A stretch of 64,000 nt of DNA, taken from positions 1-64,000 of the forward strand of contig NZ_BOOW01000010.1 of the NCBI RefSeq assembly GCF_016863435.1, read 5' to 3'. The notes below the pieces were generated by a model. That model did no database searches. It had not been told where the DNA came from and saw only the letters and a program-made list of their open reading frames with translations. The position numbers and the translations under genes were made by a program. Position 1 is the stretch's first letter; each line of letters starts with the position of its first letter. The stretch comes from Sinosporangium siamense. GTDB lineage: Bacteria > Actinomycetota > Actinomycetes > Streptosporangiales > Streptosporangiaceae. Shown here piece after piece: positions 1-64,000 of this stretch.

Positions 1-1
1 T

Positions 2-85
2 CAGAGACCCGCCCGCGTCGTCGGGTACGGCGCGGCCTCGTCGGCCGGTCTCTGCCACCCTGCAGCGGTGGTCGCGGGCCTCTGA
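2..85 (+). CDS. possible 3' end of a truncated gene
   Basis: From base 2 one plus-strand frame is open and ends at a TGA at 83-85; its third positions are mostly G or C and it reads with a VVGYGAAS stretch. That stretch is reminiscent of the C-terminal domain of sugar C-methyltransferases, but in those the domain continues for many more residues, so the similarity may be chance. The frame points toward, and is convergent with, the aminotransferase that follows. The 5' part lies outside the window, so this is a weak call. Confidence 0.2.
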   Translation, partial: QRPARVVGYGAASSAGLCHPAAVVAGL

Positions 86-90
86 CGCCC

Positions 91-116
91 GCGCCCCGGT
101 GGGGTGGCCGGGGCGC
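91..116. terminator. GC hairpin between convergent genes
   Basis: A perfect 9-bp stem, GCGCCCCGG pairing with CCGGGGCGC, encloses an 8-nt loop 15 bp after the aminotransferase stop on the minus strand. No U-tract follows in either direction. It is likely a transcription stop or 3' stabiliser for the polysaccharide operon. Confidence 0.4.
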
Positions 117-130
117 GGCCGGCTCCAGGA

Positions 131-1303
131 TCAGGGGGGTGGGACTGCGGGGGTGAGGCGTTCCAGGACGGGGACGGCGCGGTGGGCGTAGACGGGGTCT
201 ACGGGGAGGACGTGGGCGCCCCACCAGCGGGCGCGCTGGGGGGAGGGGGAGGCTTCGGCGAAGCCGGGGGCGTAGTCGTCGTAGGGCGGGTCGTAGAGGT
301 AGCCGGTGGAGACGCCGCGGCGTTCCAGGTCGGCGATGGCGCGGTCGCGGTCCTCGACCAGGAGGGGGACACGGAACAGCGGCTGGTTCAGATTGGCGCG
401 CACGCCTTTGGCGACGCTCGGTAGGGTGGCGAGTGTCTGGACGCCGGCCAGGCGGGCGTCGCGCTGCTTGGGGAGAGCGGCGAGTTTGCGCCGGTGATAC
501 CAGCGGGCGAGGCGGCTCCGGTCGGCCGCGTAGTCGTGCAGGTCGGCGCGGATCCACGAGTTGAAGGGGCTGAGGGCGGGCGCGTGCGGGAGGGCCGACC
601 GGAGTTCGGCGGCGCGCAGCGCGATGCGGTAACCCTCGCGTTCCTCCTCCATGCCGAGCATGCGTGCGATGCGCAGCGCGGGGCGGACCATGTTGAGGCG
701 CAAAGCCGCGTGGCGGGCCATCGAGGTGGCGATGCTCCACAGTTCGCGCCGGAAAGAGCCGGGCTGGAGCAGGCGGTCACGTTCTGCGGCCAGCGCCTTG
801 GCGTCGGCGGCGCTGTCGACGGCGAGCACGCCGCCCGACCCGGCCGCCGCGTGCTTGGACAGGCTGAACACCCCGGCCAGCCCGAAGGTGCCGATGGGGC
901 GGCCGTCGACCGTCGTCTCGGCGGCGTGCGCGACGTCCTCGATGAGGACCTTGTGGCGGAAGGCGTGGACGTCGTCGGGCAGGCCGTACAGGTTGGTGGT
1001 GAGTATGGCGTCGACCGCCCCGAGGTTGGTGCGCGCGGTGTCGATGTTGCCCGTCGCGGGGGACAGCGGCGCGATAACCGGCCGCAGCCCGGCGGCGATG
1101 ACGAGGAAGAGGATCTCGTCGGCGGAGATCGGCGACATCAGCAGGCGCTGCCCGGGGGAGCACCAGTAGCGCAGCGCGATGTAGAGCCCGAGCCGGTTGG
1201 AGGGCAGGTAGACGCAGTGACGGCCGGTGCGGGCGGCGATCAGGGCCTCGGGGCTGCCGTCACCTTGGGCTCCACCGGGCGCCGCCGTACGCCCGGGCGT
1301 CAC
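131..1303 (-). CDS. DegT/DnrJ/EryC1-type PLP aminotransferase
   Basis: This 390-aa protein looks like a fold-type I PLP enzyme of the DegT/DnrJ/EryC1/StrS group, which transaminates keto-sugars bound to nucleotides. The FSLSKHAAAGSGG stretch near residue 150 matches the region that carries the PLP lysine, with the Lys present, and the upstream LIEDVAHA segment matches the conserved Asp-Ala-His region that contacts the cofactor. The start is GTG and overlaps the stop of the upstream acyltransferase gene by four bases, so the two are translationally coupled and this is the last gene of its minus-strand pair. Given the neighbours it probably makes an amino sugar for an exported polysaccharide. 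The sequence is divergent from classic sugar aminotransferases, so the substrate cannot be given. Confidence 0.75.
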   Translation of the reverse strand: MTPGRTAAPGGAQGDGSPEALIAARTGRHCVYLPSNRLGLYIALRYWCSPGQRLLMSPISADEILFLVIAAGLRPVIAPLSPATGNIDTARTNLGAVDAILTTNLYGLPDDVHAFRHKVLIEDVAHAAETTVDGRPIGTFGLAGVFSLSKHAAAGSGGVLAVDSAADAKALAAERDRLLQPGSFRRELWSIATSMARHAALRLNMVRPALRIARMLGMEEEREGYRIALRAAELRSALPHAPALSPFNSWIRADLHDYAADRSRLARWYHRRKLAALPKQRDARLAGVQTLATLPSVAKGVRANLNQPLFRVPLLVEDRDRAIADLERRGVSTGYLYDPPYDDYAPGFAEASPSPQRARWWGAHVLPVDPVYAHRAVPVLERLTPAVPPP

Positions 1304-2382
1304 GGCTTGAGCACCGAACGTACGCGGGCGAATGTCTTGAGCACGCGGTCGGCGGTTCTGAACAGCGCCGGGTTGGCCATGACCGTGCCGCGTGCGGTGC
1401 GGATCGGCACCCGCAACACCCAGTGCACGCCCGCGGACGCGCCCACGCGGGCGAGGCGGCCCTCACTCACCAGGTATTCGCCGTTCTTCAGCTTCTCCTT
1501 GTATTCCTTCTCACCTCGCCCCATGTCGATCACATTGATCCCGGCCTTGGCCGCGCGTTCGGCCATCGCCAGGTGGTGGATCAAACCGGGGGAGTACTTC
1601 GAGAACTCGGTGTCGTAGGCGGGGAACCATCCCGCGAGGGTGGTGGCGGTGCGCAGGCCGAAGTGCCCGGCGAGGGGGCGCCCGTCGACGTAGAGCATGT
1701 CCAGTACACCGCCGAACGCCGGGTTGTCGATGTGCAGCAGGCGCTGCACGAGTTCGACGATCCACGGCTGGGCGAAGCGGTCGGTGCGTCCGGTGCGGCG
1801 GTATTGCTCGGTCTTCCAGCCGAGCAGCGTCTTCATGGCCTCGGCGTCGACGGTGCCGTAGTCGTGGTGGAGCGGCCCGATGTCCCGCTCGATCTTGCGG
1901 CCCTTGTAGACCGTGCTCTTGTACGTCTTGGCGGAGTTGGCCTTGATCGTCGCGACGTAGGAGTCGTATCCCTCGCTGAGGTCCATGATGGGCGAGGAGT
2001 GGTAGTCGCCCTTGCCGTCCTCCAGGGGCTGGCCGCCGACCAGGTGGTCGAACTCGTAGACCGACAGCCGGCAGGCACGCAGGAGCCGGAGCGGGGAGAA
2101 CTCCAGGCCTTTGGCGTAGACCATGCCTTGTGCGTCCGTGAGGCCGGCGCCCACGGGTTTGCCGATGCCTAGCGGGTGACGCTCGAAGGGGAAGAACCCC
2201 GCGATGGACCCACCGTCCTCGATCACGGCCACGCGAATGTGGTCGCGGACCGTTCCAACCGCGAGAGTGAACTCCGGGGAGAGGAACGGATTGTCGAAAG
2301 AGGGGTTGGCCGCCTGGAGGGCCCGCCACCGGGCCACCTCCGGCTCCCCGAGGTCACGGGGATGAACCACTGAGACGCGCAT
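1300..2382 (-). CDS. BioF2/CelD-type GNAT acyltransferase (copy 1)
   Basis: The 360-aa product matches the BioF2-like acetyltransferase domain family (GNAT fold, CelD/BcsL-like). These proteins are found in exopolysaccharide loci and are thought to acylate sugars or, as FemAB-like enzymes, add amino acids. Conserved blocks include DNPFLSPEFT near residue 30, IAGFFPFERH near 60, GRTDRFAQPWIVEL in the middle and GHFGLRTATTLAGWFPAYD before the C-terminus. AGGAG lies just upstream of the ATG. Its end overlaps the aminotransferase start (GTGA). A clear paralogue sits at 11249-12490, so this locus is bracketed by two copies of the same enzyme type. There is no signal peptide or membrane segment. 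The donor and acceptor are unknown. Confidence 0.8.
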   Translation of the reverse strand: MRVSVVHPRDLGEPEVARWRALQAANPSFDNPFLSPEFTLAVGTVRDHIRVAVIEDGGSIAGFFPFERHPLGIGKPVGAGLTDAQGMVYAKGLEFSPLRLLRACRLSVYEFDHLVGGQPLEDGKGDYHSSPIMDLSEGYDSYVATIKANSAKTYKSTVYKGRKIERDIGPLHHDYGTVDAEAMKTLLGWKTEQYRRTGRTDRFAQPWIVELVQRLLHIDNPAFGGVLDMLYVDGRPLAGHFGLRTATTLAGWFPAYDTEFSKYSPGLIHHLAMAERAAKAGINVIDMGRGEKEYKEKLKNGEYLVSEGRLARVGASAGVHWVLRVPIRTARGTVMANPALFRTADRVLKTFARVRSVLKP

Positions 2383-2778
2383 GGGCTCCTACCGTCGAGT
2401 GGAAGCTGACTTGCCCCCGCCTGCCTTCTGCCGTTGGCTGAGCGTCTCCCGCCCCCAGTCGCAGGTGTGTTCCATCCGGAGCGGCGGAGCCGTACCGGCG
2501 GATCGCATCTGCTGATCAGGGAGCGCTCAGGCGGAGAGAACCGTCTTGATTATCCCGCCTGTCAGAATGGCGTCGAGTATGTAATGCCATGGTAAGGGAT
2601 CTCGTCTACCGTTACGGTTGGGCGTGCCCTGATTCCGATGTCGCACTGCTGCTTAGGGCACAGAAGACCGAATCGGACTTACCCGGTCCAGAGGTACGAG
2701 TCGGTACGGTGGGCATGTTGTCGGACACTGTGGGTGTCCGGCGCGCCACGATGACGAAGGTGCGACTCGGAGGACTCG
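2383..2778. other. divergent intergenic region
   Basis: This 396-bp stretch separates the minus-strand acyltransferase from the plus-strand hydrolase and must carry both promoters. Its GC is lower than that of the flanking genes between about 2530 and 2760. Open frames across it lack the G/C third-position bias, so I see no gene. I found no convincing -35/-10 pair. Confidence 0.5.
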
Positions 2779-4146
2779 TTGATCCCCACCCAAGGACGGC
2801 ACGCTCGCAGACCAGGCTGGCCACTGGTACTCGGCGGGTGCGTCGTGGTCCTGCTGCTCGTGGTCGGCATCATGATGTACGCGGGGAGATCGACCGAATC
2901 CGACGACTCGGCGATGACGGTGGTGCCGACCGAACCCGCCCCCACGCTCGACCCGCCACCGCCCACCGACGGCTGGCCGCGCTGGGGGGTGACCCACACG
3001 CAGTTCAGCGCCGCCGAGGAGGGCCACCAGGCCGAGTTGGCCGCCCGCCATCTACTAAGCCGCGTGCCGATGCTGCAAAACCAGCACATCATGGGCTGGG
3101 GCGCGGAGAATCCCGAGCCCGTCCAGGGGCGCTACGACTTCAGGTCGCTCGACCGGCGGCTGAAGTTCATGTCGTCGGCCAAGGGACTGCCGGTCATCAC
3201 CCTGTGCTGCGCGCCTGACTGGATGAAGGGCGGCAAGGAGGGCAAGACCGACTGGGCGAAGAACACCCTGGCCCCTTATCCGGACTTCTTCGACGAGTAC
3301 GCCAAGCTCGCCGTCACCGTCGCCAAGCGCTACCCGACGGTCAAGCACTTCATGGTCTGGAACGAGTTCAAGGGGTTCTGGAACAACGGGAGCAACAGCT
3401 GGGACGCCGCCGCCTACACCCAGCTGTACAACACGGTGTACGACGCGCTGAAGGCCGTCGACAAAGACATCCAGATCGGCGGTCCGTACATCCCGATCGA
3501 CAGTGACCAGGCGGAGACCAACGCCTCCGAGCTGCGCGGCGAGTGGGGCATCGTCGATCAGCGCACTCTGGACGCGATCGACTATTGGATGAAGCACAAG
3601 CGCGGAGCCGACTTCATCGTGATCGACGGGGCGTCGGGCACCCGCGACGCCGGCATCGTGCCAGACGAGTTCACCGCGCTCAAGAAGTTCAGCGCGGTGA
3701 CCAACTGGCTGCGGCAGAAGTCCGGCGACCTGCCCGTGTGGTGGGCCGAGTGGTATGTCGCCCCGGAGACCGCCGACTGGACCGAGGAGCGGCGTACGGC
3801 GGTGCAGGCCGTGGCCATGATGGAGTTCGCGAGCAGCGGGGTCCACACGGCGCTCTACTGGGATCCGCAGCGGCGGGAGGGCGCCGACTGCCCCGGCTGC
3901 CTGTGGCGGCCGGGCGAGGGCGGCGAGTTGCCCATGGCGGGGCTGCTCAGCGGCTTCACCCGGTGGTTCCACGGCGGTGTCACTCTTGAGCCGGTCACCT
4001 CGTCCGATCCCCGGGTGCGGGTGCTCGCCCAGGCCAAGCAGATGGTCGTGGTCAACACCGCCTCCACCGAGGTCACCGCGCAGGTCGACGGCAAGTCTTT
4101 CCGGCTCGCGCCGTACGAGATCAAGTGGGAGGACCGGGGGCGCTGA
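2779..4146 (+). CDS. membrane-anchored GH39-like glycoside hydrolase
   Basis: The 455-aa protein has a short basic N-terminus, one membrane segment (about residues 14-35), a Pro/Thr-rich linker to about residue 65, then a TIM-barrel hydrolase of the GH39/GH5-like clan A type. The likely acid/base is Glu196 in FMVWNEFKGFW and the likely nucleophile Glu324 in PVWWAEWY; both carboxylates of a retaining enzyme are therefore present. The chosen start is TTG because GGAGG (2769-2773) lies five bases before it and this gives the complete anchor. It should act outside the membrane, trimming or releasing the polysaccharide made by the surrounding locus. It is transcribed opposite to the rest of the cluster. 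Substrate specificity cannot be read from sequence. Confidence 0.8.
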   Translation: MIPTQGRHARRPGWPLVLGGCVVVLLLVVGIMMYAGRSTESDDSAMTVVPTEPAPTLDPPPPTDGWPRWGVTHTQFSAAEEGHQAELAARHLLSRVPMLQNQHIMGWGAENPEPVQGRYDFRSLDRRLKFMSSAKGLPVITLCCAPDWMKGGKEGKTDWAKNTLAPYPDFFDEYAKLAVTVAKRYPTVKHFMVWNEFKGFWNNGSNSWDAAAYTQLYNTVYDALKAVDKDIQIGGPYIPIDSDQAETNASELRGEWGIVDQRTLDAIDYWMKHKRGADFIVIDGASGTRDAGIVPDEFTALKKFSAVTNWLRQKSGDLPVWWAEWYVAPETADWTEERRTAVQAVAMMEFASSGVHTALYWDPQRREGADCPGCLWRPGEGGELPMAGLLSGFTRWFHGGVTLEPVTSSDPRVRVLAQAKQMVVVNTASTEVTAQVDGKSFRLAPYEIKWEDRGR

Positions 4147-4162
4147 GGCATCCCCTTCACGC

Positions 4163-4195
4163 CGGAGGGGCGGGGCATCGTGCCCCGCCCCTCCG
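4163..4195. terminator. bidirectional terminator hairpin
   Basis: A perfect 15-bp stem (CGGAGGGGCGGGGCA with its complement) closes a TCG triloop between the convergent hydrolase and membrane-protein genes. TTGT follows on the plus strand. It probably terminates both transcripts. Confidence 0.75.
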
Positions 4196-4241
4196 TTGTC
4201 ACCTGATAGCGGTATTTATCGTCTGATAGTGGTGATTGCCG

Positions 4242-7136
4242 TCAGCCGCCGAAGCCCAGCACCAGGAACCGCTCGACGATCACAGCGGCCGCGATGACTG
4301 CCGAGATGAGCCCGACGCGCAGCGCCCACGCGCGTCCGCTGCTCGGCCGCCTGCGGGTGCGCATGCGCAGCACCTCGTAGAGGAACAACCCGCCCGCCAT
4401 GGTGCCCAGTCCGACCAGGCCGACAGGCGTCGCCGTGGTCGTCGGGAAGCCGGAGCGGGCGAAGGCGTCGGCCTGGGCCGGGAGCACACCCTTGGGATAG
4501 GCGCGCAGGGTGTAGACCGCCGCGTCCTTGGCGGAGAAGACCTTCTTCAACTGCGTGGAGGCGTCCAGCGCGGCGCGGAACCGCTGCCCCCAGTCGGGGG
4601 CGAAGCCGTGGTTGAGCTCCAGGTAGGAGGCCTGGCCGTTCGTATAGACGAGATAGGTCTGCGGGCCCTCCTCACGCAACCGGGAGATCACCGGGTTGAG
4701 GTTCTTCGGATCCGGCGTGACCAGGGCCTCAAGGTAGTTGACTGTCTCGATGTCCCTCTCACGCCAGGGGATGGTCGGCGTGATCTCTCTGCCGAGCTCG
4801 GGGACCATGTAGAGCACCCGGGCACTCGGTTTGTTCTTGGTGTAGACGTAGTGCATCGCCGCGACCTCGTCCTTGCTGACCCGCTCGAACTTCTCGTTGC
4901 CGTAGCGGGCGACCAGGAAGGCCATCGACAACACCAGCGCCGTGCAGACCGCGAGCACGAGCGACCACCTGCGGGTGAGCTCGGGCTTGAGGCGGAACCG
5001 CGTGTAGCGCTTCCTGAGCGGCACCGCCTCGTCCCCCGAGTCCGGCGTGCCCGCCGGCAGGTTGGGGAAGAAGGCATAGGCCGCCAGGATGCAGACGCCC
5101 GGCAGCGCGAACAGGTAGATGCGCAGGCCGATCTCGCCGCCGTAGCTCTGCAGGCCGAGCGCGAGGATCGGGATGCAGAGCATCACCACGGCGGCCCGGT
5201 CGGTCACCCCGCGCCTGATGCGGCGGAACAGACCGGTCGCGGCCAGCATGAGGATCAGGCCGAGGATGCCGAGCCGTATCCGCAGCACGAGGGTGTGCTG
5301 CGCGTCGCGGCCCACCAGGCGGTCGCCGGTGTTCTCCTGGAGGTTGTCGAAGATGCGGCCGAGGCCGCCGAAGATGCGGTCCAGGCTGCCCGCCCAGTAA
5401 GGCGTGGCCGAGTAGTTGATCCACGCCAGCACGAGGAGCCCGAGCATCAGCGGCAGGGCCCAGGACAGGGTGGTGCGCCTGGTGATGAGCAGACCGGCCA
5501 GGGCGCCGAGCATCATGAACGGCGTGATCTGGTGCGAGGCGGTCGCCGCCACGAAGACGCTGATCAGCACCAGCAGCATGATCACCCGGTCGCCGAGCGA
5601 CGTGCTCGACTGGGGGATCTCGCCGGGGGTGAGCCGGTTCAGCCACGCCAGCAGGGCGCGGATGCGGCCCTTGCCGGTCGGCGAGGTGGGGCCGCCGCTG
5701 GCCCGGCCGAACCACCGCAGCAGGATCGCGACGAAGGCCAGATAGAGGAAGAAGGTGAAGCCCTGCGGGGAGAAGTAGTCCTGTCCGATCCACTGGGTGA
5801 GGACGAACAGCATGGCCGCGAACCAGCGGGCCCGTGTCGTCGCCACGAGCAGCCGCAGGATCATCACGAAGGGCAGCAGGTAGAGCAGGTTCGACAGCAG
5901 CGGTGTCCACTGCAGGATGGGCGCCAGGTCGGTGATCCCCGCGGCGCGTGAGATGAAGGCGAACAGCGCGAAGAAACCCGGCCAGGCGAAACGCGCGTCC
6001 AAGCTGGGAAGCGCCTCGCCGGCCCTGGCGATGTACTCGACGAAGCCCGCGTGAGCCCAGGCGGTGTGGAACCTCGGCTCGTCGTGGATGAGCGCCGAGG
6101 CGCCGTGCAGGGCGAACACCACCGAGGCGAGCTGGAAGAGCAGCAGGCCCTTGCGGTCGATGTTGGCGGCCAGCGTCACGAAGAACGCGGCGATCAGCAC
6201 GATGATCGCGGCGAATGCGGTGACGGGGAGGGCGGAGATCAGGCCGAGGCCGTCGATGTCGGCCTGGTCGACCCCCGCCAACGGGCCTGGGGCGGCACGC
6301 AGGGCCAGGATGTACATCACCAGGCCCTCGATCGTCAGCATGGGCGGCACCCAGCGTGGGGCGCTGCCCAGCAGCCGGTCGAGTAGACGGGGCTTGGCGG
6401 GCGGGGGAGGCGGAGGTGCGGGGCTCTGAGGGGCTTCGGCGGCGCTCGGCTGGTCTCCTCGCCCGGCGGCGACGGCGGCGAGCGTCTCCGTGGAGATCTC
6501 GGGCACGGTTCCTGGGGGCGCCTCGGGCGCACGGACGCGGGCCCAGGCGTCGCGAGGGGAGTCCTGGAGCGGCCCAGGGGAGCGGACGGGGGTAAAGGCG
6601 CCGCGGGGGCCGTCCGGGCCGGGGAGATCGGCGCTGAGGTCTTCGGCCGTGGACTCGGCTGATGCGACGGCATGCTCGGCGGCGGGCGCGTGCGGGGGCC
6701 CGCCGGCGGACCTCTCGCCGGAGGGCCGGCCGGCGCCGGGCTCCTCCCAGGAGGCGTCGTCCCATGCCTGGTCGTCCCATGCCTGGTCGTCCCAAGCGTG
6801 GTCGTCCCATGCCTGGTCGTCCGAGGCGGCGTCGTCGGTCGTGTCGTCGGTTGCGGGCTCGACCACGGGCTCCGGCTCGCGCGCCTGCCGATCCGGGGTG
6901 GAAGTGATCTTGGGGAACACGACGGTGTCCTTGGCGCTGTCCGGGACGGCGCCCGTCTCCGGGGCCTCCGGGGTGTCGCTCCGGCGGTCGCCTGTCGTGT
7001 CCGCCGGGGGGGCGGTGGACGTCATGTGGGTCTCGTCAACCTCGGGAGGCTCGGTTGTCTTGGGGTCGAGCTGGGAGGACTCGCTGGTCTCCATTGCCGT
7101 CTCATCGTCTTCCCGTTGCCTCACACAGACCATCAT
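4242..7136 (-). CDS. large polytopic membrane protein, candidate polysaccharide polymerase
   Basis: This 964-aa protein has a long, acidic, low-complexity cytoplasmic N-terminal region of about 260 residues, followed by ten or more hydrophobic segments and a C-terminal soluble stretch before two last membrane spans. The N-terminal part contains a run of Asp-Asp-Gln-Ala-Trp-like pentapeptides coded by 15-bp repeats at 6746-6835. Position next to a Wzx-like flippase and glycosyltransferases suggests a Wzy-like polymerase or a polyprenyl-sugar-dependent glycosyltransferase, but no diagnostic motif is visible. The ATG overlaps the flippase stop (ATGA), which favours this start; a second ATG at 7094 is possible. 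Homologues with a shorter N-terminus would help to fix the domain border. Confidence 0.65.
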   Translation of the reverse strand: MMVCVRQREDDETAMETSESSQLDPKTTEPPEVDETHMTSTAPPADTTGDRRSDTPEAPETGAVPDSAKDTVVFPKITSTPDRQAREPEPVVEPATDDTTDDAASDDQAWDDHAWDDQAWDDQAWDDASWEEPGAGRPSGERSAGGPPHAPAAEHAVASAESTAEDLSADLPGPDGPRGAFTPVRSPGPLQDSPRDAWARVRAPEAPPGTVPEISTETLAAVAAGRGDQPSAAEAPQSPAPPPPPPAKPRLLDRLLGSAPRWVPPMLTIEGLVMYILALRAAPGPLAGVDQADIDGLGLISALPVTAFAAIIVLIAAFFVTLAANIDRKGLLLFQLASVVFALHGASALIHDEPRFHTAWAHAGFVEYIARAGEALPSLDARFAWPGFFALFAFISRAAGITDLAPILQWTPLLSNLLYLLPFVMILRLLVATTRARWFAAMLFVLTQWIGQDYFSPQGFTFFLYLAFVAILLRWFGRASGGPTSPTGKGRIRALLAWLNRLTPGEIPQSSTSLGDRVIMLLVLISVFVAATASHQITPFMMLGALAGLLITRRTTLSWALPLMLGLLVLAWINYSATPYWAGSLDRIFGGLGRIFDNLQENTGDRLVGRDAQHTLVLRIRLGILGLILMLAATGLFRRIRRGVTDRAAVVMLCIPILALGLQSYGGEIGLRIYLFALPGVCILAAYAFFPNLPAGTPDSGDEAVPLRKRYTRFRLKPELTRRWSLVLAVCTALVLSMAFLVARYGNEKFERVSKDEVAAMHYVYTKNKPSARVLYMVPELGREITPTIPWRERDIETVNYLEALVTPDPKNLNPVISRLREEGPQTYLVYTNGQASYLELNHGFAPDWGQRFRAALDASTQLKKVFSAKDAAVYTLRAYPKGVLPAQADAFARSGFPTTTATPVGLVGLGTMAGGLFLYEVLRMRTRRRPSSGRAWALRVGLISAVIAAAVIVERFLVLGFGG
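6746..6835 (-). repeat. six 15-bp in-frame repeats (DDQAW type)
   Basis: Six consecutive 15-bp units, three of them identical (CCCATGCCTGGTCGT on the plus strand), encode Asp/Trp-rich pentapeptides in the cytoplasmic tail of the large membrane protein. Copy number is likely to vary between strains because units keep the reading frame. Confidence 0.85.
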
Positions 7137-8506
7137 GCGGCCTGGTGGGGGCCTTCCGTGACGATCGGCTGGGGCGTTTGAGGAAATTTGAGAAGATTGC
7201 GAAGTCCTTTGAAGATCAGGAGAGCGACCAGCACTTCGCTGAACAGCAAGCCATATCCAACCGCATTGATCCCGGCAATTGGGAACAGAAGCATCGAGGA
7301 GGCGAGCACCAAAACGGCCAGCCCTCCCTGCACCAGCATCAGTTGGCCGGCCTGGCTACGCGCCCGCAGACCACTCAGATAGATCTCGATCAGCACCCTC
7401 GGCAGCACCGCTAGCGCCATCAGCCGCAGCAGTGTGGTGCCGTGGTCGGCGAAGGCCGGGCCGAACACGCTGAGGATCAGCGGCGCGGCCAGAATTGTGA
7501 CGAGAACCACCGGGGTGATGATCATAAAGGCTCTTCTGAGCGCGTTGCGCGCGTTCTCAGCGAGCTGCGACCGGTCGAAGGCCCCCTCCACGGTGAGCGA
7601 GGTCGCCATGTTGATCGCCAGCAGCTCGATCATCGAGCCGAGGGTGTGCGCCATGGAGAAGTAGCCGAACGTCGCGGTGCCGACCTGGGCCGCCACCAGT
7701 ACCGGGACCAAATAGACGATCGCCAGCATGGACAACGTGCCCGGGTAGTCCCCGGCCAGGAAACGGCCGATCTCCCGCATGGGGAGCGGTCCTCCCGGCG
7801 CCGAGCCCGCGGTGTCCTTCACGTGTTTCGGGATCAGGAAGCCGAAGATCAGGATGTTGATCGGGATCAGCGCCATCGCCGTCGGTACGATCCACGACAC
7901 GAAGATGCCGTCCCCCGGCAGCGCCCCTGCCAGGGCCGCCAGGAGCACCATCTTGACCAGCCCGAAGCCCAGGCTGTTCACCGGCACCCAGGTGGCCTTG
8001 CGCAGTCCCGCCAGCGTCACGTCCTGCAAGGTGAAGATCGACCACACCAGCACAGAGGCGAGGAAGAACAGACCGGGGCCGAATCCGCCAAGCGAGGCAT
8101 AGGTGTCGCCCCACACCGGCAGGGTCAGCAGGAACCCGAGCGCCGCGGTCACACCCGTGGCGCCCGTGAGGAAGTAGGCCCGCCGGATCAGCATCGGCGT
8201 CCTTCGCCCGGCGACCGGGATGAACCTCGCGAGCGCTCCGACGAACCCCAGCGCGACGAGCGAGGCGAACAACCGCATCGCGGTGATCAGCGCCTGCCCG
8301 GCCCCGAAGTCCTCCACTGTGTAGAGCCGCGCGGCGATCAGCCAGTAGCCCATCCCCAGCACCGCGGTGATCGCGGTGTTGGCCATCAGGGCGTAGCCGT
8401 TCCGGAAGAGCGGGTTTCTGAGGTCGCGGAGGACCTTGTCCCGCAACGCGGAGAAGCGGCCGGACGCGGATCCCGCCTCCGGCCGCTTGCTCGCCGCCGT
8501 TTTCAT
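7133..8506 (-). CDS. Wzx-like polysaccharide flippase (MOP superfamily)
   Basis: The protein, 457 aa from the chosen ATG, consists of 12-14 hydrophobic segments in the pattern of the polysaccharide-transporter branch of the MOP superfamily, which flips lipid-linked glycans across the membrane. Features include the N-terminal RNGYALMANTAITAVLGMGYW segment (shown here in part) and a Leu-rich C-terminal half. I chose ATG 8506 because it is preceded by GAGAGGGG and starts MKTAASKR; a longer frame to 8620 would overlap the deacetylase gene by 74 bp. Its stop overlaps the next gene by ATGA. It belongs functionally with the downstream candidate polymerase and the upstream glycosyltransferases. Confidence 0.8.
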   Translation of the reverse strand: MKTAASKRPEAGSASGRFSALRDKVLRDLRNPLFRNGYALMANTAITAVLGMGYWLIAARLYTVEDFGAGQALITAMRLFASLVALGFVGALARFIPVAGRRTPMLIRRAYFLTGATGVTAALGFLLTLPVWGDTYASLGGFGPGLFFLASVLVWSIFTLQDVTLAGLRKATWVPVNSLGFGLVKMVLLAALAGALPGDGIFVSWIVPTAMALIPINILIFGFLIPKHVKDTAGSAPGGPLPMREIGRFLAGDYPGTLSMLAIVYLVPVLVAAQVGTATFGYFSMAHTLGSMIELLAINMATSLTVEGAFDRSQLAENARNALRRAFMIITPVVLVTILAAPLILSVFGPAFADHGTTLLRLMALAVLPRVLIEIYLSGLRARSQAGQLMLVQGGLAVLVLASSMLLFPIAGINAVGYGLLFSEVLVALLIFKGLRNLLKFPQTPQPIVTEGPHQAA

Positions 8507-8546
8507 GGTGTGGGCCCCTCTCCCCGCGCTCCTCTTCCCGTTCTCC

Positions 8547-9341
8547 TCAGACCCTGCCACGGGCCTTGTGCCAGCCGTACCTGGTGCGGCGCACCACCGC
8601 GTAACCCTTGGTGAGGGCACGTTCCTTCAGATAGATCAGGGGGATGCCGCTGCCCTCGACCGCGCGCAGGAACTTGCCCATGGTGGTGTTCGCCGCCACG
8701 GTCAGCCGGGGCAGTGCTAATCGGTCGTGGACCGCCGAGGTGAGCGCGTTGGCCACGGCGCAGGCGGTGCTGTAGCCCGCGCGGGCCACCTCGCGGCGCA
8801 CCCTGGCGCTGGAATATCCGTACGGATAAGCCATGGTGACCACCGGCCGGCCCGTCTCGTCCTCCAGCAGGGCCTTGTTGGTGCGCAGTTCGCCGGCGAG
8901 GTCGCGGTCCGGGAGCTGGTCGAGCTGGGGGTGGCTGTGGCTGTGCCCCCCGATCTCGACCCCGCAGGAGACCGCCTCGCGCACCTGGCTCCACGACAAC
9001 ATCGTGTCGAGCGGACGCCCCGCCGCGTGCCGCCCTGCGTCGGCGAGCCACCCGCTGGTCACGAACACCGTGGCGGGGATGCCGTGCCGTTCGAGCACGG
9101 GTAACGCGTCGGAGTGGAAGTCTGCATAACCGTCGTCGAAGGTGACGACGATCGGCTTCCCGGGCACCGTACCGCTGTGGAACGCCTCGGTGAGCCCCCC
9201 GAGCGACAGCGGGGAGAACCCGCGGTCGCGCAGGAGGCTCATCTGCTCGGCGAACACACTCGTCCGTACCGCCAGCGGGCGGGTCTCGGGGTTCGGGCGT
9301 TCGGTGACCGAGTGGTACATCAGGATGGGGACACGGGTCAC
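8547..9341 (-). CDS. NodB-type polysaccharide deacetylase
   Basis: The 264-aa protein has the NodB homology signature: MYHSV at the N-terminus, TFDDGY with Asp69-Asp70, and the metal-binding GGHSHSH with His133 and His137. This family removes N-acetyl groups from GlcNAc-type residues using a divalent metal. There is no signal peptide, so it may act on a lipid-linked intermediate on the inner face, or be released by another route. The start overlaps the GT2 gene stop by four bases, placing it in the same operon. It could de-N-acetylate the polysaccharide and give it positive charge, as in PNAG or holdfast systems; that role is inferred. Confidence 0.85.
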   Translation of the reverse strand: MTRVPILMYHSVTERPNPETRPLAVRTSVFAEQMSLLRDRGFSPLSLGGLTEAFHSGTVPGKPIVVTFDDGYADFHSDALPVLERHGIPATVFVTSGWLADAGRHAAGRPLDTMLSWSQVREAVSCGVEIGGHSHSHPQLDQLPDRDLAGELRTNKALLEDETGRPVVTMAYPYGYSSARVRREVARAGYSTACAVANALTSAVHDRLALPRLTVAANTTMGKFLRAVEGSGIPLIYLKERALTKGYAVVRRTRYGWHKARGRV

Positions 9342-10279
9342 GTTCGGCGCATCCTCAATCTCGCCGTGCCTAGGGCGTAGCCCCAGGCGGTCCAGAGCAG
9401 GCCGACGGCGATCGCGCCGGCCCTGCCGAATCCGCCGGTGTCGCCGCGCAGCGCCTCCCCGACACTACGCAGCGCGCCTTTGGGCAACGCCTTGAGCGCG
9501 TGCGCCCGTTCGGCGGCGAGCCCGTCGCCCGATCCGACGCTGTTCGTCACCATGGCCTTGGACAGGCCCTCGGCGAAGCAGCGCGATCTGAAGTAGGCGA
9601 AGGTCGCGCGGGCGGCCGGCACCTTGTGGCCGATGACGGCGCTCGGCTCGTACAGGATCACCGAGCCGGGCTTGCGCTGGGTGAGCCTGATGCAGAACTC
9701 CGTCTCCTCACACCCGAGAGGACGGCTCTTGCGGCCCTGCACGCTTCGCCCGATGCCCGAAGAGAACCCGCCGATCTCCGTGACGGCCTCCCTGCGGAAC
9801 GCCGCATTGCCCCCCATGACATTGCGGATCGGCGAACGGACCTCCGGCATGCCCCGGTAGGAGCATCCGACGGTCCAGTCGAACTCGTAGGGAAACCAGC
9901 GGGGCCGCACACCGCCGGCCCACAGCGGGCGGGTCAGCCCGCCCACACCCATGACGGCGGGGTCGTGGAACCCCTCCTCAAGCGCCTCCAGCCAGCCGGG
10001 GTCGGCGACCGCGTCGTCGTCGAGGAACGCGACGATGTCCCCCACGGCGGTCGCCGCTCCGGTGTTCTTGCCGCCGGAGAGGCCCTTGGCGTGGGTGTTC
10101 TCGACCACGATCGCATCGGGGTATTCCCGCTTGAGTCTGAGGTGGAGATCGGGGTTGTAGTCGACGACGAGGATCAGTTCGCGCGGCGTGCGCCGCTGTG
10201 TGCGGACCGATTCGACGGCGGCTCCGATGTCCTCCCAGCGCTCTTCGGTGTAGACGCAGATGACGACCGAAGTCCTCAT
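9338..10279 (-). CDS. GT2 family glycosyltransferase
   Basis: From ATG 10279 the protein is 313 aa and begins MRTSVVICVYTEER, a typical GT-A nucleotide-sugar binding start. The metal-binding DxD region is FLDDDAVADPGW, and GCEETEFCIRL matches the catalytic ED segment of GT2 enzymes. A hydrophobic C-terminal stretch near residues 280-300 may touch the membrane. ATG 10279 overlaps the upstream GT stop (ATGA), so the longer in-frame extension to 10348 is unlikely. It should add one sugar to the lipid-linked repeat unit. Donor and linkage are not predictable. Confidence 0.85.
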   Translation of the reverse strand: MRTSVVICVYTEERWEDIGAAVESVRTQRRTPRELILVVDYNPDLHLRLKREYPDAIVVENTHAKGLSGGKNTGAATAVGDIVAFLDDDAVADPGWLEALEEGFHDPAVMGVGGLTRPLWAGGVRPRWFPYEFDWTVGCSYRGMPEVRSPIRNVMGGNAAFRREAVTEIGGFSSGIGRSVQGRKSRPLGCEETEFCIRLTQRKPGSVILYEPSAVIGHKVPAARATFAYFRSRCFAEGLSKAMVTNSVGSGDGLAAERAHALKALPKGALRSVGEALRGDTGGFGRAGAIAVGLLWTAWGYALGTARLRMRRT

Positions 10280-11109
10280 GCCGCGCCCTGGTCCGCCCGG
10301 GGCGCGGCGTGTGGCTTGGCGGTGGTCACGGTGGGCTGGCGGCGCCACTCCTGGAAGATGGTGCGGAGCACACGCAGGCCGTCGCGGACCGCGTGCAGGT
10401 TGCTCTCACCGTGAATCCGGTTGCGCTCGTGGCTCGGCACCTCGTGGATCCGCAGGCCGGACTTGGCGGCCCGGATGTTCATCAGGGTCTCGACCTCGAA
10501 ACCGTCGCAGTCCAGGTCAAGCGCGGGCAGGTGGCGGGCCCAGAAGGCGTTGTAGCCGTAGCACAGGTCGGTGTACTTCGTGCCGTACATCCAGTTCACC
10601 AGGGTCGTGAAGACCTTGTTGCCCATGCGGCGGTTGAAGGTGATGTCATCGCTTCCGCCGCCGGACGCGTACCGCGACCCCTTGGCGAAGTCCGCACCGG
10701 TGACGAGCGCGCCCACAAAGTTGATGATCTCGCGTCCGTCGGTGGAGCCGTCGGCGTCGATCATCACGATGATGTCGCTGGTGCAGGCCGCGAATCCGGC
10801 CGCGAGAGCGTTGCCCTTGCCCTTGCCCTTCTGCGTCACAATTCGCACGTTCGGCCGCAGCCGCCGTGCGACGGCCACGGTGTCGTCCTTGGAATTGCCG
10901 TCCACGAGCACGATTTCGTCAATCCAGTGCGGCAACGTGGCGAACACGTGCGGCAGGTTTTCGGCCTCGTTCATCGCGGGAACGACAACGCTGACGGTCG
11001 GGGTGACCGCCACGTACGGCGTGAGCGGGGTGAACCGTTCCACCGGTGGGATGGAGCGCAAGGCTGTGATCTTGGCCTTGCTGTTGAACTTCGTGATGTC
11101 GGGACTCAT
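10276..11109 (-). CDS. DPM1-like GT2 glycosyltransferase
   Basis: This 277-aa protein resembles dolichol/polyprenyl-phosphate mannosyltransferase-type GT2 enzymes: SVVVPAMNEAENLP, VDGNSKDDT and the DxD motif VMIDADGST. There are no C-terminal membrane helices. I start it at ATG 11109 (MSPDITKFN), with AAGGA about ten bases upstream; an upstream extension to 11307 has poor codon bias and would overlap the acyltransferase gene. It is the first glycosyltransferase of the coupled run and could make a polyprenyl-linked sugar or start the repeat unit. Confidence 0.85.
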   Translation of the reverse strand: MSPDITKFNSKAKITALRSIPPVERFTPLTPYVAVTPTVSVVVPAMNEAENLPHVFATLPHWIDEIVLVDGNSKDDTVAVARRLRPNVRIVTQKGKGKGNALAAGFAACTSDIIVMIDADGSTDGREIINFVGALVTGADFAKGSRYASGGGSDDITFNRRMGNKVFTTLVNWMYGTKYTDLCYGYNAFWARHLPALDLDCDGFEVETLMNIRAAKSGLRIHEVPSHERNRIHGESNLHAVRDGLRVLRTIFQEWRRQPTVTTAKPHAAPRADQGAA

Positions 11110-11248
11110 CTGGGGAACGTCCTTCCGGAGCCTGGGAGCGGTCGTACGGGCCCGGACCCTCTCCCGGCCCGGGCGACCGGGAAGAAGAGCAGATGGTGCA
11201 AAGAGTGCATTTCGGGTCCTGGGGGTGAAACGTGGGGGTCTGAAGTGA

Positions 11249-12490
11249 TTAGAGGGAACTATTCTCGCGGGTCTCGCGCGTAGGTACCAGCAGGTTCGTC
11301 CCGGCAAGGTCGGGCAAGTGCCCGTTTGACCGGCCGTTGGTATGCGGAGACCCCGAACAGGTCCTCATCACGTCAGGCGTCTGACGATCCATCTGATTGG
11401 AGTGCGAAGACCGCCCCGAGGTTCGGAGACGGCCGAAGCCCTTTAAGAGGCGGTCCGCGGCCCGATAGAGCGACGGTCGGCTGGTGACCACATCCCGGGC
11501 ACGCGAGAGCGGTGCCCTGCTCAGAAAATGAACCGCGGCGGCCGCCGACGGACGCACGACACGTCCGGCGATGACCTCGAGATCCCCGTTCTTCAACCAG
11601 TTCTTGTACTGCTTGCCACCCCGCCCCATGTCGATCCGGTGAAGCCCGGCGGAGGCGGCGTGCTCGGCCATGTGCAGGTGGTGCACAATGCCCGGGGAGT
11701 ATTTGAGGTAGGCCGTGTTGTAGGCGGGGAACCAGCCCACGAGGGTCGTCGCCGTGCGCAGCCCGAAGTGGCCCGCGACCGGCTCACCGTCCGCGTAGAT
11801 CATGGTCAGCACCCCGCCGAAGTGCGGGGAGTCGCTCGCCTGCAGGCGCTCGACGAGTTCGACGATCCACGGCTGGGCGAATCTGTCCGTCCGTCCCGTC
11901 CTGCGGTATTGATCGGACTTCCAGCCGGTCAACGTGCGTAGGGTGCCGACCTCGCCGGAGCACCAGTCGAAGTGGAGTGCGCCCACCTCCCTGGCCAGTT
12001 TGCGCTCCTTGTAACGCACGGTCTTGTAGTTCTTGGAGGAATTGGCCCGGACCTGAGCGATGTAGGGCTCGAACCCCGCACTGAGGTCCATGATCGGCAC
12101 GGGGTGCGCGCTGGACCGGTAGGGGGTGAACGTCGCCTGGTCGGAGACCATGTGGTCGAAGTCGAACACGCTCATGCGGCAGGCGCGCATGAGCACGCGG
12201 GCGGGGAGGCGGAGGGCGGGGTTTGCGATCACTCCGTGCCAGGTGGTCAGGAAGCCCCCCAGTGGCTTCCCGACACCGAACTTGTGCCGCTCAAAAGGGA
12301 AAAATCCCGCGATCTTCCCCTCGTCCTCGATCACGGCCACATTCACGTAAGAACGAAGTTCCCCCATGACCTGGGTGAACTCGACCGAGAGGAAAGGGTT
12401 GTCGAGGGACGAAGACGATTGTTGGAGCTCGCGCCAGCGGGCGGCCTCGGCGGGGCCGAGTTCCCCGGGGCGGACAACGGTGATCCTCAC
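11249..12490 (-). CDS. BioF2/CelD-type GNAT acyltransferase (copy 2)
   Basis: This 413-aa paralogue of the 1300-2382 gene shares long near-identical blocks: LDNPFLSVEFT, IAGFFPFERHK, GRTDRFAQPWIVEL and GHFGLRTATTLVGWFPAY. GTG 12490 is the start because GTGA overlaps the stop of the small membrane protein gene; the frame upstream of it is spurious. Compared with copy 1 it has about 55 extra C-terminal residues, a Ser/Asn/Thr-rich tail that looks unlike the rest of the protein, as if the original stop was lost. It probably acts on the same class of polysaccharide as copy 1, perhaps at a different residue. Confidence 0.8.
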   Translation of the reverse strand: MRITVVRPGELGPAEAARWRELQQSSSSLDNPFLSVEFTQVMGELRSYVNVAVIEDEGKIAGFFPFERHKFGVGKPLGGFLTTWHGVIANPALRLPARVLMRACRMSVFDFDHMVSDQATFTPYRSSAHPVPIMDLSAGFEPYIAQVRANSSKNYKTVRYKERKLAREVGALHFDWCSGEVGTLRTLTGWKSDQYRRTGRTDRFAQPWIVELVERLQASDSPHFGGVLTMIYADGEPVAGHFGLRTATTLVGWFPAYNTAYLKYSPGIVHHLHMAEHAASAGLHRIDMGRGGKQYKNWLKNGDLEVIAGRVVRPSAAAAVHFLSRAPLSRARDVVTSRPSLYRAADRLLKGFGRLRTSGRSSHSNQMDRQTPDVMRTCSGSPHTNGRSNGHLPDLAGTNLLVPTRETRENSSL

Positions 12491-12858
12491 CTCGTCTTCG
12501 CCCCCTGCTCCGCACGCATGACAGCAGCCCCCCGATAAAGCACCTGCAGGACGTACATGAACCCGCCCAGCACCGCGATGGTCGCCACCCCGGCGCGCGG
12601 CGACCACGAACTGAAGACCAGCATCGCCTGCGCGAGAAGAACGTTGATGACCAGGCTCGCGGCAACGCCTACGGCCAGGGACTCGACCGGGTCACGATCG
12701 CGCAACAGTCCCGAGATGCCGGCCGCCGGCACGACGATCATGAAGAGTGGAGTGAGGACTACCCGCAAGGGCGTGTCGATGTCGATGAGGGCGATGAGGG
12801 CCCCCGCGACGCACGCAAGAGCGAGTGTCCAACGGATCACTCGCCGGTTCGTAGGCAT
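12487..12858 (-). CDS. small membrane protein of the polysaccharide locus
   Basis: This 123-aa protein has three to four hydrophobic segments (about residues 9-28, 31-50, 60-82 and 90-108), a basic N-terminus and a charged C-terminus. I do not recognise the family. AGGAG lies just ahead of the ATG. The stop overlaps the GTG of acyltransferase copy 2, so it opens the minus-strand operon and probably has a membrane role in polysaccharide assembly, for example as an accessory subunit. Function is unknown. Confidence 0.65.
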   Translation of the reverse strand: MPTNRRVIRWTLALACVAGALIALIDIDTPLRVVLTPLFMIVVPAAGISGLLRDRDPVESLAVGVAASLVINVLLAQAMLVFSSWSPRAGVATIAVLGGFMYVLQVLYRGAAVMRAEQGAKTR

Positions 12859-13302
12859 GTCCTGGCTCCTGGCTGGGCAAACATCCGGTTGATCGCACTT
12901 TTATGGGACCAACCCCACTTGAGACCCGTCAATGCCGACGTTTGGCAGTGGTTCCTGGTTTACGCCATCTCAAAGCGCGCCTGATCTGTTATTAAACACA
13001 AAGTCACGCACCACTTGTCCCACTACTACCGCCGGGATCGCCTGTCTGCCGTGACATTGTGAGTATTTTCACCCAATATGTCGCATCTGATCAACGCGCG
13101 GGCGACGTCGGCCGCCGCGGCCGGCGCATGATCGGCGGCCCGTTGTTGATCAGGTGACGAGGATCTCACCGTGAGGACGCATGCCGACCAGCCGGTCGGC
13201 GGCGCTCCCGCGCCCTCCGCCGCGTTGTCGTCCGGCCGGGCTCTGCCGTACGACGGGCTCCGTGTGGTTCCGCCGGGCCGCGCCGTGCGGGCTGTCCTGG
13301 TG
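12859..13302. other. intergenic region upstream of the polysaccharide operon
   Basis: The 444-bp gap holds the promoter side of the operon that starts at 12858 and the 3' end of the VWA gene. The part 12890-13080 is relatively A/T-rich, in line with a promoter. A 7-bp hairpin (GCCGACC/GGTCGGC, 13183-13200) lies about 100 bp after the VWA stop. No frame shows coding bias. Confidence 0.45.
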
Positions 13303-15075
13303 TCAGCTGTCGCAGTTGGGTGAGCAGAGGCGGCGCTGCATCGCCTTGAGGAAGATCTCCTCCACGTTGAGGATGTTCTTGGCGACGAACGCCTCGCCGC
13401 CGGTCGCCTGGGCGAGCCGGTCCATCTCCCGCTTGCCCTTGGCCGCGTCCGGGCCGAACGCGATAAGCAGGATGTTGACCGGGCGGTCCTGGTCGAACTC
13501 GCGCGACAGCTTGCGGAGGATTTGCGCGTTGGAGATGCCGCCGCCGGGGTCGTCGTTGCCCGCGCCGTCGGTGAGCACCAAGATCGTGTTGATCTTGTCG
13601 GGCTGGTATTCCCTCTTCATCCGGGTGAAGGCGGCGGCCAGAGTGTCGTTCAGACCGGTGTCACCCGTCGCCTTCGCCCCGATCGCGCCGATGCGCTGCT
13701 TGAGCAGGTCCCTGCGGAGCACGCCGTCGACCGTCTCGGTGAGCGGGCCGACCGGCACCACCTCGCGATAGTCACGGCCGATGCCCACGAGGTCGGTGGC
13801 GAACTCCCACACCCCGATCTCGCTGTCGGCGGGGAACAGGCGGATGCCCTCGGTGGCGATCTTCGCGATCACCCCCATCCGGGTCGAGCCGGTGCCCTGC
13901 ACGGGCAGGGCCATCGTGCCCGAGATGTCGATCAGGGTGAGCAGGCGGGTGCCGAGGTTCAGCCGCGACCACGACTGCGAGAGCCGGGCCACCGCGCTCG
14001 CGGTCGGTTTGGGCAGTGTGCGCGGTGCCTGCTCGGCGAACCCGTCGTCTGGGTCGAGTGACACGCCGGCCCGGCCGTCCGCCGTACGGAATCCCTGGTC
14101 GCGCACGATCCGCTTGGCGGACTCGCTGGAGAACTCCCGCTGGAACTCCTGGGCGGCCTTCACGATCGCCGGGTCCCCGGACAGCGACACCAGGGGATAG
14201 TCGAGGTTGAGCGTGCCCTCCGCGGGATAGAGCGGGGAGAGCTGCGCCTCGGACTGCTTGTTGTGCGCCCAGATGCTCTGCTCGGACGACACGCCGAGCG
14301 GCACGCGGCCCGACTTCACCGTGAGGCTGGACAACATCGCCTCGGGGCTCCTGACGGTCGAGCCGGCGAGCTGCCGCAGCGCCCCGACGAGCCGCTGGCC
14401 GGTGACCCCGGACTGGCCCGCGACGGTCGAGGCCGCCATCAGCGCGCCGAGCCCCGCGGAGTTCTGATGCGGGTCGAGCACGAGCACGCGCACCTTGCGC
14501 CCGACGTCCTTGGGGCCGGCGACGTTGGCCGCCCCGATCAGCCCGCCCCAGCTCGCCTCCCCGAGGGTCTTGCGCAGCGAGGGTACGGCGGAGCGGGCCG
14601 CGACCAGCACCACGGGCGAACTGGCCACCGAGCCCACGGACTTGACGGTGGGCACCTGCCGGGGGCCCCCGGAAAGCCGGTTGAGCGAGAGGCTGGAGTC
14701 GGGAATCCACAGCTTGGGGGCGGGCTTGCCCGCTCTGATCGCCGCCACGACCGAGGCGGTGCTCGCCTTCTCCACGGTCAGGACCACACAGCGGTCGTCC
14801 ACGACCCGCCCGGTCCTGTTGAACATCGCGGCGATCTTCGCGGCGGCGGGCTGGATGTCGGGGGAGGCGCTGACGGTCAGATCGAGGCGGTCGCCGCCGT
14901 CGCAGCTCCGGTCCCGAGTGAAGATCACATATGCGGCGACGCCGGCGAGCACGGCCAGCGCGACGGCCCCGGCCAACGGGACGAGCACCCTGCCGTGCCC
15001 GGCGGCACGTCGTGACTTCGGCTCATGGAGGCGCACCCTCCCGTCATCGAAGTCGTCTGTGCGGTGCCGTCCCAC
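13303..15075 (-). CDS. membrane-anchored substrate-binding-like protein with VWA domain
   Basis: The 590-aa protein has a charged N-terminus, one membrane segment (about residues 30-52), an extracellular region of about 280 residues like ABC substrate-binding proteins, and a C-terminal von Willebrand A domain from about residue 375. The MIDAS site is present as Asp383-Ile-Ser385-Gly-Thr387, with a later LTDGAGND; the usual second Ser is replaced by Thr, a conservative change. Fusions of this kind are common in actinobacteria and their role is unsettled; adhesion or metal-dependent protein binding at the surface is likely. GTG is the start, with AGAGGA upstream. It appears monocistronic. Confidence 0.75.
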   Translation of the reverse strand: MGRHRTDDFDDGRVRLHEPKSRRAAGHGRVLVPLAGAVALAVLAGVAAYVIFTRDRSCDGGDRLDLTVSASPDIQPAAAKIAAMFNRTGRVVDDRCVVLTVEKASTASVVAAIRAGKPAPKLWIPDSSLSLNRLSGGPRQVPTVKSVGSVASSPVVLVAARSAVPSLRKTLGEASWGGLIGAANVAGPKDVGRKVRVLVLDPHQNSAGLGALMAASTVAGQSGVTGQRLVGALRQLAGSTVRSPEAMLSSLTVKSGRVPLGVSSEQSIWAHNKQSEAQLSPLYPAEGTLNLDYPLVSLSGDPAIVKAAQEFQREFSSESAKRIVRDQGFRTADGRAGVSLDPDDGFAEQAPRTLPKPTASAVARLSQSWSRLNLGTRLLTLIDISGTMALPVQGTGSTRMGVIAKIATEGIRLFPADSEIGVWEFATDLVGIGRDYREVVPVGPLTETVDGVLRRDLLKQRIGAIGAKATGDTGLNDTLAAAFTRMKREYQPDKINTILVLTDGAGNDDPGGGISNAQILRKLSREFDQDRPVNILLIAFGPDAAKGKREMDRLAQATGGEAFVAKNILNVEEIFLKAMQRRLCSPNCDS

Positions 15076-15419
15076 GGTGCCGGTCCTCTCGCTCGTGCCT
15101 TCCCTAATGCGACGCTTCAGGTCGCGATGAGGAGGGCTTCGATCCCCATACTTTCTTGGCTGCGTGTGACGTGTTCCGCGTCGTGGGCCCGTTGTTCTCT
15201 CCCGGCCCGAGTGGATCGGGAAGCCGGCCGCGCAGCGTGCCTGACCTGGGGTGTTCCCCGGGGTCGGGCGGTTGTTCGCCCGCCATCCGGGCGAGCTTGT
15301 CCGTGTTGTCCAATCTCGAACGATAGTGGCAGTTTTTTGGGGCGCCCATCATAACCGTTGGTGCGGCGATTACGTTACGCGCTGGTAACTTACTGCTGCG
15401 TTTAGCCTCGCGATACATC

Positions 15420-15447
15420 TTGACTGCCGGTGGGGCTGGGGTATCGT
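15420..15447 (+). promoter_or_regulatory. candidate sigma-70-type promoter
   Basis: TTGACT (15420-15425) and TATCGT (15442-15447) are 16 bp apart and point at the gene starting at 15504. The predicted start site falls just before the inverted repeat at 15459. Confidence 0.45.
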
Positions 15448-15458
15448 GATCCGTACAA

Positions 15459-15472
15459 CGCGATATGTCGCG
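15459..15472. promoter_or_regulatory. inverted repeat, possible operator
   Basis: CGCGATATGTCGCG is a perfect 5-bp dyad with a 4-bp centre placed between the predicted promoter and the ribosome binding site at 15492-15498. A repressor bound here would block the gene at 15504. The regulator is unknown. Confidence 0.45.
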
Positions 15473-15503
15473 ATTGGCAGGGCTATCCCACAAGGAAGTG
15501 CGT

Positions 15504-16127
15504 ATGCCGCTGATGGTCGAGGTGCGCGACGTGCGGTTGGCCGCCCGCGGCCACCGCGCCGAGGCGGAGCCAAGGGCTGAAGCCGACGATTTGCTCGTCA
15601 TGGACGTGGCCACGGGCCACGCCGATGTGCGCGACACGCTCCGCCGGCTCGACTGCGTGCGCGAGGTCACCGTGGTCAGGGGCGTCTTCTGGGTGTGGGC
15701 GGAGATCGGCGCGGCCTCCCGCGTGGTCGAGGCCCTGCGGGCACGCGACCTGCCGCTCGTCGTCATCGGCGTCTTCGCCGCCCGGCGCGGCGATCAATGC
15801 CGGCACACATGCCCGCCCCACGCCCGCCACCCCTCGCGGGCGGCCACCGCGGCGAGCACCGTCGCGACCATCGGGTCGACCCACCACCAGCCGATCGTGT
15901 TGAAGCCCAGGCCGATGAGCACACCGGCCGCGAGCGACGCGCACAGGAGGTTCTGCGTGCCCTCGCCCGCCGTCGCCGGCGACGCGAGCCGTGCGCCGAG
16001 ACGGCGTTTGGCGACGCCGAGGACCGGCATGCTGATCAAGCTGATCGTCGTCACCGCGATGCCCAGCGGCGACGGCGCGGACCTGTGGCCCTCGGCCAGG
16101 TCGTGCGCCACGTGCAGCACCACATAG
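15504..16127 (+). CDS. hypothetical protein, N-terminal ferredoxin-like fold
   Basis: AAGGAAG five bases before ATG 15504 supports this start. The first 96 residues are compact, with a predicted beta-alpha-beta-beta-alpha-beta order (DDLLVMDV, ADVRDTLRRL, VREVTVVRGVFWVWAEIG, ASRVVEALRA, LPLVVIGVF), the pattern of ACT or heavy-metal-associated domains. From about base 15794 the frame runs antisense through the CDF transporter gene for 334 bp; there it is Cys/His/Arg/Pro-rich and its third positions coincide with those of the opposite gene, so the frame there has no independent support. The real protein may be shorter and frameshifted, or the overlap may be genuine. The pairing suggests a metal-sensing role, which is inference. 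Confidence 0.5.
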   Translation: MPLMVEVRDVRLAARGHRAEAEPRAEADDLLVMDVATGHADVRDTLRRLDCVREVTVVRGVFWVWAEIGAASRVVEALRARDLPLVVIGVFAARRGDQCRHTCPPHARHPSRAATAASTVATIGSTHHQPIVLKPRPMSTPAASDAHRRFCVPSPAVAGDASRAPRRRLATPRTGMLIKLIVVTAMPSGDGADLWPSARSCATCSTT

Positions 16128-16489
16128 GGCGCCAGCAGCCAGAAGCTCAACGCCACCGCCCGCTGCGCCTTGCGCTCGGCGTCGCCCGCGAACACGCGGC
16201 TGCCTGTGAAGCGCCACAACACGATCAGGCTCGCGAGCGCCTCCACCATGGAGGTCAGCCCCCACCCGATCAGCGCCACCGAGTGCGCCCGCAGCCCCGC
16301 GACCAGCCCGAGCACACTCTCCAGGCCCAGCCATCCCAGCGTGACCAGGGACAACAGCCGCGCCCGCCGCGCGTCCCGCAACCAGGCGGCGGAGAGGGCA
16401 GGGTGCGAGTCGGCAAAGGGCGATTCTGATGGTGTTGAGACAGCTCGTGGTGAGACGGCCGGACGGGCGCAGGTCTCGTGGACAGTCAC
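15794..16489 (-). CDS. cation diffusion facilitator-like transporter
   Basis: The 231-aa protein has five to six hydrophobic segments. The first pair, with WLGLESVLGLVAGL and ALIGWGLTSMVEAL, matches CDF-family helices in which an Asp/His-rich metal site normally sits. It lacks the usual C-terminal cytoplasmic domain and, from position, several of the classic Asp residues are replaced, so its substrate is uncertain. It may move divalent metal or be a degenerate member. The N-terminal 30 residues are polar. It is divergent from the DUF4184 gene and overlaps the plus-strand gene at its 3' end. Confidence 0.7.
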   Translation of the reverse strand: MTVHETCARPAVSPRAVSTPSESPFADSHPALSAAWLRDARRARLLSLVTLGWLGLESVLGLVAGLRAHSVALIGWGLTSMVEALASLIVLWRFTGSRVFAGDAERKAQRAVALSFWLLAPYVVLHVAHDLAEGHRSAPSPLGIAVTTISLISMPVLGVAKRRLGARLASPATAGEGTQNLLCASLAAGVLIGLGFNTIGWWWVDPMVATVLAAVAAREGWRAWGGHVCRH

Positions 16490-16646
16490 CGTGACCCCCG
16501 ATCGACGACAGCGCCACGTACTCTACCGCTTACTCTCGGTGATGGCCTGGGCTTCGGCCGACTGATCTTGATCGGCCGCGGCGGCGTGACCTCGGCATCG
16601 CACGTATCGTGGGCGATCTTGCGGAGCCTGCAGAAGAGGGTGAAGG

Positions 16647-17435
16647 GTGCCGTTCACACCAAGTCATATCGCGGCGGTGGTGCCGCTGATGGCCTCGGCG
16701 CGGCTGCGGCGAGTGGTGGACCCGTGGGCGCTCGCCGTCGGAGCCATGGTCCCGGACATTCCGATCTTCCTCCCCTTCCTCCCGGAGTACGGCGACTGGC
16801 ACTCGTTGCCGGGCATCCTCACCCTGGACCTGTTCTCGGCGCTGGTGCTCCTCTTCGTCTTCCACACCCTCCTGCGCGACCCCCTCATCGCTCTCCTGCC
16901 CCCCGGTCTCGCCGCCCGCGCCGCCACCGTGGCGTCCGGCGGTGAGTACGGCTGGCGCCGCCTCCCCGCCGTCGTGCTGGGCGCGGTGGTCGGCTCGGCG
17001 ACCCACGTGTTCTGGGACTCCTTCACCCACTCCTACAGCGCCGGCGTCTGGGGCCTCGCCTTCCTGGCGGAGCCGCTCGCCGGGCGGCTGACGGTCTTCC
17101 GGCTCCTGCAGTACACCTCGACGGTGGCCGGCGGCGCCGTGGTGGTGTGGTGGGCCCTGCGGGGCCTCGGCCGCGTGGACCCGAGGCCCCTGCCCGCGCG
17201 GCTCGGCCTGCCGGGGCCGGTGCGGGTCACCGTACTCGCCGGTGTGGCCGCCTCGTCGGTCGCCGGCTTGTTCCTGTGGCCGCTCGTCGACCCGCCGGAT
17301 CCGGTCTACGGCTGGCCCGGCATGCTCACCAAGGTCGGCGCGGGCACCGTCGTGGGGGCCGCTCTGGCGCTCCTGGCCTACGCGGTGACGTGGCGGGTCA
17401 CCCGCCTGCTCGTGGCACCATCGGAAAGTGGCTGA
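16647..17435 (+). CDS. DUF4184 family membrane protein
   Basis: The 262-aa protein begins MPFTPSHIAAVVPL, the hallmark start of DUF4184, and contains VPDIPIF and the ATHVFWDSFTHS segment, a His/Asp-rich stretch also seen in membrane-bound metal-dependent hydrolase-like families. Five or six hydrophobic segments follow. GTG 16647 is preceded by GAGGG. The stop overlaps the start of the RNA methyltransferase gene by eight bases. Function is unknown; the conserved His/Asp residues in membrane loops suggest a hydrolase. Confidence 0.8.
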   Translation: MPFTPSHIAAVVPLMASARLRRVVDPWALAVGAMVPDIPIFLPFLPEYGDWHSLPGILTLDLFSALVLLFVFHTLLRDPLIALLPPGLAARAATVASGGEYGWRRLPAVVLGAVVGSATHVFWDSFTHSYSAGVWGLAFLAEPLAGRLTVFRLLQYTSTVAGGAVVVWWALRGLGRVDPRPLPARLGLPGPVRVTVLAGVAASSVAGLFLWPLVDPPDPVYGWPGMLTKVGAGTVVGAALALLAYAVTWRVTRLLVAPSESG

Positions 17436-18249
17436 AATCCTCGATGTGACCGGGGCGGACGATCCCCGCTTGAGCGACTACACCCGGTTGCGCGACGTCG
17501 AACTCCGTAAAAGCCTCGAAGCCGAGCGCGGGTTGTTCCTGGCGGAGGGGGAGAAGGTCATCCGCCGGGCGATCGCCGCAGGCTATCCAGTGCGGTCGGT
17601 CCTCACCACGCCACGCAGGCTTGCCGGCCTCGCCGACGTGCTCGACCCGCTGGAGGCACCCGTCTACGTCGTCTCCGACGAGATCGTCGAGGGCATCGCG
17701 GGCTTCCCCGTGCACCGGGGCGCCCTGGCCTCCCTCGCCCGCGTGGCGCTGCCCACCCCGCTCGACCTGCTCGCCCGCCCAGGCGTGCGCCGCGTGCTGG
17801 TGCTGGAGGACCTCGTCGACCACGGCAACGTCGGTTCGATCTTCCGCTGCGCCGCCGCCCTCGGCGTCGACGCGGTGATCCTCTCCCCGCGCTGCGCCGA
17901 TCCCCTTTACAGACGCGCGGTGAAGGTCTCCATGGGCGCGGTCTTCGCGATCCCCTACGCGCGGATGACGGAGTGGTACAACGGCCTGGCCGAGCTGCGG
18001 TCGGCGGGCTTCCAGACCCTGGCCCTCACCCCAGACCAGTCGGCGGCCCCCATCGGCAAACTCGACCTCGGGCCGCGCGCGGCGCTGCTCCTCGGCTCGG
18101 AGGGCGACGGCCTGTCTTCCCGGTGGCTGCACGAGGCCGACCAGAATGTGTGCATCCCCATGAGCGCCACCGCCATGGACCTCGGGGTCGACTCGCTCAA
18201 CGTGGTGGCCGCCGCGGCGATCGCCTGCCACGCCCTCATGCGCCCGTAG
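17428..18249 (+). CDS. SpoU/TrmH-type RNA 2'-O-methyltransferase
   Basis: This 273-aa SPOUT-fold enzyme transfers methyl from SAM to a ribose 2'-OH of rRNA or tRNA. The family's three motifs are visible: LVLEDLVDHGNVGSIFRCA (motif 1, Asn and Arg), LLLGSEGDGLS (motif 2) and CIPMSATAMDLGVDSLNVVAA (motif 3, given in part). The N-terminal 100 residues form the substrate-binding domain with ERGLFLAEGEKVI. GTG is the start, overlapping the DUF4184 stop. The target nucleotide cannot be predicted from this sequence. Confidence 0.9.
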   Translation: MAEILDVTGADDPRLSDYTRLRDVELRKSLEAERGLFLAEGEKVIRRAIAAGYPVRSVLTTPRRLAGLADVLDPLEAPVYVVSDEIVEGIAGFPVHRGALASLARVALPTPLDLLARPGVRRVLVLEDLVDHGNVGSIFRCAAALGVDAVILSPRCADPLYRRAVKVSMGAVFAIPYARMTEWYNGLAELRSAGFQTLALTPDQSAAPIGKLDLGPRAALLLGSEGDGLSSRWLHEADQNVCIPMSATAMDLGVDSLNVVAAAAIACHALMRP

Positions 18250-18293
18250 GGCCACCGGCATGAAGCGGGGCGGGGTGGGCGCAGGGAGCCCGG

Positions 18294-19253
18294 CTACGAG
18301 CTTGAGGCCCAGTTGATCAGTTTGGTGGCGGTGCTGAAGCGGCGCTGGGCGCCGGTGTCGCCGAGGACCACGCCGATGTAGCGTTTGCCGCCGCGGTCGA
18401 CCGCGAAGGACAGGCACCAGCCGGCCGGGTTGGTGTAGCCGGTCTTCATGCCGACGGCGCCGGACACGGTGCCGAGCAGTTTGTTGGTGTTGGTCAGTGC
18501 GCGGCCGCGGGTGTGGCTGCTCTTGCGGATGGTGTACTTCCGCGTGGCGGCGATCTTCGCGAGCTGGGGGTGCGCCAGGGCGATCTTCGTGAGGGCGGCC
18601 TGGTCGCGGGCGGTGGAATAGTTGCCCTTGGCCGGCTTGGGCATGCCGTCGGGGTTGACGTAGTGGGTGTTGGCGAGGCCGAGGGTGTGGGCGGCGTTGT
18701 TCATCTTGGCGACGAACGCCGACCTGCCGGGGCCGTACCTCCGGATCAGTGCCTGTGAGGCGTCGGCGCCCGAGCTCAGCATGAGGCCGTGCAGGAGGTC
18801 GCGCACCGTGGGCCGCTCGCCCTTGCGGAAGCCGCTCCCGGCGGCGCCGGTGGCCGCGGGATAGCGCGCGTCGGCCGCGGTGATCCTGATGCGCTCGTTG
18901 AGGTCGGCCCCCTCCGACAGCACCACGTAGGCGGTCATGACCTTGGTGAGGCTGGCGACCGGGCGCCGCCGGTCCGCCCCCTTCTGGTAGTGGACGGTCC
19001 CCGTCGCACCGTCGATCAGGATCGCCGACTTCGCGCTCACAGCGGGGGCGACCCGGGTCGCGGCGGCGGGCGGTACGGCATGAGCCGGCGCGGCGTGGCC
19101 CGGCGCAGAGTGAGCCGGTGAGGCCGGGGCCGGTGCGGCAAGAGACGCGGCGTGGGCGGGCGTGACGGGCGCGGCGCCGGTGAGCCCTGCCACGACGGCT
19201 AGGAGGCCACTGCACAGCACCGCTGAGAAACGTCCGGTATGCATGCGGACCAT
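18294..19253 (-). CDS. D-alanyl-D-alanine carboxypeptidase (peptidase S11)
   Basis: The 319-aa protein has a signal peptide (to about residue 36), an Ala/Pro/His-rich linker to about residue 70, then a PBP5-like domain that trims D-Ala from peptidoglycan stem peptides. The catalytic SLTK has Ser101 and Lys104, and the KTG box is present as MKTGYT. The second motif reads LSSGADAS, where the usual SxN Asn is replaced by Ala; such replacements occur in actinobacterial members, so activity is likely but not certain. It lacks the C-terminal PBP5 beta-sheet domain and anchor. A three-copy 17-bp repeat lies in the upstream region. Confidence 0.85.
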   Translation of the reverse strand: MVRMHTGRFSAVLCSGLLAVVAGLTGAAPVTPAHAASLAAPAPASPAHSAPGHAAPAHAVPPAAATRVAPAVSAKSAILIDGATGTVHYQKGADRRRPVASLTKVMTAYVVLSEGADLNERIRITAADARYPAATGAAGSGFRKGERPTVRDLLHGLMLSSGADASQALIRRYGPGRSAFVAKMNNAAHTLGLANTHYVNPDGMPKPAKGNYSTARDQAALTKIALAHPQLAKIAATRKYTIRKSSHTRGRALTNTNKLLGTVSGAVGMKTGYTNPAGWCLSFAVDRGGKRYIGVVLGDTGAQRRFSTATKLINWASSS

Positions 19254-19289
19254 CGTGACACGGATGGCTCACACCATATGTGGATCTTT

Positions 19290-19333
19290 GAGCTATGCCA
19301 GATGAAGAGTTATGCCAGATATAGAGCTATGCC
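19290..19333. repeat. three 17-bp direct repeats upstream of the carboxypeptidase
   Basis: GAGCTATGCCAGATGAA, GAGTTATGCCAGATATA and GAGCTATGCC follow each other at exactly 17-bp intervals, 37-80 bp upstream of the carboxypeptidase start. The block is A/T-rich against its surroundings and could hold tandem operators. Confidence 0.7.
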
Positions 19334-19412
19334 TCTCCAGGCTTCCCAGACTGATATCAGGAACTCCTGGAAGGACCAGTGGAAAGGGATGAGAACGACA
19401 GATAACGCGGGG

Positions 19413-19952
19413 TTAGACACCCGCCATGGCATCCGGCGACACCGCCGCCTGCTTTGCCCGGCGTCTGCGCCGCCACATGACGAACCCCGCGATCAGCGCG
19501 GCGGCCACCACGGCGACCCCGGCCGCGATGAGGGGCGACTCCGCCGCGAGCAGCAGCCACCCCCACAGCACCGAGTAGAGGCCGAAAAGCGTGACCGGCA
19601 CCCAGGTGAGGCAGCCGAGCGCGCTGGCCACGACATACCACGGATAGGAGATGCGCAGCACTCCGGCGACCCAGGGCAGGGTGTGCCGCAGGACGGGCAC
19701 CCAGAAGCACCCGTAGACCGCGAGCGCGCCCCAACGCCTGACGGCGTTCTCCACCTTGAGGATGGCCGCCTGGTCGATCCTCCTGCCGAGACGGGACTTG
19801 TAGACACGCTCGCCGACGGTGTAGCCGACCCAGTAGTAGACCTGGAAGGCGGCGAACAGCCCGGCCCCGCCCACGAGGGCCCATAGCCACAGCGGCATGC
19901 CGAACACCGATGCGGATGTGGGGTCGGGGATCAATGCCTGAAGTGGCCGCAT
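19413..19952 (-). CDS. VTT/DedA-like membrane protein
   Basis: The 179-aa protein has four to five hydrophobic segments and the VTT (SNARE-associated) core: RRWGALAVYGCFWVPVLRHTLPWVAGVLRI with the following YPWYVVASALGC helix (quoted here in pieces). DedA-type proteins flip undecaprenyl phosphate or phospholipids. The membrane part is followed by a basic Arg/Lys C-terminus. The Arg-His-Pro pattern of the re-entrant loop is partly kept. A possible iron box lies 35 bp upstream of the ATG. It is divergent from a small gene at 20145. Confidence 0.7.
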   Translation of the reverse strand: MRPLQALIPDPTSASVFGMPLWLWALVGGAGLFAAFQVYYWVGYTVGERVYKSRLGRRIDQAAILKVENAVRRWGALAVYGCFWVPVLRHTLPWVAGVLRISYPWYVVASALGCLTWVPVTLFGLYSVLWGWLLLAAESPLIAAGVAVVAAALIAGFVMWRRRRRAKQAAVSPDAMAGV

Positions 19953-19986
19953 GGAAGCTCATCACCGCCCGTCCGTCATATGCATC

Positions 19987-20005
19987 TTAGGTCAGCCTTG
20001 CCTTA
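19987..20005. promoter_or_regulatory. possible iron box (DtxR/IdeR-type operator)
   Basis: The 19-bp TTAGGTCAGCCTTGCCTTA matches 14 of 19 positions of the actinobacterial iron-box consensus (TTAGGTTAGGCTAACCTAA), with the left half matching 8 of 9. It lies between divergent genes, 35 bp from the VTT protein start, where IdeR or DmdR binding would repress transcription. Confidence 0.4.
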
Positions 20006-20144
20006 GCCCTCGCATGGGCCGGTCACGACGTTTCCCCGCCTCGATCCAAGCACCTGACCTGGCCGTCTGGCACTGCAAGCGGATGTCAACCATAGATCAA
20101 GCCCAGGGGCGTAAACCTGAGGGGAATGAAAGGGGTAAACCTCA

Positions 20145-20396
20145 ATGGATGTGCGAAGGAGGGTGGGACCGGCGGTCGTCAGAGGTACGGCGACCGCGGC
20201 CAAGCTCCTGATCGCCACTCTCGCGTTCACCGGCGTGTACGTCGGCGCCGCTGGAAACGGCACCGGGCCGCCGGCCGCCGGACCCAGCGTGCTCATGGTG
20301 ACCTTGAGCTCGCACGTCTCGCCGATCGACGCCGATGGCGCCGCACCCGCCCCGGCCGTCGCATCGGCCACGGAGGAGCGGCTCACGACGAAGTGA
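20145..20396 (+). CDS. small exported or membrane protein
   Basis: This 83-aa frame has strong G/C third-position bias and a plausible AAAGGGG upstream of ATG. Residues 18-36 (AKLLIATLAFTGVYVGAAG) form one hydrophobic segment after a basic start, so it is a signal peptide or anchor; the rest is Ala/Pro/Ser-rich. No family is recognised. Its last 14 bases overlap the 3' end of the convergent SARP regulator gene. The GTAAACCT element is repeated 23 bp apart just before the gene. Confidence 0.5.
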   Translation: MDVRRRVGPAVVRGTATAAKLLIATLAFTGVYVGAAGNGTGPPAAGPSVLMVTLSSHVSPIDADGAAPAPAVASATEERLTTK

Positions 20397-23300
20397 TGCC
20401 GGGCACGTTGCCGATCGCCCGCCGGGCGGCCTCGACCCAGCGCGGCACACCCACGCGTTCGGCCACCGCGAGCGCCTTGTCGTAGTGCGCCCGTGCGTCG
20501 CCCGCGCGGCCGAGCCGCAGCGCCAGATCGCCCAGCGTCAGCGCCACCGGCCACAGCGCGACCACCCCTGTGCCCGCGCCCGCGATGCGGTCGGAGAACG
20601 GCGTGAGCGTGTCATAGGCCTCCCGCATGCGGTCGAGGTCGCCCAGCAGCATGCCCGCGAGCGCCCGCCAGATCATGACCAGCTCGTAGAGGAAGTCCGG
20701 CCGCACCGGGGCGCGCGAGGCCGCGACCGCCGCCGCGTCGCGCGGGTGCCCGGCGGAGGCCAGCGCCAGCGCGTAGGCGTCGGTGGTCCACTTCGCCCCC
20801 CGCTGATGCGCCTCGGCCAGCGGCTCCACCATGTCGGCCGCCCTGCCGTCCACCAAGTGCAGGCAGAACGTCGTGATCAACGGGAGGTCCTGGCGGCCCT
20901 CCAGCATGCCCGCCCGCGCCGTCATCCGCGCCGCCTCGCGGTAGGCGACGCCGGCCCGCGGATAGTCACCCGCGATCATGTGCCGCTGCCCGGCGTACCA
21001 CGCTCCGACCGCCATCGGGGCGGGCAGGCCGTACTTCCTGGCGAGCCGCTCGGCGGCGGCCACATGCGCGTCGGCGGCGGCGAAATCTCCTCTGGCCGCC
21101 GAACACTCCAGCAGCACCAGATGCGCCAGCGCCTGCACGGACACCTGACCCGACCGCTCGGCCACCTCAAGCAGCTCACGCCCGATGGCCTCGCGCTCGT
21201 CCACCGCGGGTATTCCGTATGACTGGCGCAGCCGCCCGCTCAGCGCCACCGCGAGCAGCGCCGGGTCGCCGCTCAGCCGGGCCAGCTCCTCGGCCTCCAG
21301 CGACGCCTGGTGGCCCCGGCCGCCGGCCGAGCCCTCCAGCTCAAGCGCGAGGGTCGCGAGCAGGCTGGCCCGCAGCGCCTGCTCGTCGGTCGGCAGCTCG
21401 ACCAGTGCCTTCTCGGTGACATCGACGATCTCCCAGGCGGTGCGGGTGAAGTCGCGCGCCATGCCCTTGTGCGGCACCGCCAGCGAGGCCGCGACCCGGG
21501 CGGTCAACTCAAGATCGCCGAGGGGCAGCGCCGCGTCCATCGCCTCCCTGCGGTGCCTGCGCGCCGCGGCCATGTCGCCGCAAAGCGCCAGCGCCTTGAT
21601 CAGGTGCAAGGTCAGCAGCAGCCGCTCCCGGGTGCGCTCACGTCCGTCGGCCCGCCCCGAGCGGTCGAACGCCGCGATGCCCCGCTGCCAGAGCGTCGCC
21701 GCCTCGCGATGCGCGAAGCGCCGCTCGGCCTGCTCGGCCGCGAGCCCCGCATAATGCACCGCCTTGGCCGCGGTCTCCGCGGTGCCCGCCGCGTCGTAGT
21801 GATGGGCCAGCGCCGCCACGTCGGCGGGCGTGCGCCGCTCCACCACCGCCGCCACCGCGGCGTGCAGCCGGGAACGGCGAAGCCTCGACGCGTCGGAGTA
21901 GATCGTGTCCCGCACCAGATCGTGGTCGAACCGCAGCGACCCGGGGCCGGGCTCGGTCACCAGGCCCGCCAGCAGGGCCGCCTCCACGGCCTCTACCACC
22001 GCGTCCTCGTTGCCCGCCACGTCGACCAGCACGTCCACGTCGACGTCGCGGCCGATCACCGCGGCCTGGAGCAGGATCTGCTGAGCCGCTGCGGGCAGCC
22101 GCGAGATGCGCCGCCGTAACACGTCGCGCACACCCGACGGCACCCCGAGCACGACCTGCTCGGGCGTCGCCCGGGTGGTCGCCGTCTCGGAGTCGAGCAG
22201 CCGCACGGTCTCGCGCACGAAGAACGGGTTGCCACCGGTGCGTTCGACTATGCCGAGCACCGCCTCCTCCGGCACCTCACGCACACAGGTCGCCCGCACG
22301 AGCTCGGCCACAGCGGCCGGATCGAGTCCCGACAGCCCCACCCGCACCGGCTCCAGCCTGGCCAGCGCGGCGAGCACCTCGGCCTGCCGGTCGTCCAGCT
22401 CGCTGTCCCGGCAGGTCACCACCAGCAGCACCCGGCTGGTGGCGAGCAGGCTGGGTAACGCGCGCAGCAGCGCCAGCGTCTGATCGTCGGCCCAGTGGAG
22501 ATCCTCTAGCGTGATCAGCATGCGGGACTGCCTGGTTATGCCGTTCAGATAGCCGCCGACCGCCCTGTGCAGCCGGAAACCGCCCGTGACCTGGTCGTCA
22601 TCGGGGTCGGGGGCGGCATCGTCGAGCAGCGGCGCCAGCAATTGACCGTATTCGCCCGGGCCTGCCGCCGTGACCAGTGTCCGCAGGATCTCGACCCACG
22701 CCCACCCCGGAGGGGTCGCACTGGAGTCGGGGCAGGCGCCCGACGTGGTGATCCACCCCTCCGTCGCCAGCCGGTCGGCCAGCCTGCGCACCAGGGTCGT
22801 CTTGCCCTCGCCGGCGTCGCCGCTGACGATCGCCGACGTGAAGCGCCCCGTGCGGGCCGCGGCGGCGAGCAGGTGCGACAACTCGGCGTCGCGGCCGACG
22901 AACGGCTCGGGCTCCAGCGGAGGCGGCTCGACCGCAGGCGCCGACGGGCGCGGCGGCCACGTGTCGGCCACCGCCGCCAGCGGCGAGGGGCGGCTGTGGC
23001 GCGCCGGGGTGGTGGTGAGCTCAAGGCCCGGGTCCTGGGACAGGATGTCCGACTCCAGCTTGCGCAGCGCGGGCCCCGGGTCGATGCCCAGTTCGTCGGC
23101 GAGCATCGCCCGTGCCCGCCGCAGCGCCGCCAGCGCGTCGCCCTGCCGCCCGCACCTGTAGAGGCCGAGCGCCAGCAGGCGCCAGCCCTCCTCGCGCAGC
23201 GGATGCTCGGTGGTCAGCGCCTCAAGGTCGGGCACGGTCTCCGCGGGCAGCCCCAGCCGCAGACCCGTGTCCGCGTGCCGCTCACGGGCCACCAGCCGCA

Positions 23301-23796
23301 GCTCCGTGAGCCGGTTGACCTCCGCCTCCGCCCACGGCTGGTCGGCGAAATCGGAGTACGGTGTGCCCTGCCACAGCCCGAGCGCCTTCTCGAGCCTCGT
23401 CCGCGCGGCCAGCGGGTCCTCAGACTCCAGATGCTCGCCCGCGGCCCGCACCATCGCCGCGAAACGCAGCGCGTCGACCTGGTCGGGCGCCACCCGCAGC
23501 GCATATCCCGACGCGACGGTCACCAGCAGCCGGTTGGGGCCTCCGCGTGGTCTGCCCGGCTCAAGCACACGGCGCAGACGCGAGATGTAGACCTGGAGGC
23601 CCGACTGCGCCCCCTTGGCCGTGTCGTCGGCCCACAGGTCGTAGAGGAGCGAGTCGACGGGGACCACCTGGCCTCGCGCCACCAGCAGCCGGGCGAGCAC
23701 GGCCCGCTGGCGTAAGCCGCCGAGATCGAGCTCCCTCTCGCCCTCACAGGCCCCGACCGGCCCGAGAACTCGAAACGCCACCATGTCAGCCGCCAC
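20383..23796 (-). CDS. AfsR/SARP-type regulator with AAA ATPase and TPR region
   Basis: The 1137-aa protein combines an OmpR-like winged helix (about residues 8-98), a bacterial transcriptional activation domain (about 100-250), an FVGRDAELS entry into an AAA/NACHT-like ATPase with Walker A GDAGEGKTT (326-334) and a LEDLHWAD Walker B-like segment, and a long helical TPR-type C-terminus. Such proteins activate secondary metabolism or developmental genes in actinomycetes and may sense a ligand through the repeats. No biosynthetic cluster of natural products is in this window, so the target is unknown. The GTG start and the internal ATG at 23784 are both possible. Confidence 0.9.
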   Translation of the reverse strand: MAADMVAFRVLGPVGACEGERELDLGGLRQRAVLARLLVARGQVVPVDSLLYDLWADDTAKGAQSGLQVYISRLRRVLEPGRPRGGPNRLLVTVASGYALRVAPDQVDALRFAAMVRAAGEHLESEDPLAARTRLEKALGLWQGTPYSDFADQPWAEAEVNRLTELRLVARERHADTGLRLGLPAETVPDLEALTTEHPLREEGWRLLALGLYRCGRQGDALAALRRARAMLADELGIDPGPALRKLESDILSQDPGLELTTTPARHSRPSPLAAVADTWPPRPSAPAVEPPPLEPEPFVGRDAELSHLLAAAARTGRFTSAIVSGDAGEGKTTLVRRLADRLATEGWITTSGACPDSSATPPGWAWVEILRTLVTAAGPGEYGQLLAPLLDDAAPDPDDDQVTGGFRLHRAVGGYLNGITRQSRMLITLEDLHWADDQTLALLRALPSLLATSRVLLVVTCRDSELDDRQAEVLAALARLEPVRVGLSGLDPAAVAELVRATCVREVPEEAVLGIVERTGGNPFFVRETVRLLDSETATTRATPEQVVLGVPSGVRDVLRRRISRLPAAAQQILLQAAVIGRDVDVDVLVDVAGNEDAVVEAVEAALLAGLVTEPGPGSLRFDHDLVRDTIYSDASRLRRSRLHAAVAAVVERRTPADVAALAHHYDAAGTAETAAKAVHYAGLAAEQAERRFAHREAATLWQRGIAAFDRSGRADGRERTRERLLLTLHLIKALALCGDMAAARRHRREAMDAALPLGDLELTARVAASLAVPHKGMARDFTRTAWEIVDVTEKALVELPTDEQALRASLLATLALELEGSAGGRGHQASLEAEELARLSGDPALLAVALSGRLRQSYGIPAVDEREAIGRELLEVAERSGQVSVQALAHLVLLECSAARGDFAAADAHVAAAERLARKYGLPAPMAVGAWYAGQRHMIAGDYPRAGVAYREAARMTARAGMLEGRQDLPLITTFCLHLVDGRAADMVEPLAEAHQRGAKWTTDAYALALASAGHPRDAAAVAASRAPVRPDFLYELVMIWRALAGMLLGDLDRMREAYDTLTPFSDRIAGAGTGVVALWPVALTLGDLALRLGRAGDARAHYDKALAVAERVGVPRWVEAARRAIGNVPGITSS

Positions 23797-23868
23797 GCTA
23801 TGTGGACCTTCGAATCACGCACAAGGTATTTGCCACTCTCGGGTCGGGGGGTCTTGCTCTCGATCGTG

Positions 23869-25164
23869 TCACGCGCGCGTGCGGGGCTGTCCCGAGCCGG
23901 TGTCCTTCCTGCCGGCTCGCGACGGGGTGCCGGCGGACGGGGCGCCCGGCGGCGAGGTGTTGGACGGCGGGGTATCGGGTGGCCGGCTGTCGGGTGACGG
24001 GGCATCGGGTGACAGGGCGTCGGACGGCGGTGTGCCGGGTGACGCGGGGTCGGATGGCGCGGTGTCGGATGGCGCGGTGTCAGATGGCGCGGCGTCGGAT
24101 GGCAGGGACTCTCCTCGGGACGGCGAACCGGCGGCCGTGGCGCGGTCGCGCTTGCGGAGCAGAGCCCACGCGCCCAACGCCAGCCCGCCGAAGGGGATCT
24201 CGATAGTGTAGGTCCAGAACCCGAACAGCAGTGCTGCGGCTATCGCTCCCTCGGGCGCGGCCCCGAAGGCGATCAGCAGCGCGCTTGTGCCGGCCTCCAT
24301 GATGCCGGTGCCGCTCGGGGTCACCACCGCGGTGGTGAGCACCCTCGACAGGGCGAAGACCGCGATCGACTGGGCGAGCCCCGGATAGACCCCCGCCGCG
24401 TGCAGGCAGCACACGAGGATCAGCCACTGGAGCCCCAGGAAGGCGATCATGCCGAGGGACAGGCCCGGCCAGCGCCGCCGTACGACGTCGGCGGTGTCGG
24501 CGCGCAGCCGCTCCAGCGCCGCCGACGCGGCGTTGGGCGACCGGCGCAGCCGCGCGGGCAGCAGCCTCATCAGCGCGTCGAGCCCCCGGCCGAGCAGCTC
24601 GGCGGCCCGTGTCCAGTAGAGCGCGACCGCCACGACCGCGACCAGCACCAGGATCGACACCGCGCCCACCCAGCCGGCCCGCGCCACCGCCGGGTTGGGG
24701 ACCTCGCCCGCCGATAGCAGGGCGACGATGCCCACGGCCGGGAGGATGAACCTGAACAGGGTGTTCCACACCCCGCTGACCAGCATGGACACCACGACCG
24801 AGCGGATCTGGAAACCCCACCCCCTCGTCATGGCGACCGTCATGGCCATGCCCGCCGCCCCGCCGAACGGCAGCAGGTTGCTCACGGCGCTGCCCGCCGC
24901 GTTGAGCGTCAGCGCCTGCGCGTGGTTCAACCCGGGAAGGGAGGCCGTCAACACGAACGTGTAAGCGATCAGGCTGGCCAGCCAGACCGCCGCCATCAGC
25001 CCGATCATGCCGGGGGAGATGCCGGCGAACTCCGCGGCGATCTGCGACCACGACACGTCCCTGCCGGTGAGCAACTTCACAATCGACGGGAGGAACACCA
25101 CCAAGATGGCCGCGAGGGCCAGGGATGCGACCGATAGGCCGATCTGAAGCCACCGGTTCTTCAT
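23869..25164 (-). CDS. UPF0104/LPG synthase TM-like membrane protein
   Basis: The first 345 residues of this 431-aa protein form eight or so membrane segments of the UPF0104 family (the flippase-like membrane part of lysylphosphatidylglycerol synthase), including AAGSAVSNLLPFGGAAGM and VVTPSGTGIMEAG. No aminoacyltransferase domain follows. Instead the last 85 residues are a Pro/Ser/Asp/Thr tail with PSDTA-like pentapeptides from 15-bp repeats. AGGAG precedes the ATG. It sits just downstream of the PIG-L gene, so a role in transporting a glycolipid or lipid-linked sugar across the membrane is likely but inferred. Confidence 0.75.
   Translation of the reverse strand: MKNRWLQIGLSVASLALAAILVVFLPSIVKLLTGRDVSWSQIAAEFAGISPGMIGLMAAVWLASLIAYTFVLTASLPGLNHAQALTLNAAGSAVSNLLPFGGAAGMAMTVAMTRGWGFQIRSVVVSMLVSGVWNTLFRFILPAVGIVALLSAGEVPNPAVARAGWVGAVSILVLVAVVAVALYWTRAAELLGRGLDALMRLLPARLRRSPNAASAALERLRADTADVVRRRWPGLSLGMIAFLGLQWLILVCCLHAAGVYPGLAQSIAVFALSRVLTTAVVTPSGTGIMEAGTSALLIAFGAAPEGAIAAALLFGFWTYTIEIPFGGLALGAWALLRKRDRATAAGSPSRGESLPSDAAPSDTAPSDTAPSDPASPGTPPSDALSPDAPSPDSRPPDTPPSNTSPPGAPSAGTPSRAGRKDTGSGQPRTRA
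24052..24111 (-). repeat. four 15-bp in-frame repeats (PSDTA type)
   Basis: Units of GGATGGCGCGGTGTC, two identical and two with few changes, encode the Pro-Ser-Asp-Thr-Ala run of the UPF0104 protein tail. Less regular related units extend to about 23940. Confidence 0.8.
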
Positions 25165-25182
25165 CTGGTCTCCTCGTCCGGC

Positions 25183-26007
25183 TCAGCCGTGGCCGGTCGG
25201 CCAATGGTCGAATGGATGTGTCAGGCGGGTGCCCTCGGGGAGATCACGCCTTACATACCACTCCGTGCCGAAGATCAACCTGTAGAGCACAGCCGGCACC
25301 TTGAGCATGACCGCCAACGTTCGCGGCCCCTCCCCGCCGGCCGCCTGCGTCACATGGGCGGCCATGCTGGCCCGCTTCTGCCCGGCGAACCGCCGCACGT
25401 TGATCCGGTGGGTGATTGTCTCACCCGGGGAGTAGGCCCGCTCGAAGGTTCGGATGTCGAACTCCGGGGGGAATTTATAGAAACGGCTGGCCAGCCGCAA
25501 ACCCTTGAGCAGCGGATCCCTGTTGACGGTGGCCTCCAGCAGCACCGGCGTGCCCGCGATCTCCGCTGCGCGGGCCCCCACCCTGTGCACCTGCACATGA
25601 TCGGGATGCCCGTAGCCGCCCGCCGGATCGTAGATCGTCAGCAGGTCGGCCCCCTCGTCTGTGAGCACCTTCGCCAGCCGCTCCGCCGCCTCCTCCGAGT
25701 CGGCGTCGATGAACGCGTTGTCCGGTCGCTCCTCGGCCACCCCGCCGCTGCTGCTGAGCCCGGAATCCCCGTAACCCAGCAACACCACCCGAGCGCATCC
25801 GAGGGCCGCGGCCGACTTATACAACTCGGCCATGCGCGTCTTGCCGAGGTCCTCCCCGGGCTCCACGTCGGCGAGCCCCCGCTCACCGGCCGTCGCCACC
25901 ACCAGCACCACACGATGGCCCTCGGCGGCCAACATCGCCATGGTGCCCGCGGTCAGCAGAGCCTCGTCGTCTGGATGGGCGTGGAAGAACACAGCGGTAC
26001 GCGACAC
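25183..26007 (-). CDS. PIG-L/LmbE family deacetylase
   Basis: The protein (274 aa from GTG 26007) opens with VFFHAHPDDE and later has GYGHPDHVQVH, the two zinc-binding motifs of PIG-L-type N-deacetylases such as MshB. It should remove acetyl from a GlcNAc-like group on a small molecule or lipid. GTG 26007 places the zinc motif at the usual distance; a GTG at 26049 is a possible alternative. Divergence from a GT4 gene and coupling to a UPF0104 gene recall a glycolipid pathway in which sugar is added, deacetylated and then flipped. Mycothiol synthesis is an alternative, but no mshC or mshD is nearby. Confidence 0.85.
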   Translation of the reverse strand: MSRTAVFFHAHPDDEALLTAGTMAMLAAEGHRVVLVVATAGERGLADVEPGEDLGKTRMAELYKSAAALGCARVVLLGYGDSGLSSSGGVAEERPDNAFIDADSEEAAERLAKVLTDEGADLLTIYDPAGGYGHPDHVQVHRVGARAAEIAGTPVLLEATVNRDPLLKGLRLASRFYKFPPEFDIRTFERAYSPGETITHRINVRRFAGQKRASMAAHVTQAAGGEGPRTLAVMLKVPAVLYRLIFGTEWYVRRDLPEGTRLTHPFDHWPTGHG

Positions 26008-26184
26008 ACATCCATTGTCGCGCCTGAACCCCTCCTCATGCCGCCTCACGCACGAGCTGGACGGTTGTGCCTCCAGTGTCCTTCCTCACCCTCGGCCTTC
26101 GGCCCCGGCGGAGCCGCCGATGAGCGCCGCTCCGGCCGCGGGGTGGATTTGGGGGGAGGGGATTTTCTCTGGGAGGCTGGCGGG

Positions 26185-27303
26185 GTGAGGATCCTCCATG
26201 TCAGTGACTGTTACCTGCCCCGGCTGGGCGGCATCGAGGTGCAGGTCGCGGATCTGGTCCGGATGCAGCGGGCGGCGGGACACGTGGCCGAGGTGGCCAC
26301 GGCGACCGGTGGCGATCGGCTGACGGGGGTCTACAGGATTGTCTCGCGCATGCCGTTCGATCTGCCTGTGCATCCGTTCGGGGTGGGGCACCTGATGCGG
26401 CTGATGGCGGCGAGACGGCCCGAGGTGGTTCATGTCCACGCGGGAGCGGTGTCACCCTTCGCGTGGATGGGCGTGCGGGCGGCGGTGCGGGTGGGGTTGC
26501 CGGTGGTGGTGACGGTTCACAGCATGTGGGATCCGGTCACGCAGGGGCTTTACCGGGCGCTGCGGCTGGCGTTCGAGTGGCAGCGCTGGGGGCTGGTGGC
26601 GACCACGGTGAGTGAGGCGGCGGCGCGGCCGATCCGTTCCGTGGCGGGGCGGCGGGTGCCGGTGCGCGTGGTGGCCAACGGGCTGGACTTCACCGATTGG
26701 CGCCCCACCGAGGTCAATCCGCCCCGGGCGGGGGACGGCGTGCATGTCGTGGCGGTGGGGCGGCTGGCCCCGCGGAAACACCCGGTGCGGCTCTTGAAGC
26801 TGCTTGAGGTGGTGCGCCGGCGCCTTCCGGCCTCGGTGCCGCTGCGGGCCACGATCGTGGGCGACGGCCCGGCTCGGGGGTCGATGAGGCGGTTCCTGGA
26901 GTCACACGGCATGGCCGAGTGGGTGGGTCTTCCCGGCCGGCTGACCCGGGAGGAGATCCGCAAGGTGCTGGCGGAGGCCGACGTGTTCGTGGCCCCGGCA
27001 CCGCGGGAGTCGTTCGGCATCGCGGCCCTTGAGGCGCGGTCGGCGGGGGTGCCGGTGGTGGCGCGGGCGGAAAGCGGGGTGGCCGACTTCATCCGGCCGG
27101 GCAAGGAGGGGCTGCTGGGCGGCAGCTCCGAGGAGCTGGCCGCGGCGGTGGTGCGTCTGGCCCGCGACGAGGACCTGCGCGGGCGGATCGCCGCGCACAA
27201 CCGCACCACCGAGCCGGTGGAGTGCTCGTGGCCGGCGGTCCTTGAGGGCTTCGACCGGGCCTATGAGCAGGCCGTCGGCCTGGCCCCGCCCGGGCGGCCC
27301 TAG
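26185..27303 (+). CDS. GT4 family glycosyltransferase
   Basis: This 372-aa GT-B enzyme starts VRILHVSDCYLPRLGGIE, the usual GT4 N-terminal loop, and has VVAVGRLAPRKHP, the APRESFGIAALEARSAGVPVVA donor-sugar site (with the E-x7-E Glu pair; quoted as two parts) and VADFIRPGKEG. GTG 26185 is chosen because GGGAGG lies eight bases upstream; the longer frame runs antisense through the PIG-L gene. The neighbouring PIG-L deacetylase suggests that the sugar transferred is GlcNAc, as in MshA/MshB or PIG-A/PIG-L pairs; this is inference. It ends two bases from the convergent DUF2079 gene. Confidence 0.85.
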   Translation: MRILHVSDCYLPRLGGIEVQVADLVRMQRAAGHVAEVATATGGDRLTGVYRIVSRMPFDLPVHPFGVGHLMRLMAARRPEVVHVHAGAVSPFAWMGVRAAVRVGLPVVVTVHSMWDPVTQGLYRALRLAFEWQRWGLVATTVSEAAARPIRSVAGRRVPVRVVANGLDFTDWRPTEVNPPRAGDGVHVVAVGRLAPRKHPVRLLKLLEVVRRRLPASVPLRATIVGDGPARGSMRRFLESHGMAEWVGLPGRLTREEIRKVLAEADVFVAPAPRESFGIAALEARSAGVPVVARAESGVADFIRPGKEGLLGGSSEELAAAVVRLARDEDLRGRIAAHNRTTEPVECSWPAVLEGFDRAYEQAVGLAPPGRP

Positions 27304-27304
27304 C

Positions 27305-28771
27305 TCAGCGGTTGAGGAGGATGAAGCCCTCGCGCTCGAAGACCTTGCGATAGCCGTTGCGGAGCAGGTCGTCGACGCGGGCGCGCTGTTCGTCGACGGA
27401 GCCGAACGGATATTCCCACCGGGCCACGTCGGCCACTACCCACGGTGAGTTGTAAGGCGTGTTGCCCCACATGAGCACGGTGGTGCGGTCGGTGACGGCG
27501 GGGCCGAGGGAGTTGACGGTCTCGACGACCACCCCGGAGGGGACCTTGCTCACGACCTCGGCGGCGGCGAAGACACGGGCGTCCTTGCTGTAGAAGTCGC
27601 TCCGCACGAGTTGCCCGAAGGCGAACTGCGGCAACAAGGTGATCGCGACGGCGCAGACGGCCGCGCCGTATCCGAACTTGAGCGCCCTGTCGTCCTGGAG
27701 TTTGAGCCATTTGAGCAGCCGGGCGGCCCCGTCGACCCCGGCGCAGAACAGAATCATCACCACGAAGGCGTTGTATTGATAGTCGGCGGCCCACCACAAC
27801 ACGCGGTCGGCCAGCATGCGCTCCAGGACGAGCGGCAGGGCCATCAGCACCATGGGGGAGAGGAAACAGAGCATCAAGGCCGGCCACGCGAGCAGGAACA
27901 TCGTGTCGATCTTGGTCTCTTCGCTGAAGAGCACACTCAGTGTGTTGATCGGGTCGCTGAGCATGGCGGCCACGGTGGATCCCACCGACGGCCCGAAATG
28001 GGCATATGCCCAGAAGTCCTGAATATCCCCGCCGAAGAGCGGCATCAGCCAGCCCCGCAGCATGACCGCCCACCCGGCGCCGAGCAGGATGCACCCGAGC
28101 CCGATGAGGCGCCGGCCCAGCACGAACACGCAGGCCCCGGCCCCGATGACCAGCAGCCCCATGTCCTCCTTGACGAACAGCAGCCCGAACATCGCGAGCC
28201 CGGCCGGCAGCAGCCTGCCCGCGTGGAACCGCTCGATCATGATCGCGGTCAGGATGGGCACGAACATGACCTCGTGCGCGTCGAAGTTGACCGCCTGAGC
28301 CACCGGCCACGACAGGGCGTAGGCGATCGAGACGAGATAGGCCGGCCCGGTGCCGAGCACCCGCCGCGTGAACATCCACAGGAAGGGGATCGCGCCCGCG
28401 AAAAGCAGGGCCTGCCCGATGATCAGCGACGCCGGGCCGTCGTGGATCCAGTAGAGCGGCGCGAGCAACGCGTAGATCGGCGAGAAGTGGTCCGCCACCT
28501 GGAGGTAATCCATCCCCCGGCCGTGGACCATTCCCACCGTGGGGATGTACGGCGGAGCGAACTTCGCGTAAGCCCTGACGGCCTGGTCGACGATCACCAG
28601 GTCGAACGTGGTGGCCCGGAAGTTCGCGAGTTTGGTGAGCCCGAGCAGCGAGTAGACCGCGGTGGCCACCGCGGTCAGCATGCCCACCTCGACGGCGTGG
28701 GCCGGGAGCCGGAACCGCGCGGGGCGGTCTGGCTCGTCGGTCTCGGGGCGGGCCGTGGTCTCAGCGGTCAC
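27305..28771 (-). CDS. DUF2079 polytopic membrane protein
   Basis: The 488-aa protein has about ten membrane segments and the DUF2079 landmarks near its N-terminus: FDLVIVDQAVRAYA and a HFSPIYALLAPLYW segment. The fold is related to GT-C enzymes that use polyprenyl-phosphate sugars, and the Asp and His in these loops could bind substrate. The function is not established. A soluble domain closes the protein. GTG is the start. The gene is convergent with the GT4 gene; both may serve the same glycolipid. Confidence 0.8.
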   Translation of the reverse strand: MTAETTARPETDEPDRPARFRLPAHAVEVGMLTAVATAVYSLLGLTKLANFRATTFDLVIVDQAVRAYAKFAPPYIPTVGMVHGRGMDYLQVADHFSPIYALLAPLYWIHDGPASLIIGQALLFAGAIPFLWMFTRRVLGTGPAYLVSIAYALSWPVAQAVNFDAHEVMFVPILTAIMIERFHAGRLLPAGLAMFGLLFVKEDMGLLVIGAGACVFVLGRRLIGLGCILLGAGWAVMLRGWLMPLFGGDIQDFWAYAHFGPSVGSTVAAMLSDPINTLSVLFSEETKIDTMFLLAWPALMLCFLSPMVLMALPLVLERMLADRVLWWAADYQYNAFVVMILFCAGVDGAARLLKWLKLQDDRALKFGYGAAVCAVAITLLPQFAFGQLVRSDFYSKDARVFAAAEVVSKVPSGVVVETVNSLGPAVTDRTTVLMWGNTPYNSPWVVADVARWEYPFGSVDEQRARVDDLLRNGYRKVFEREGFILLNR

Positions 28772-28821
28772 GGGCGACAGGGTAGAGGAGATTCCTCCCC
28801 CGGAGCGCTCGAACGACCAAT

Positions 28822-28853
28822 CGGCCCGGCGGCCTTTTCAGGCCGCCGGGCCG
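28822..28853. terminator. strong terminator hairpin
   Basis: A perfect 14-bp stem (CGGCCCGGCGGCCT and its complement) with a TTTC loop lies 12 bp beyond the lipoprotein stop on the minus strand, in front of the DUF2079 gene. Confidence 0.7.
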
Positions 28854-28864
28854 TCAGGACCGGA

Positions 28865-29335
28865 TCAGACGCACGCCTTGGTCAGGGCGGCACCGGCCTC
28901 CTGGGCCTTGGTGGTGACATCGGTCAGCTGGGTCATGGCCGCCTGGGGGTTGTTCATGTCGACCTTGAGCGAGGAGTAGATCTCCGCGAACTTGTTGAGT
29001 GCGCCGGCGAGCTCGCCGTCGGCCTTGGCGGCGAGGTCCTTGTACTGGCCGGACAACTTCTCGAAGGTCGTGTTGAGTGCGGTGGGGTCGGACATGAGCT
29101 TCTGCATGTCGCCCATGGAATCGGTGCCGATCCGCATGGCGTCACGGCAGATCTGCTTGGTGTCGCCGCCCCCACTGCCGGACGCGGGCTCGGCAGCCTT
29201 GTTCTCGACCGGGGCCTCAGCGGCCGGCTTGGCCGAGGTGTCCTCCCCGGAGCCGCCGCAGGCGGCCGTGAAGAGGACGAGGACGGACGCCGCGGCGAAG
29301 GTGAGGAGGCCACGGCGGTAGGACACGGGGAACAT
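28865..29335 (-). CDS. small secreted lipoprotein
   Basis: From ATG 29335 (AAAGG six bases upstream) the 156-aa protein has a lipoprotein signal with the lipobox LFTAAC at about residues 19-24, an Ala/Glu/Pro-rich linker, and a helical domain of about 100 residues with Cys residues near its beginning (QICRDAM) and end (TKACV). These could form a disulfide. No family is recognised. It is monocistronic, with its own terminator. Confidence 0.75.
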   Translation of the reverse strand: MFPVSYRRGLLTFAAASVLVLFTAACGGSGEDTSAKPAAEAPVENKAAEPASGSGGGDTKQICRDAMRIGTDSMGDMQKLMSDPTALNTTFEKLSGQYKDLAAKADGELAGALNKFAEIYSSLKVDMNNPQAAMTQLTDVTTKAQEAGAALTKACV

Positions 29336-29430
29336 CAAAAGCCTTTCCTTGCTGACGGCAACATCCGGCACCCTAGGGGGACGCCCTTGCGGATCGCTTT
29401 CACGCCGCCAACAGCCTCACCTGGGATGAT

Positions 29431-30528
29431 TCACCAGTACATGAGCGCTGCGCGGCCTGAATCCCAGGACGAGTAGAGCCGGACGCGGACCACATACGTG
29501 CGGTCCTTCACCAGTCTGACAGGAATCTGGGCGTTCCGGGGCTGGGCCGAGTCATCGTCACCCGCCACGAATCGCAGTTCCCCCTCGATTTCCTCGAACA
29601 ACACGAGGACAACGTCGGAGGAGCCGAATGTCGAGATCTTGTACTCCCGGCTCTCCCCCGGGCGGAGCGTGAAGTCGACCTGCTCCCCGTCGCGGAGCTG
29701 GAAGGGGGCGGACTCAAATGGCCTGATCTCCGTGGCGTCGCCCGGGTCGAGCGGCGGATACCACTGCCGGACATACGCCGCGTCGGCCTCGGAGATCTTG
29801 AGGTTGGAGGCGATGCCGTCCCGGTAGCGCTCGGGGGAGATGATGAGACCGCGCCCGAAGCCGTAGTGCATGACCGACAGCGGGTCCCAGTCCGAGCCGA
29901 TCACCTCGTTCCGGTCGAGCTTCCTGATGATGTTGTAGAAGGTCTGCTCCCTCGGCCAATTGTTGGGCGGTCCGCCGAACCACTCGTAGACGGCTTCCTC
30001 GTCCCACACGATGCCGGCGTTGGGGTTCTGGTGCTCGTGCGGCATGCCGAGGGTGTGGCCGATCTCATGGCGGACCGCGGCTCTGCCGTACGCGGTGGAG
30101 ATGTCGGAGCCGAGGTTCATGGTGCGGGCGTTGACGCCCTGGCGCAGCACGTCGCGGCCGAGGTAGGACCACAGGCCGTCGCCGCGCATGAACCCGATCC
30201 GGATCTCCGCCTCCGACCGGGAGGTCACCTCGCGGAACTCGAGTCCGATGCCGAGGCTCTTCCACTCCTGGAACGCCTCCCGCACGATGTCCTGCTGCTC
30301 GGGGGTGCCCACCCACGAGACGAATTCGCTGCCGCCGGATTTCCTGACGAACGAGCCGTCGGCCGCCCCGTCGAAGAAGTAGTAGTGCAGGACGGTGCCG
30401 TTGGCCCACTGCTTGTGGTGTGCCAGGATCGCCGCGAGCCGGTCGTGATTGAGTTCCGCGGGGAAAGCGGGAGGCGGGACCGAGGGGAGAGCGCAGTAGG
30501 AGTACTCATGCTCTTGCGCGGTGGTCAT
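29431..30528 (-). CDS. astacin-like zinc metalloprotease without signal peptide
   Basis: This 365-aa metzincin-type protease has the zinc site HEIGHTLGMPHEH, with His154, Glu155, His158 and His164, and a Met-turn SVMHYGFG with Met220, as in the M12A astacin family. A C-terminal domain of about 100 residues resembles a beta-sandwich of the pre-peptidase type. There is no signal peptide or propeptide-like basic leader, unlike most astacins, so it may act inside the cell or leave by a non-Sec route. GGAGAGG before the ATG is a strong ribosome binding site. Confidence 0.85.
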   Translation of the reverse strand: MTTAQEHEYSYCALPSVPPPAFPAELNHDRLAAILAHHKQWANGTVLHYYFFDGAADGSFVRKSGGSEFVSWVGTPEQQDIVREAFQEWKSLGIGLEFREVTSRSEAEIRIGFMRGDGLWSYLGRDVLRQGVNARTMNLGSDISTAYGRAAVRHEIGHTLGMPHEHQNPNAGIVWDEEAVYEWFGGPPNNWPREQTFYNIIRKLDRNEVIGSDWDPLSVMHYGFGRGLIISPERYRDGIASNLKISEADAAYVRQWYPPLDPGDATEIRPFESAPFQLRDGEQVDFTLRPGESREYKISTFGSSDVVLVLFEEIEGELRFVAGDDDSAQPRNAQIPVRLVKDRTYVVRVRLYSSWDSGRAALMYW

Positions 30529-30633
30529 AGTCCTCTCCTGGAGGATCAGGGGATTCTTTGACCACCTTGCGCCTTTGACCCCTATGCGGGCATGAGTAGC
30601 CCCTACCCAATTCCACCTATTCGAGGTAGAAAG

Positions 30634-30927
30634 TCAGCGCCTAACTACATGGAGGACACTGGCGATGCGCTCGGCGGCCGTGGTCACGTCCTCGGCCTGG
30701 CCGATGCGGCCGGCCCAGGACAGCCAGAACCACCACTCACCCTCGTCCTCGCAGGCGAGGACGTCCTCGGTGACCGACGGGGCCGCCGGGTTGACGACGT
30801 GGAGCTGAGGAAAGAGCCCGGTGCGCGATTTGAGCTCGACCTTGAAGGAGTGGGCCTCCAGTTGCATGGCGAGACGCTGAAGGTGATCCACGGCCTCCGC
30901 GGTCATCGCGTAACTCTGTGCCGTCAT
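30634..30927 (-). CDS. small conserved-type protein, partner of XRE regulator
   Basis: AGGAG seven bases before ATG 30927 gives a 97-aa protein; an in-frame extension to 31005 has no such signal. It contains an amphipathic helix (AEAVDHLQRLAMQLEAHSF) followed by beta-strand-rich EWWFWLSWAGRIG. No domain is recognised. Small genes of this sort often stand divergent from XRE/TPR regulators in Streptosporangiales and Streptomyces, and may be regulated by them. It lacks a signal peptide. Confidence 0.65.
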   Translation of the reverse strand: MTAQSYAMTAEAVDHLQRLAMQLEAHSFKVELKSRTGLFPQLHVVNPAAPSVTEDVLACEDEGEWWFWLSWAGRIGQAEDVTTAAERIASVLHVVRR

Positions 30928-31205
30928 ACTGATCACTCCTGGAGCGGAACGGTGAAGACGGTTGGGTGTCATCAGCAGACTGAGGTCTTCCGACGTGACG
31001 GGCAAACACCTTCCTGCCTCCGATTACGTGGACTCCGTTGGATACTCGCAGGTACTCCGTGGAATCCGCGCGGAAATGGGTAATGTTTCGCACCAGGACG
31101 TCCTCGCGGTGGTGCGCCGTCATTAACCTGTGAGAAAAGCGTTGCGGAGCAGCCGGAGAGAGCGGTGTTCCATAAGGGGGCGGGGGAGAACGCGGAGGGG
31201 CGTAC

Positions 31206-32666
31206 ATGGCCCGAGGAGAACACTCGCCCGCATGTGCGCGGCGATGGCGCGAACAAGCCGGACACCGGCAGTGGAGCCTATGGCAGACGGCCCAGGCGAT
31301 CCACGGCTGCTGCTGCGTGAGCCTGCTGAAGGCCCATCGGCTGGCCCGAGGGTGGTCGGCGCGCAAAGCCGTGCAAGAGCTGGAAGACCTCTGCGAGCGC
31401 GACGAGCTCGGTTCGCCGAGGGCCAGCATCGACCTGCTCAACGCCTGGGAGAACAACCGGGCCAGACCTCGCCCGCAGACCATCGACCTATTGGCCCGCC
31501 TCTACCGGGCCAATGCCGTACGCCTCGGTCTCGCGGGCGACTACTGTGACGACAGCGGCGGCGCCAAGGTCATGGTCGTCTCCCGTCAGGACGGGCAGGA
31601 GGACCTGCCCTACCCGGTGACCCAATGGGAGCGCGAGGGGGACACCGAGCGGCGGGCACTGTTCCACCAGGCGTTGCTCGGCGGCGGCATGGTGCTCAAC
31701 GGCCGCCTGCTGGTCGAGGTCGACAACACCCGCCAGGCCATCGACCGGGCGCTCGCCGGGTCGACGGTGTCGGAGGAGCAGCTCGATGGGCTGGACGAGC
31801 AGGTGCTTAACTACCGTCGGCAATACATCAAGAGCGCTCCCCTGCCCATGCTCTACCGGCTCATGCTGGAGATCTCCGACGTGCGGCGCATGACCGTCGT
31901 CCGCCAGCCCGCCGTCGCGCAGCGCCGGCTCCTCAACGCCACCACCATGCTCGCCCTCCTGTCGGCCGACGCGCTGATGAAGCTCGGCGACACCCGCCTC
32001 GCCCACGCGTGGTACGCCACCGCGCGCACAGCCTCCGACGACCTCGGCGACCTGCGGCTGCGCGCGCTGGTGCGGGCGCAGCACGCGATGTTGCCCTACC
32101 ACTACGGCGACCTGGCCGAGACGCTGCGACTGGCCCGCGAGGCGCGCATGCTGGCGGGGAGCGCTCCAAGCTCACCCGCCGCCCTCGGCGCCGCGGCCGA
32201 GGCGCGGGCACTGGCCAAACTCGGCGACCACCGCGCCGCGCGGGTCGCTCTGGCAGAGGCCGAGCAGATCTTCGCAAGGATGCCGCGCAGCGGCCTCGAC
32301 CACCTGGCCTTCGTCTTCTCCGAGCGCCGGCTGGAGTTCTACCGCACCGGCACCCTCATCGAACTGGGCGAGCTCACCTGCATCCCCGACCCCGAGGCAC
32401 TCGGCCCCTACACCATCGATCCCGTGCTCATCTTGCTTGAGCAGGCCTCACACATATTCAGGGAGGGACATGCCGAGGAAGCATGCGGGCTGGCTCTTCA
32501 AGCGATGCTCCAGGTGCCACCCGAGCATCGCACGTCCATCGTGGTGACACGGGCGCGGGCGCTCCTTGGAGCACTGCCGGTCGAGCGGCGCCGCAGCGGG
32601 GCGGCCAGGAAATTGGCCGAAGTGCTCGCCGACACCGCCTCCCAACCCGCCCTGACCCGCCCATGA
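31206..32666 (+). CDS. XRE-family regulator with TPR-like sensor region
   Basis: The 486-aa protein has an N-terminal helix-turn-helix region (about residues 35-100; SLLKAHRLARGWSARKAV and LLNAWENNRARPRPQTID are the recognition part) and a long helical C-terminal domain with paired Ala/Leu/Arg-rich helices, as in TPR-containing regulators that sense peptides or small molecules. GGAGGGG lies five bases from the ATG. Its stop overlaps the APH start by ATGA, so regulator and kinase are cotranscribed, and it is divergent from the small gene at 30634. The HTH has a CCC stretch that is unusual. Confidence 0.8.
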   Translation: MARGEHSPACARRWREQAGHRQWSLWQTAQAIHGCCCVSLLKAHRLARGWSARKAVQELEDLCERDELGSPRASIDLLNAWENNRARPRPQTIDLLARLYRANAVRLGLAGDYCDDSGGAKVMVVSRQDGQEDLPYPVTQWEREGDTERRALFHQALLGGGMVLNGRLLVEVDNTRQAIDRALAGSTVSEEQLDGLDEQVLNYRRQYIKSAPLPMLYRLMLEISDVRRMTVVRQPAVAQRRLLNATTMLALLSADALMKLGDTRLAHAWYATARTASDDLGDLRLRALVRAQHAMLPYHYGDLAETLRLAREARMLAGSAPSSPAALGAAAEARALAKLGDHRAARVALAEAEQIFARMPRSGLDHLAFVFSERRLEFYRTGTLIELGELTCIPDPEALGPYTIDPVLILLEQASHIFREGHAEEACGLALQAMLQVPPEHRTSIVVTRARALLGALPVERRRSGAARKLAEVLADTASQPALTRP

Positions 32667-33562
32667 GAGGCAACCCGCTGGCTGAGCGGGCCTGGGTCAC
32701 CCTTCGTGACATCTGCGACGACTACGGAATGCGCGCCGACGGGGCCGAACTGCTCCGGGTGCGCAGCAACGCGGTGTTCAAGCTCCGCAACCAGATCGTG
32801 GTGCGCATCGCGACCGCGCCCGACGCCCTGACCAGGCTGCCCGCGGTCCTGGCCGTGGCCCGCTGGCTCGGCGAGCGCGGTTTCCCCGCGGTGCGTCCCG
32901 CCGACGAGATCTCCAAACAACCGGTCGTGCACGAGGGGAGGGTCGTCACCTTCTGGCACTACGTCCCGGCCAGCGGGCGCCCGACCACCAACGAGCTCGG
33001 CAAGATCCTCCGCAGGCTGCACCGGCTGCCCGTGCCCCCCGTCAAGCTCAAGCGGTTTCGCGACCCGCTCGGCGAGGTCCGCGACGCGGTGCTGCGTTCG
33101 GAGGTGCTGCCCGCGCGCCGGCAGGTCTGGCTCACCGACCGCATCGACGAGCTCACCGAGCTCTGGACGGGCATGACCGGGGAGGAGCCTCCGGTGCTGC
33201 TCCACGGCGACGCCTGGATCGACAACCTGCTGCGCCGTTCGGACGGCCGCGTCGTGCTCTGCGACTGGGATGGCGTCGCCGTCGGACCGCGCCAGTGGGA
33301 CTTGATCCACACCTATCACGGTCAGCGGAGGTTCGGCCTCACCCGAGGTGATGTCGATGCCTTCGCCGCCTCCTACGGCAGCGACCTGCGGGCATGGCCG
33401 GGCTACGGCACCCTGATGGAGGTGCGCGACATGTACGCCATCGGGATCCACATCCGCAACGCCGCGTCCGACCCCTTCTCATACCGCGAGTTGTCCCGCC
33501 GCCTCGACTCCCTCATCCGCGGCGACGGCCACGCCCGCTGGTATATGGCAGAACCGGCCTGA
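32663..33562 (+). CDS. aminoglycoside phosphotransferase (APH) family kinase
   Basis: The 299-aa protein has the APH/choline-kinase fold signature: LLHGDAWIDNLL (catalytic His-Gly-Asp-x4-Asn loop) and LCDWDGVAVGPRQWDL (metal-binding Asp). The N-terminal ATP-binding lobe is short. ATG 32663 overlaps the XRE stop, which decides the start. Members phosphorylate antibiotics or small metabolites; coupling to an XRE/TPR regulator is common in these genera and does not by itself indicate resistance. Substrate is unknown. Confidence 0.85.
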   Translation: MRGNPLAERAWVTLRDICDDYGMRADGAELLRVRSNAVFKLRNQIVVRIATAPDALTRLPAVLAVARWLGERGFPAVRPADEISKQPVVHEGRVVTFWHYVPASGRPTTNELGKILRRLHRLPVPPVKLKRFRDPLGEVRDAVLRSEVLPARRQVWLTDRIDELTELWTGMTGEEPPVLLHGDAWIDNLLRRSDGRVVLCDWDGVAVGPRQWDLIHTYHGQRRFGLTRGDVDAFAASYGSDLRAWPGYGTLMEVRDMYAIGIHIRNAASDPFSYRELSRRLDSLIRGDGHARWYMAEPA

Positions 33563-33592
33563 CCGGCCCCGCCCCCTGCGCGGGCACCGGCC

Positions 33593-34573
33593 CTACTGCT
33601 CGATAGACGACATGTCCACATAACGCTGCCCCCACACCGCCCCGGCGGGTACGGCGGAAGCCAACGCGGCCAGTTGTTCCGTTGTCAGGGTGATGTGGGC
33701 CGCCGCGAGGTTCTCCTCCAGATAGCCCAGCCGCTTTGTGCCGGGGATGGGCACGATGTCGTTCCCCTGCGCCAGCAGCCACGCGAGTGAGAGTTGCGCG
33801 GGCGTGCAGCCGGCCTCGCCGGCGATCGCGCGCACCTCGTCGACGAGCGCCTGGTTGTGCGCGGCGTTCTCCGCGGAGAGCCGGGGGAGGTTGCGCCGGA
33901 AGTCGTCCTCGGCCAACGCGTCGGTGGCCGGGAGCGCGCCGCTCAAGATGCCCCGGCTGATCGGCGAATAGGCCACGATGCCCACACCGAGCTCCCTGGC
34001 GGCCGGGATGATCTCGGCTTCGAGCTCCCGGGTGAACAGCGAGTACTCGCTCTGCAGCGCCGCGATCGGGTGCACGCCCGCCGCCCGGCGCAACGTCCCC
34101 GCGCTCACCTCGGACAGGCCGAGGTGGCCCACCTTCCCGGCCTTCACCAGCTCCGACATCGCTCCCACGGTGTCCTCGATCGGCACGTCGGGGTCGCGGC
34201 GGTGCAGGTAGTAAAGGTCGATGTGGTCGACGCCGAGCCGCCGGAGAGAGTCGTCGCACGCCTGCCGTACATATTCCGGCCTGCCGTCGATGCCCCGGCT
34301 CCGCGGGTCGTCGCCGCGCACGATGCCGAACTTGGTGGCGAGCACCACCTCGTCGCGGCGGCCCGCGATCGCCCTGCCGACCAGCTCTTCGTTGGCGCCT
34401 TTGCCGTACATATCGGCTGTGTCGAGGAAACCGGCGCCGTGGTCGAGCGCGCGATGGATGACCGCGATCGACTCGCTCTCGCCGGCTGCGCCGTAGAACT
34501 CGGACATGCCCATGCAGCCGAGGCCGATGGCAGAGACCTGCGGTCCGGTTGCCCCCAAAGCCCGCTTCATCAT
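33593..34573 (-). CDS. aldo/keto reductase
   Basis: The 326-aa enzyme (ATG 34573; a TTG at 34585 is less likely) has the AKR barrel landmarks: [27 protein letters not shown] with the catalytic Asp and Tyr, VVLATKFG with the Lys, and [16 protein letters not shown] with the His. The C-terminal [13 protein letters not shown] binds NADPH. It is close to the YajO/IolS-type branch that reduces aldehydes. The gene stands alone, convergent with APH. Confidence 0.9.
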
Positions 34574-34845
34574 GCTTAGCCCCAAATGTCGTGATCTCTG
34601 AATTAGTGTGGCACGGTGGCGCCTGCTGCCATGTCAGGCTGGTCCCAGCGCCACCTCCCTGAGGGCCTACCCTGAGGCAGGCTGCACCCCTAGAGCCTGA
34701 TGTCTGCGCAGATGGGCGGGGTCGCGGGGGAGGATTCCCCTGGGTGCCGGCGGTAATCTCCCCCTCCCCCCCTCGGGGATCGATCAGGGCCGGTTAAGGA
34801 TGATCTCCGATGCGCTAAACGGACATTTCTCGCGAGCCTTGACGC

Positions 34846-35499
34846 ATGGCAAGAAGTACGGGAAGGGCGCTCACCACCGTCGGTTTCACTGCGATAGCCA
34901 CCGGTGGCGTCGCGATGTTGACGCTTCACGCAGGCACCGATCTGAGCCCGCTGCACAACCTCATCAGTGAATACGCCTTCGAGGCGGAGGGGTGGCTCCT
35001 CGAAGCCTCACTCACACTCCTCGGCCTGGGTGCGGTGTTGTTCGGCCTCGTCGCCTTCCGCCGGGGCACCGACACCCCGGTCGCCCTTCTCGTCTCCCTG
35101 TGGGGCCTGTGTATGTTCCTCGTGGGATTGTTCCCCACGGACGCTCCCGGACTGCCGCTGTCGTTCTCCGGGGGAGTGCACAGATATGCCGCCCTCGTGG
35201 CGTTCCTCGCCATGCCCGTCGCCGGTTTGCTCATCGCCTACCGCTACCGCGATGCCCCCATGGCGAAGGGTGTGCGACGCCTGAGCGTGGCAGCCCTCGC
35301 GTGTCTGCTTCTCGTGGTCGTTCCGTACATCTTCAGGATGGTCGGCATCGAGGTGAGCAACGACGACATCCCCGCGGGCCTGACCCAGCGGCTCGTCGTG
35401 ATCACCGAGGTCGGCGTGCTGGCCTTGACAGGCCTCTGGCTGCGAGCCGGCGGGACGGGCGTCAGGCCGGTCGAGTGCGCCGTCAGGGACGCGGCCTGA
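34846..35499 (+). CDS. DUF998 membrane protein
   Basis: The 217-aa protein has six hydrophobic segments. LHNLISEYAF near residue 38 and GLFPTDAPG near residue 100 are the family landmarks of DUF998, whose function is unknown. The segment HRYAALVAF contributes a conserved His in a membrane region, as in the family. No clear ribosome binding site precedes the ATG. It is alone between an aldo/keto reductase and a DUF1152 gene. Confidence 0.8.
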   Translation: MARSTGRALTTVGFTAIATGGVAMLTLHAGTDLSPLHNLISEYAFEAEGWLLEASLTLLGLGAVLFGLVAFRRGTDTPVALLVSLWGLCMFLVGLFPTDAPGLPLSFSGGVHRYAALVAFLAMPVAGLLIAYRYRDAPMAKGVRRLSVAALACLLLVVVPYIFRMVGIEVSNDDIPAGLTQRLVVITEVGVLALTGLWLRAGGTGVRPVECAVRDAA

Positions 35500-35683
35500 C
35501 CGCGCGGCGTACGGCGACGCCGCCGAAGCCGAGCGAGGCGCCGAGCAGCAGGCCGGCTTCTGTCCCCTGGAACCGCCAGTGCGAAGAGCGCCTCCAGGTC
35601 CTCCTGATCGAGCCCCGCGCCCCGGTGGTGGTTGCCGGGCATTTCCGGGATCTTGTTGATCGAAGCGCGGTAGCGTCCCTGGG

Positions 35684-36640
35684 ATGAGCCTCGACACGGT
35701 GCCGTTCTTCACCCGGCTGGCGGGGGTGCGGCGTGTGCTGATCGCGGGAGCGGGCGGCGGGCACGACGTCTATGCCGGGCTTCCCGTCGCGTTGACGCTG
35801 ATGGAGCGGGGTGTGGCCGTGACCTTCGCCAACCTCACCTTCAGCCCGCTGACCGAGCCCGGCCTCGACTGGATGGCGCCGGGGCTGGCCAGAGTCCACC
35901 CCGATCTGGAGCCGGACGGGCCCTACTTCCCCGAGTTGCGCCTCTCGCGGTGGCTGCGGAGCAGAGATCGCGACGCCGAGGTCTACGCGCTGGAGAAGAC
36001 CGGGGTGCGCCCGCTGACGAGGGCCTACCGGCAGCTCGTCGAGGCCCTCGGCGGTGTCGACGCCGTCGTGCTGGTCGACGGGGGCACGGACATCCTGATG
36101 CGGGGCGACGAGGCCGGCCTCGGCACCCCCGGGGAGGATCTGGCCAGTGTCGCCGCCGTCGCGGCCCTGCCCGAGGCGGTGATCAAGCTGGTGCTCAGCA
36201 TCGGCTTCGGCGTGGACACCTATCACGGCGTCTGCCACGCCCACGTCCTGGAGAACCTCGCCGCCCTGTCCCGGGACGGCGGATATCTCGGGGCGTTCTC
36301 CGTGCCGGGGGACAGCCCCGAGGGCCTGGCCTTCCTCGACGCGGTGAACGACGCCGCGGCGGTCATCCCCGAGCGGGCCTCCATCCCGAGCGGCTCCATC
36401 GCCGCCGCGGTGCGGGGCGAGGCCGGACATGTGGCCACAGGGGCGCGGGAGCTTAAGGGCGAGGTGTTCGTCAATCCGCTTATGGCGCTTTATTTCGCGG
36501 TCGAGTTGGATGTGCTGGTGCGTCACTGTCTTTACATGGATCTTATCGGCCCGACGGAGACCGCATGGCAGGTGCACGCGGTCATCGAAGGGTTCAGGAA
36601 AACGATAAGCCTGCGCCCCCGCCGTGCACTGCCTTTTTGA
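35684..36640 (+). CDS. DUF1152 family protein
   Basis: The 318-aa soluble protein contains VLIAGAGGGHDVYAGLPVAL, a nucleotide-binding-like Gly-rich loop, and VDGGTDILMRGDEAGLGTP, both typical of DUF1152. Family function is not established; a nucleotide- or SAM-binding role is plausible. It shows the codon use of its neighbours and ends just before the microprotein region. Confidence 0.8.
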   Translation: MSLDTVPFFTRLAGVRRVLIAGAGGGHDVYAGLPVALTLMERGVAVTFANLTFSPLTEPGLDWMAPGLARVHPDLEPDGPYFPELRLSRWLRSRDRDAEVYALEKTGVRPLTRAYRQLVEALGGVDAVVLVDGGTDILMRGDEAGLGTPGEDLASVAAVAALPEAVIKLVLSIGFGVDTYHGVCHAHVLENLAALSRDGGYLGAFSVPGDSPEGLAFLDAVNDAAAVIPERASIPSGSIAAAVRGEAGHVATGARELKGEVFVNPLMALYFAVELDVLVRHCLYMDLIGPTETAWQVHAVIEGFRKTISLRPRRALPF

Positions 36641-36703
36641 CAGGCCTCCCGCGGGGTAAGGAGGGGCGCAACTGGCTTACGATGTGCGGGCGTTCAACGA
36701 TTG

Positions 36704-36724
36704 GGTGAACTTTTGCGGTTCACC
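36704..36724. promoter_or_regulatory. dyad upstream of microprotein gene 1
   Basis: GGTGAAC and GTTCACC form a perfect 7-bp inverted repeat around a 7-nt centre, flanked by CAAC and GTTG that extend the symmetry. It lies about 145 bp ahead of the ATG and 80 bp ahead of the shared 11-bp box, a reasonable operator position. Confidence 0.45.
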
Positions 36725-36800
36725 GTTGCCCTGCCTTTGCTTATTAAAGCGCAATCAGGGGGATGTTTGTGGTGGCTTGAAGGATAAGGACTTCGGCGGC

Positions 36801-36811
36801 TGATATATCTG
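36801..36811 (+). promoter_or_regulatory. shared box of the microprotein genes, copy 1
   Basis: TGATATATCTG begins 50 bp before ATG 36851; the identical 11-mer begins 49 bp before the second microprotein ATG. The GATATATC core is a palindrome and A/T-rich, so it could be a -10-like element or an operator. No canonical -35 at a normal distance is seen. Confidence 0.5.
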
Positions 36812-36850
36812 AAAAGGCTCGGCGGAAAAGCTGATCGAAGGAGGATAGGA

Positions 36851-36952
36851 ATGTACTTCTCGCTGCCCTCCAACTTCTTCCCGGACCGCAGAAGAAAGAA
36901 GAAGAAGGGGAAGAAGCACTACAAGAAGCACTACAAGAAGCGCTGCCATTGA
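36851..36952 (+). CDS. 33-aa Lys/Arg/His-rich microprotein
   Basis: A perfect AAGGAGG (36838-36844) lies six bases before the ATG. The product starts MYFSLPSNFFPD, then has a run of three Arg and four Lys, and ends with HYKKHYKKRCH. It carries 14 Lys/Arg, three His, one Cys and a single acidic residue, so it is strongly cationic, with a short hydrophobic N-terminus that is not a classical signal peptide. A factor-independent terminator follows at 37001. No family is recognised. It shares an upstream box and 3' hairpin type with the Trp-rich microprotein at 37690, so the two may be co-regulated. An RNA-, membrane- or polyanion-binding role is possible. Confidence 0.65.
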   Translation: MYFSLPSNFFPDRRRKKKKGKKHYKKHYKKRCH

Positions 36953-37000
36953 CGCTCATGTCGCTGCAAGAATAGGGCCGTGAACGGTCGGTTCATCTTG

Positions 37001-37044
37001 CGGATGAGAGCCGGAGTCCTGCGCTTCGGCTCTCATCCGTTTTT
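37001..37044 (+). terminator. factor-independent terminator of microprotein gene 1
   Basis: A perfect 13-bp stem (CGGATGAGAGCCG with its complement, extendable by a G-U and two pairs) is followed by five T residues, 48 bp after the stop codon. Its strength supports the gene being a separate short transcript. Confidence 0.85.
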
Positions 37045-37299
37045 ATGTCCGGGCGCGCAGTGACTTGGGGGCTGTTCCACGCCCTGCCCGGCTCGTCGCC
37101 GACGGGTGGGGAGTGTGCACCTCTATATAGGGGGTCCGCCGGCCGGGGCGGCAGGCGTCGAGGGGACGTTCAGTGCTCGATCTCTCCTCTCGGTCTCGTG
37201 TTCGCATCGCGGCCCGCTTCGCGCCTTCGTGCCTGTTCGCCCACCTCCGGTGGGTGCTGCGATCCCCGGCCTGGACTGTACGGCGGAAGCCGCCGGAAG

Positions 37300-37363
37300 G
37301 TACACCGTACGTATCTAAGTGAAGTACACCGTACGTATCCCGGATAAGTACGGCGTACGTATC
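37300..37363. repeat. three direct repeats at 24-bp spacing
   Basis: GTACACCGTACGTATC occurs at 37300 and 37324, and GTACGGCGTACGTATC at 37348, so each begins exactly 24 bp after the last. The core holds the palindrome CGTACG. This regular spacing suggests cooperative protein binding, about 280-330 bp upstream of the second microprotein box. Confidence 0.75.
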
Positions 37364-37640
37364 CGCTGACCAGCGGAAATGTCTCTGGGTTGGCCGTCGG
37401 CCAGATGTTCTGCAGGTCCGGCGATGCCGTACGGAATTCAACTTTGACGCCGCTTGGAGAGTGTGCCCGGCGCGGCAGAGATTCGGCTTTGTCCGGCCAG
37501 GCAGGGCTTTCGTAAAGATCGCAATAGACCCTGGGCCAACAAATAAGTTCGAGATAAAGGTTTGAGCTTGCCATTATTTTACCGATTAATCCATCTCTAG
37601 GGGACGTTGAAGTGGACTTGGGGGACGGTGTCGCAAATGG

Positions 37641-37651
37641 TGATATATCTG
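37641..37651 (+). promoter_or_regulatory. shared box of the microprotein genes, copy 2
   Basis: TGATATATCTG, identical to 36801-36811, begins 49 bp before ATG 37690. Both copies are followed by a CGAAAAA/CGGAAAAG-like element. Because this box is probably a promoter or operator element, it argues against the alternative GTG start at 37612. Confidence 0.5.
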
Positions 37652-37689
37652 GACTGAGTCCGAAAAACGATCCTTTAGGGGGGGTCTCC

Positions 37690-37818
37690 ATGATTGGTTC
37701 CGTGGTCAAGTGGCACGGATGGTGGGACGACGACGACTGGGACTTCGGTTGGGGATGGGGCGGCTGCGGCTGTCACCGCCGCCGCCACCACTGCGGCGGA
37801 GGCGGGTGGGGCTGGTAA
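37690..37818 (+). CDS. 42-aa Trp/Gly/Cys/His-rich microprotein
   Basis: ATG 37690 follows an AGGGGGGG stretch at 5-6 bases. The product starts MIGSVVKWHGWW, then has four Asp, then Trp/Gly repeats (WGWGG), a CGCHRRRHHC segment and a Gly/Trp end. In 42 residues there are eight Trp, twelve Gly, three Cys, four His and five Asp. The Cys/His cluster could bind a metal. There is no signal peptide and no recognised family. It shares its upstream box and the GGATGAGAGCC hairpin with the cationic microprotein upstream, and an ABC exporter follows 267 bp downstream. A start at GTG 37612 is possible but would place the shared box inside the gene. Confidence 0.6.
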   Translation: MIGSVVKWHGWWDDDDWDFGWGWGGCGCHRRRHHCGGGGWGW

Positions 37819-37833
37819 CAGCCACCCACGCCA

Positions 37834-37869
37834 GGATGAGAGCCCTGGCCCAGTCCGGCGGCTCTCACC
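37834..37869 (+). terminator. hairpin after microprotein gene 2
   Basis: TGAGAGCC (37837-37844) pairs with GGCTCTCA (37860-37867), flanked by a mismatch and another pair. GGATGAGAGCC is identical to the stem of the first microprotein terminator, but no T-tract follows, so termination may be leaky and allow readthrough to the exporter. Confidence 0.5.
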
Positions 37870-38085
37870 CGGTCTGACCCACAGGTGAATATGCGACCCT
37901 CGCCGCGAGTCGCCGATGACCTGCGGCGAGGGCGCTCACACCGGCCTCGGCCCAGCGATCCCTGCGGCCCGCGGGCCGGTTGATAATGCCCGCGGGCGAT
38001 TCCGGTCGCCTGCGGGTTACCGACGCATTTTTGCCGTGCGGTTTCGCGGTGTGCGCGAGACCCTGTGAAAGCGGAGCTGACTGCT

Positions 38086-39882
38086 ATGCGTATTCCTCAT
38101 GTCGCCCCGATTGTGTCGATCAGGCATGTGTTCCGTGCGTTCTGGCCGCATATGCAGGGCTATCGACGCTACCTGGTCATCGGAATATGCGTGGCCGTCT
38201 TCGCAGCCGGCTGCGAGGTGGTGGCCATTTGGCTGTTCGGCCGCATCACCGACGAGGTGCTGGCCAAACAGGACCTCGGCGCTTTCTGGGCTCCTGCCAT
38301 ACTCTGGCTCGGGCTCGCCGTAGTGGCGGGCATAGCCGCATTCATCGGCGGATGGCTCACGGCCCTCGCGGGGGAGCGGTTTCTGCTGAGATTGCGTGAC
38401 CACGTCTACGACCACATGCAGAAACTGTCGCCCGACTACTTCGAGAATCGCCGGCTCGGCGACCTCATGGCACGGCTGACCGACGACATCGAGGCCATCG
38501 AGGAACTCGTGGCCTCCGGACTCGTGCGGCTCGTCACCGTGCTGATCAGCATCGTCTTCTTCGCCGGGGCGGCCTTCTACATCAGATGGGACCTCGCGCT
38601 CATCACCGTGCTGCTGGTCCCGTCGTTCCTGTTCGTCTCCAAGCTGTTCGCCTCACGCTTCAGAAGCGCGGCCGGCCGCGAACGTCTCAGCAACGGCAGC
38701 ATGAACAGCGTGGTGGAGGAGAGCCTCTCCAACCAGGCACTCGTGCAGTCCTACAACCGCCAGCAGACCGAGGCGGTCCGCCTCCACAAGGTGGGACGCA
38801 CCTGGATGACGGCCAAACTCTCCGAGGCCCGGCTCGCGGTCGGATATGGACCCGTCGTCCAGGTTCTGGAGACCATCTGCCTGCTCGTCATCATCGGCGT
38901 GGGCGCGTGGCAGATCGTCCAGGGCCGACTCACCATCGGCGGTCTGATCGCCTTCGCGGCCTACCTCGGCTACCTCTACCCGACGATCCAGAACCTCGGC
39001 CAGATCGCCCTCACCGTCTCCGAGGCAGGGGCGGGCGCGGACCGGGTCATCGAGGTCCTCAAGTCCAAGCCCAGCGTCGCCGACAAACCCGGCGCCATCG
39101 AGATCGGCAGAGGGCAGGGGCGCGTCGAGTTCGCCAACGTGTGCTTCACCTACGACGGGCGCGCCAACGCCACCCTCACCGACCTGTCCTTCGCCGTCGG
39201 ACCGGGCGACGTGCTCGTGTGCACCGGCCCCAGCGGCTCCGGCAAGTCGACCATGGCCAAACTGCTGCTGCGGTTCTACGACCCAGCCGAGGGCTCGATC
39301 ACGATCGACGGTCACGACCTGCGCGACCTCACCCTCAGATCACTGCGGGAGAACATCACCGTCCTGCACCAGGAAAGCCTGCTCTTCTCCGGCACCGTGC
39401 GCGAGAACATCGCCTACGGCCGCCCCGGCGCCACCCTGGAGGAGATCGTGGAGGCCGCGATCGTCGCCGACGCCCACGAGTTCATCGAGGAACTCCCACA
39501 GGGTTACGAGACCCCGATGGGCCAGCGAGGCCGCCTCGTCTCCGGCGGCCAGCGCCAGCGCGTCGCCATCGCCCGAGCCCTCCTCAGGGACGCGCCCATC
39601 CTCATCCTCGACGAACCCATGACCGGCCTCGACCCGGCCGGCGCCGCCCGCGTCATGACGCCCCTGCGGCGCCTCATGGACGGGCGCACGACCATACTCA
39701 TCACCCACGACCTGCGACTCGTCCCGCATTCGACGCACACCATCGTCTTCGGCACCGCAGGGGAGGAGGTGCCCTTGTCCGTCAACGGCCACCACGAGCC
39801 CCTCCCCCTGGCCGACACCGCCTGCGGCTGCAAGGACCACCGCCGCCACCGCACCACCGTGGAGGCCCACCGCCTGGCGTGA
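38086..39882 (+). CDS. ABC exporter, fused permease and ATPase
   Basis: This half-transporter of 598 aa from ATG 38086 has six membrane segments (about residues 35-310) and a nucleotide-binding domain: Walker A GPSGSGKST, signature LVSGGQRQRVAIARA, Walker B ILILDEP and the ITHD switch His are intact. It would work as a homodimer. It resembles lipid/multidrug/peptide exporters; there is no C39 peptidase domain. The last 30 residues form an unusual Cys/His/Arg tail (ACGCKDHRRHR) that recalls the CGCHRRRHHC stretch in the 42-aa microprotein. The GTG at 38065 is a less likely start. Cargo is unknown; the microproteins are candidates by position. Confidence 0.85.
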   Translation: MRIPHVAPIVSIRHVFRAFWPHMQGYRRYLVIGICVAVFAAGCEVVAIWLFGRITDEVLAKQDLGAFWAPAILWLGLAVVAGIAAFIGGWLTALAGERFLLRLRDHVYDHMQKLSPDYFENRRLGDLMARLTDDIEAIEELVASGLVRLVTVLISIVFFAGAAFYIRWDLALITVLLVPSFLFVSKLFASRFRSAAGRERLSNGSMNSVVEESLSNQALVQSYNRQQTEAVRLHKVGRTWMTAKLSEARLAVGYGPVVQVLETICLLVIIGVGAWQIVQGRLTIGGLIAFAAYLGYLYPTIQNLGQIALTVSEAGAGADRVIEVLKSKPSVADKPGAIEIGRGQGRVEFANVCFTYDGRANATLTDLSFAVGPGDVLVCTGPSGSGKSTMAKLLLRFYDPAEGSITIDGHDLRDLTLRSLRENITVLHQESLLFSGTVRENIAYGRPGATLEEIVEAAIVADAHEFIEELPQGYETPMGQRGRLVSGGQRQRVAIARALLRDAPILILDEPMTGLDPAGAARVMTPLRRLMDGRTTILITHDLRLVPHSTHTIVFGTAGEEVPLSVNGHHEPLPLADTACGCKDHRRHRTTVEAHRLA

Positions 39883-39901
39883 CGTTCGATCCGAGATCCG
39901 C

Positions 39902-39933
39902 GGGGGCGGGTGCCTATCGGGGCACCCGCCCCC
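39902..39933 (+). terminator. terminator hairpin of the exporter gene
   Basis: GGGGGCGGGTGCC pairs perfectly with GGCACCCGCCCCC around a 6-nt loop, 20 bp after the exporter stop. No T-tract follows, as is common in high-GC actinobacteria. Confidence 0.65.
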
Positions 39934-39952
39934 ACGGCCACGCCGGGGCGCC

Positions 39953-40118
39953 GTTGGACCATGCTCGCCTTCACGGCCAGGCTGGGGCGGTGTTGGACCA
40001 TGCTCGCCTTCATGGGCCAGGCTGGGGCGGTGTTGGACCATGCTCGCCTTCATGGCGAGGCTGGGGCGGTGTTGGACCATGCTCGCCTTCACGCCCAGGC
40101 TGGGGCGGTGTTGGACCA
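39953..40118. repeat. minisatellite, five 39-40-bp units
   Basis: GTTGGACCATGCTCGCC recurs at 39953, 39992, 40032 and 40071, and starts again at 40110 with a changed end. Spacings are 39, 40, 39 and 39 bp; the one 40-bp unit would break any reading frame, so the array is not a coding repeat. Shorter GGCTGACTGC-type repeats continue to about 40240. Confidence 0.85.
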
Positions 40119-40294
40119 TGCTGCCTCCATGCTCGCCACGGCGACTGCGCTGGTCGACCGGACCGGTCGACCGCACCGGCTGACTGCGCTGGTCGACTGC
40201 AGCGGCTGACTGCACCGGCTGACTGCGCTGGTCGACTGCGCCGGCCGGCTGGCCGCGCCGGTCGGCCGAACTGCGCGACATCGCCCTGGCCGGC

Positions 40295-40451
40295 GTGCCG
40301 CTCCAGATCACCGGCTTCGGCAAGCCCTACCGCAACGGGGATCCTTGCTCTCGGCGACCTTGGGTTCCGCGTGGATCGAGGCCGGGCGCGCTCGGCCTGC
40401 TCGGTCGCCCGAACAGCGCCGGCAAGGCCGTGACCGTGCGCACTTGGAGGG
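40295..40451 (+). pseudogene. decayed ABC transporter ATP-binding gene (5' fragment)
   Basis: One frame reads PLQITGFGKPYRNGD, a second reads ILALGDLGFRVDRGRA, and the first frame then resumes with LGLLGRPNSAGKAVTVRT. Put together these make the N-terminus of a typical ABC ATPase through its Walker A, but with two compensating frameshifts, a damaged P-loop and no sequence after it. It is a remnant, ending where the next repeat block begins. Confidence 0.65.
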
Positions 40452-40463
40452 TCCGCCGGTTCA

Positions 40464-40730
40464 CATGGTGTTCTGTGCGGTGTGAACAGTGTGGCTCATG
40501 GGGTCTGTGAGGCGCCTGATAGCCGTCGCTGTGGTGGAGGGTGTTGTTGGCGGTCTGGTGGTTGGCGTGGTGTTCCGTACGGTGTGGGCCAGGTTGTCGA
40601 TCTGGGGTCTGTGGGGCATCCGCCCACCCTCCGCTGTGGTGGATGGTGTTGTTGGCGGTCTGGTGGTTCACGTGGTGTTCCGTACGGCGTGGTGGTCTGC
40701 TGGCTTGCGTGGTGTTTCGTACGGAGTGAG
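40464..40730. repeat. imperfect repeats of about 105 bp
   Basis: A 59-bp block at 40528-40586 recurs at 40633-40691 with few changes (105-bp period), and parts of it (GGTGTTCCGTACGG-like) also occur at about 40464 and 40710. The block carries CCGTACGG, as do the arrays at 37.3 and 49.9 kb. It fills much of the non-coding gap 40452-40935. Confidence 0.7.
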
Positions 40731-40935
40731 CCAGTTGTTGGCCTGGTCCCTTGGGGCTCATTTCTCTTGGTTTCTCCTGATGGGGGTGGATTGTGTGGGT
40801 GGTCCGGGGCCGCTGGGGAGGGCGCCGGGGATTGTCGGTGGCGGGCGGTAAGGTCCCCGCGAGCGTTGGGGACGTGGTGGGCGTCCCCGGCGCGGTCGTC
40901 GTGGGGTTTCTCTGTCGCCGTGGGAGGTGTGCGCC

Positions 40936-43662
40936 GTGGATGCCTGGCAGGTTGTTCGCGACTGCATCGATGCTCAAGACCGGGCACGTCTGATCAAGGC
41001 GGTGTCCGCGTTGAGTGAGGACGAGCGGCGGGAGGTGGGGGCGTGGCTGCCCGGTTATCTCAAGGAGAAACGGGCCGAGGGGGAGCGGGCGAGGCGGTGG
41101 TTGTGGCGGGGCGCCGCCGTCTGGCGGATCGCCGGGGCGGCGTGCCTCAGCGGTGCCGCTCAGGTCGCGGCCTGGCTCAACCGCCGCGATCTTCCCGAGG
41201 AGTTTCCCCGGGGCAAGGGGAATGAGCACACCGTGCTCACGCGGGTGCTTCTCGCCCGCCCGGAGAAGTGGCGGCGCGACCTCGCGGTCCGTCTTGTGTC
41301 CGGCCTGCGGCTCCCGAGGGGCGGCCGGGGGGCGGTCGCGGGATGGGATCTCGCCGTCGCGCTGGTGCGTGCCACCGGCGTCGAGCCTCCGGAGAACGAC
41401 GCGTTCGTGGCCGAGTGGGTGCTGCGGCTCGGAGACCGTCACGGCTTCAAAAGCGGCGTGGCCCAGGGGCAGGCGGGCGGCCAGGAGTCCTTCGAGCGGT
41501 TCGCCGTCGAGCGTGCCCTCCGCGACCCGCTGCTCGATCACATGGTCGAGCGGCTGTTCCGGGCCGACGGCGTGGCGGCGGGGCTCGAAGAGCAGATATG
41601 GGGGGCGGAGACCGGCTCCTCGATCTCGATCTTGACGGCTCTCTCCGCGATCGGGCGCCTCAAGCGGCAGGCCCTGCTTGACGGGTGTGTCGGCCGGATG
41701 CTGGGTGGGGGAGAGCGTTCCGAGGTCGAGCCGTTCGGCAGATTGTGGGAGGCGCTTGAGCCCTCGACCGCCGAGATCCCCGCACGTGACCTCGTGCGTC
41801 TGCTCCCGGCGTCCCCCGTCTCCGTGGCCGAGATCGCCGTGACCGCGCTTCGCCGCCTCGACGACGAGCGTTCCCTGGACGACGACTTCTTCGCCGAGGC
41901 CGTCGCCGCCCTCGCCTTCCGTCCCGAGCGCAAGCTCGTCGGCCTCGCCTTGACGTGGGTCGGCCACGCCGTGCGCATGGCGCCGAGGCGGGCCGACGCG
42001 GGGCTCGCGGCGGTGGCCGCCGTTCTCGGCCACGAGATGATCAACGTGCAGGAGCGCGCGGTGAAACTCGCGGTCAGGCTCGCCAAGATCGCGGGGGAGT
42101 CCGGGCGGGCCGCGATCCGTGAGGCCGCCCCCATGGTGCCGGGGGAGATGCGCGCCCGGTTGGCCGCCGCCTATGGCGACATTCCCGTGGAGACGGGCCG
42201 GGAGACGGCCCTTGAGTCCGTGGCGGTCCCGGCGCCCGTCCTTATGGTGACCGCGCCGCCCGCCCTCGGCCCGCCGCTCGGCTCACCCGACGAGGTGGTG
42301 CGCGAGTTGACCTCCCTCAGCTGGGATTCGACGTGGTCGACGATGGAGAGGGTGCTCGCCGGCCTGGTCGAGTGGACCCACCGCGACCGTCCCGCCATGT
42401 GCGAGGCTCTCCGTCCGTGGCGCGCCACGGCGTGGCCCGAGCCGGTCGCGGGCTATCCCTACTCGGATTACACGCTGATCGGCCTGGACGAGGGCTGGCA
42501 CTCCCTTTTGAGAAGGCTGGCGCTCGCGATCGTCTCGCCCGCCGACAGCGCCCATGTGACGGCGACGGTGCCCGACGTGCGCCTGAGGCGTTCGGAACGT
42601 TTGCCGTTCGACGTGTTCGGAGATCGGCGGGTGCGTGAGCTCGTCCTTCTGGTCGAGAGCGGGGGCACAATGCCGCTCCTGCTCGCCACCCCAACCTCCG
42701 GCACCGGCCACATCGACCCCGACACCCTGGTCGCCCGCATGCGGGCGCTGGAGGCGGCGGGCGCCGACCCGCTTGAGGCCGACTTCCACCAGGCCCTGCT
42801 GCGCCTGCCCCGCTCAATCGCCCCGGCCGCCCTCACCCGCGCCTCGGCCTTGACCTCGCCCCGGGGCCGAGAGCTGGCCTCCTGGCTGGCGGCGGGCGGC
42901 ATCCCCGACCCGGAGGTGCGCTGCCTCATCAAGCAGCACAACAACTCCTGGCACCGAGGCATCCGCTCCCGAGTCGTGTCGCCCGAGGCCGCCCTGCCCG
43001 ACCCGATCAGACAGGTGCTGACCTTCCACTCCAGTGATGAGTCAGGCATCCCCATCCAATCGGTGTATTCCTGGCCCGCGATGGCTCCGTCCCACCGTGA
43101 GGTCGTCGCGGCCTACCCCGCCCAGTTCCTCACGGCGTTCACCGACTACAGCGATCCGCACACCGCCGTCTTGCTGTCGCTGGCGCAGACCGACGGTCCC
43201 GTGGGGCAGGCCATGGCGACGGCCCTCGTGGCAGGCATGGGCCACGCCCGCCACGAGGAGCGTGCCTGGGCAGTCGAGGCGCTCGTCACCCTCGTGGCCC
43301 GCGACCAGGCCCCCACCCGTGAGATCGCCGAGGCGGTCGTCACCCTGGTGGAGGCCGACTTCGTCAAACTCAACCGGGTCGCCGCCGCCCTCGACGCCGC
43401 CATCGACGGTGGGGCCGCCGTTGTCGTCTGGGAGATCCTCGCCGAGGTGCTGACACGTTTCCTCCCTCAGCCGGGCACCAAACCGCGCACCGCCCTCTCC
43501 GATCTCCTGGCGGTCGCCACCCGCGCCGTCACCCAAACCGGCCCGTCCACCGCCCCGGCGCCTCCCGCCCTCGCCACCGCGGCCGGCCGCCCCGCCACCA
43601 GCCGCTTCGCCCAGGAGGCTCGCCGTTTACACCACACTCTCGCCGGCTTCGCCGTGGAGTGA
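40936..43662 (+). CDS. 908-aa alpha-helical repeat protein, DUF6493-like
   Basis: I start at GTG 40936 (GGGAGG eight bases upstream), giving MDAWQVVRDCIDAQDRARL. The protein is soluble and rich in Ala/Leu/Arg helices; regularly spaced segments such as AEIAVTALRRLDDERSLDDDFFAEAV and NVQERAVKLAVRLAKIAG (quoted in part) look like HEAT-type repeats. The size and N-terminus are like DUF6493 proteins of Streptomyces, which have no settled function and often stand near SWIM zinc-finger and MoxR/VWA genes; none is intact here. The 3' end of the gene has been copied as a 141-bp tandem repeat downstream. No transmembrane or signal segment. Confidence 0.6.
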   Translation: MDAWQVVRDCIDAQDRARLIKAVSALSEDERREVGAWLPGYLKEKRAEGERARRWLWRGAAVWRIAGAACLSGAAQVAAWLNRRDLPEEFPRGKGNEHTVLTRVLLARPEKWRRDLAVRLVSGLRLPRGGRGAVAGWDLAVALVRATGVEPPENDAFVAEWVLRLGDRHGFKSGVAQGQAGGQESFERFAVERALRDPLLDHMVERLFRADGVAAGLEEQIWGAETGSSISILTALSAIGRLKRQALLDGCVGRMLGGGERSEVEPFGRLWEALEPSTAEIPARDLVRLLPASPVSVAEIAVTALRRLDDERSLDDDFFAEAVAALAFRPERKLVGLALTWVGHAVRMAPRRADAGLAAVAAVLGHEMINVQERAVKLAVRLAKIAGESGRAAIREAAPMVPGEMRARLAAAYGDIPVETGRETALESVAVPAPVLMVTAPPALGPPLGSPDEVVRELTSLSWDSTWSTMERVLAGLVEWTHRDRPAMCEALRPWRATAWPEPVAGYPYSDYTLIGLDEGWHSLLRRLALAIVSPADSAHVTATVPDVRLRRSERLPFDVFGDRRVRELVLLVESGGTMPLLLATPTSGTGHIDPDTLVARMRALEAAGADPLEADFHQALLRLPRSIAPAALTRASALTSPRGRELASWLAAGGIPDPEVRCLIKQHNNSWHRGIRSRVVSPEAALPDPIRQVLTFHSSDESGIPIQSVYSWPAMAPSHREVVAAYPAQFLTAFTDYSDPHTAVLLSLAQTDGPVGQAMATALVAGMGHARHEERAWAVEALVTLVARDQAPTREIAEAVVTLVEADFVKLNRVAAALDAAIDGGAAVVVWEILAEVLTRFLPQPGTKPRTALSDLLAVATRAVTQTGPSTAPAPPALATAAGRPATSRFAQEARRLHHTLAGFAVE

Positions 43663-44010
43663 GGGGCTCTGGCCTCGCTTTCGGGGGTAGCGGAGTTCGT
43701 TTAGGGGCTGGGGTTTCTCGGTTGCGTCGGCTCCGCCGCTAGTTGTTTCGCTCAGGAGGTTTGTCGTTTACGCCACACTCTCATCGGCTTCGCCGTGGAG
43801 TGAGGGGCTCTGGCCTCGCTTTCGGGGGTAGCGGAGTTTGTCCAGGGGCTGGGGTTTCTCGGTTGCGTCGGCTCCGCCGCTAGTTGTTTCGCTCAGGAGG
43901 TTTGTCGTTTACGCCACACTCTCATCGGCTTCGCCGTGGAGTGAGGGGCTCTGGCCTCGCTTTCGGGGGTAGCGGAGTTTGTCCAGGCGGTGGGGTTTCT
44001 CGGCTGCGCC
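43600..44010. repeat. 141-bp tandem repeat copying the 3' end of the upstream gene
   Basis: GAGGGGCTCTGGCCTCGC occurs at 43661, 43802 and 43943, exactly 141 bp apart. The first copy is the last 60 bp of the 908-aa gene plus its 3' flank; in the second and third copies the same C-terminal codons (ending in the GGAGTGA with the stop) are repeated with several changes. It is a tandem duplication of a gene end. Confidence 0.85.
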
Positions 44011-44400
44011 GGCCCCGCCCGTCTGGGGGGCGGCGTGCCCTGTCCCACCCGACACCGGGACGAGGCGTCCCGTCGCGGCGGGTCCTGCCACGGCGGGTCC
44101 GTCCGCGCGGCGATGGTGCGCTGGTAGAGGTTCTCGATCTCGTCGAGGGGGTCGGCTACCGGGGTGCCGTCTGGCGGCGGGCTTGGATTTCCGGCGCTAT
44201 ATCTCCCGGCAGCTCAACAAGGGCGCATCTACGCACGCCCTGCGCCGGGATCTGCGCTACACCTGTCAAGGCGCGCTCGTCCGCGCCCGTTCGCAGGAAC
44301 AGGCCGGGGAGGCTTCGCAGGAACAGGCCGAGGAGGCATGGTGTCTCACAATCTTGACGAACGCACCGGGACGCACCAGGGAGTGTCTGATGTTTCCGCC
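44011..44400. other. gene debris between repeat block and IS remnant
   Basis: Short stretches have protein-like composition: a plus-strand LDFRRYISRQLNKG stretch from 44183 and a minus-strand PLDEIENLYQRTI stretch near 44140. Neither has a start, and I cannot assign a family. A 24-bp direct repeat (TCGCAGGAACAGGCCG) at 44290-44330 adds to the disorder. It looks like eroded sequence. Confidence 0.3.
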
Positions 44401-45060
44401 TGACGGAGCCAGAGCTTCAGCGAAGCGCTGGTGACTTCTGCCGGACAGCGGGTGGCGAGCTTGTCGAACCGAGTGGGGATCGCCCGCCATTGCTTGAGCT
44501 TGGCGAAGCAGGGTTCGACCGGGTTGCGCCGCTTGCAGGCCCCGGAGTCGAAGGTGTAGGGGCGGCCTCCGCCACTGCCCTTGCGCCGGCGGTTGGCGAT
44601 CTGGTCCCGGTGCTCGGAGATGATGGCCCTGGTGCCACGTCGCCGGAGCTGGGAGCGGATCGCCTCGGAGGAGTGGCCCCTGTCCGCGGTCAGCCGGTCG
44701 GGAGTGGTGCGGGGGCCAGCGCTCGTGCAGGGCCGACAGCGTGAGGCCCCTGTCCGCGGTCAGCCGGTCGGGGGTGGTGCGGGGGTGTCCCGGGCCGCTG
44801 TGGGGGAGTCGCAGGGCGGCTGTGACCGCGTCGAACGCGGTGCGGCCGACCGTGTTCGCGGTGGTGAGGTGTGCGGTCACGGGCAGGCCGCGGGCTTCGC
44901 TGATCAGGTGGAGTTTGGTGGTGAGTCCTCCCCGGGGCCGGCCGGGCGCCTGACGCCTTTGATTGTCGGCGTCAGGGGATGACGGCCCTGGTGCCACGTC
45001 GCCGGAGCTGGGAGCGGATCGTCTTGGAGGGGTGGCCCTTGTCCGCGATCAGCTCCCGTG
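44400..45060 (-). mobile_element. IS5-family transposase remnants
   Basis: On the minus strand, pieces of an IS5-type DDE transposase can be read in different frames: RRQAPGRPRGGLTTKLHL, LTADRGHSSEAIRSQLRRRG, GGGRPYTFDSGACKRRNPVE and LKQWRAIPTRFDKLA, up to TSASLKLWLR near 44405. A direct duplication starting at 44681 and 44751 (70-bp offset) breaks the frame. A second fragment of the same region (ADKGHPSKTIRSQLRRRG) lies at 44976-45060. The 5' part of the transposase is missing and I see no terminal inverted repeats, so the element is dead. Confidence 0.75.
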
Positions 45061-45473
45061 GCGGCACGCATCCCTGGAGTCAACGTAACCGCGGGGCGAA
45101 GACAGGTTCTTTGGGCTTTTCGCGCTAGCCGTGGAGGCCCTGTGGATGGGGGTGAAGGTGGTTCCCGGGGAGGGCTGCGGTGCTTGAGGCAGGGGAGCGG
45201 GGGGTATGGTTTTGGATCTTCGCCGTGGGGGTTGAAAGTGATCAGGGGCGGGTAAGTGGCTATGCCAATTCTATTGACAACCGGCATGGCCGATCGTAGG
45301 TTGCGGGTGTCGCAATGAATTGTGATCGCACTGTGCCCCCGACCAGGCAATTCCCGAGTTCAGCGAGGGGCTTGCAGGGGTGCGGTGGTCCACTGACGCC
45401 GCGTGGGATCAGGGCCGGGGACTGAGACCGCGGGTGTCGCCGTGACACGGCGAATGATCATTAAGGATCAGGC
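45061..45473. other. intergenic region upstream of the substrate-binding lipoprotein
   Basis: 413 bp with no coding bias. The part 45225-45330 is A/T-rich (for example TGGCTATGCCAATTCTATTGA) and may hold the promoter of the gene at 45474. No other feature seen. Confidence 0.45.
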
Positions 45474-47015
45474 ATGACGCGAAAGCTTCTCCGGGGCCTT
45501 GTGGGGCTCTCCCTGGCAGCCGCACTGACTGTGGGTTGCGCCGCCAACGAGACGGCGGGCGGTGAGCAGACGGCGGCCGGCCAGGACCAGGCGGGCGGCC
45601 CGAAGGGCACGCTCAAGTTCGGGACCAACCAGAAGCTCGACGACTGGGAGCCTCTGACCAAGGCCAACGAGTCCTATCTCTCCCTCGTTTACGAGGGACT
45701 GCTCGAGCTCGCCCCCGACGGCATCACTCTGAAGCCTCGTCTTGCGACCGAGTGGAAGCAGGACAACACCTCGGTCGAGTTCACCCTCCGCGAGGGTGTG
45801 GTCTTCCACGACGGCACGCCGTTCGACGCGGACGCCGTGGTGACCAACCTGGAGCGTATTCGCAGCACGCCCAGCCAATGGCAGTCGATCATGAACACCG
45901 TCGACAAGATCACCGCTGTGGACAAGACCCACGTTCGGGTGGATCTCAAGCGGGCGGCGCCGAACTTCCTGCCGAACATCGCCCGCCGTGGCGCCTACAT
46001 CGTGTCGCCGAAGGCGCTCAAGGACGGCACCTGGAAGACCGCGCCGAGCGGCACCGGGCCGTGGGTGCTGCAGGCGAAGGAGTCGGTGGCGGGCTTCAAG
46101 ACCGTGGCGGCGTTCTTCGACAAGTACTACGCGCCGCAGGAGGTCGGTCCCCGCCGCATCGAGATGTCGTTCGTCAACGACCCCGACTCGCTCTACAACT
46201 CGCTGCGCAGCGGTCAGTTCGACATCGCGTGGACGAACGCGACGATCGCCAAGCGCGCGGAGACCGAGGGCTTCAAGACGAGCCACTTCCCCTCGGTGAT
46301 GTGGAGCTACCTGATGATGGATCAGGGTAAGGGTGGAACGTTCCAGGATCCGAAGCTCCGCCAGGCCATGTGCTACGCGCTCAACCCGAAGGACTTCATC
46401 GACACCCAGCTCGGCGGCATCAGCACGATCCACACGCAGCGTCTGCGTGAGGGCCAGGTGGGATACAGCGCCGACATCAAGGGTTATCCGCACGATGTGG
46501 CCAAGGCCAAGGCGCTGATGGCCGAGATCGGCAACCCGAAGCCGTCGTTCACCTTCGTGACCTACGACTCCCAGCGTCAGATCGCGGACCTGTTCCGCAG
46601 CCAGATGGCCGAGATCGGGGTGGACGTCAAGATCGAGGTGATGCAGTTCGCCCAGTTCTTCAGCGTCTACCGCAGCGGTAAGTACCCGGCGGCGCTCCTG
46701 TCCGGTTCGGCCGACACCGGCGCGTACGACTACTACCTGTTCCGCTTCGCCAAGAACGGCCCCGGCAACCCCTACAAGGTGGAATACCCCGAGCTCGACA
46801 AGATCGTCGACAACGCTCTCAAGGCCACCGACCCCAAGGTCGAGGAGGCCGAGTGGGTGAAGATGATGAAGACGATCAACGACCAGGCCTTCGACTGCGG
46901 CTTCTTCGAGTACACCGGCTTCTGGGCCTACAACCCCAAGAAGATCGACAACATCGTCAACACCGTGGGCAACGTGGCGACCTTCCGCTACAAGGACGCC
47001 CGGATTCTGAACTAG
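45474..47015 (+). CDS. ABC transporter substrate-binding lipoprotein, SBP_bac_5 type
   Basis: This 513-aa protein has a lipoprotein signal (lipobox LTVGCA, Cys near residue 22) and the fold of DppA/OppA/NikA-like proteins that bind peptides, nickel chelates or other small organic molecules outside the cell. Landmarks are YEGLLELAPDG, FTLREGVVFHDGTPFDADAV and PSGTGPWVL. AAGGA precedes the ATG. No permease or ATPase genes are next to it; two amidohydrolase genes follow directly, so it may bring in the heterocyclic or N-acylated substrate of those enzymes with a transporter encoded elsewhere. The last codons are part of a 17-bp triple repeat. Confidence 0.85.
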   Translation: MTRKLLRGLVGLSLAAALTVGCAANETAGGEQTAAGQDQAGGPKGTLKFGTNQKLDDWEPLTKANESYLSLVYEGLLELAPDGITLKPRLATEWKQDNTSVEFTLREGVVFHDGTPFDADAVVTNLERIRSTPSQWQSIMNTVDKITAVDKTHVRVDLKRAAPNFLPNIARRGAYIVSPKALKDGTWKTAPSGTGPWVLQAKESVAGFKTVAAFFDKYYAPQEVGPRRIEMSFVNDPDSLYNSLRSGQFDIAWTNATIAKRAETEGFKTSHFPSVMWSYLMMDQGKGGTFQDPKLRQAMCYALNPKDFIDTQLGGISTIHTQRLREGQVGYSADIKGYPHDVAKAKALMAEIGNPKPSFTFVTYDSQRQIADLFRSQMAEIGVDVKIEVMQFAQFFSVYRSGKYPAALLSGSADTGAYDYYLFRFAKNGPGNPYKVEYPELDKIVDNALKATDPKVEEAEWVKMMKTINDQAFDCGFFEYTGFWAYNPKKIDNIVNTVGNVATFRYKDARILN

Positions 47016-47049
47016 CCCGGATTCAGAACCAGCCCGGATTCTGAACCAG
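46999..47049 (+). repeat. three 17-bp direct repeats over a stop codon
   Basis: GCCCGGATTCTGAACTA (46999), GCCCGGATTCAGAACCA (47016) and GCCCGGATTCTGAACCA (47033) are in perfect tandem. The first copy encodes the C-terminus of the substrate-binding protein and its stop; the others lie in the gap before the amidohydrolase. Confidence 0.9.
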
Positions 47050-47070
47050 CAGAGCCCGGAACTCATCAGG

Positions 47071-48408
47071 ATGGAGCAAGACTTGTCTGAGGGACGCATT
47101 CTGCTCAAGGGCGGGACCGTCGTCACGATGGACCCCGAACTCGGCGACATCCCGAACGGCGACGTGCTCATCGGTAACGGGCGCATCGAGCAGGTGGCGG
47201 CCGGCATCGAGGCCCCGGACGCCGAGGTGGTGGACGCGAGCGGGACGCTGGTCATCCCCGGGCTGATCGACACGCATCTGCACATGTGGCAGCACCCGAT
47301 CCGTGGTCTGGGCGCAGGTTTGTGGGGCCTTGAGGACTACGTCACGAAGGTGTTCCCGGTGCGGGAGCGTTTCGGCCCGCGCGACATGCACGACGCGACC
47401 TACACCTGCGCGGTGGAGGCCCTGGCCAACGGCACCACGACGGTCCTCGACTTCTGCCACAACATCCTGACCCACGAGCACGCCGAGGAGTCACTGCGCG
47501 CGCACCGGTCGACCGGCCAGCGGGTGCTGTTCGCATACGGCATGCTCGGTTACGAGGACCGGCTGGCGGCCGAGCGCCAGAGCCGCCTCGCGCACGTCAG
47601 CGCGCTGCACGAGGAGCTCGGGTCCGACCCGGCCGCCCTGGTGCGGCTGGGCATGGCCGTCACGACGCTGACCTACGCGTCGATCGACGAGGTGCGCGCG
47701 GAGGTCGAGCACGCTCGCGGGCTCGGGTTGCCGATGAGCATCCACCAGAACGTCGCGGGAGAGATCACCAGGCTGCACGAGGCGGGTCTGCTCGGCGCGG
47801 ACCTGCTGCCGGTGCACTCCAACAACGCGACGGACACCGAGCTCGGCCTGCTGGCCGGCTGCGGGTGCGCGATCTCCTTCACCACCGAGGGGGAGTGGGG
47901 CGGCGGGCGGCCCATGAGCGTCGTGGGGCGTGCCGACCGGGCCGGCGTGCTGCCGACGCTGGGCGTGGACGTGCCGTCCAGGGTGGCGGTCGACATGCTG
48001 AGCCAGCTGCGCATCACCTTCAACATCATGCGGGCCGCCGAGGCGCAGGCCGAGCGGGACCAGGGCCGCTGGCCGCTCAGGCGCCACGGGGACACCCCCT
48101 ACGCGACACCGCGGCGGGTGCTTGAGTACGCCACGGTCAACGGGGCCAAGGCCGTCGGCCTCGGCGACCACCTGGGCACGCTCACACCGGGCAAACAGGC
48201 CGACGTCGTGGTGCTCCGTACCGGACCCTTCGGCGTGGCGGTGGGTGACCCGGCCGCGCACGTGGTGTTGCAGAGCACCGTCGGCGACATCGACGCGGTG
48301 CTCGTCGCCGGGCGGTTCCGCAAACGGGACGGGCGACTCGTCGACGTCGACACCGGCAGGCTTTCGAGCCTGGTCGCCGGTGTGCGCGAACGAGTCGGCG
48401 TTTCGTAG
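47071..48408 (+). CDS. amidohydrolase, SsnA/cytosine-deaminase-like (copy 1)
   Basis: The 445-aa enzyme is of the amidohydrolase superfamily subgroup that deaminates or dechlorinates N-heterocycles. Metal ligands are visible: His69 and His71 in DTHLHMW, His225 in MSIHQN, His249 in PVHSNN and Asp300 in GVDVPSR. The C-terminal beta-sandwich includes GTLTPGKQADVVVL. Start is ambiguous: ATG 47071 has no good ribosome binding site, whereas TTG 47083 has GGAG at six bases; the same arrangement is conserved in the paralogue. It lies directly after the substrate-binding lipoprotein gene. Substrate unknown. Confidence 0.85.
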   Translation: MEQDLSEGRILLKGGTVVTMDPELGDIPNGDVLIGNGRIEQVAAGIEAPDAEVVDASGTLVIPGLIDTHLHMWQHPIRGLGAGLWGLEDYVTKVFPVRERFGPRDMHDATYTCAVEALANGTTTVLDFCHNILTHEHAEESLRAHRSTGQRVLFAYGMLGYEDRLAAERQSRLAHVSALHEELGSDPAALVRLGMAVTTLTYASIDEVRAEVEHARGLGLPMSIHQNVAGEITRLHEAGLLGADLLPVHSNNATDTELGLLAGCGCAISFTTEGEWGGGRPMSVVGRADRAGVLPTLGVDVPSRVAVDMLSQLRITFNIMRAAEAQAERDQGRWPLRRHGDTPYATPRRVLEYATVNGAKAVGLGDHLGTLTPGKQADVVVLRTGPFGVAVGDPAAHVVLQSTVGDIDAVLVAGRFRKRDGRLVDVDTGRLSSLVAGVRERVGVS

Positions 48409-48440
48409 CAAGGCCGAGAACATCGGCAAGATCTAAGTGG

Positions 48441-49781
48441 ATGGAGCACAACTTGTCTGACCGACGCATCCTGCTCAAAGGCGGGACAGTCATCACGCTG
48501 GACCCCGAACTCGGTGACCTTCCGGGGGGAGACGTCCTCATCAGTGACGGCCGCATCGAGAGGGTGGCGGCCGGGATCGAGGCGCCCGACGCCGAGGTGG
48601 TGGAGGCCCGCGGCATGATCGTCATGCCCGGCCTCATCGACACCCACCTGCACATGTGGCAGCACCCACTGCGCGGGCTCGGCGGGAACGTCTGGGGCTT
48701 CGACGACTACAGCTCGCATGTGTTCCCGCTCCGGGAGCGCTTCGGGCCGCAGGAGATGCACGACGCGACCTACACCTGCGCGCTGCAGTCCATGTCCTAC
48801 GGCACCACGACGGCGCTGGACTTCTGCCACAACGTCCTCACCCAGGAGCACGCGGAGGGGTCGCTGCGCGCGCACCTCACCACCGGCCAGCGGGTGATGT
48901 ACGCCTACGGCATGCTGGGCTACGACGACCGTCTTGAGCAGGAACGGCAGAGCCGCCTCGCCCACGTGACCAAGCTCCACGGTGAGCTGGGGGCGGACCC
49001 GACCCAGCTTGTGCGGCTGGGCCTGGCGCTCACGACCCTCACCTACGCCAAGGTCGAAGAGGTGCGGGTGGAGGCCGACCACGGCCGCAGCCTCGGCCTG
49101 CCGATGACGATCCACCAGAACGGCGCCGGCGAGGTCTCGCGTCTTCACGAGGGTGGTGTGCTCGGCGCCGACCTGCTGCCGGTGCACTCCAACAACCTGA
49201 GCGACCACGAGATCGGGCTGCTCGCCTCCTGCGGGTGCGCGATCTCCTTCACCCCCGAGAGCGAGCACAGCGGCGGCCTCTCGATGAGTGTGATCGGCCG
49301 TTCGGACCGTGCGGGTGTGCTGCCGACGATCGGGGTGGACGCCCCGTCGTTCACCGATGTGGACATGTTCCTGCAGCTCCGCGCGACCTATAACATCATG
49401 CGGGCGACCGAGGCGCAGCACGAGCGTCACGAGGGCCGCTGGCCGCTGCGCCGCCACCATGGCTCGCCGTTCGTGACCGCGCGGCGTGTGCTCGAGTACG
49501 CCACGGTGAACGCCGCCAAGGCCATCGGCCTCGGCGACCACCTGGGCTCGCTGACTCCCGGCAAGCAGGCCGACGTCGTGCTGCTGCGCACCGAGCCGTT
49601 CGCCCCGGCGACGGGTGACCCCGCCAACCACATCGTCAACTACGCCTCCGGGCGCGACGTCGACTCTGTGCTGGTGGGCGGCACCTTCCGCAAGCGGGAC
49701 GGTCACCTGGTGGACGTCGACACCGAGCGCGTGTCGGCCATGGCCCACGATGTGCGCCGGAGGGTGCTCGGCGACGCCTGA
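48441..49781 (+). CDS. amidohydrolase, SsnA/cytosine-deaminase-like (copy 2)
   Basis: This 446-aa paralogue is collinear with copy 1 and alike along its whole length (for example DTHLHMWQHPLRGLG, SFTPESEHSGG, GVDAPSFTDVD, GSLTPGKQADVVLL). All metal ligands are kept. The differences cluster in the segment after residue 80 and in SFTxE, so substrate range may differ. It starts 32 bp after copy 1 with the same ATGGAGCAxxACTTG start region, and a strong terminator follows, so lipoprotein and both enzymes probably form one transcript. Confidence 0.85.
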   Translation: MEHNLSDRRILLKGGTVITLDPELGDLPGGDVLISDGRIERVAAGIEAPDAEVVEARGMIVMPGLIDTHLHMWQHPLRGLGGNVWGFDDYSSHVFPLRERFGPQEMHDATYTCALQSMSYGTTTALDFCHNVLTQEHAEGSLRAHLTTGQRVMYAYGMLGYDDRLEQERQSRLAHVTKLHGELGADPTQLVRLGLALTTLTYAKVEEVRVEADHGRSLGLPMTIHQNGAGEVSRLHEGGVLGADLLPVHSNNLSDHEIGLLASCGCAISFTPESEHSGGLSMSVIGRSDRAGVLPTIGVDAPSFTDVDMFLQLRATYNIMRATEAQHERHEGRWPLRRHHGSPFVTARRVLEYATVNAAKAIGLGDHLGSLTPGKQADVVLLRTEPFAPATGDPANHIVNYASGRDVDSVLVGGTFRKRDGHLVDVDTERVSAMAHDVRRRVLGDA

Positions 49782-49803
49782 CGCCGCGCTCCCTACCGGG
49801 ACG

Positions 49804-49840
49804 GGGGCTCCGCTCAAGCTTCGGGCTTGGGCGGAGCCCC
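49804..49840 (+). terminator. terminator of the amidohydrolase operon
   Basis: GGGGCTCCGCTCAAGC pairs with GCTTGGGCGGAGCCCC (16 bp, one G-U) around a TTCGG loop, 22 bp after the stop; TTCGTCTGTG follows. Confidence 0.8.
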
Positions 49841-50468
49841 TTCGTCTGTGCCCCGGCAAATTGGCGTATGTCTGCGCTGCCTGCCGATACGCACGGCTGT
49901 GCCGTACGGCAATGTCGCCGGCAAGCCCGCCGTACGGCACAGCCGTCGCGAAGCCCGCCGTACGGCACAGCCGTCGCGAAGTCCGCCGTACGGCACAGCC
50001 GTCGCGAACGTTCCACGGCAATCCATGGCGATACCGATGGGAGCGTCGTGACGGGTATCCACGAGCCCTCGTTCACCTCGTGCATGCGTCCCCTCGCCGC
50101 CGCGGTGGGCGGCGACCATATTCACCACGGCACCCTCTCACCAACATGTTCATGGTGCTATCCCATGCGGAGCGCGACTCACCGTATTCGCGAGGAGGGC
50201 CGGCTTTCCGTCTTGGAAAGCCTGCGGGTCGCCTCGTTGGGCTGTTAGCACGCCACTGACAAACCGGTAGTGAACCATCGTCGACCCTCGGGATTCGCCG
50301 GCAGGCGGCGGCACCTCAGAAAGCGACAAACGGACATCCACCGGCACCCGCTGACTTCCGGTAACACCGGTAAAACGATGTTTCTCTATAAAGCTGGCAA
50401 ACGTCGGCGATCTTGTTAAGATCCGCACATGTGGCGCCGACCACGGGGGGCGGCCAGGATGGAGGAAC
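49841..50468. other. non-coding region with repeats and promoter
   Basis: This stretch contains the 28-bp repeats at 49923-50006 and, further right, an A/T-richer segment at 50330-50460 upstream of the methyltransferase gene. Frames crossing it lack codon bias. The region is 628 bp long and I see no gene. Confidence 0.5.
49923..50006. repeat. three 28-bp tandem repeats with GCCGTACGGC core
   Basis: Units start at 49923, 49951 and 49979; each contains CCGCCGTACGGCACAGCC and GTCGCG. The first two are identical and the third has one change. A diverged copy of the core precedes them at about 49895. The GCCGTACGGC core is palindromic. Confidence 0.85.
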
Positions 50469-51278
50469 ATGGTGAATGAGGGTCCTGGGCATGTCGATCT
50501 TAAGGTGCACCTCGCACATCCCGCTCGAATGTATGACTACTACCTCGGCGGCAAAGATAATTTCGCCGCGGACCGGGAGGCCGCGGAAAAGGCGCTAGCG
50601 GCGGCTCCCGAGATCCGCGCCATCGCCCGGGAGAACCGCGCCTTCATGCAGCGGGCCGTCACCCACATAGTGTCCGCGGGCATTCGCCAGTTCCTCGACA
50701 TCGGCACGGGGTTGCCGACCGGACGCAACGTGCACGAGGTCGCCCAGGACTACGCACCCGACGCACGCGTGGCATATGTCGACAACGACAGGATCGTCCA
50801 GGTGCACGCGCGAGCCCTCCTCTCCGGGCAGGGGAGAGGGGAGACCCGCGTCATCGCGGCCGACATACGCGAACCCGACGTGATCCTCAACCACCCCGAC
50901 GTGCGCGAGATGATCGACTTCACCGCGCCGGTCGCGATCATGCTGGTCTCGGTGCTGCAATTCGTCCCCGACCGCGACCCCGAGGAACTCGTCGCCCCCC
51001 TCCGCGAAGCCATGGCTCCCGGCAGCTACCTGGTTCTCTCCCACCCCACCCACGACTTCCGCCGGGAACAGGTGCACCAGGTCGTCGACACCTACAACAA
51101 GGCCAAAGCCCCCGCCATCACCCGCACGCGGCCCGAGATCGAGCGGCTCTTCGGCGACCTGGAGATGATCGAACCGGGTCTGGTGCAGGTCCCGCTCTGG
51201 CGCCCGGAACCCGGCAGCGTGTGCAAGGACCTCGGCCTCATCTGGATGTACGGCGGCGTCGCCCGCAAACCCGCCTGA
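50469..51278 (+). CDS. DUF574-type SAM-dependent methyltransferase
   Basis: The 269-aa protein matches the actinobacterial methyltransferase family DUF574 (Methyltransf_19): HPARMYDYYLGGKDNFAADR at the N-terminus, the SAM loop FLDIGTGLPTGRNVHEVA (given in part), VAYVDNDRIV and a late LWRPEP segment. Such genes are numerous in Streptosporangiales and Streptomyces; their substrates are unknown. GGAGGAAC just before the ATG serves as ribosome binding site, with a GTG three bases on as an alternative start. Confidence 0.85.
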   Translation: MVNEGPGHVDLKVHLAHPARMYDYYLGGKDNFAADREAAEKALAAAPEIRAIARENRAFMQRAVTHIVSAGIRQFLDIGTGLPTGRNVHEVAQDYAPDARVAYVDNDRIVQVHARALLSGQGRGETRVIAADIREPDVILNHPDVREMIDFTAPVAIMLVSVLQFVPDRDPEELVAPLREAMAPGSYLVLSHPTHDFRREQVHQVVDTYNKAKAPAITRTRPEIERLFGDLEMIEPGLVQVPLWRPEPGSVCKDLGLIWMYGGVARKPA

Positions 51279-51368
51279 ACCCCGCGTAGGCCCCGCCCGG
51301 ACCCGGCCCGAACCTTCCTGCTCCTTCTCCACGTGACCGCACAGCAAGCCAGCACAAGGGGTGTGCAC

Positions 51369-52007
51369 ATGAACGTCGCCGAGGCGATGACCACGACGGG
51401 AACCTGCCGTTACTTCCGCCCCGACCCCGTGCCCGACGAGGTCCTCATGTCCGCCTTCTCCGCGGCCAGATTCGCCCCCCAGGGGGGCAACCGGCAACCC
51501 GTCCGCTGGGTCGTCGTCCGCGACGCCCAGCGCAAACGCACCCTGCGCGACTGGTACCTCGAACCCTGGAAGGCCTACCTCGCCGCCGTCGGCACCGGCG
51601 ACATCGAGGTCGCCGCCCTGCCCAAAACCGTGATCGACGCCGACCACTTCGCCGAACACCTCCACGAGGTGCCCGCGATCGTCGTCGCCTGCGCCGAACT
51701 CGACTCCATCCACCCCACCGACCTCGACCTCGGCCGCACCAGCGTCGTCGGCGGCGCCTCCATCTACCCGACCGTGCAGAACCTCTGCCTCGCCCTGCGC
51801 GCCCACGGTGTAGCCAGCGCCCTCACCACCCTGCTCTGCCACGCCGAACCCCAGGTCAAAGAACTCCTCGGCATCCCCGAGGGCATCATCACCGCCGCCC
51901 ACATCGCCGTCGGCTACCCCGCCCGCGGCTTCCCCACCACCCTGTCCCGCCTCCCCGCCGAGGACATCGTGTTCTCCGAGGAGTACGGCACACGCCTGAG
52001 CTCTTAA
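51369..52007 (+). CDS. nitroreductase family protein
   Basis: From ATG 51369 (AAGGGG seven bases upstream) the protein is 212 aa. It has the FMN-binding nitroreductase pattern: CRYFRPDPVPDEVL with the basic RxF motif, FAPQGGNRQPVRWVVV, and the later GGASIYPTVQNLCLALRAHG and HIAVGYPARGFP. Enzymes of this family reduce nitro groups, quinones or enones using NAD(P)H. The 60-residue region after position 50 is longer than in the minimal family. It is downstream of and in line with the methyltransferase gene, but 90 bp away. Confidence 0.85.
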   Translation: MNVAEAMTTTGTCRYFRPDPVPDEVLMSAFSAARFAPQGGNRQPVRWVVVRDAQRKRTLRDWYLEPWKAYLAAVGTGDIEVAALPKTVIDADHFAEHLHEVPAIVVACAELDSIHPTDLDLGRTSVVGGASIYPTVQNLCLALRAHGVASALTTLLCHAEPQVKELLGIPEGIITAAHIAVGYPARGFPTTLSRLPAEDIVFSEEYGTRLSS

Positions 52008-52314
52008 CCCCGTCGATACGCACCGCCCCCGGGCACCGTACCGGCCCCCTTGTGCCGCATCGGCCGGCGCCTGGGGCCGCCGCTCGCGCTGGATTCCGCT
52101 CCCCGCCCGATGCCGGGCGAGGAGCGATCGCAGATCCTGGACGGCTCCCCGGTCCGTGACCGGACGGTGGGAGCCCCGGTCACGGGCCCGGCGAATGCGC
52201 AGGCCGTCGGCGAAGCCGGGACACACCTGACGGTGGCGGCCGGTCCGCCTGAGCCCGGGACAGGGCCGACGCCCACCTGTAGCGGGGCCGCCGAGCGGTC
52301 CCGGTCCTCACCCT
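52008..52314. other. convergent intergenic region with hairpin
   Basis: This 307-bp gap between convergent genes holds one clear structure: GGTCCGTGACCGG (52151-52163) pairs with CCGGTCACGGGCC (52176-52188), a 13-bp stem with one G-U, probably a terminator. No coding frame is supported. Confidence 0.55.
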
Positions 52315-54096
52315 TTAGTACGGCGGGATGTCGTCCTCCGGGGTTTCGGTGAAGGAGGCGGCTATCGCGTTGGCGCGGGTGCCGGGGGCAGGGGACTCCT
52401 CAAGGACCTCGCCCGAACTGGGGTCGATGACCAGGCCGTCGACGACGAGGCGGGACGGGTCGCCGTCCGCGGTGGCGGCGCTTTCGCACCAGCGGGAGAC
52501 CGGGCAGAAGCGGCACCAGGCGCCCGGGTTGGGGGCGAAGGTCGTGTCGCGGTGCCAGGCGGTGGTGACCTGGGTGAGCGCGGCGCGGGCCCTGGTCACC
52601 ACGTCGGGGGCGGCGGTGTCGAAGGTGAGGAGGTCCGCCCCCGCGGGGGTGAGTTGTTCGAGCTCCACGAGGCCGCCCCCGGGGCCGAAGGCGCCGTCGG
52701 CGACGAGGCAGACGGCGAGGGCGAGCTGGGGGACGAGCTCCAGGGCGTTGTCCTCGGTGATGCCGCGGAAGGTGGCGGCGCTCTTCTGCTCGCGGTAGAC
52801 GAGCCTGCCGTTCACCCGGCGCAGCAGGTCGGGGTAGGAGACGACCACGACGTCCGACGACGGGTCGTAGACGGCGACCTTGGGTTCGGGCCGCACATCG
52901 GTGACCAGGTCCGGCCCGCGCAGCGGGCACACGTCGAGGTGCCGCAGGAGGTATGGCCGGGCCTCGCGGTAGTCCTCCCTGCTCAGGATGGCGCCCGCCA
53001 GGCCGAGGTCGGGGGCGCCCGGGTCGGGGAGGTCCTCGGGGGTGCACGCTCGCGCGGGCCGCCGGGCGTGGGCGGCCTCCAGCCACCGGTGCACGACGAG
53101 CCCGCGTTTGGCCGCCACACTGTGCGGCTCCTCGGTGGGAAGGTAGAGGTCGTGCATGTGCTCCTGGGCGGGGCAGATCTGATAGCGCCGCGCCGTCGTC
53201 ACCGACCACACCCTGCGGTGGGTGCCGCGGTCGCGCAGGCCCAGCAGCCCGGGGAGATGAACGAGGTCGTCGCACGAGTCGCGCAGCTTGCACTCGGCGC
53301 AGTCGTGCCCGGGGGCCCGCCGCGCGCCGGCGAGCAGCCCGCTCGCGACGGGGCGCACCGTGGTCAGATATGCCTGGCGCACCTCGCCGGGCGCCAGGTC
53401 GATGAGGACCTTCGCCCCGCCGTCGGTCAAGCCCACCTCGACGACGCGCACCCGGTCGACACGCGGGAGGTCCCGGTGCACGGGCACGGGGATCTCGCGG
53501 TAGACGTCGCGCGGGTTGAGCGCCTGCCCGCCGGTCGCCGCGACATAGGCCATGGCGATGGTGGCGGCGCCGTCGGGGCGGCCGGTGGAACGGCGGGTGC
53601 GCATGCGGCGAAACTCGACGAGGTGACCGTCGGGTGTGGAATACCACCTGCCCCAGGCGGTCATGGCGCGCAACTCGGTGCTGGAGACGCTCTGGACGAT
53701 GCGCGGATTGCGCTCGGGAAGCAGCTCGACGCCGCTGTGGGCGAGCTCGGCGGCGAGGCTTTCCGCGGTCTCGGCGTAGGTGCGGCAGGCATGCCGGATC
53801 CACCGCGCGGCGCCGGGGTGGACGGGGGAGCGGTTGTCGTCGAGCACACGTGTGACGGTGGCGTCGACGTCGGCGTCTTCGAACTCGACCGCGTCGAGCA
53901 CGGCCATGACCAGACCGAGGGGGAACGCCTCCCACGGGGTGTAGCGCCGCCGCTCCCAGACCCGCTGCCGGATCTCCGGACGGGACTTGATCGCGACGAA
54001 CTCGTGGCAGTCGGACTCCCGGCGGTCGAGCATGCTCGCTGAGAGCCGGATGATGTCCGGGTTTCCGGTGAGTTCGGACCGGACGGTCCAGCTCAT
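52315..54096 (-). CDS. RecB-like PD-(D/E)XK nuclease with Fe-S-type cysteines
   Basis: The C-terminal half of this 593-aa protein has the RecB/AddB/Cas4-type nuclease order: His336 in LVVHRWLEAA, Asp423 in SYPDLL, Glu436-Gln-Lys438 in YREQKSA and Gln457 in VPQLALAV. Cys308 together with Cys528, Cys531 and Cys537 (WCRFCPVSRWC) fit the four-Cys iron-sulfur cluster that wraps the nuclease core in AddB and Cas4. A separate CAECKLRDSC cluster (266-275) lies in the N-terminal half, which has no recognised domain. No helicase gene is adjacent. It probably acts on DNA ends in repair or defence. Confidence 0.75.
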   Translation of the reverse strand: MSWTVRSELTGNPDIIRLSASMLDRRESDCHEFVAIKSRPEIRQRVWERRRYTPWEAFPLGLVMAVLDAVEFEDADVDATVTRVLDDNRSPVHPGAARWIRHACRTYAETAESLAAELAHSGVELLPERNPRIVQSVSSTELRAMTAWGRWYSTPDGHLVEFRRMRTRRSTGRPDGAATIAMAYVAATGGQALNPRDVYREIPVPVHRDLPRVDRVRVVEVGLTDGGAKVLIDLAPGEVRQAYLTTVRPVASGLLAGARRAPGHDCAECKLRDSCDDLVHLPGLLGLRDRGTHRRVWSVTTARRYQICPAQEHMHDLYLPTEEPHSVAAKRGLVVHRWLEAAHARRPARACTPEDLPDPGAPDLGLAGAILSREDYREARPYLLRHLDVCPLRGPDLVTDVRPEPKVAVYDPSSDVVVVSYPDLLRRVNGRLVYREQKSAATFRGITEDNALELVPQLALAVCLVADGAFGPGGGLVELEQLTPAGADLLTFDTAAPDVVTRARAALTQVTTAWHRDTTFAPNPGAWCRFCPVSRWCESAATADGDPSRLVVDGLVIDPSSGEVLEESPAPGTRANAIAASFTETPEDDIPPY

Positions 54097-54528
54097 ATCG
54101 CCTCCCGCTGCCTGGCTGTAGGCATGCCTCCCTAGGTTAGAAGATCGCTAGGCCCGATGGGAACGCCTGTTCGTCATGCGTGTCGGGGCATTTGCCGTGG
54201 ACGGTGCCCCGGCCCGGTGGATCGACGTCGGGGGTGATAGCGGATAAATGCCTCCATTTTCGACAGGAGGGTCTGGGTGTGATGGAAAATGCTTGATCTA
54301 GACATGGGGTCTGTTTCATGCCATAAGTGATTTACACCTGATCATTTCGGGCATGACGGTGAGTGTCGTCAATGGGATCGCCGAGCTTTAACGAGACGAC
54401 ATCAGGTGCCGGCCGTTAATGCAGCGGCAATGCCAAGAAATCCGCTTATTTCGTGGTGTGGCACTCAATAGGAGCATGACAACCGCGTTGGCGGACTCGT
54501 GCGTCGTATGTCCGCTTGAGGGGGAGAC
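54097..54528. other. A/T-rich intergenic region
   Basis: The 432-bp gap separates divergent genes. From 54240 to 54470 the sequence is clearly richer in A/T than its neighbours (for example TGATTTACACCTGATCATT), as expected for promoters or for acquired DNA. I could not fix a promoter. Confidence 0.45.
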
Positions 54529-55197
54529 ATGGGCGAGCACGAGGTACGGATGGCTCCGGAGATATCCGCCTTTCAAATCATCAGCTCTGAACCGGACCGC
54601 CGCCCCGGCAAACGCCTCCCCGTCCCCTGGAACGCCGGAGGGGGCCACGGTGTACGGCCTGCCCCCGTGGCGACGGGCGGCGAACACGGCGGCTGGGTGC
54701 GGATCGACAACCAGCTACGCGTCGGCGGCACCCTGGCCTGGCGCAACAACAATCCCGGCAATCTGCTGCCGGGGCGTCTGCCGTACCGCGGGGCCGTGGG
54801 GCTCGATCGGCGCGGGTATGCGATCTTCCGGGACTACGAGGACGGGTGGCAGGCTTTGCGCGGCCTGCTGCACACCCGCCTCTACAGTTCGTCGACCATC
54901 GCATCCGCCCTGCGGAGATATGCCCCGCGGCACGCCGGCAACGACCCCGAACGCTATGCCTCGCGGGTGCGCCGCCTCACCGGTCTCGACGTCTCCCGCC
55001 GGATCGGCGGGCTGAACGACCACGAGCTGGAGGGTTTCATGCGGGCGATCCGGGTGCTGGAGGGTTTCCGGGGCGGACGCGCCTTCCATCGGGACGATCC
55101 CGGTCTAGCCGCCAGGTTCACCGGTCTGTTCCACCGGAAAACCGCCCCCCACCGGCCGGTCCGTCACCGGCCCGCCCGCACGGAATCCGGAGATTAA
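54529..55197 (+). CDS. phage-like RNNNPGN-motif protein
   Basis: The 222-aa protein contains LAWRNNNPGNLLPG (about residues 69-82) and GYAIFRDYEDGWQALRGLL, a pair of motifs known from phage structural and tail-associated lysozyme-like proteins and from contractile injection systems; KYAP-like RYAPRHAGNDPERYASRV completes the domain. About 60 polar residues precede it and a His/Arg/Pro-rich tail follows. No phage genes lie nearby. GAGGGGGAG precedes the ATG. It may be a domesticated muralytic or scaffold protein; catalytic activity cannot be claimed from the motif alone. Confidence 0.6.
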   Translation: MGEHEVRMAPEISAFQIISSEPDRRPGKRLPVPWNAGGGHGVRPAPVATGGEHGGWVRIDNQLRVGGTLAWRNNNPGNLLPGRLPYRGAVGLDRRGYAIFRDYEDGWQALRGLLHTRLYSSSTIASALRRYAPRHAGNDPERYASRVRRLTGLDVSRRIGGLNDHELEGFMRAIRVLEGFRGGRAFHRDDPGLAARFTGLFHRKTAPHRPVRHRPARTESGD

Positions 55198-55204
55198 GCC
55201 GATC

Positions 55205-55408
55205 TCAGTACGTGTCCTGATGCCACAGGTGGGTGCAGGACGGGCACTGGAGGTGGACGACGCGCCCCCGGTTGCCGAGCAGGTAGCGCCAGTGCACGCC
55301 GCAGTTGCGCCTGGCGAGGCAGTCGGGGCAGTCGTGACCGTCGTCGCAGTTCGGGCAGGCGAGCCAGGCACGGCGGGCGATGTCGGCCGTGGGGTCGAGG
55401 GGAATCAT
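55205..55408 (-). CDS. small Cys-rich zinc-ribbon-like protein
   Basis: This 67-aa protein has eight Cys arranged in CxxC-type pairs (CPNCDDGHDCPDC, later NC and CPSC) plus His residues, so it is probably a double zinc ribbon. The C-terminal HLQCPSCTHLWHQDTY resembles a zinc knuckle. ATG 55408 overlaps the upstream small gene's stop (ATGA) and is preceded by GGAGCAGGGGG. The tight coupling suggests a shared function, which is unknown. Confidence 0.7.
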   Translation of the reverse strand: MIPLDPTADIARRAWLACPNCDDGHDCPDCLARRNCGVHWRYLLGNRGRVVHLQCPSCTHLWHQDTY

Positions 55409-55635
55409 GCCCCCTGCTCCCGGTGGGGGAGGACGCCGGCGGCCACGAGCATGTCGTAGGTGGCCTGCTGATCGGCGTCCAGGCCGGAGTAGAGCAGGGC
55501 GTATGCCTCTTCCTCGGCGCGCAGTGTGGTGAGCGGATCCCATGAGGGGCCCATCGCGGCCAGCACCGCGGCGCGGCGGCGGGTCTCGTCCAGGGTGAGG
55601 TCGTACTCGAAGGGCTCGAAGGGGGTCTGGTTCAC
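55405..55635 (-). CDS. DUF6400-like small protein
   Basis: GTG 55635 gives a 76-aa protein that reads FEYDLTLDETRRRAAVLAAM, GPSWDPLTTLRAEEEAYALLYSGLD and ATYDMLVAAGVLP, very like DUF6400 proteins of Streptomyces. It is a short helical, acidic protein with no known function. It is coupled to the zinc-ribbon gene by ATGA and divergent from the sigma factor gene. In-frame sequence before the GTG has weaker coding bias. Confidence 0.7.
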   Translation of the reverse strand: MNQTPFEPFEYDLTLDETRRRAAVLAAMGPSWDPLTTLRAEEEAYALLYSGLDADQQATYDMLVAAGVLPHREQGA

Positions 55636-55858
55636 GGTTCGCGGCTCTCGGAAGGGGGCGGGGCCCGCGGAGTTGACAGTGCTGTGGGGAGGCACCCAGC
55701 GAAGTAGGAAGATTCATACCTTATGTCGGCTTTGCCGTACTGGCCAAGTGACGCGGGTCACGACGGGGCAGTCTTTACCTTGGACGGCCGTGAACTCGAA
55801 ACGGGGTGAGTGGCAATACATCGCGACATGACCCTGCGGAAAGGTCGGCTCCCATGCC

Positions 55859-56461
55859 TTGGTGCCCCCCATGACAGCCCCACCCGCCGCCGGAGTCAGC
55901 GACAGCCACCGCATCCGGGAGTCGCTGACCAGGCCTGAGGCGTTCGCAGAGCTCTTCGACGAATACGCCGCCATGCTCTACCGATATATCTCCAAACGGG
56001 TAGGCCCGGAGGCCGCGGAAGATCTCGTGGGGGAGACGTTCCTGATCGCCTTCGCCCGCCGTGCCCAGTTCGACCACGGGTACGGCGACGCCCGCCCCTG
56101 GTTGTTCGGCATCGCGACCAAGCTCCTGTCCCGCCATCACCGGACCGAGGCCGCCCGCTACCGCGCGATCCAGCGTGCCCCGCACGAGGTCGCCGTCCCG
56201 AGCCCGGCTGACCTCGTGGCCGATCAGGTGTCGGCCGAGGCGGTGCGGCCGGCGCTGGCGCGGGCCCTGTCGAAGCTGCCCAGGCGGGACCGCGACGTGC
56301 TGCTGCTGATCGCCTGGGGCGATCTGTCGTACGAGGAGGTGGCGCGGAGCCTCGGCATCCCCATCGGGACCGTGCGATCCCGCATGCACCGGGCACGGCG
56401 GACGCTCCGCTCGATGCTCGAACCCGACGTACGCAAGGAGGCGCAGCCGTGGACGATCTGA
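55859..56461 (+). CDS. ECF-type RNA polymerase sigma factor
   Basis: The 200-aa protein has region 2 (about residues 28-95; FAELFDEYAAMLYRYISKRVG and the DLVGETFLIAF and RPWLFGIA segments) and region 4 (about 130-185; LPRRDRDVLLLIAWGDLSYEEVA and IPIGTVRSRMHRAR), quoted in parts. It lacks extra C-terminal domains. The GTG start at 55859 and the ATG at 55871 are both possible. The gene overlaps the next by 13 bp, the position normally held by an anti-sigma factor gene; here that partner is an LCP-domain membrane protein. Confidence 0.9.
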   Translation: MVPPMTAPPAAGVSDSHRIRESLTRPEAFAELFDEYAAMLYRYISKRVGPEAAEDLVGETFLIAFARRAQFDHGYGDARPWLFGIATKLLSRHHRTEAARYRAIQRAPHEVAVPSPADLVADQVSAEAVRPALARALSKLPRRDRDVLLLIAWGDLSYEEVARSLGIPIGTVRSRMHRARRTLRSMLEPDVRKEAQPWTI

Positions 56462-57579
56462 AACTTCTCCGCGAGCTCGGGCACACCCTGGAGCACGAAC
56501 CTCCTGCGAGCCTCGTACGGCAGCGCCGGCGCCTGCTCGACGCGGCGGCGGGCAAGAGCGGGAAAAGCCGGGGAGCGTGGCTCAAACGGCGAGCAGGTCT
56601 CTGGGCGGTGGCCGCCGCGCTTGGAACCGCCGTGGTCACGGCGGTCGTGACGGTCGTGCCGACGCTGATGTTCAGCGGGGGCTCGACCAGCGTCTCCGCC
56701 CCGCTGGGCGGCGACCGGCCGGAGAAGGCTCCTGGCGCGCTCAACGTGCTGCTGGTCGGCACCGACCCCGGGGCCGGCACGCAGAAGCCCTCCCCCGCCG
56801 AGTCGATCACGCTGGTCCACCTGCCGGAGAACCGGGAGAAGCCGCTGCTCATATCCGTCCCCCTGGACCTGCATGTGTCCCAACCCGAATGCCGGTCCGG
56901 TTCCGGCGCGGTGTCACCGCCCCGCACGGGCATGATCAACGCAGCCTTCACCGCAGGAGGGCTGCCGTGTCTGTGGCGCGCGGTCGAGTCGATCACGAGG
57001 GTGCGAATCGACCACGCGCTGGAACTGGACTATTCCGCCTTCAGAGGGGTCGTGGACGCTCTGGGCGGCGTGGACATCACCCTGCCTCGGGCGATCGACG
57101 CCCCCCAGGTGAAACTGGTCCTGCCCGCCGGCGAGCACCGGATGAACGGCGAACAGGCACTCGGCTACATCCGCCTGCGCCAGGAGGGCGGCGGGTCCGA
57201 CGCCGAGCGCGTCAAGCGGCAGCAGGTGCTGATCAGATCCCTTGTCGCACGGGCCAAGGAGCGGATTTTGCGGCCCGCGCAGCTCACCGCCCTCGTCGAG
57301 GGGATCAGGGAGCACGTCAAGACCGACTCCTTCGACGCCCTCGTGGAGGTCGCGACGAGCCTGGCGGACCTGGAGCCCAAGAACATCGTGTCCATCACGC
57401 TGCCCTGGGAGCCCCATCCGAGCGAGCCGGGCGCTCTCATCCCGAGTATCAAGCAGATGGACGAGCTGCTCGCCCCGCTGCGGGGTGGCCGTCCGGCGTC
57501 CCCGCTGCCGACCATCACGATCACCCGCAAACCCCAGGCGACCACAACCATCACGGTCCGCCCTGAAGCGCCACGCTGA
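56449..57579 (+). CDS. LCP-domain membrane protein coupled to a sigma factor
   Basis: The 376-aa protein has a 48-residue cytoplasmic start (MDDLKLLRELGHTLEHEPP, like the N-termini of sigma-coupled proteins in these genera), one membrane span (about 52-75) and an extracellular LytR-CpsA-Psr domain: LNVLLVGTDPGAG, ITLVHLPE, ISVPLDLHV, LGGVDITLP, ALGYIRLRQ and ERVKRQQVLI. LCP enzymes attach glycopolymers to peptidoglycan. Here several usual active-site residues are changed: the R-S-D-T region is AESIT and the P-R-D of the third motif is PLD. Binding rather than catalysis is therefore likely. The GTG start overlaps the sigma gene by 13 bp. Confidence 0.75.
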   Translation: MDDLKLLRELGHTLEHEPPASLVRQRRRLLDAAAGKSGKSRGAWLKRRAGLWAVAAALGTAVVTAVVTVVPTLMFSGGSTSVSAPLGGDRPEKAPGALNVLLVGTDPGAGTQKPSPAESITLVHLPENREKPLLISVPLDLHVSQPECRSGSGAVSPPRTGMINAAFTAGGLPCLWRAVESITRVRIDHALELDYSAFRGVVDALGGVDITLPRAIDAPQVKLVLPAGEHRMNGEQALGYIRLRQEGGGSDAERVKRQQVLIRSLVARAKERILRPAQLTALVEGIREHVKTDSFDALVEVATSLADLEPKNIVSITLPWEPHPSEPGALIPSIKQMDELLAPLRGGRPASPLPTITITRKPQATTTITVRPEAPR

Positions 57580-57602
57580 CGGGCGGCTCCGCCGTATGCC
57601 GC

Positions 57603-58742
57603 CTATCCGCCGATGATCCGCAGCCGCCGCGGCGCCGAGCTCAAGGGCTCCGGCAGCCGCAGCGGCCCGCGGCCCGGGGTGACGGTGCCGAGCACGCGCG
57701 GGCCCGCAGCGCCCGTGCAGCCCGGCACCGTGCCCGGCAACCCGTGGGCGGTGAGCCAGCCGAGATAGGCGAACGCGACCGCCTCCTTCGCCCCCGCCGG
57801 CACGCCGAACTCGTCGCTCAGGACGATCTCGGCCCCCTCCGCACGATCCCGGAGCATGGCCATAAGCACCGGATTGCGGGTGCCGCCCCCGGAGGCGACC
57901 ACCGTGGTGAGGCGGTGGCGGCGGATCTCCGCCGCGACGGTCTCCGCCGTCAGCGCGGTGAGCGTGGCCAGCAGGTCGGGCGAGGTGAGGCCGAAAGGCG
58001 CGGTGATCTCGGCGGCGTAGCCGGGGTGGAACAGCTCCTTGCCCGTCGTCTTCGGCGGAGCCAGCCGATAGTACGGCTCGGCCAGCAACTTGGCGAGCGC
58101 CTCCTCATGCACCCGGCCGGCGGCGGCGAGCCCGCCGCCGGCGTCATAGGGGCGGCCCGTGGCCGCCAGCATCGCCGCGTCCATCAGCGCCGACGCCGGG
58201 CCCGTGTCGTAGGCCAGCTCCAGGGCGGGCACAGTCAGGTTGGCGATGCCGCCGAGGTTGAGCGCGCCGGGGCGGCCCGGCAGCCCCGCCAGGAACGGCA
58301 GATCGAACGCCGAAACCAGCGGCGCCCCCTGCCCGCCCGCGCTCACGTCGCGCACCCGCAGGTCGCTCACCACGGGTATTCCGGTGCGCTCGGCGATCCA
58401 CGCCGGCTGCCCGAGCTGCAGGGTGCCGCGCACCGTGCCGTCCTCCACCCAGTGGAACAACGTCTGGCCGTGCGAACAGATGAGATCGACGGGCGGGCAC
58501 GCCGCGGCGACCTCGGCGAACGCCTGGCCGATCAACGTGTCGAGGCGGCACACCTCGCCCATGTCCACCCGGCCAGGCGGCAGGGCCGCGATCAACGCCG
58601 CCCGCAGGTCCGCGGGGTAAGGCACCGAGCCGAGGTGCCCCACCACGCCGGTCAGCCCGCCGTCGCGCGAGATCGTCCAGTCGACGACCGCGCTGTCGAT
58701 GCCGTCGTGGGAGGTTCCCGACATCAGTCCGAGCACCCGCAT
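57603..58742 (-). CDS. anmK: anhydro-N-acetylmuramic acid kinase
   Basis: The 379-aa enzyme phosphorylates and hydrolyses 1,6-anhydro-MurNAc from cell-wall turnover to MurNAc-6-phosphate. It is recognised by [66 protein letters not shown] and [14 protein letters not shown], the family's ATP- and sugar-binding motifs. A perfect AAGGAG precedes the ATG. Divergent from a BadF-type kinase gene; together they suggest a recycling locus for wall amino sugars, although murQ is not in the window. Confidence 0.93.
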
Positions 58743-58751
58743 GCCAGCTCC

Positions 58752-58790
58752 TTGAAGGGAGTTTTCAAAGCTCTATAGTTCTCGGGAGAA
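58752..58790. promoter_or_regulatory. promoter and dyads between the amino-sugar kinase genes
   Basis: TTGAAG (58752) and TATAGT (58774) are 16 bp apart and point to the BadF-type kinase. An inverted repeat TTGAA-N7-TTCAA overlaps the -35 and the anmK leader, and TTCTCGGGAGAA (58779-58790) sits at the expected start site. Both dyads are good operator candidates for shared control. Confidence 0.5.
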
Positions 58791-58846
58791 TATCTACATC
58801 GGGGGTGCTCGCGACAGGCCCCCGGGGGCGCGACAGGACAAACGCG

Positions 58847-59788
58847 GTGAAAGAACCACAATCCCTGGTGATCGGCATCGACGGCGGCGGCACCAGCACC
58901 CGCTGCGTCGCCGCCACCCTCACCGGCGAGATCGTCGGGCGCGGCCACGGCGCCGGCGCCAACGTCCTCACCTCAGCCGATCCAGGCGGCAGCCTCCGCG
59001 CCGCCCTTCGCGCCGCCCTCGCCGGCACACCACCCGCACGCGTCGCAGGCGGCGTTTTCGCCCTCGCCGGCGCCGACAGCGTCCGCGAACGCGCCGAGGC
59101 CCTCGCCGAGGCCGCCTGGGCCGACTGCGGCCTGCCCGGGCGGCCCGCCGTCGTGTCCGACCTCGCCGCCGCCTTCAGCGGCGCCACCGAAGAACCCTCA
59201 GGCGCCGTCCTGATCGCCGGCACCGGCGCCGTCGGCGCCAAGATCGTCGACCGCGAGGTCACCCGCCGCATCGACGGACACGGCTGGATCCTCGGCGACG
59301 CCGGATCGGGCGTGTGGATCGGCCGCCACGCCGTCCAGGCCGTCCTCGCCTCCCTCGAAGGCCGCGCCGCCGGCACCGAGCTCCTCACCGCCGTCGCCAC
59401 TCTCCCCGGCGCCCCCGCCGACCCCACAACCGGGCAGATCATCGCCCTCGTGCACGCCGGCCTCGACACCAGCGGCCCCGCCTGGCTCGGCCGCCTGGCC
59501 CCCGCCGTCGAAACCGCCGCCCGCGCCGGAGACACCGCCGCCCTCGGCATCGTCGAGGAGGCCGCCCGGCACCTCGTCGCCACCGCCCACGCCGTCGGCC
59601 TCGGCACCGGCCCCCTCGTGCTCGCCGGCTCCCTCCTCACCGAACCCACACTCCTAGCCGCCGAGGTCCGCGCCTACCTCCCCGACACTCCCACCCTCCC
59701 CGCCCGCGACAGCGCCGCCGGCGCGGCGGCGCTCGCCCTGCACACCTTTGGGGCCGCGGCCTCGGCACATCGGCGTCTGATCGGCTGA
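58847..59788 (+). CDS. BadF/BcrA-type ATPase, N-acetylglucosamine kinase-like
   Basis: From GTG 58847 (AGGA eight bases upstream) the product is 313 aa, with the ASKHA-fold phosphate 1 loop LVIGIDGGGTSTRC, VLIAGTGAVGA (phosphate 2), GSGVWIGRHAV and LVLAGSLL. Family members phosphorylate GlcNAc or are ATPases; next to anmK, GlcNAc or a muropeptide sugar is the likely substrate. The C-terminal third matches N-acetylglucosamine kinases of actinobacteria. A hairpin terminator follows at 59807. Confidence 0.8.
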   Translation: MKEPQSLVIGIDGGGTSTRCVAATLTGEIVGRGHGAGANVLTSADPGGSLRAALRAALAGTPPARVAGGVFALAGADSVRERAEALAEAAWADCGLPGRPAVVSDLAAAFSGATEEPSGAVLIAGTGAVGAKIVDREVTRRIDGHGWILGDAGSGVWIGRHAVQAVLASLEGRAAGTELLTAVATLPGAPADPTTGQIIALVHAGLDTSGPAWLGRLAPAVETAARAGDTAALGIVEEAARHLVATAHAVGLGTGPLVLAGSLLTEPTLLAAEVRAYLPDTPTLPARDSAAGAAALALHTFGAAASAHRRLIG

Positions 59789-59806
59789 TCTCTCCAGGGG
59801 GGTGTT

Positions 59807-59846
59807 CGGTGGGGCCATTACGGCTGGCGCCTTCTTGGCCCCACCG
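59807..59846 (+). terminator. hairpin after the BadF-type kinase gene
   Basis: CGGTGGGGCC pairs perfectly with GGCCCCACCG (10 bp) around a 20-nt loop, 18 bp after the stop. The rest of the 59847-60049 gap contains nothing recognisable. Confidence 0.55.
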
Positions 59847-60049
59847 TTGCCGCCCCGGCGGCTCTGCGCGCGAGTTTCGCGCCGCACGGGCCTCTCGCCG
59901 CACATCCCGGAACCTGGCCATGCCCGATGTGTCTTCTGTGCTCAGGGATGTCCTGTCAGGACATGGCGAGGCCCACGTCGATGCGGTCGCCCGGGATCCC
60001 GGGTTTCGCCTCGCGTGGGCTCTTGCCGTACGTCTCGGTGGGGCACCGC

Positions 60050-61063
60050 TCAGCCGGTGGTGCTCAGGGCGGGGAGGCCGTGGGGGCAGGCGGGGCGGCG
60101 GCGGAGGTGGTAGGCCAGGGTGGCGGCGGCCAGGCCGATGCCCCAGAGGGGCCAGAAGGCAGACGGGAGCCAGGTGCCCCACATGGTGATGTCGATCTCG
60201 CCGGTAAGGGCGACGCGGACGTAGCTCATGCCCGTCACGGTGACGGCGATCGAGACGACACCCGCCGGGATGATCGCCAGCAGGGGCGGCACTCGCCTGC
60301 CGCGCAGGCCGGGCATCCAGCGCGGGAAGATCTCGCCCCACCGCTGGACGAGGCCGAGGGTGAGCACGCAGCCGACGGCCCCCGCCGTCGCCAGATACGC
60401 GCCGACCTGCCAGATTCCCGGCTCCTCCGCCTCCCCCTCGGCGAGGAACCGCTCGCTGACGCCGAGCGGGATGCCAAGGCCCCAGCTCCACCGGGTGACC
60501 GAGTAGAAGAGCGGCACGGCGACCGCGACGTAGACGGCCAGGCGTCCCCAGCGGGCCACCGCCTCCGGGCGGGTCCAGTCCGTCGCGCACCGGCAGTCGT
60601 CTCGCCGCCGATGCCTCAGGGCCGTCGCGGCGAGCAGCAGGCCGCCCGCGGCGCACAACACCTGGTTGACGACGGGCCACGGCCAGGCGTCGGCGAAGGT
60701 GAGGCCTTCGGGTGCCCACCCGAACAGAGGTCCCACCACCAGCAGCGGCGTGTAGCCGAGGCCCATCAGGATCCGCGCATCGGGCACCACGAATATCAGC
60801 ACCGCCGCCAGGGGCCAGGCCGGCCACACCGGCATGGCCGACCTCGTGACGGCGAACGTGACGCCGGCCCCGATGAGACAGAAGGCCGTGATCGCCCACC
60901 CGCCGGGGCCGGGAGTCAGCCAGTTGAGCAACGAGATCTCCCCGTCGGGGTCGCCCGACCCCCAGGGGAAACCTGGAGCTCCCAGCGCCCAGGCCGCCCC
61001 GAGCGCGCCGTATAGGAGAAACCACAAGGTCGCCGCAGGACCGACCCACTTCGTCTTCGTCAT
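60050..61063 (-). CDS. polytopic membrane protein of unknown function
   Basis: The 337-aa protein has eight or nine hydrophobic segments with Trp/Gly/Pro-rich borders (for example WPAWPLAAVLIFVVP, FADAWPWPVVNQ) and short loops. A Cys-rich short segment CRCATDW lies in the middle loop and a Cys-Pro-His end CPHGLPAL closes it. I do not recognise the family. It is divergent from the histidine kinase gene, sharing the 65-bp region with it, so it may be a target or partner of the two-component system. Confidence 0.65.
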   Translation of the reverse strand: MTKTKWVGPAATLWFLLYGALGAAWALGAPGFPWGSGDPDGEISLLNWLTPGPGGWAITAFCLIGAGVTFAVTRSAMPVWPAWPLAAVLIFVVPDARILMGLGYTPLLVVGPLFGWAPEGLTFADAWPWPVVNQVLCAAGGLLLAATALRHRRRDDCRCATDWTRPEAVARWGRLAVYVAVAVPLFYSVTRWSWGLGIPLGVSERFLAEGEAEEPGIWQVGAYLATAGAVGCVLTLGLVQRWGEIFPRWMPGLRGRRVPPLLAIIPAGVVSIAVTVTGMSYVRVALTGEIDITMWGTWLPSAFWPLWGIGLAAATLAYHLRRRPACPHGLPALSTTG

Positions 61064-61100
61064 GGTTCAAGTGTTGAGCCGGCAGGCTTGCCGGACCATG

Positions 61101-61154
61101 TGCCGTTCGGCAAGTTAGGGGGGCGAATATGCCGTGGACCCGTGCCGTTCGGCA
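61101..61154. promoter_or_regulatory. two copies of a TGCCG/CGGCA dyad
   Basis: TGCCGTTCGGCA occurs at 61101-61112 and again at 61143-61154, centres 42 bp apart, about four helical turns. It flanks the predicted kinase start at 61129 and lies 38 bp from the divergent membrane gene, a natural binding site for a dimeric regulator. A related CAGGCTTGCCGG lies just before. Confidence 0.4.
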
Positions 61155-62346
61155 GGGTTTCGGCTCAGCCCGAGCCGGGGTTGGCTTACTCAGGCCCGGG
61201 CCGCGTATCGTCCCTCCGGTGAATCCACGCCAAATCCTCGGCCTGGTCGCCGTGGCGCTGGGCGGCGTCGCGGGCTCGGCGGTCGCCGGGGCAAGCGCCA
61301 TGCTTCCGGCGTGTGTGGTGGTGGGTGTCCTGGTCTGGGTGGCAAGCGGGGGATCGGGGGCCCGGCGGCACCTGATGTGGCTGACCGGCCTGGCCGCAGC
61401 CGTCTCGCTCGCGGTCACCGTCGCCTACCGGCTGGGAATCGCCGTTCCCGTCCGGGGTGCCGAGTTGCCGGGGCTGGCGGAGAGCGCCGGGCTTTTCCTG
61501 CTGGCCGGGATGACCGCCCGCTGGTCCCCCGTACGGCAGGCCGTGATCTCCGGGGTGGCGGCGGGTGCCGTGGCCGGCGTGTGGTCCCTGCGGTTCTTCG
61601 CCCCGGCATCCGTCCTGGAAGGGGTGGGTGTCGCCGCCTTCTGGTCGATAGGCGCGCTGATCGCCGCCGGGATTGGGATGTCCCTGCGGTTCCAGGAGGC
61701 GCGGCGGCTGCGGGCCGTGGCCGAGAGCAGAGCCGCCCTGCGCCTCCAGGTGGCCAGGGACCTGCACGACTTCGTCGCCCACGACATCAGCGAGATGCTG
61801 GCCCACGCCCAGGCGGGCCAGTTCGTCCCCACCGGCGCGGCGGACGCACTCCAACGCATCGAACAGGCCGGGCAACGGGCTATGGCGGCCTTGGACAGAA
61901 CCGTGCAGATGCTGCATCACGACGAGGACGCCGCCACCGCGACCACCCCGGCCCCCAGCCTGACCGACCTCCCCGAACTCGCGGAACGCTTCTCGGCCTC
62001 CGGCCGGGCGCAGGTCCGCCTCACGATGGCGGACGCCGTCGCGGGTGCGTCGCGAGAGGCGTCCGCCATCGCCTATCGCACCGTGGTCGAGGCCCTCACC
62101 AACGTGCGCCGCCACGCTCCCGGCGCCACCCTCGTCGAGGTGACGGTCACGGCCGAACCCGAGGTCCTCGTCGTCACGGTGACCGACGACGGCGTCCCCT
62201 CACGCACGGGAGAACAGCGGGACGGGGGCGGCTTCGGCCTGCCGGCGTTGGCGGAACACCTCACGGCCTCCGGCGGCGATCTGACGGCGGGAGCCCTACC
62301 GGGCGGCTGGGAGGTAAGGGCGCGCATCCCCGTGGCGCGCCGGTAG
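61129..62346 (+). CDS. NarL-type sensor histidine kinase
   Basis: ATG 61129 has GGGGGG six bases upstream and gives 405 aa; GTG 61219 is a possible shorter start. Four or five membrane segments (about residues 35-185) lead into a dimerisation domain of the HisKA_3 type with ARDLHDFVAHDISEML (phosphoryl His213) and a HATPase domain with VVEALTNVRRHA, TDDGVPS and GFGLPAL. It has no large extracellular sensor, so it probably senses membrane or envelope state. It is followed by its response regulator 118 bp downstream. Confidence 0.9.
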   Translation: MPWTRAVRQGFGSARAGVGLLRPGPRIVPPVNPRQILGLVAVALGGVAGSAVAGASAMLPACVVVGVLVWVASGGSGARRHLMWLTGLAAAVSLAVTVAYRLGIAVPVRGAELPGLAESAGLFLLAGMTARWSPVRQAVISGVAAGAVAGVWSLRFFAPASVLEGVGVAAFWSIGALIAAGIGMSLRFQEARRLRAVAESRAALRLQVARDLHDFVAHDISEMLAHAQAGQFVPTGAADALQRIEQAGQRAMAALDRTVQMLHHDEDAATATTPAPSLTDLPELAERFSASGRAQVRLTMADAVAGASREASAIAYRTVVEALTNVRRHAPGATLVEVTVTAEPEVLVVTVTDDGVPSRTGEQRDGGGFGLPALAEHLTASGGDLTAGALPGGWEVRARIPVARR

Positions 62347-62464
62347 GCGGGCCGTCCCGCTGGGATCGGCCCGGTTTACCGCACTGCGGGAGCCGGCCTC
62401 AGCCGTCGCACGCGGGCCTGCGGCCCGGTGGGGTGGGTCGCGCGTGATCTGACACGATGGCGGA

Positions 62465-63103
62465 ATGTCCACCCGCATCCTTCTCGCCGACGATCAGGAG
62501 GGCATCCGCAGCGCCTTCCGCCTGATCCTCGACGCTCAGCCGGACATGACGGTCGTCGCCGAGGCCGCCGACGGCCTCACCGCCATCGAGACCGCCCGCA
62601 GGCTGCACCCCGACGTGGTGCTCGCCGACATCCGCATGCCGCTCGCCGACGGCATCGAGGTCACCAAGGCGCTCGCCGGGACCGATATCCGCGTGGTGGT
62701 CGTCACTACGTTCGGGCTGGAAGAGTATGTGCACGCGGCACTGCGGCATGGGGCGTCGGGGTTCGTGCTGAAACGTTCCGGACCCGCGTTGCTCGTGGAA
62801 GCCGTACGGGCCGCGATGAACGGCGACGTGCTCATCAGCCCCCAGCTCACCGTGCAACTCCTGCGCCAGACCGGCCTGCGGCCTGCCCCCGGGGAGGCCG
62901 AGGCGGTGGCGCTCACCCAGCGTGAGGACGACGTGGTCCGCCTGGTCGCCGACGGCAAGACCAACACGGAGATCGCGACCGAGCTGTTCCTGTCCCCCGG
63001 CACGGTCAAGAACCACCTCGCGAGCATCCAGCGCAAACTCGGCGTGAAGAACCGCGTGGGCATCGCCGCGTGGGCGTGGAACATCGGCAAGGTCCGCCCT
63101 TAA
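62465..63103 (+). CDS. LuxR/NarL-type response regulator
   Basis: The 212-aa protein has a receiver domain (acid pocket Asp9-Asp10, phosphorylated Asp55 in VVLADIRMP, switch Thr in VVVTTFG, Lys in VLKRSG) and a C-terminal LuxR-type helix-turn-helix (LTQREDDVVRLVADGKTNTE, LFLSPGTVKNHLASIQRKLG). It is the partner of the kinase just upstream. The paired dyads at 61101-61154 are the most likely local binding sites. A three-unit 16-bp repeat covers its stop codon. Confidence 0.92.
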   Translation: MSTRILLADDQEGIRSAFRLILDAQPDMTVVAEAADGLTAIETARRLHPDVVLADIRMPLADGIEVTKALAGTDIRVVVVTTFGLEEYVHAALRHGASGFVLKRSGPALLVEAVRAAMNGDVLISPQLTVQLLRQTGLRPAPGEAEAVALTQREDDVVRLVADGKTNTEIATELFLSPGTVKNHLASIQRKLGVKNRVGIAAWAWNIGKVRP

Positions 63104-63145
63104 GCGATAAGGGCCTTAAGCGATAAGGGCCTTGCGAGATAAGGG
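63098..63145. repeat. three 16-bp repeats over the response-regulator stop
   Basis: CCTTAAGCGATAAGGG (63098), the same again (63114) and CCTTGCGAGATAAGGG (63130) are in tandem. Each has CCTTA/TAAGG arms and the first contains the TAA stop at 63101-63103. Confidence 0.9.
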
Positions 63146-63183
63146 GGCGTACGGCTCCCCGCCCGCTGGGGGAGCCGTACGCC
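63146..63183. terminator. bidirectional terminator hairpin
   Basis: GGCGTACGGCTCCCC pairs perfectly with GGGGAGCCGTACGCC (15 bp) around an 8-nt loop, between the response regulator and the convergent glycosidase gene. Confidence 0.75.
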
Positions 63184-63230
63184 GGAGGGGCGCGTGCCGG
63201 GCAGGTGAGCCGCGCCCCCGTTCACGGGGG

Positions 63231-64000
63231 TCAGTGGGCGCGGGCCTCCCGGCTGGGGGTGCTCTGGCGGCCGGCGCGGTCGATCGCCGTGACGTGGTAG
63301 CGGGCGCCGCGGGTGCCCTCGGGATCGGTGTAGCGGAGGTGCCGGCCGCCGGGGACGACCGCCACCAGGTGGGCGGCGTGGGTGAAGTCCTCGGGCGTGG
63401 CGCGGCGGTCGAGGCGGTAGATCGCGAACTGGAACGGCAGGTCGCGACCTGTGGCCACCCCCCGCACCTCGACGCCGCCGGCGTTCACGCGGGCGTGGGT
63501 GAGGGAGGGGCGGCGCGGCGGGCGGCCACCGGCGAGGCGGGGGAGCAGGGGGTTGAGGGCCGGGCGCCCGTAGTGGTCGGCGACGACCTTGGTGACCGTG
63601 CCCAGGCGGTCGTCGCGCACGTCGGAGGCGCTGAACCAGACATCGCCGCCCACCTGCGGGTGGTCGCGGTTGAGCGTGAGGTGGCGGGTCAGCTCGTCGG
63701 GCATCTGCCAGGGGGCGGGTTGCCCGGCGGCGCCCGCCTTGTAGGCGGCCTGGCCGATCCAGAGCTGCACCCCGGTGCCCGACGCCACATCCGACCACCA
63801 GGGGATCAGTTTCGCGTAGTCGGCATTGGACTGCCCGATGTACCAGTAGATCTGCGGCGCGATGTAGTCGAGCCAGCCCTTCTTCACCCATCCCCGCGTG
63901 TCGGCGTGCAGGTTGTCGTAGGACTGGCCGCCGCTCGTGTCCGAGCCCAGCGGGTCGGTGGCCTTGTTGCGCCAGATGCCCGACGGGCTGATGCCCCAGG
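63231..64000 (-). CDS. GHL10-type glycoside hydrolase, 3' part
   Basis: The gene runs off the window; about 255 C-terminal residues are present. Near the edge it reads WGISPSGIWRNKATDPLGSD, then SYDNLHADTRGWVKKGWLDY and IAPQIYWYIGQ, typical of the glycosyl hydrolase-like 10 family (YngK/DUF4015 type). After the barrel comes GVQLWIGQAAYK and, from about 90 residues before the end, a fibronectin-like beta domain (VATGRDLPFQFAIYRLD). These are usually secreted enzymes acting on wall or polysaccharide. The signal peptide would be outside the window. Confidence 0.8.
   Translation of the reverse strand, partial: WGISPSGIWRNKATDPLGSDTSGGQSYDNLHADTRGWVKKGWLDYIAPQIYWYIGQSNADYAKLIPWWSDVASGTGVQLWIGQAAYKAGAAGQPAPWQMPDELTRHLTLNRDHPQVGGDVWFSASDVRDDRLGTVTKVVADHYGRPALNPLLPRLAGGRPPRRPSLTHARVNAGGVEVRGVATGRDLPFQFAIYRLDRRATPEDFTHAAHLVAVVPGGRHLRYTDPEGTRGARYHVTAIDRAGRQSTPSREARAH

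Follow-up and report, generated by a model that had tools for sequence, protein, structure and literature searches.

Tiny, usually charged peptide genes before a half-size ABC exporter: a recurring actinobacterial pairing that looks like an uncatalogued peptide-secretion module

We describe a recurring actinobacterial pairing of a tiny, usually charged peptide gene with an ABC exporter, which looks like an uncatalogued peptide-secretion module. The pairing was recognised from a window of 64,000 nucleotides of the Sinosporangium siamense genome (the whole stretch of DNA analysed here), where two small unannotated genes adjoin a membrane exporter. At the loci of other genera, the slot directly upstream of the exporter is conserved and holds a short ORF constrained at the amino-acid level, a hairpin follows this ORF in most cases, and in most cases, too, the exporter can start at a codon overlapping its end. 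All coordinates are those of the window.

Gene 1 (36851-36952, + strand) encodes a basic microprotein of 33 aa, MYFSLPSNFFPDRRRKKKKGKKHYKKHYKKRCH, with a net charge of +13, and gene 2 (37690-37818, + strand) encodes a Trp/Gly/Cys/His microprotein of 42 aa with a net charge of -1 (K, R, D and E counted). Both ORFs are present where a preliminary description of this DNA had placed two tiny genes, and both ATGs are preceded by RBS-like stretches (GGAGG at 36840-36844 for gene 1, AGGGGGGG for gene 2). The same description held that the proteins are unrelated and have no double-Gly leader; we likewise find no significant sequence likeness between the two products and no such leader visible in the peptides. 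Searches of Pfam and NCBIfam at E up to 1 returned nothing for either product. Searching other genera for sequence relatives of gene 2 gave weak matches in unrelated frames; two Bifidobacterium matches are the DDDDWDF that closes a 361-codon frame. No gene lies immediately 3' of gene 1.

The exporter (38086-39882, + strand) is an ABCB/MsbA-type half-size protein of 598 aa with the Pfam domains ABC_membrane and ABC_tran; a peptidase C39 domain is not among the 18 Pfam families listed. At E up to 1e-180, orthologs were found at 74 places in 73 of the 297 family genomes (57-100% identical), the other 224 having none at this threshold. The 72 exporter loci outside the window's genus were fetched for comparison; four have less than 3 kb of upstream sequence, and loci of one genus are not independent of each other. 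A class-wide search of 393 genomes yielded ten further exporter loci (46-51% identity) in eight genomes of one other family, probably Streptomyces, and a second search of 394 genomes with a Streptomyces-like exporter as query returned the same two families only. The flanks, searched over about 3.2 kb up and 1.3 kb down, contain neither a third conserved gene family (ORF families of at least 90 codons reached at most 3 of 13 genera, at scattered positions) nor a conserved modification enzyme, and no immunity gene was found at the peptide-exporter loci. About five copies of a 39-bp tandem repeat follow the window's exporter shortly (39933-40126). The neighbouring long ORFs at 47071-48408 and 48441-49781 are an apparent tandem duplicate, each matching both of the copies in the sister species.

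All 72 family loci outside the genus have an ORF of 30-59 aa (median 39) directly upstream of the exporter; its end lies 45-203 nt ahead of the position that aligns with exporter residue 1. Gene 2 occupies the same slot, and the suggestion that the exporter at 38086 is the partner of the small genes is thus strengthened. The slot peptides are mostly rich in Arg, Trp, Cys and Gly, as in MTVNKLFPTSFDSWGWGGCGCRRRRCGCRRRWCGCGGWGGGWW: 68 of 72 contain RRR, 64 have two or more Cys and 63 a Trp among the last three residues, with charges from +1 to +15 (median +10). As the scan selects the top ORF of each slot on composition, RBS and ATG, control slots were put through the same selection. A composition score of at least 1.5 was reached in 70 of 72 real slots and in 0 of 210 control slots (0/69 further upstream, 0/72 antisense, 0/69 downstream); the two real slots below 1.5 (G071 and G137) hold Lys/Pro-rich ORFs, a type outside the score's design. 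Among 19 other exporter-like matches in the window's genome none reached 1.5, one having no upstream sequence and the slot being approximate for some because the alignment covers the ATPase part only. Ten family peptides had no NCBIfam match and two Pfam matches at chance level.

The ten Streptomyces-like loci each have a short ORF upstream as well, nine of them found in the scan with an RBS-like stretch, and the peptide of L142 (MSLFSHLAPAKRHSKGKK...) lying, as judged by eye, within a longer GTG frame; an eleventh such locus, L181, has one too. These peptides are of Lys/Pro/Ala (e.g., MSFHKIAPVKKAAKPVPAPKKKTPKKHAPKRRPIAHKG), Arg/Gly/Tyr, Arg-run and His/Asp types. The tail of the L181 peptide is a run of thirteen Arg; that of L143, a peptide of net charge 0, reads HDHDHDHGHGH. 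Of the 72 family peptides 38, and of the 13 Streptomyces-like ones 12, have a short N-terminal motif, [AFTLIVD]P after 4 to 7 residues; the peptides of genus g4 are largely without it. Named records from Nonomuraea gerenzanensis and from the Streptomyces nigrescens plasmid SNP1 agree with the module, the former with a peptide identical to those of G223, G291 and G303 (g4), so that it may not be independent. L140 carries two peptide ORFs in tandem. The twin arrangement of the window, which the preliminary description had proposed to look for in related genomes, does not appear to be general: no second microprotein turned up in the 72 other family loci under a filter that recovers gene 1 in each species of the genus but passes only 61 of 72 known peptides and misses the L140 tandem.

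We then asked how the slot peptides change between relatives, using 32 same-genus pairs picked by exporter DNA alone and without a filter on the peptide. Pooled over these pairs, 276.2 of 796.2 synonymous sites differ (pS 0.347) against 258.8 of 2836.8 nonsynonymous sites (pN 0.091), a pattern indicating that the slot peptides are under purifying selection. In 28 of the 32 pairs pN is below pS; three of the rest are almost without differences, and in the pair G137/G075 pN exceeds pS. These values replace an earlier estimate (33 pairs, pS 0.40, pN 0.086) that had been restricted to pairs with pN below 0.25 and therefore favoured constraint. Compared with the exporter, peptide genes are enriched in CGT (0.22 vs 0.06) and GGT (0.16 vs 0.06) and depleted in CGG (0.17 vs 0.41) and GGG (0.08 vs 0.31). 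Highly expressed genes commonly show biased codon use, and the shift, with the exporter as sole comparison, may hint at strong expression of the peptides.

Relative to the peptide, the exporter is read in the -1 frame at 61 of 72 loci, and its open frame spans the peptide stop in 60, of which 58 are in the -1 frame. Given this frame bias, a programmed -1 frameshift from peptide to exporter was considered; re-initiation at a GTG was found simpler. More specifically, 57 of 72 loci have a GTG, at -7 or -10, that overlaps the final codons of the peptide gene, as in TGGTGGTGGTAA; it stands at -7 in 53 of these 57. Between the stop and the aligned exporter start, 37 of the 57 coupled loci have no in-frame ATG, GTG or TTG, and seven have a later GTG with an RBS-like stretch. 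Within genus g4, 37 of 38 spacings are multiples of 3, with eight distinct lengths, a pattern that favours a translated spacer. The last residue is Trp or Cys in all 57 coupled peptides, as against 9 of 15 others; part of this excess follows from the overlap itself, because the last codon must begin with TG for a GTG to stand at -7. The window and the sister species G001 show no such coupling; in both, the exporter has an ATG accompanied by an RBS-like stretch.

Hairpins and a promoter-like element are likewise shared across loci. The first 75 nt downstream of the peptide stop fold more stably than shuffled sequence at 66 of 72 loci (z below -2, 30 shuffles per locus), and perfect stems of at least 7 bp are found in 65 of 72, GAGAGCC arms being the commonest. 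Where peptide and exporter are coupled, this hairpin falls within the open frame of the exporter; uncoupled loci such as G230 and G140 carry a hairpin too. A motif search over 46 non-redundant upstream regions returned TGcTAatGTC at width 10, which has the shape of an extended -10 element. Among the 42 regions from other genera, 36 contain a site scoring 8.4 bits or more, in each case 31-63 nt upstream of the ATG (scored without a shuffled-set control), and the four regions of the window's genus have no match to the width-10 motif (scores below 2). At widths 16 and 22, both gene 2 regions of the genus match at GGACGGTGTCGCAA(A/T)T, immediately before the box described below. This box may serve the genus as its own -10 element (TGnTATATC, judged by shape), or it may have been added behind an ancestral element that has since changed.

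In the window itself, the two genes share parts of an expression cassette. The preliminary description had reported an identical 11-mer 49-50 bp ahead of both ATGs, and in the window's genome this is so: TGATATATCTG starts 50 bp before the ATG of gene 1 (36801-36811, in a regulatory stretch at 36725-36814, + strand) and 49 bp before that of gene 2 (37641-37651, in a conserved regulatory stretch at 37532-37689, + strand). These are the only two copies in the whole genome of 8,855,038 bases; the reversed control pattern has none. Anchored at the box, the likeness of the two upstream stretches extends past it (about 80 bp), with z values of 3.1, 4.1, 4.9 and 5.8 against shuffles for the four pairings of a gene 1 stretch with a gene 2 stretch from the two species. 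Without anchoring, local alignment upstream of the box is not significant for the window's own pair (643 of 1000 shuffles equally good), and 7, 22 and 141 of 1000 shuffles do equally well for the other three pairs. The likeness beyond the box thus rests on register, since the anchored alignment scores and the unanchored one of the window's pair does not. Predicted folds of the stretch before gene 2 differ between copies and species, giving no consistent RNA structure, and Rfam over the window gave nothing at gathering and weak sub-threshold matches only in a relaxed search. A wider regulon built on the 11-mer, which the preliminary description had proposed to seek, did not emerge: TGATATATCTGGA matched 6 of 297 family genomes, two of them of the window's genus and the other four without such a cassette, with 3 matches for the reversed control, and GACTTG-N19-28-TATATCTGGA matched the window's genome and one other among 394 class genomes.

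The 3' hairpins said to be built on a common arm are indeed related, the first with its T-tract. Gene 1 is followed by a terminator-like hairpin (37001-37044, + strand; stem 37001-37039, then five T) and gene 2 by a hairpin at 37834-37871 (+ strand), both beginning with GGATGAGAGCC; a second hairpin follows gene 2 at 37897-37932 (+ strand). The genome contains three matches to TGAGAGCC-N3-30-GGCTCTCA, two at these cassettes and one 3' of an unrelated gene; given this third copy, the arm is not a signal unique to the cassettes. Across 30 selected genomes that carry the exporter, GAGAGCCG-N3-30-CGGCTCTC occurs at 42 places (reversed control 8), 20 of which, by our count, are at a peptide-exporter cassette.

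The sole other genome of the genus in the searches made, G001, carries counterparts of both genes. Gene 2 is 83% identical, with changes biased towards synonymous sites (11.0 of 22.3 synonymous, 8.0 of 100.7 nonsynonymous), and its regulatory stretch is well kept (89 of 100 columns identical over 37544-37643). The gene 1 counterpart, of 28 aa, is recognised by place, box and composition, and an uncertain alignment of 26 codons (9.5 of 13.3 synonymous and 18.5 of 64.7 nonsynonymous sites changed) suggests weak coding constraint. The expected conservation of the peptide frames in a near relative holds for gene 2 and, on this uncertain alignment, weakly for gene 1. Net charges in G001 are +11 for the gene 1 counterpart and +1 for that of gene 2. 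As for the cassette, which had been described as the conserved element, the box is kept, and G001 gene 1 is likewise trailed by a hairpin with GAGAGCC arms; the spacing of about 50 bp is not conserved for gene 1 (109 bp from box to ATG in G001), and the GGATGAGAGCC hairpin after gene 2 is absent from G001, which keeps the second one. The intergenic stretch ahead of the conserved gene 2 region aligns poorly to G001; there, between the twin genes, the window has three 24-bp tandem copies around GTACACCGTACGTATC (37293-37364), an array not seen in the G001 counterpart. The DUF1152 gene before gene 1 (35684-36640) is reduced in the sister (L011 reversed, 7904-8127) to its first 157 and last 71 aligned bases, now adjoining.

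Taken together, these observations suggest an exported, leaderless-bacteriocin-like peptide module of which gene 2 and the exporter are one instance, a reading to which we give an even chance. In such a module a promoter would drive a microprotein (28 to 68 aa long and in most cases strongly basic) together with a dedicated half-size ABC exporter behind it; a hairpin would sit between the two, and at most family loci the exporter start codon would fall within the end of the peptide gene. Many of the peptides have a short N-terminal motif (about M-S/T-F-x-K-L/I/V-F/A-P) followed by a low-complexity tail that varies by lineage. The exporter might recognise the peptides through this motif and secrete them unmodified, and once outside the cell they would most likely act on membranes, in the manner of leaderless bacteriocins. 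Several observations count against this reading: the N-terminal motif is far from universal, gene 1 shows no significant likeness to gene 2, immunity genes were not found, pN exceeds pS in G137/G075, and gene 2 has lost the positive charge typical of family peptides, even if its best reading is as the genus's diverged exporter-linked peptide. Gene 1 would most likely be a duplicated cassette carrying the basic half, with gene 2 keeping the Trp/Cys half. Since the two together have the make-up of one family peptide elsewhere, the two-part system of basic and acidic/aromatic partners that had been proposed can fairly be inferred, with gene 1 as the basic part and gene 2 as the Trp/Cys/Gly part. 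We regard as rather doubtful, and offer tentatively, a bolder version: one half-size exporter, reading a short N-terminal tag close to MSFxK[LIV][FA]P, exports low-complexity tails that can replace one another (Arg/Trp/Cys, Lys/Pro/Ala, Arg/Gly or His), its dose is tied to peptide translation by the GTG in the terminal Trp/Cys codons, the tail is split over two genes in the window's genus, and the whole forms a large uncatalogued actinobacterial class.

The main rival, which we consider unlikely, takes the small ORF as a leader that works in cis: while translating its polybasic or Trp-rich stretch, ribosomes would sense antibiotics or charged tRNA and set exporter expression via the hairpin and translational coupling, as BmrB does for BmrC/BmrD in Bacillus subtilis. 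The order of parts is indeed that of bmrBCD (short ORF, hairpin, MsbA-type exporter), and both the strongly folding hairpin (66 of 72 loci) and the exporter start overlapping the ORF end (57 of 72) would suit such a role. However, no consistent antiterminator was found, pairing of the hairpin 5' arm with the upstream region giving a mean z of -0.74 and values below -2 in 10 of 65 loci. A leader also fits poorly with the amino-acid constraint over the peptide and with gene 1, which has no gene directly behind. Furthermore, regulation is usually labile, yet the ORF is present at every exporter locus examined.

A role inside the cell appears quite improbable, with the peptide as a small regulatory or stabilising exporter subunit, or as a polycation binding nucleic acid or phospholipid, made together with the exporter. 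Strict linkage and the overlapping start would suit a fixed ratio of two partners, and the Lys/Pro/Ala and Arg/Gly tails are like those of nucleic-acid-binding proteins; yet tail composition is wholly changed between lineages while the exporter remains recognisable, and the window's genus has a second, free peptide gene. That gene could itself be foreign to the module, an adjacent gene that has gained a promoter and terminator of similar type, leaving gene 2 as the only member. We hold this to be clearly unlikely: it would explain why no second microprotein is seen in the other 72 loci (by the filter passing 61 of 72 known peptides), why the local alignment upstream of the box is not significant for the window genome's pair and why the box spacing differs in the sister species, but the unique common 11-mer, the anchored alignment, the common hairpin arm and the position kept in the sister species argue for kinship. 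That both species keep gene 1, each with a box and hairpin belonging to it and without a gene immediately 3' of it, in turn speaks for a trans-acting product, as the reading of an exported peptide would have it.

If exported, the peptides would be a source of very short, strongly charged and often Trp- and Cys-rich products in antibiotic-rich actinobacteria, outside the coverage of the Pfam and NCBIfam copies searched. The exporter would then be a one-protein system for unmodified peptides, opening to test the known puzzle of how peptidase-less ABC exporters recognise leaderless peptides, and the overlapping start codon would be a compact tie of exporter dose to peptide translation. We recognised no description of the peptide-exporter module in the full-text literature (subscription papers and preprints being outside this scope).

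Compared with known systems, the module is closest in outline to leaderless bacteriocins (LsbB with LmrB; aureocin A53 and lacticin Q), in which a very short unmodified peptide, often basic and Trp-rich, goes with an ABC exporter; LmrB is reported for both secretion and immunity of LsbB (PMC6131525, PMC7332713). A short ORF is linked to an exporter at every locus we examined, cleavage being unreadable from sequence. Unlike leaderless bacteriocins, the module has low-complexity Arg/Trp/Cys/Gly or Lys/Pro tails with no sequence relation established, no immunity genes seen, and an exporter start that lies within the peptide gene. In PMC11580447 the leaderless bacteriocins of actinomycetes are of the aureocin A53-like kind, and no Nonomuraea or Streptosporangi- is named in its text. 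RiPP and double-glycine precursors with a peptidase-containing ABC exporter resemble the module in having a precursor-sized ORF adjoining an exporter, but here the exporter has no peptidase domain (C39 being missing among the 18 families listed), the flanks (about 3.2 kb up, 1.3 kb down) hold no adjacent or conserved modification enzyme, and no double-Gly leader is visible, so that neither a modified RiPP nor a double-glycine bacteriocin fits. The bmrBCD system of Bacillus subtilis (PMC4191407) shares with the module a short translated ORF and a terminator-like hairpin before a multidrug-type ABC exporter; its terminator lies inside bmrB and antiterminator structures are predicted, whereas a bmrB-type attenuator with mutually exclusive terminator and antiterminator is not seen here, arm pairing being on average no better than shuffled. 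The module further differs from bmrBCD in its strong amino-acid constraint and in its freestanding second peptide gene.
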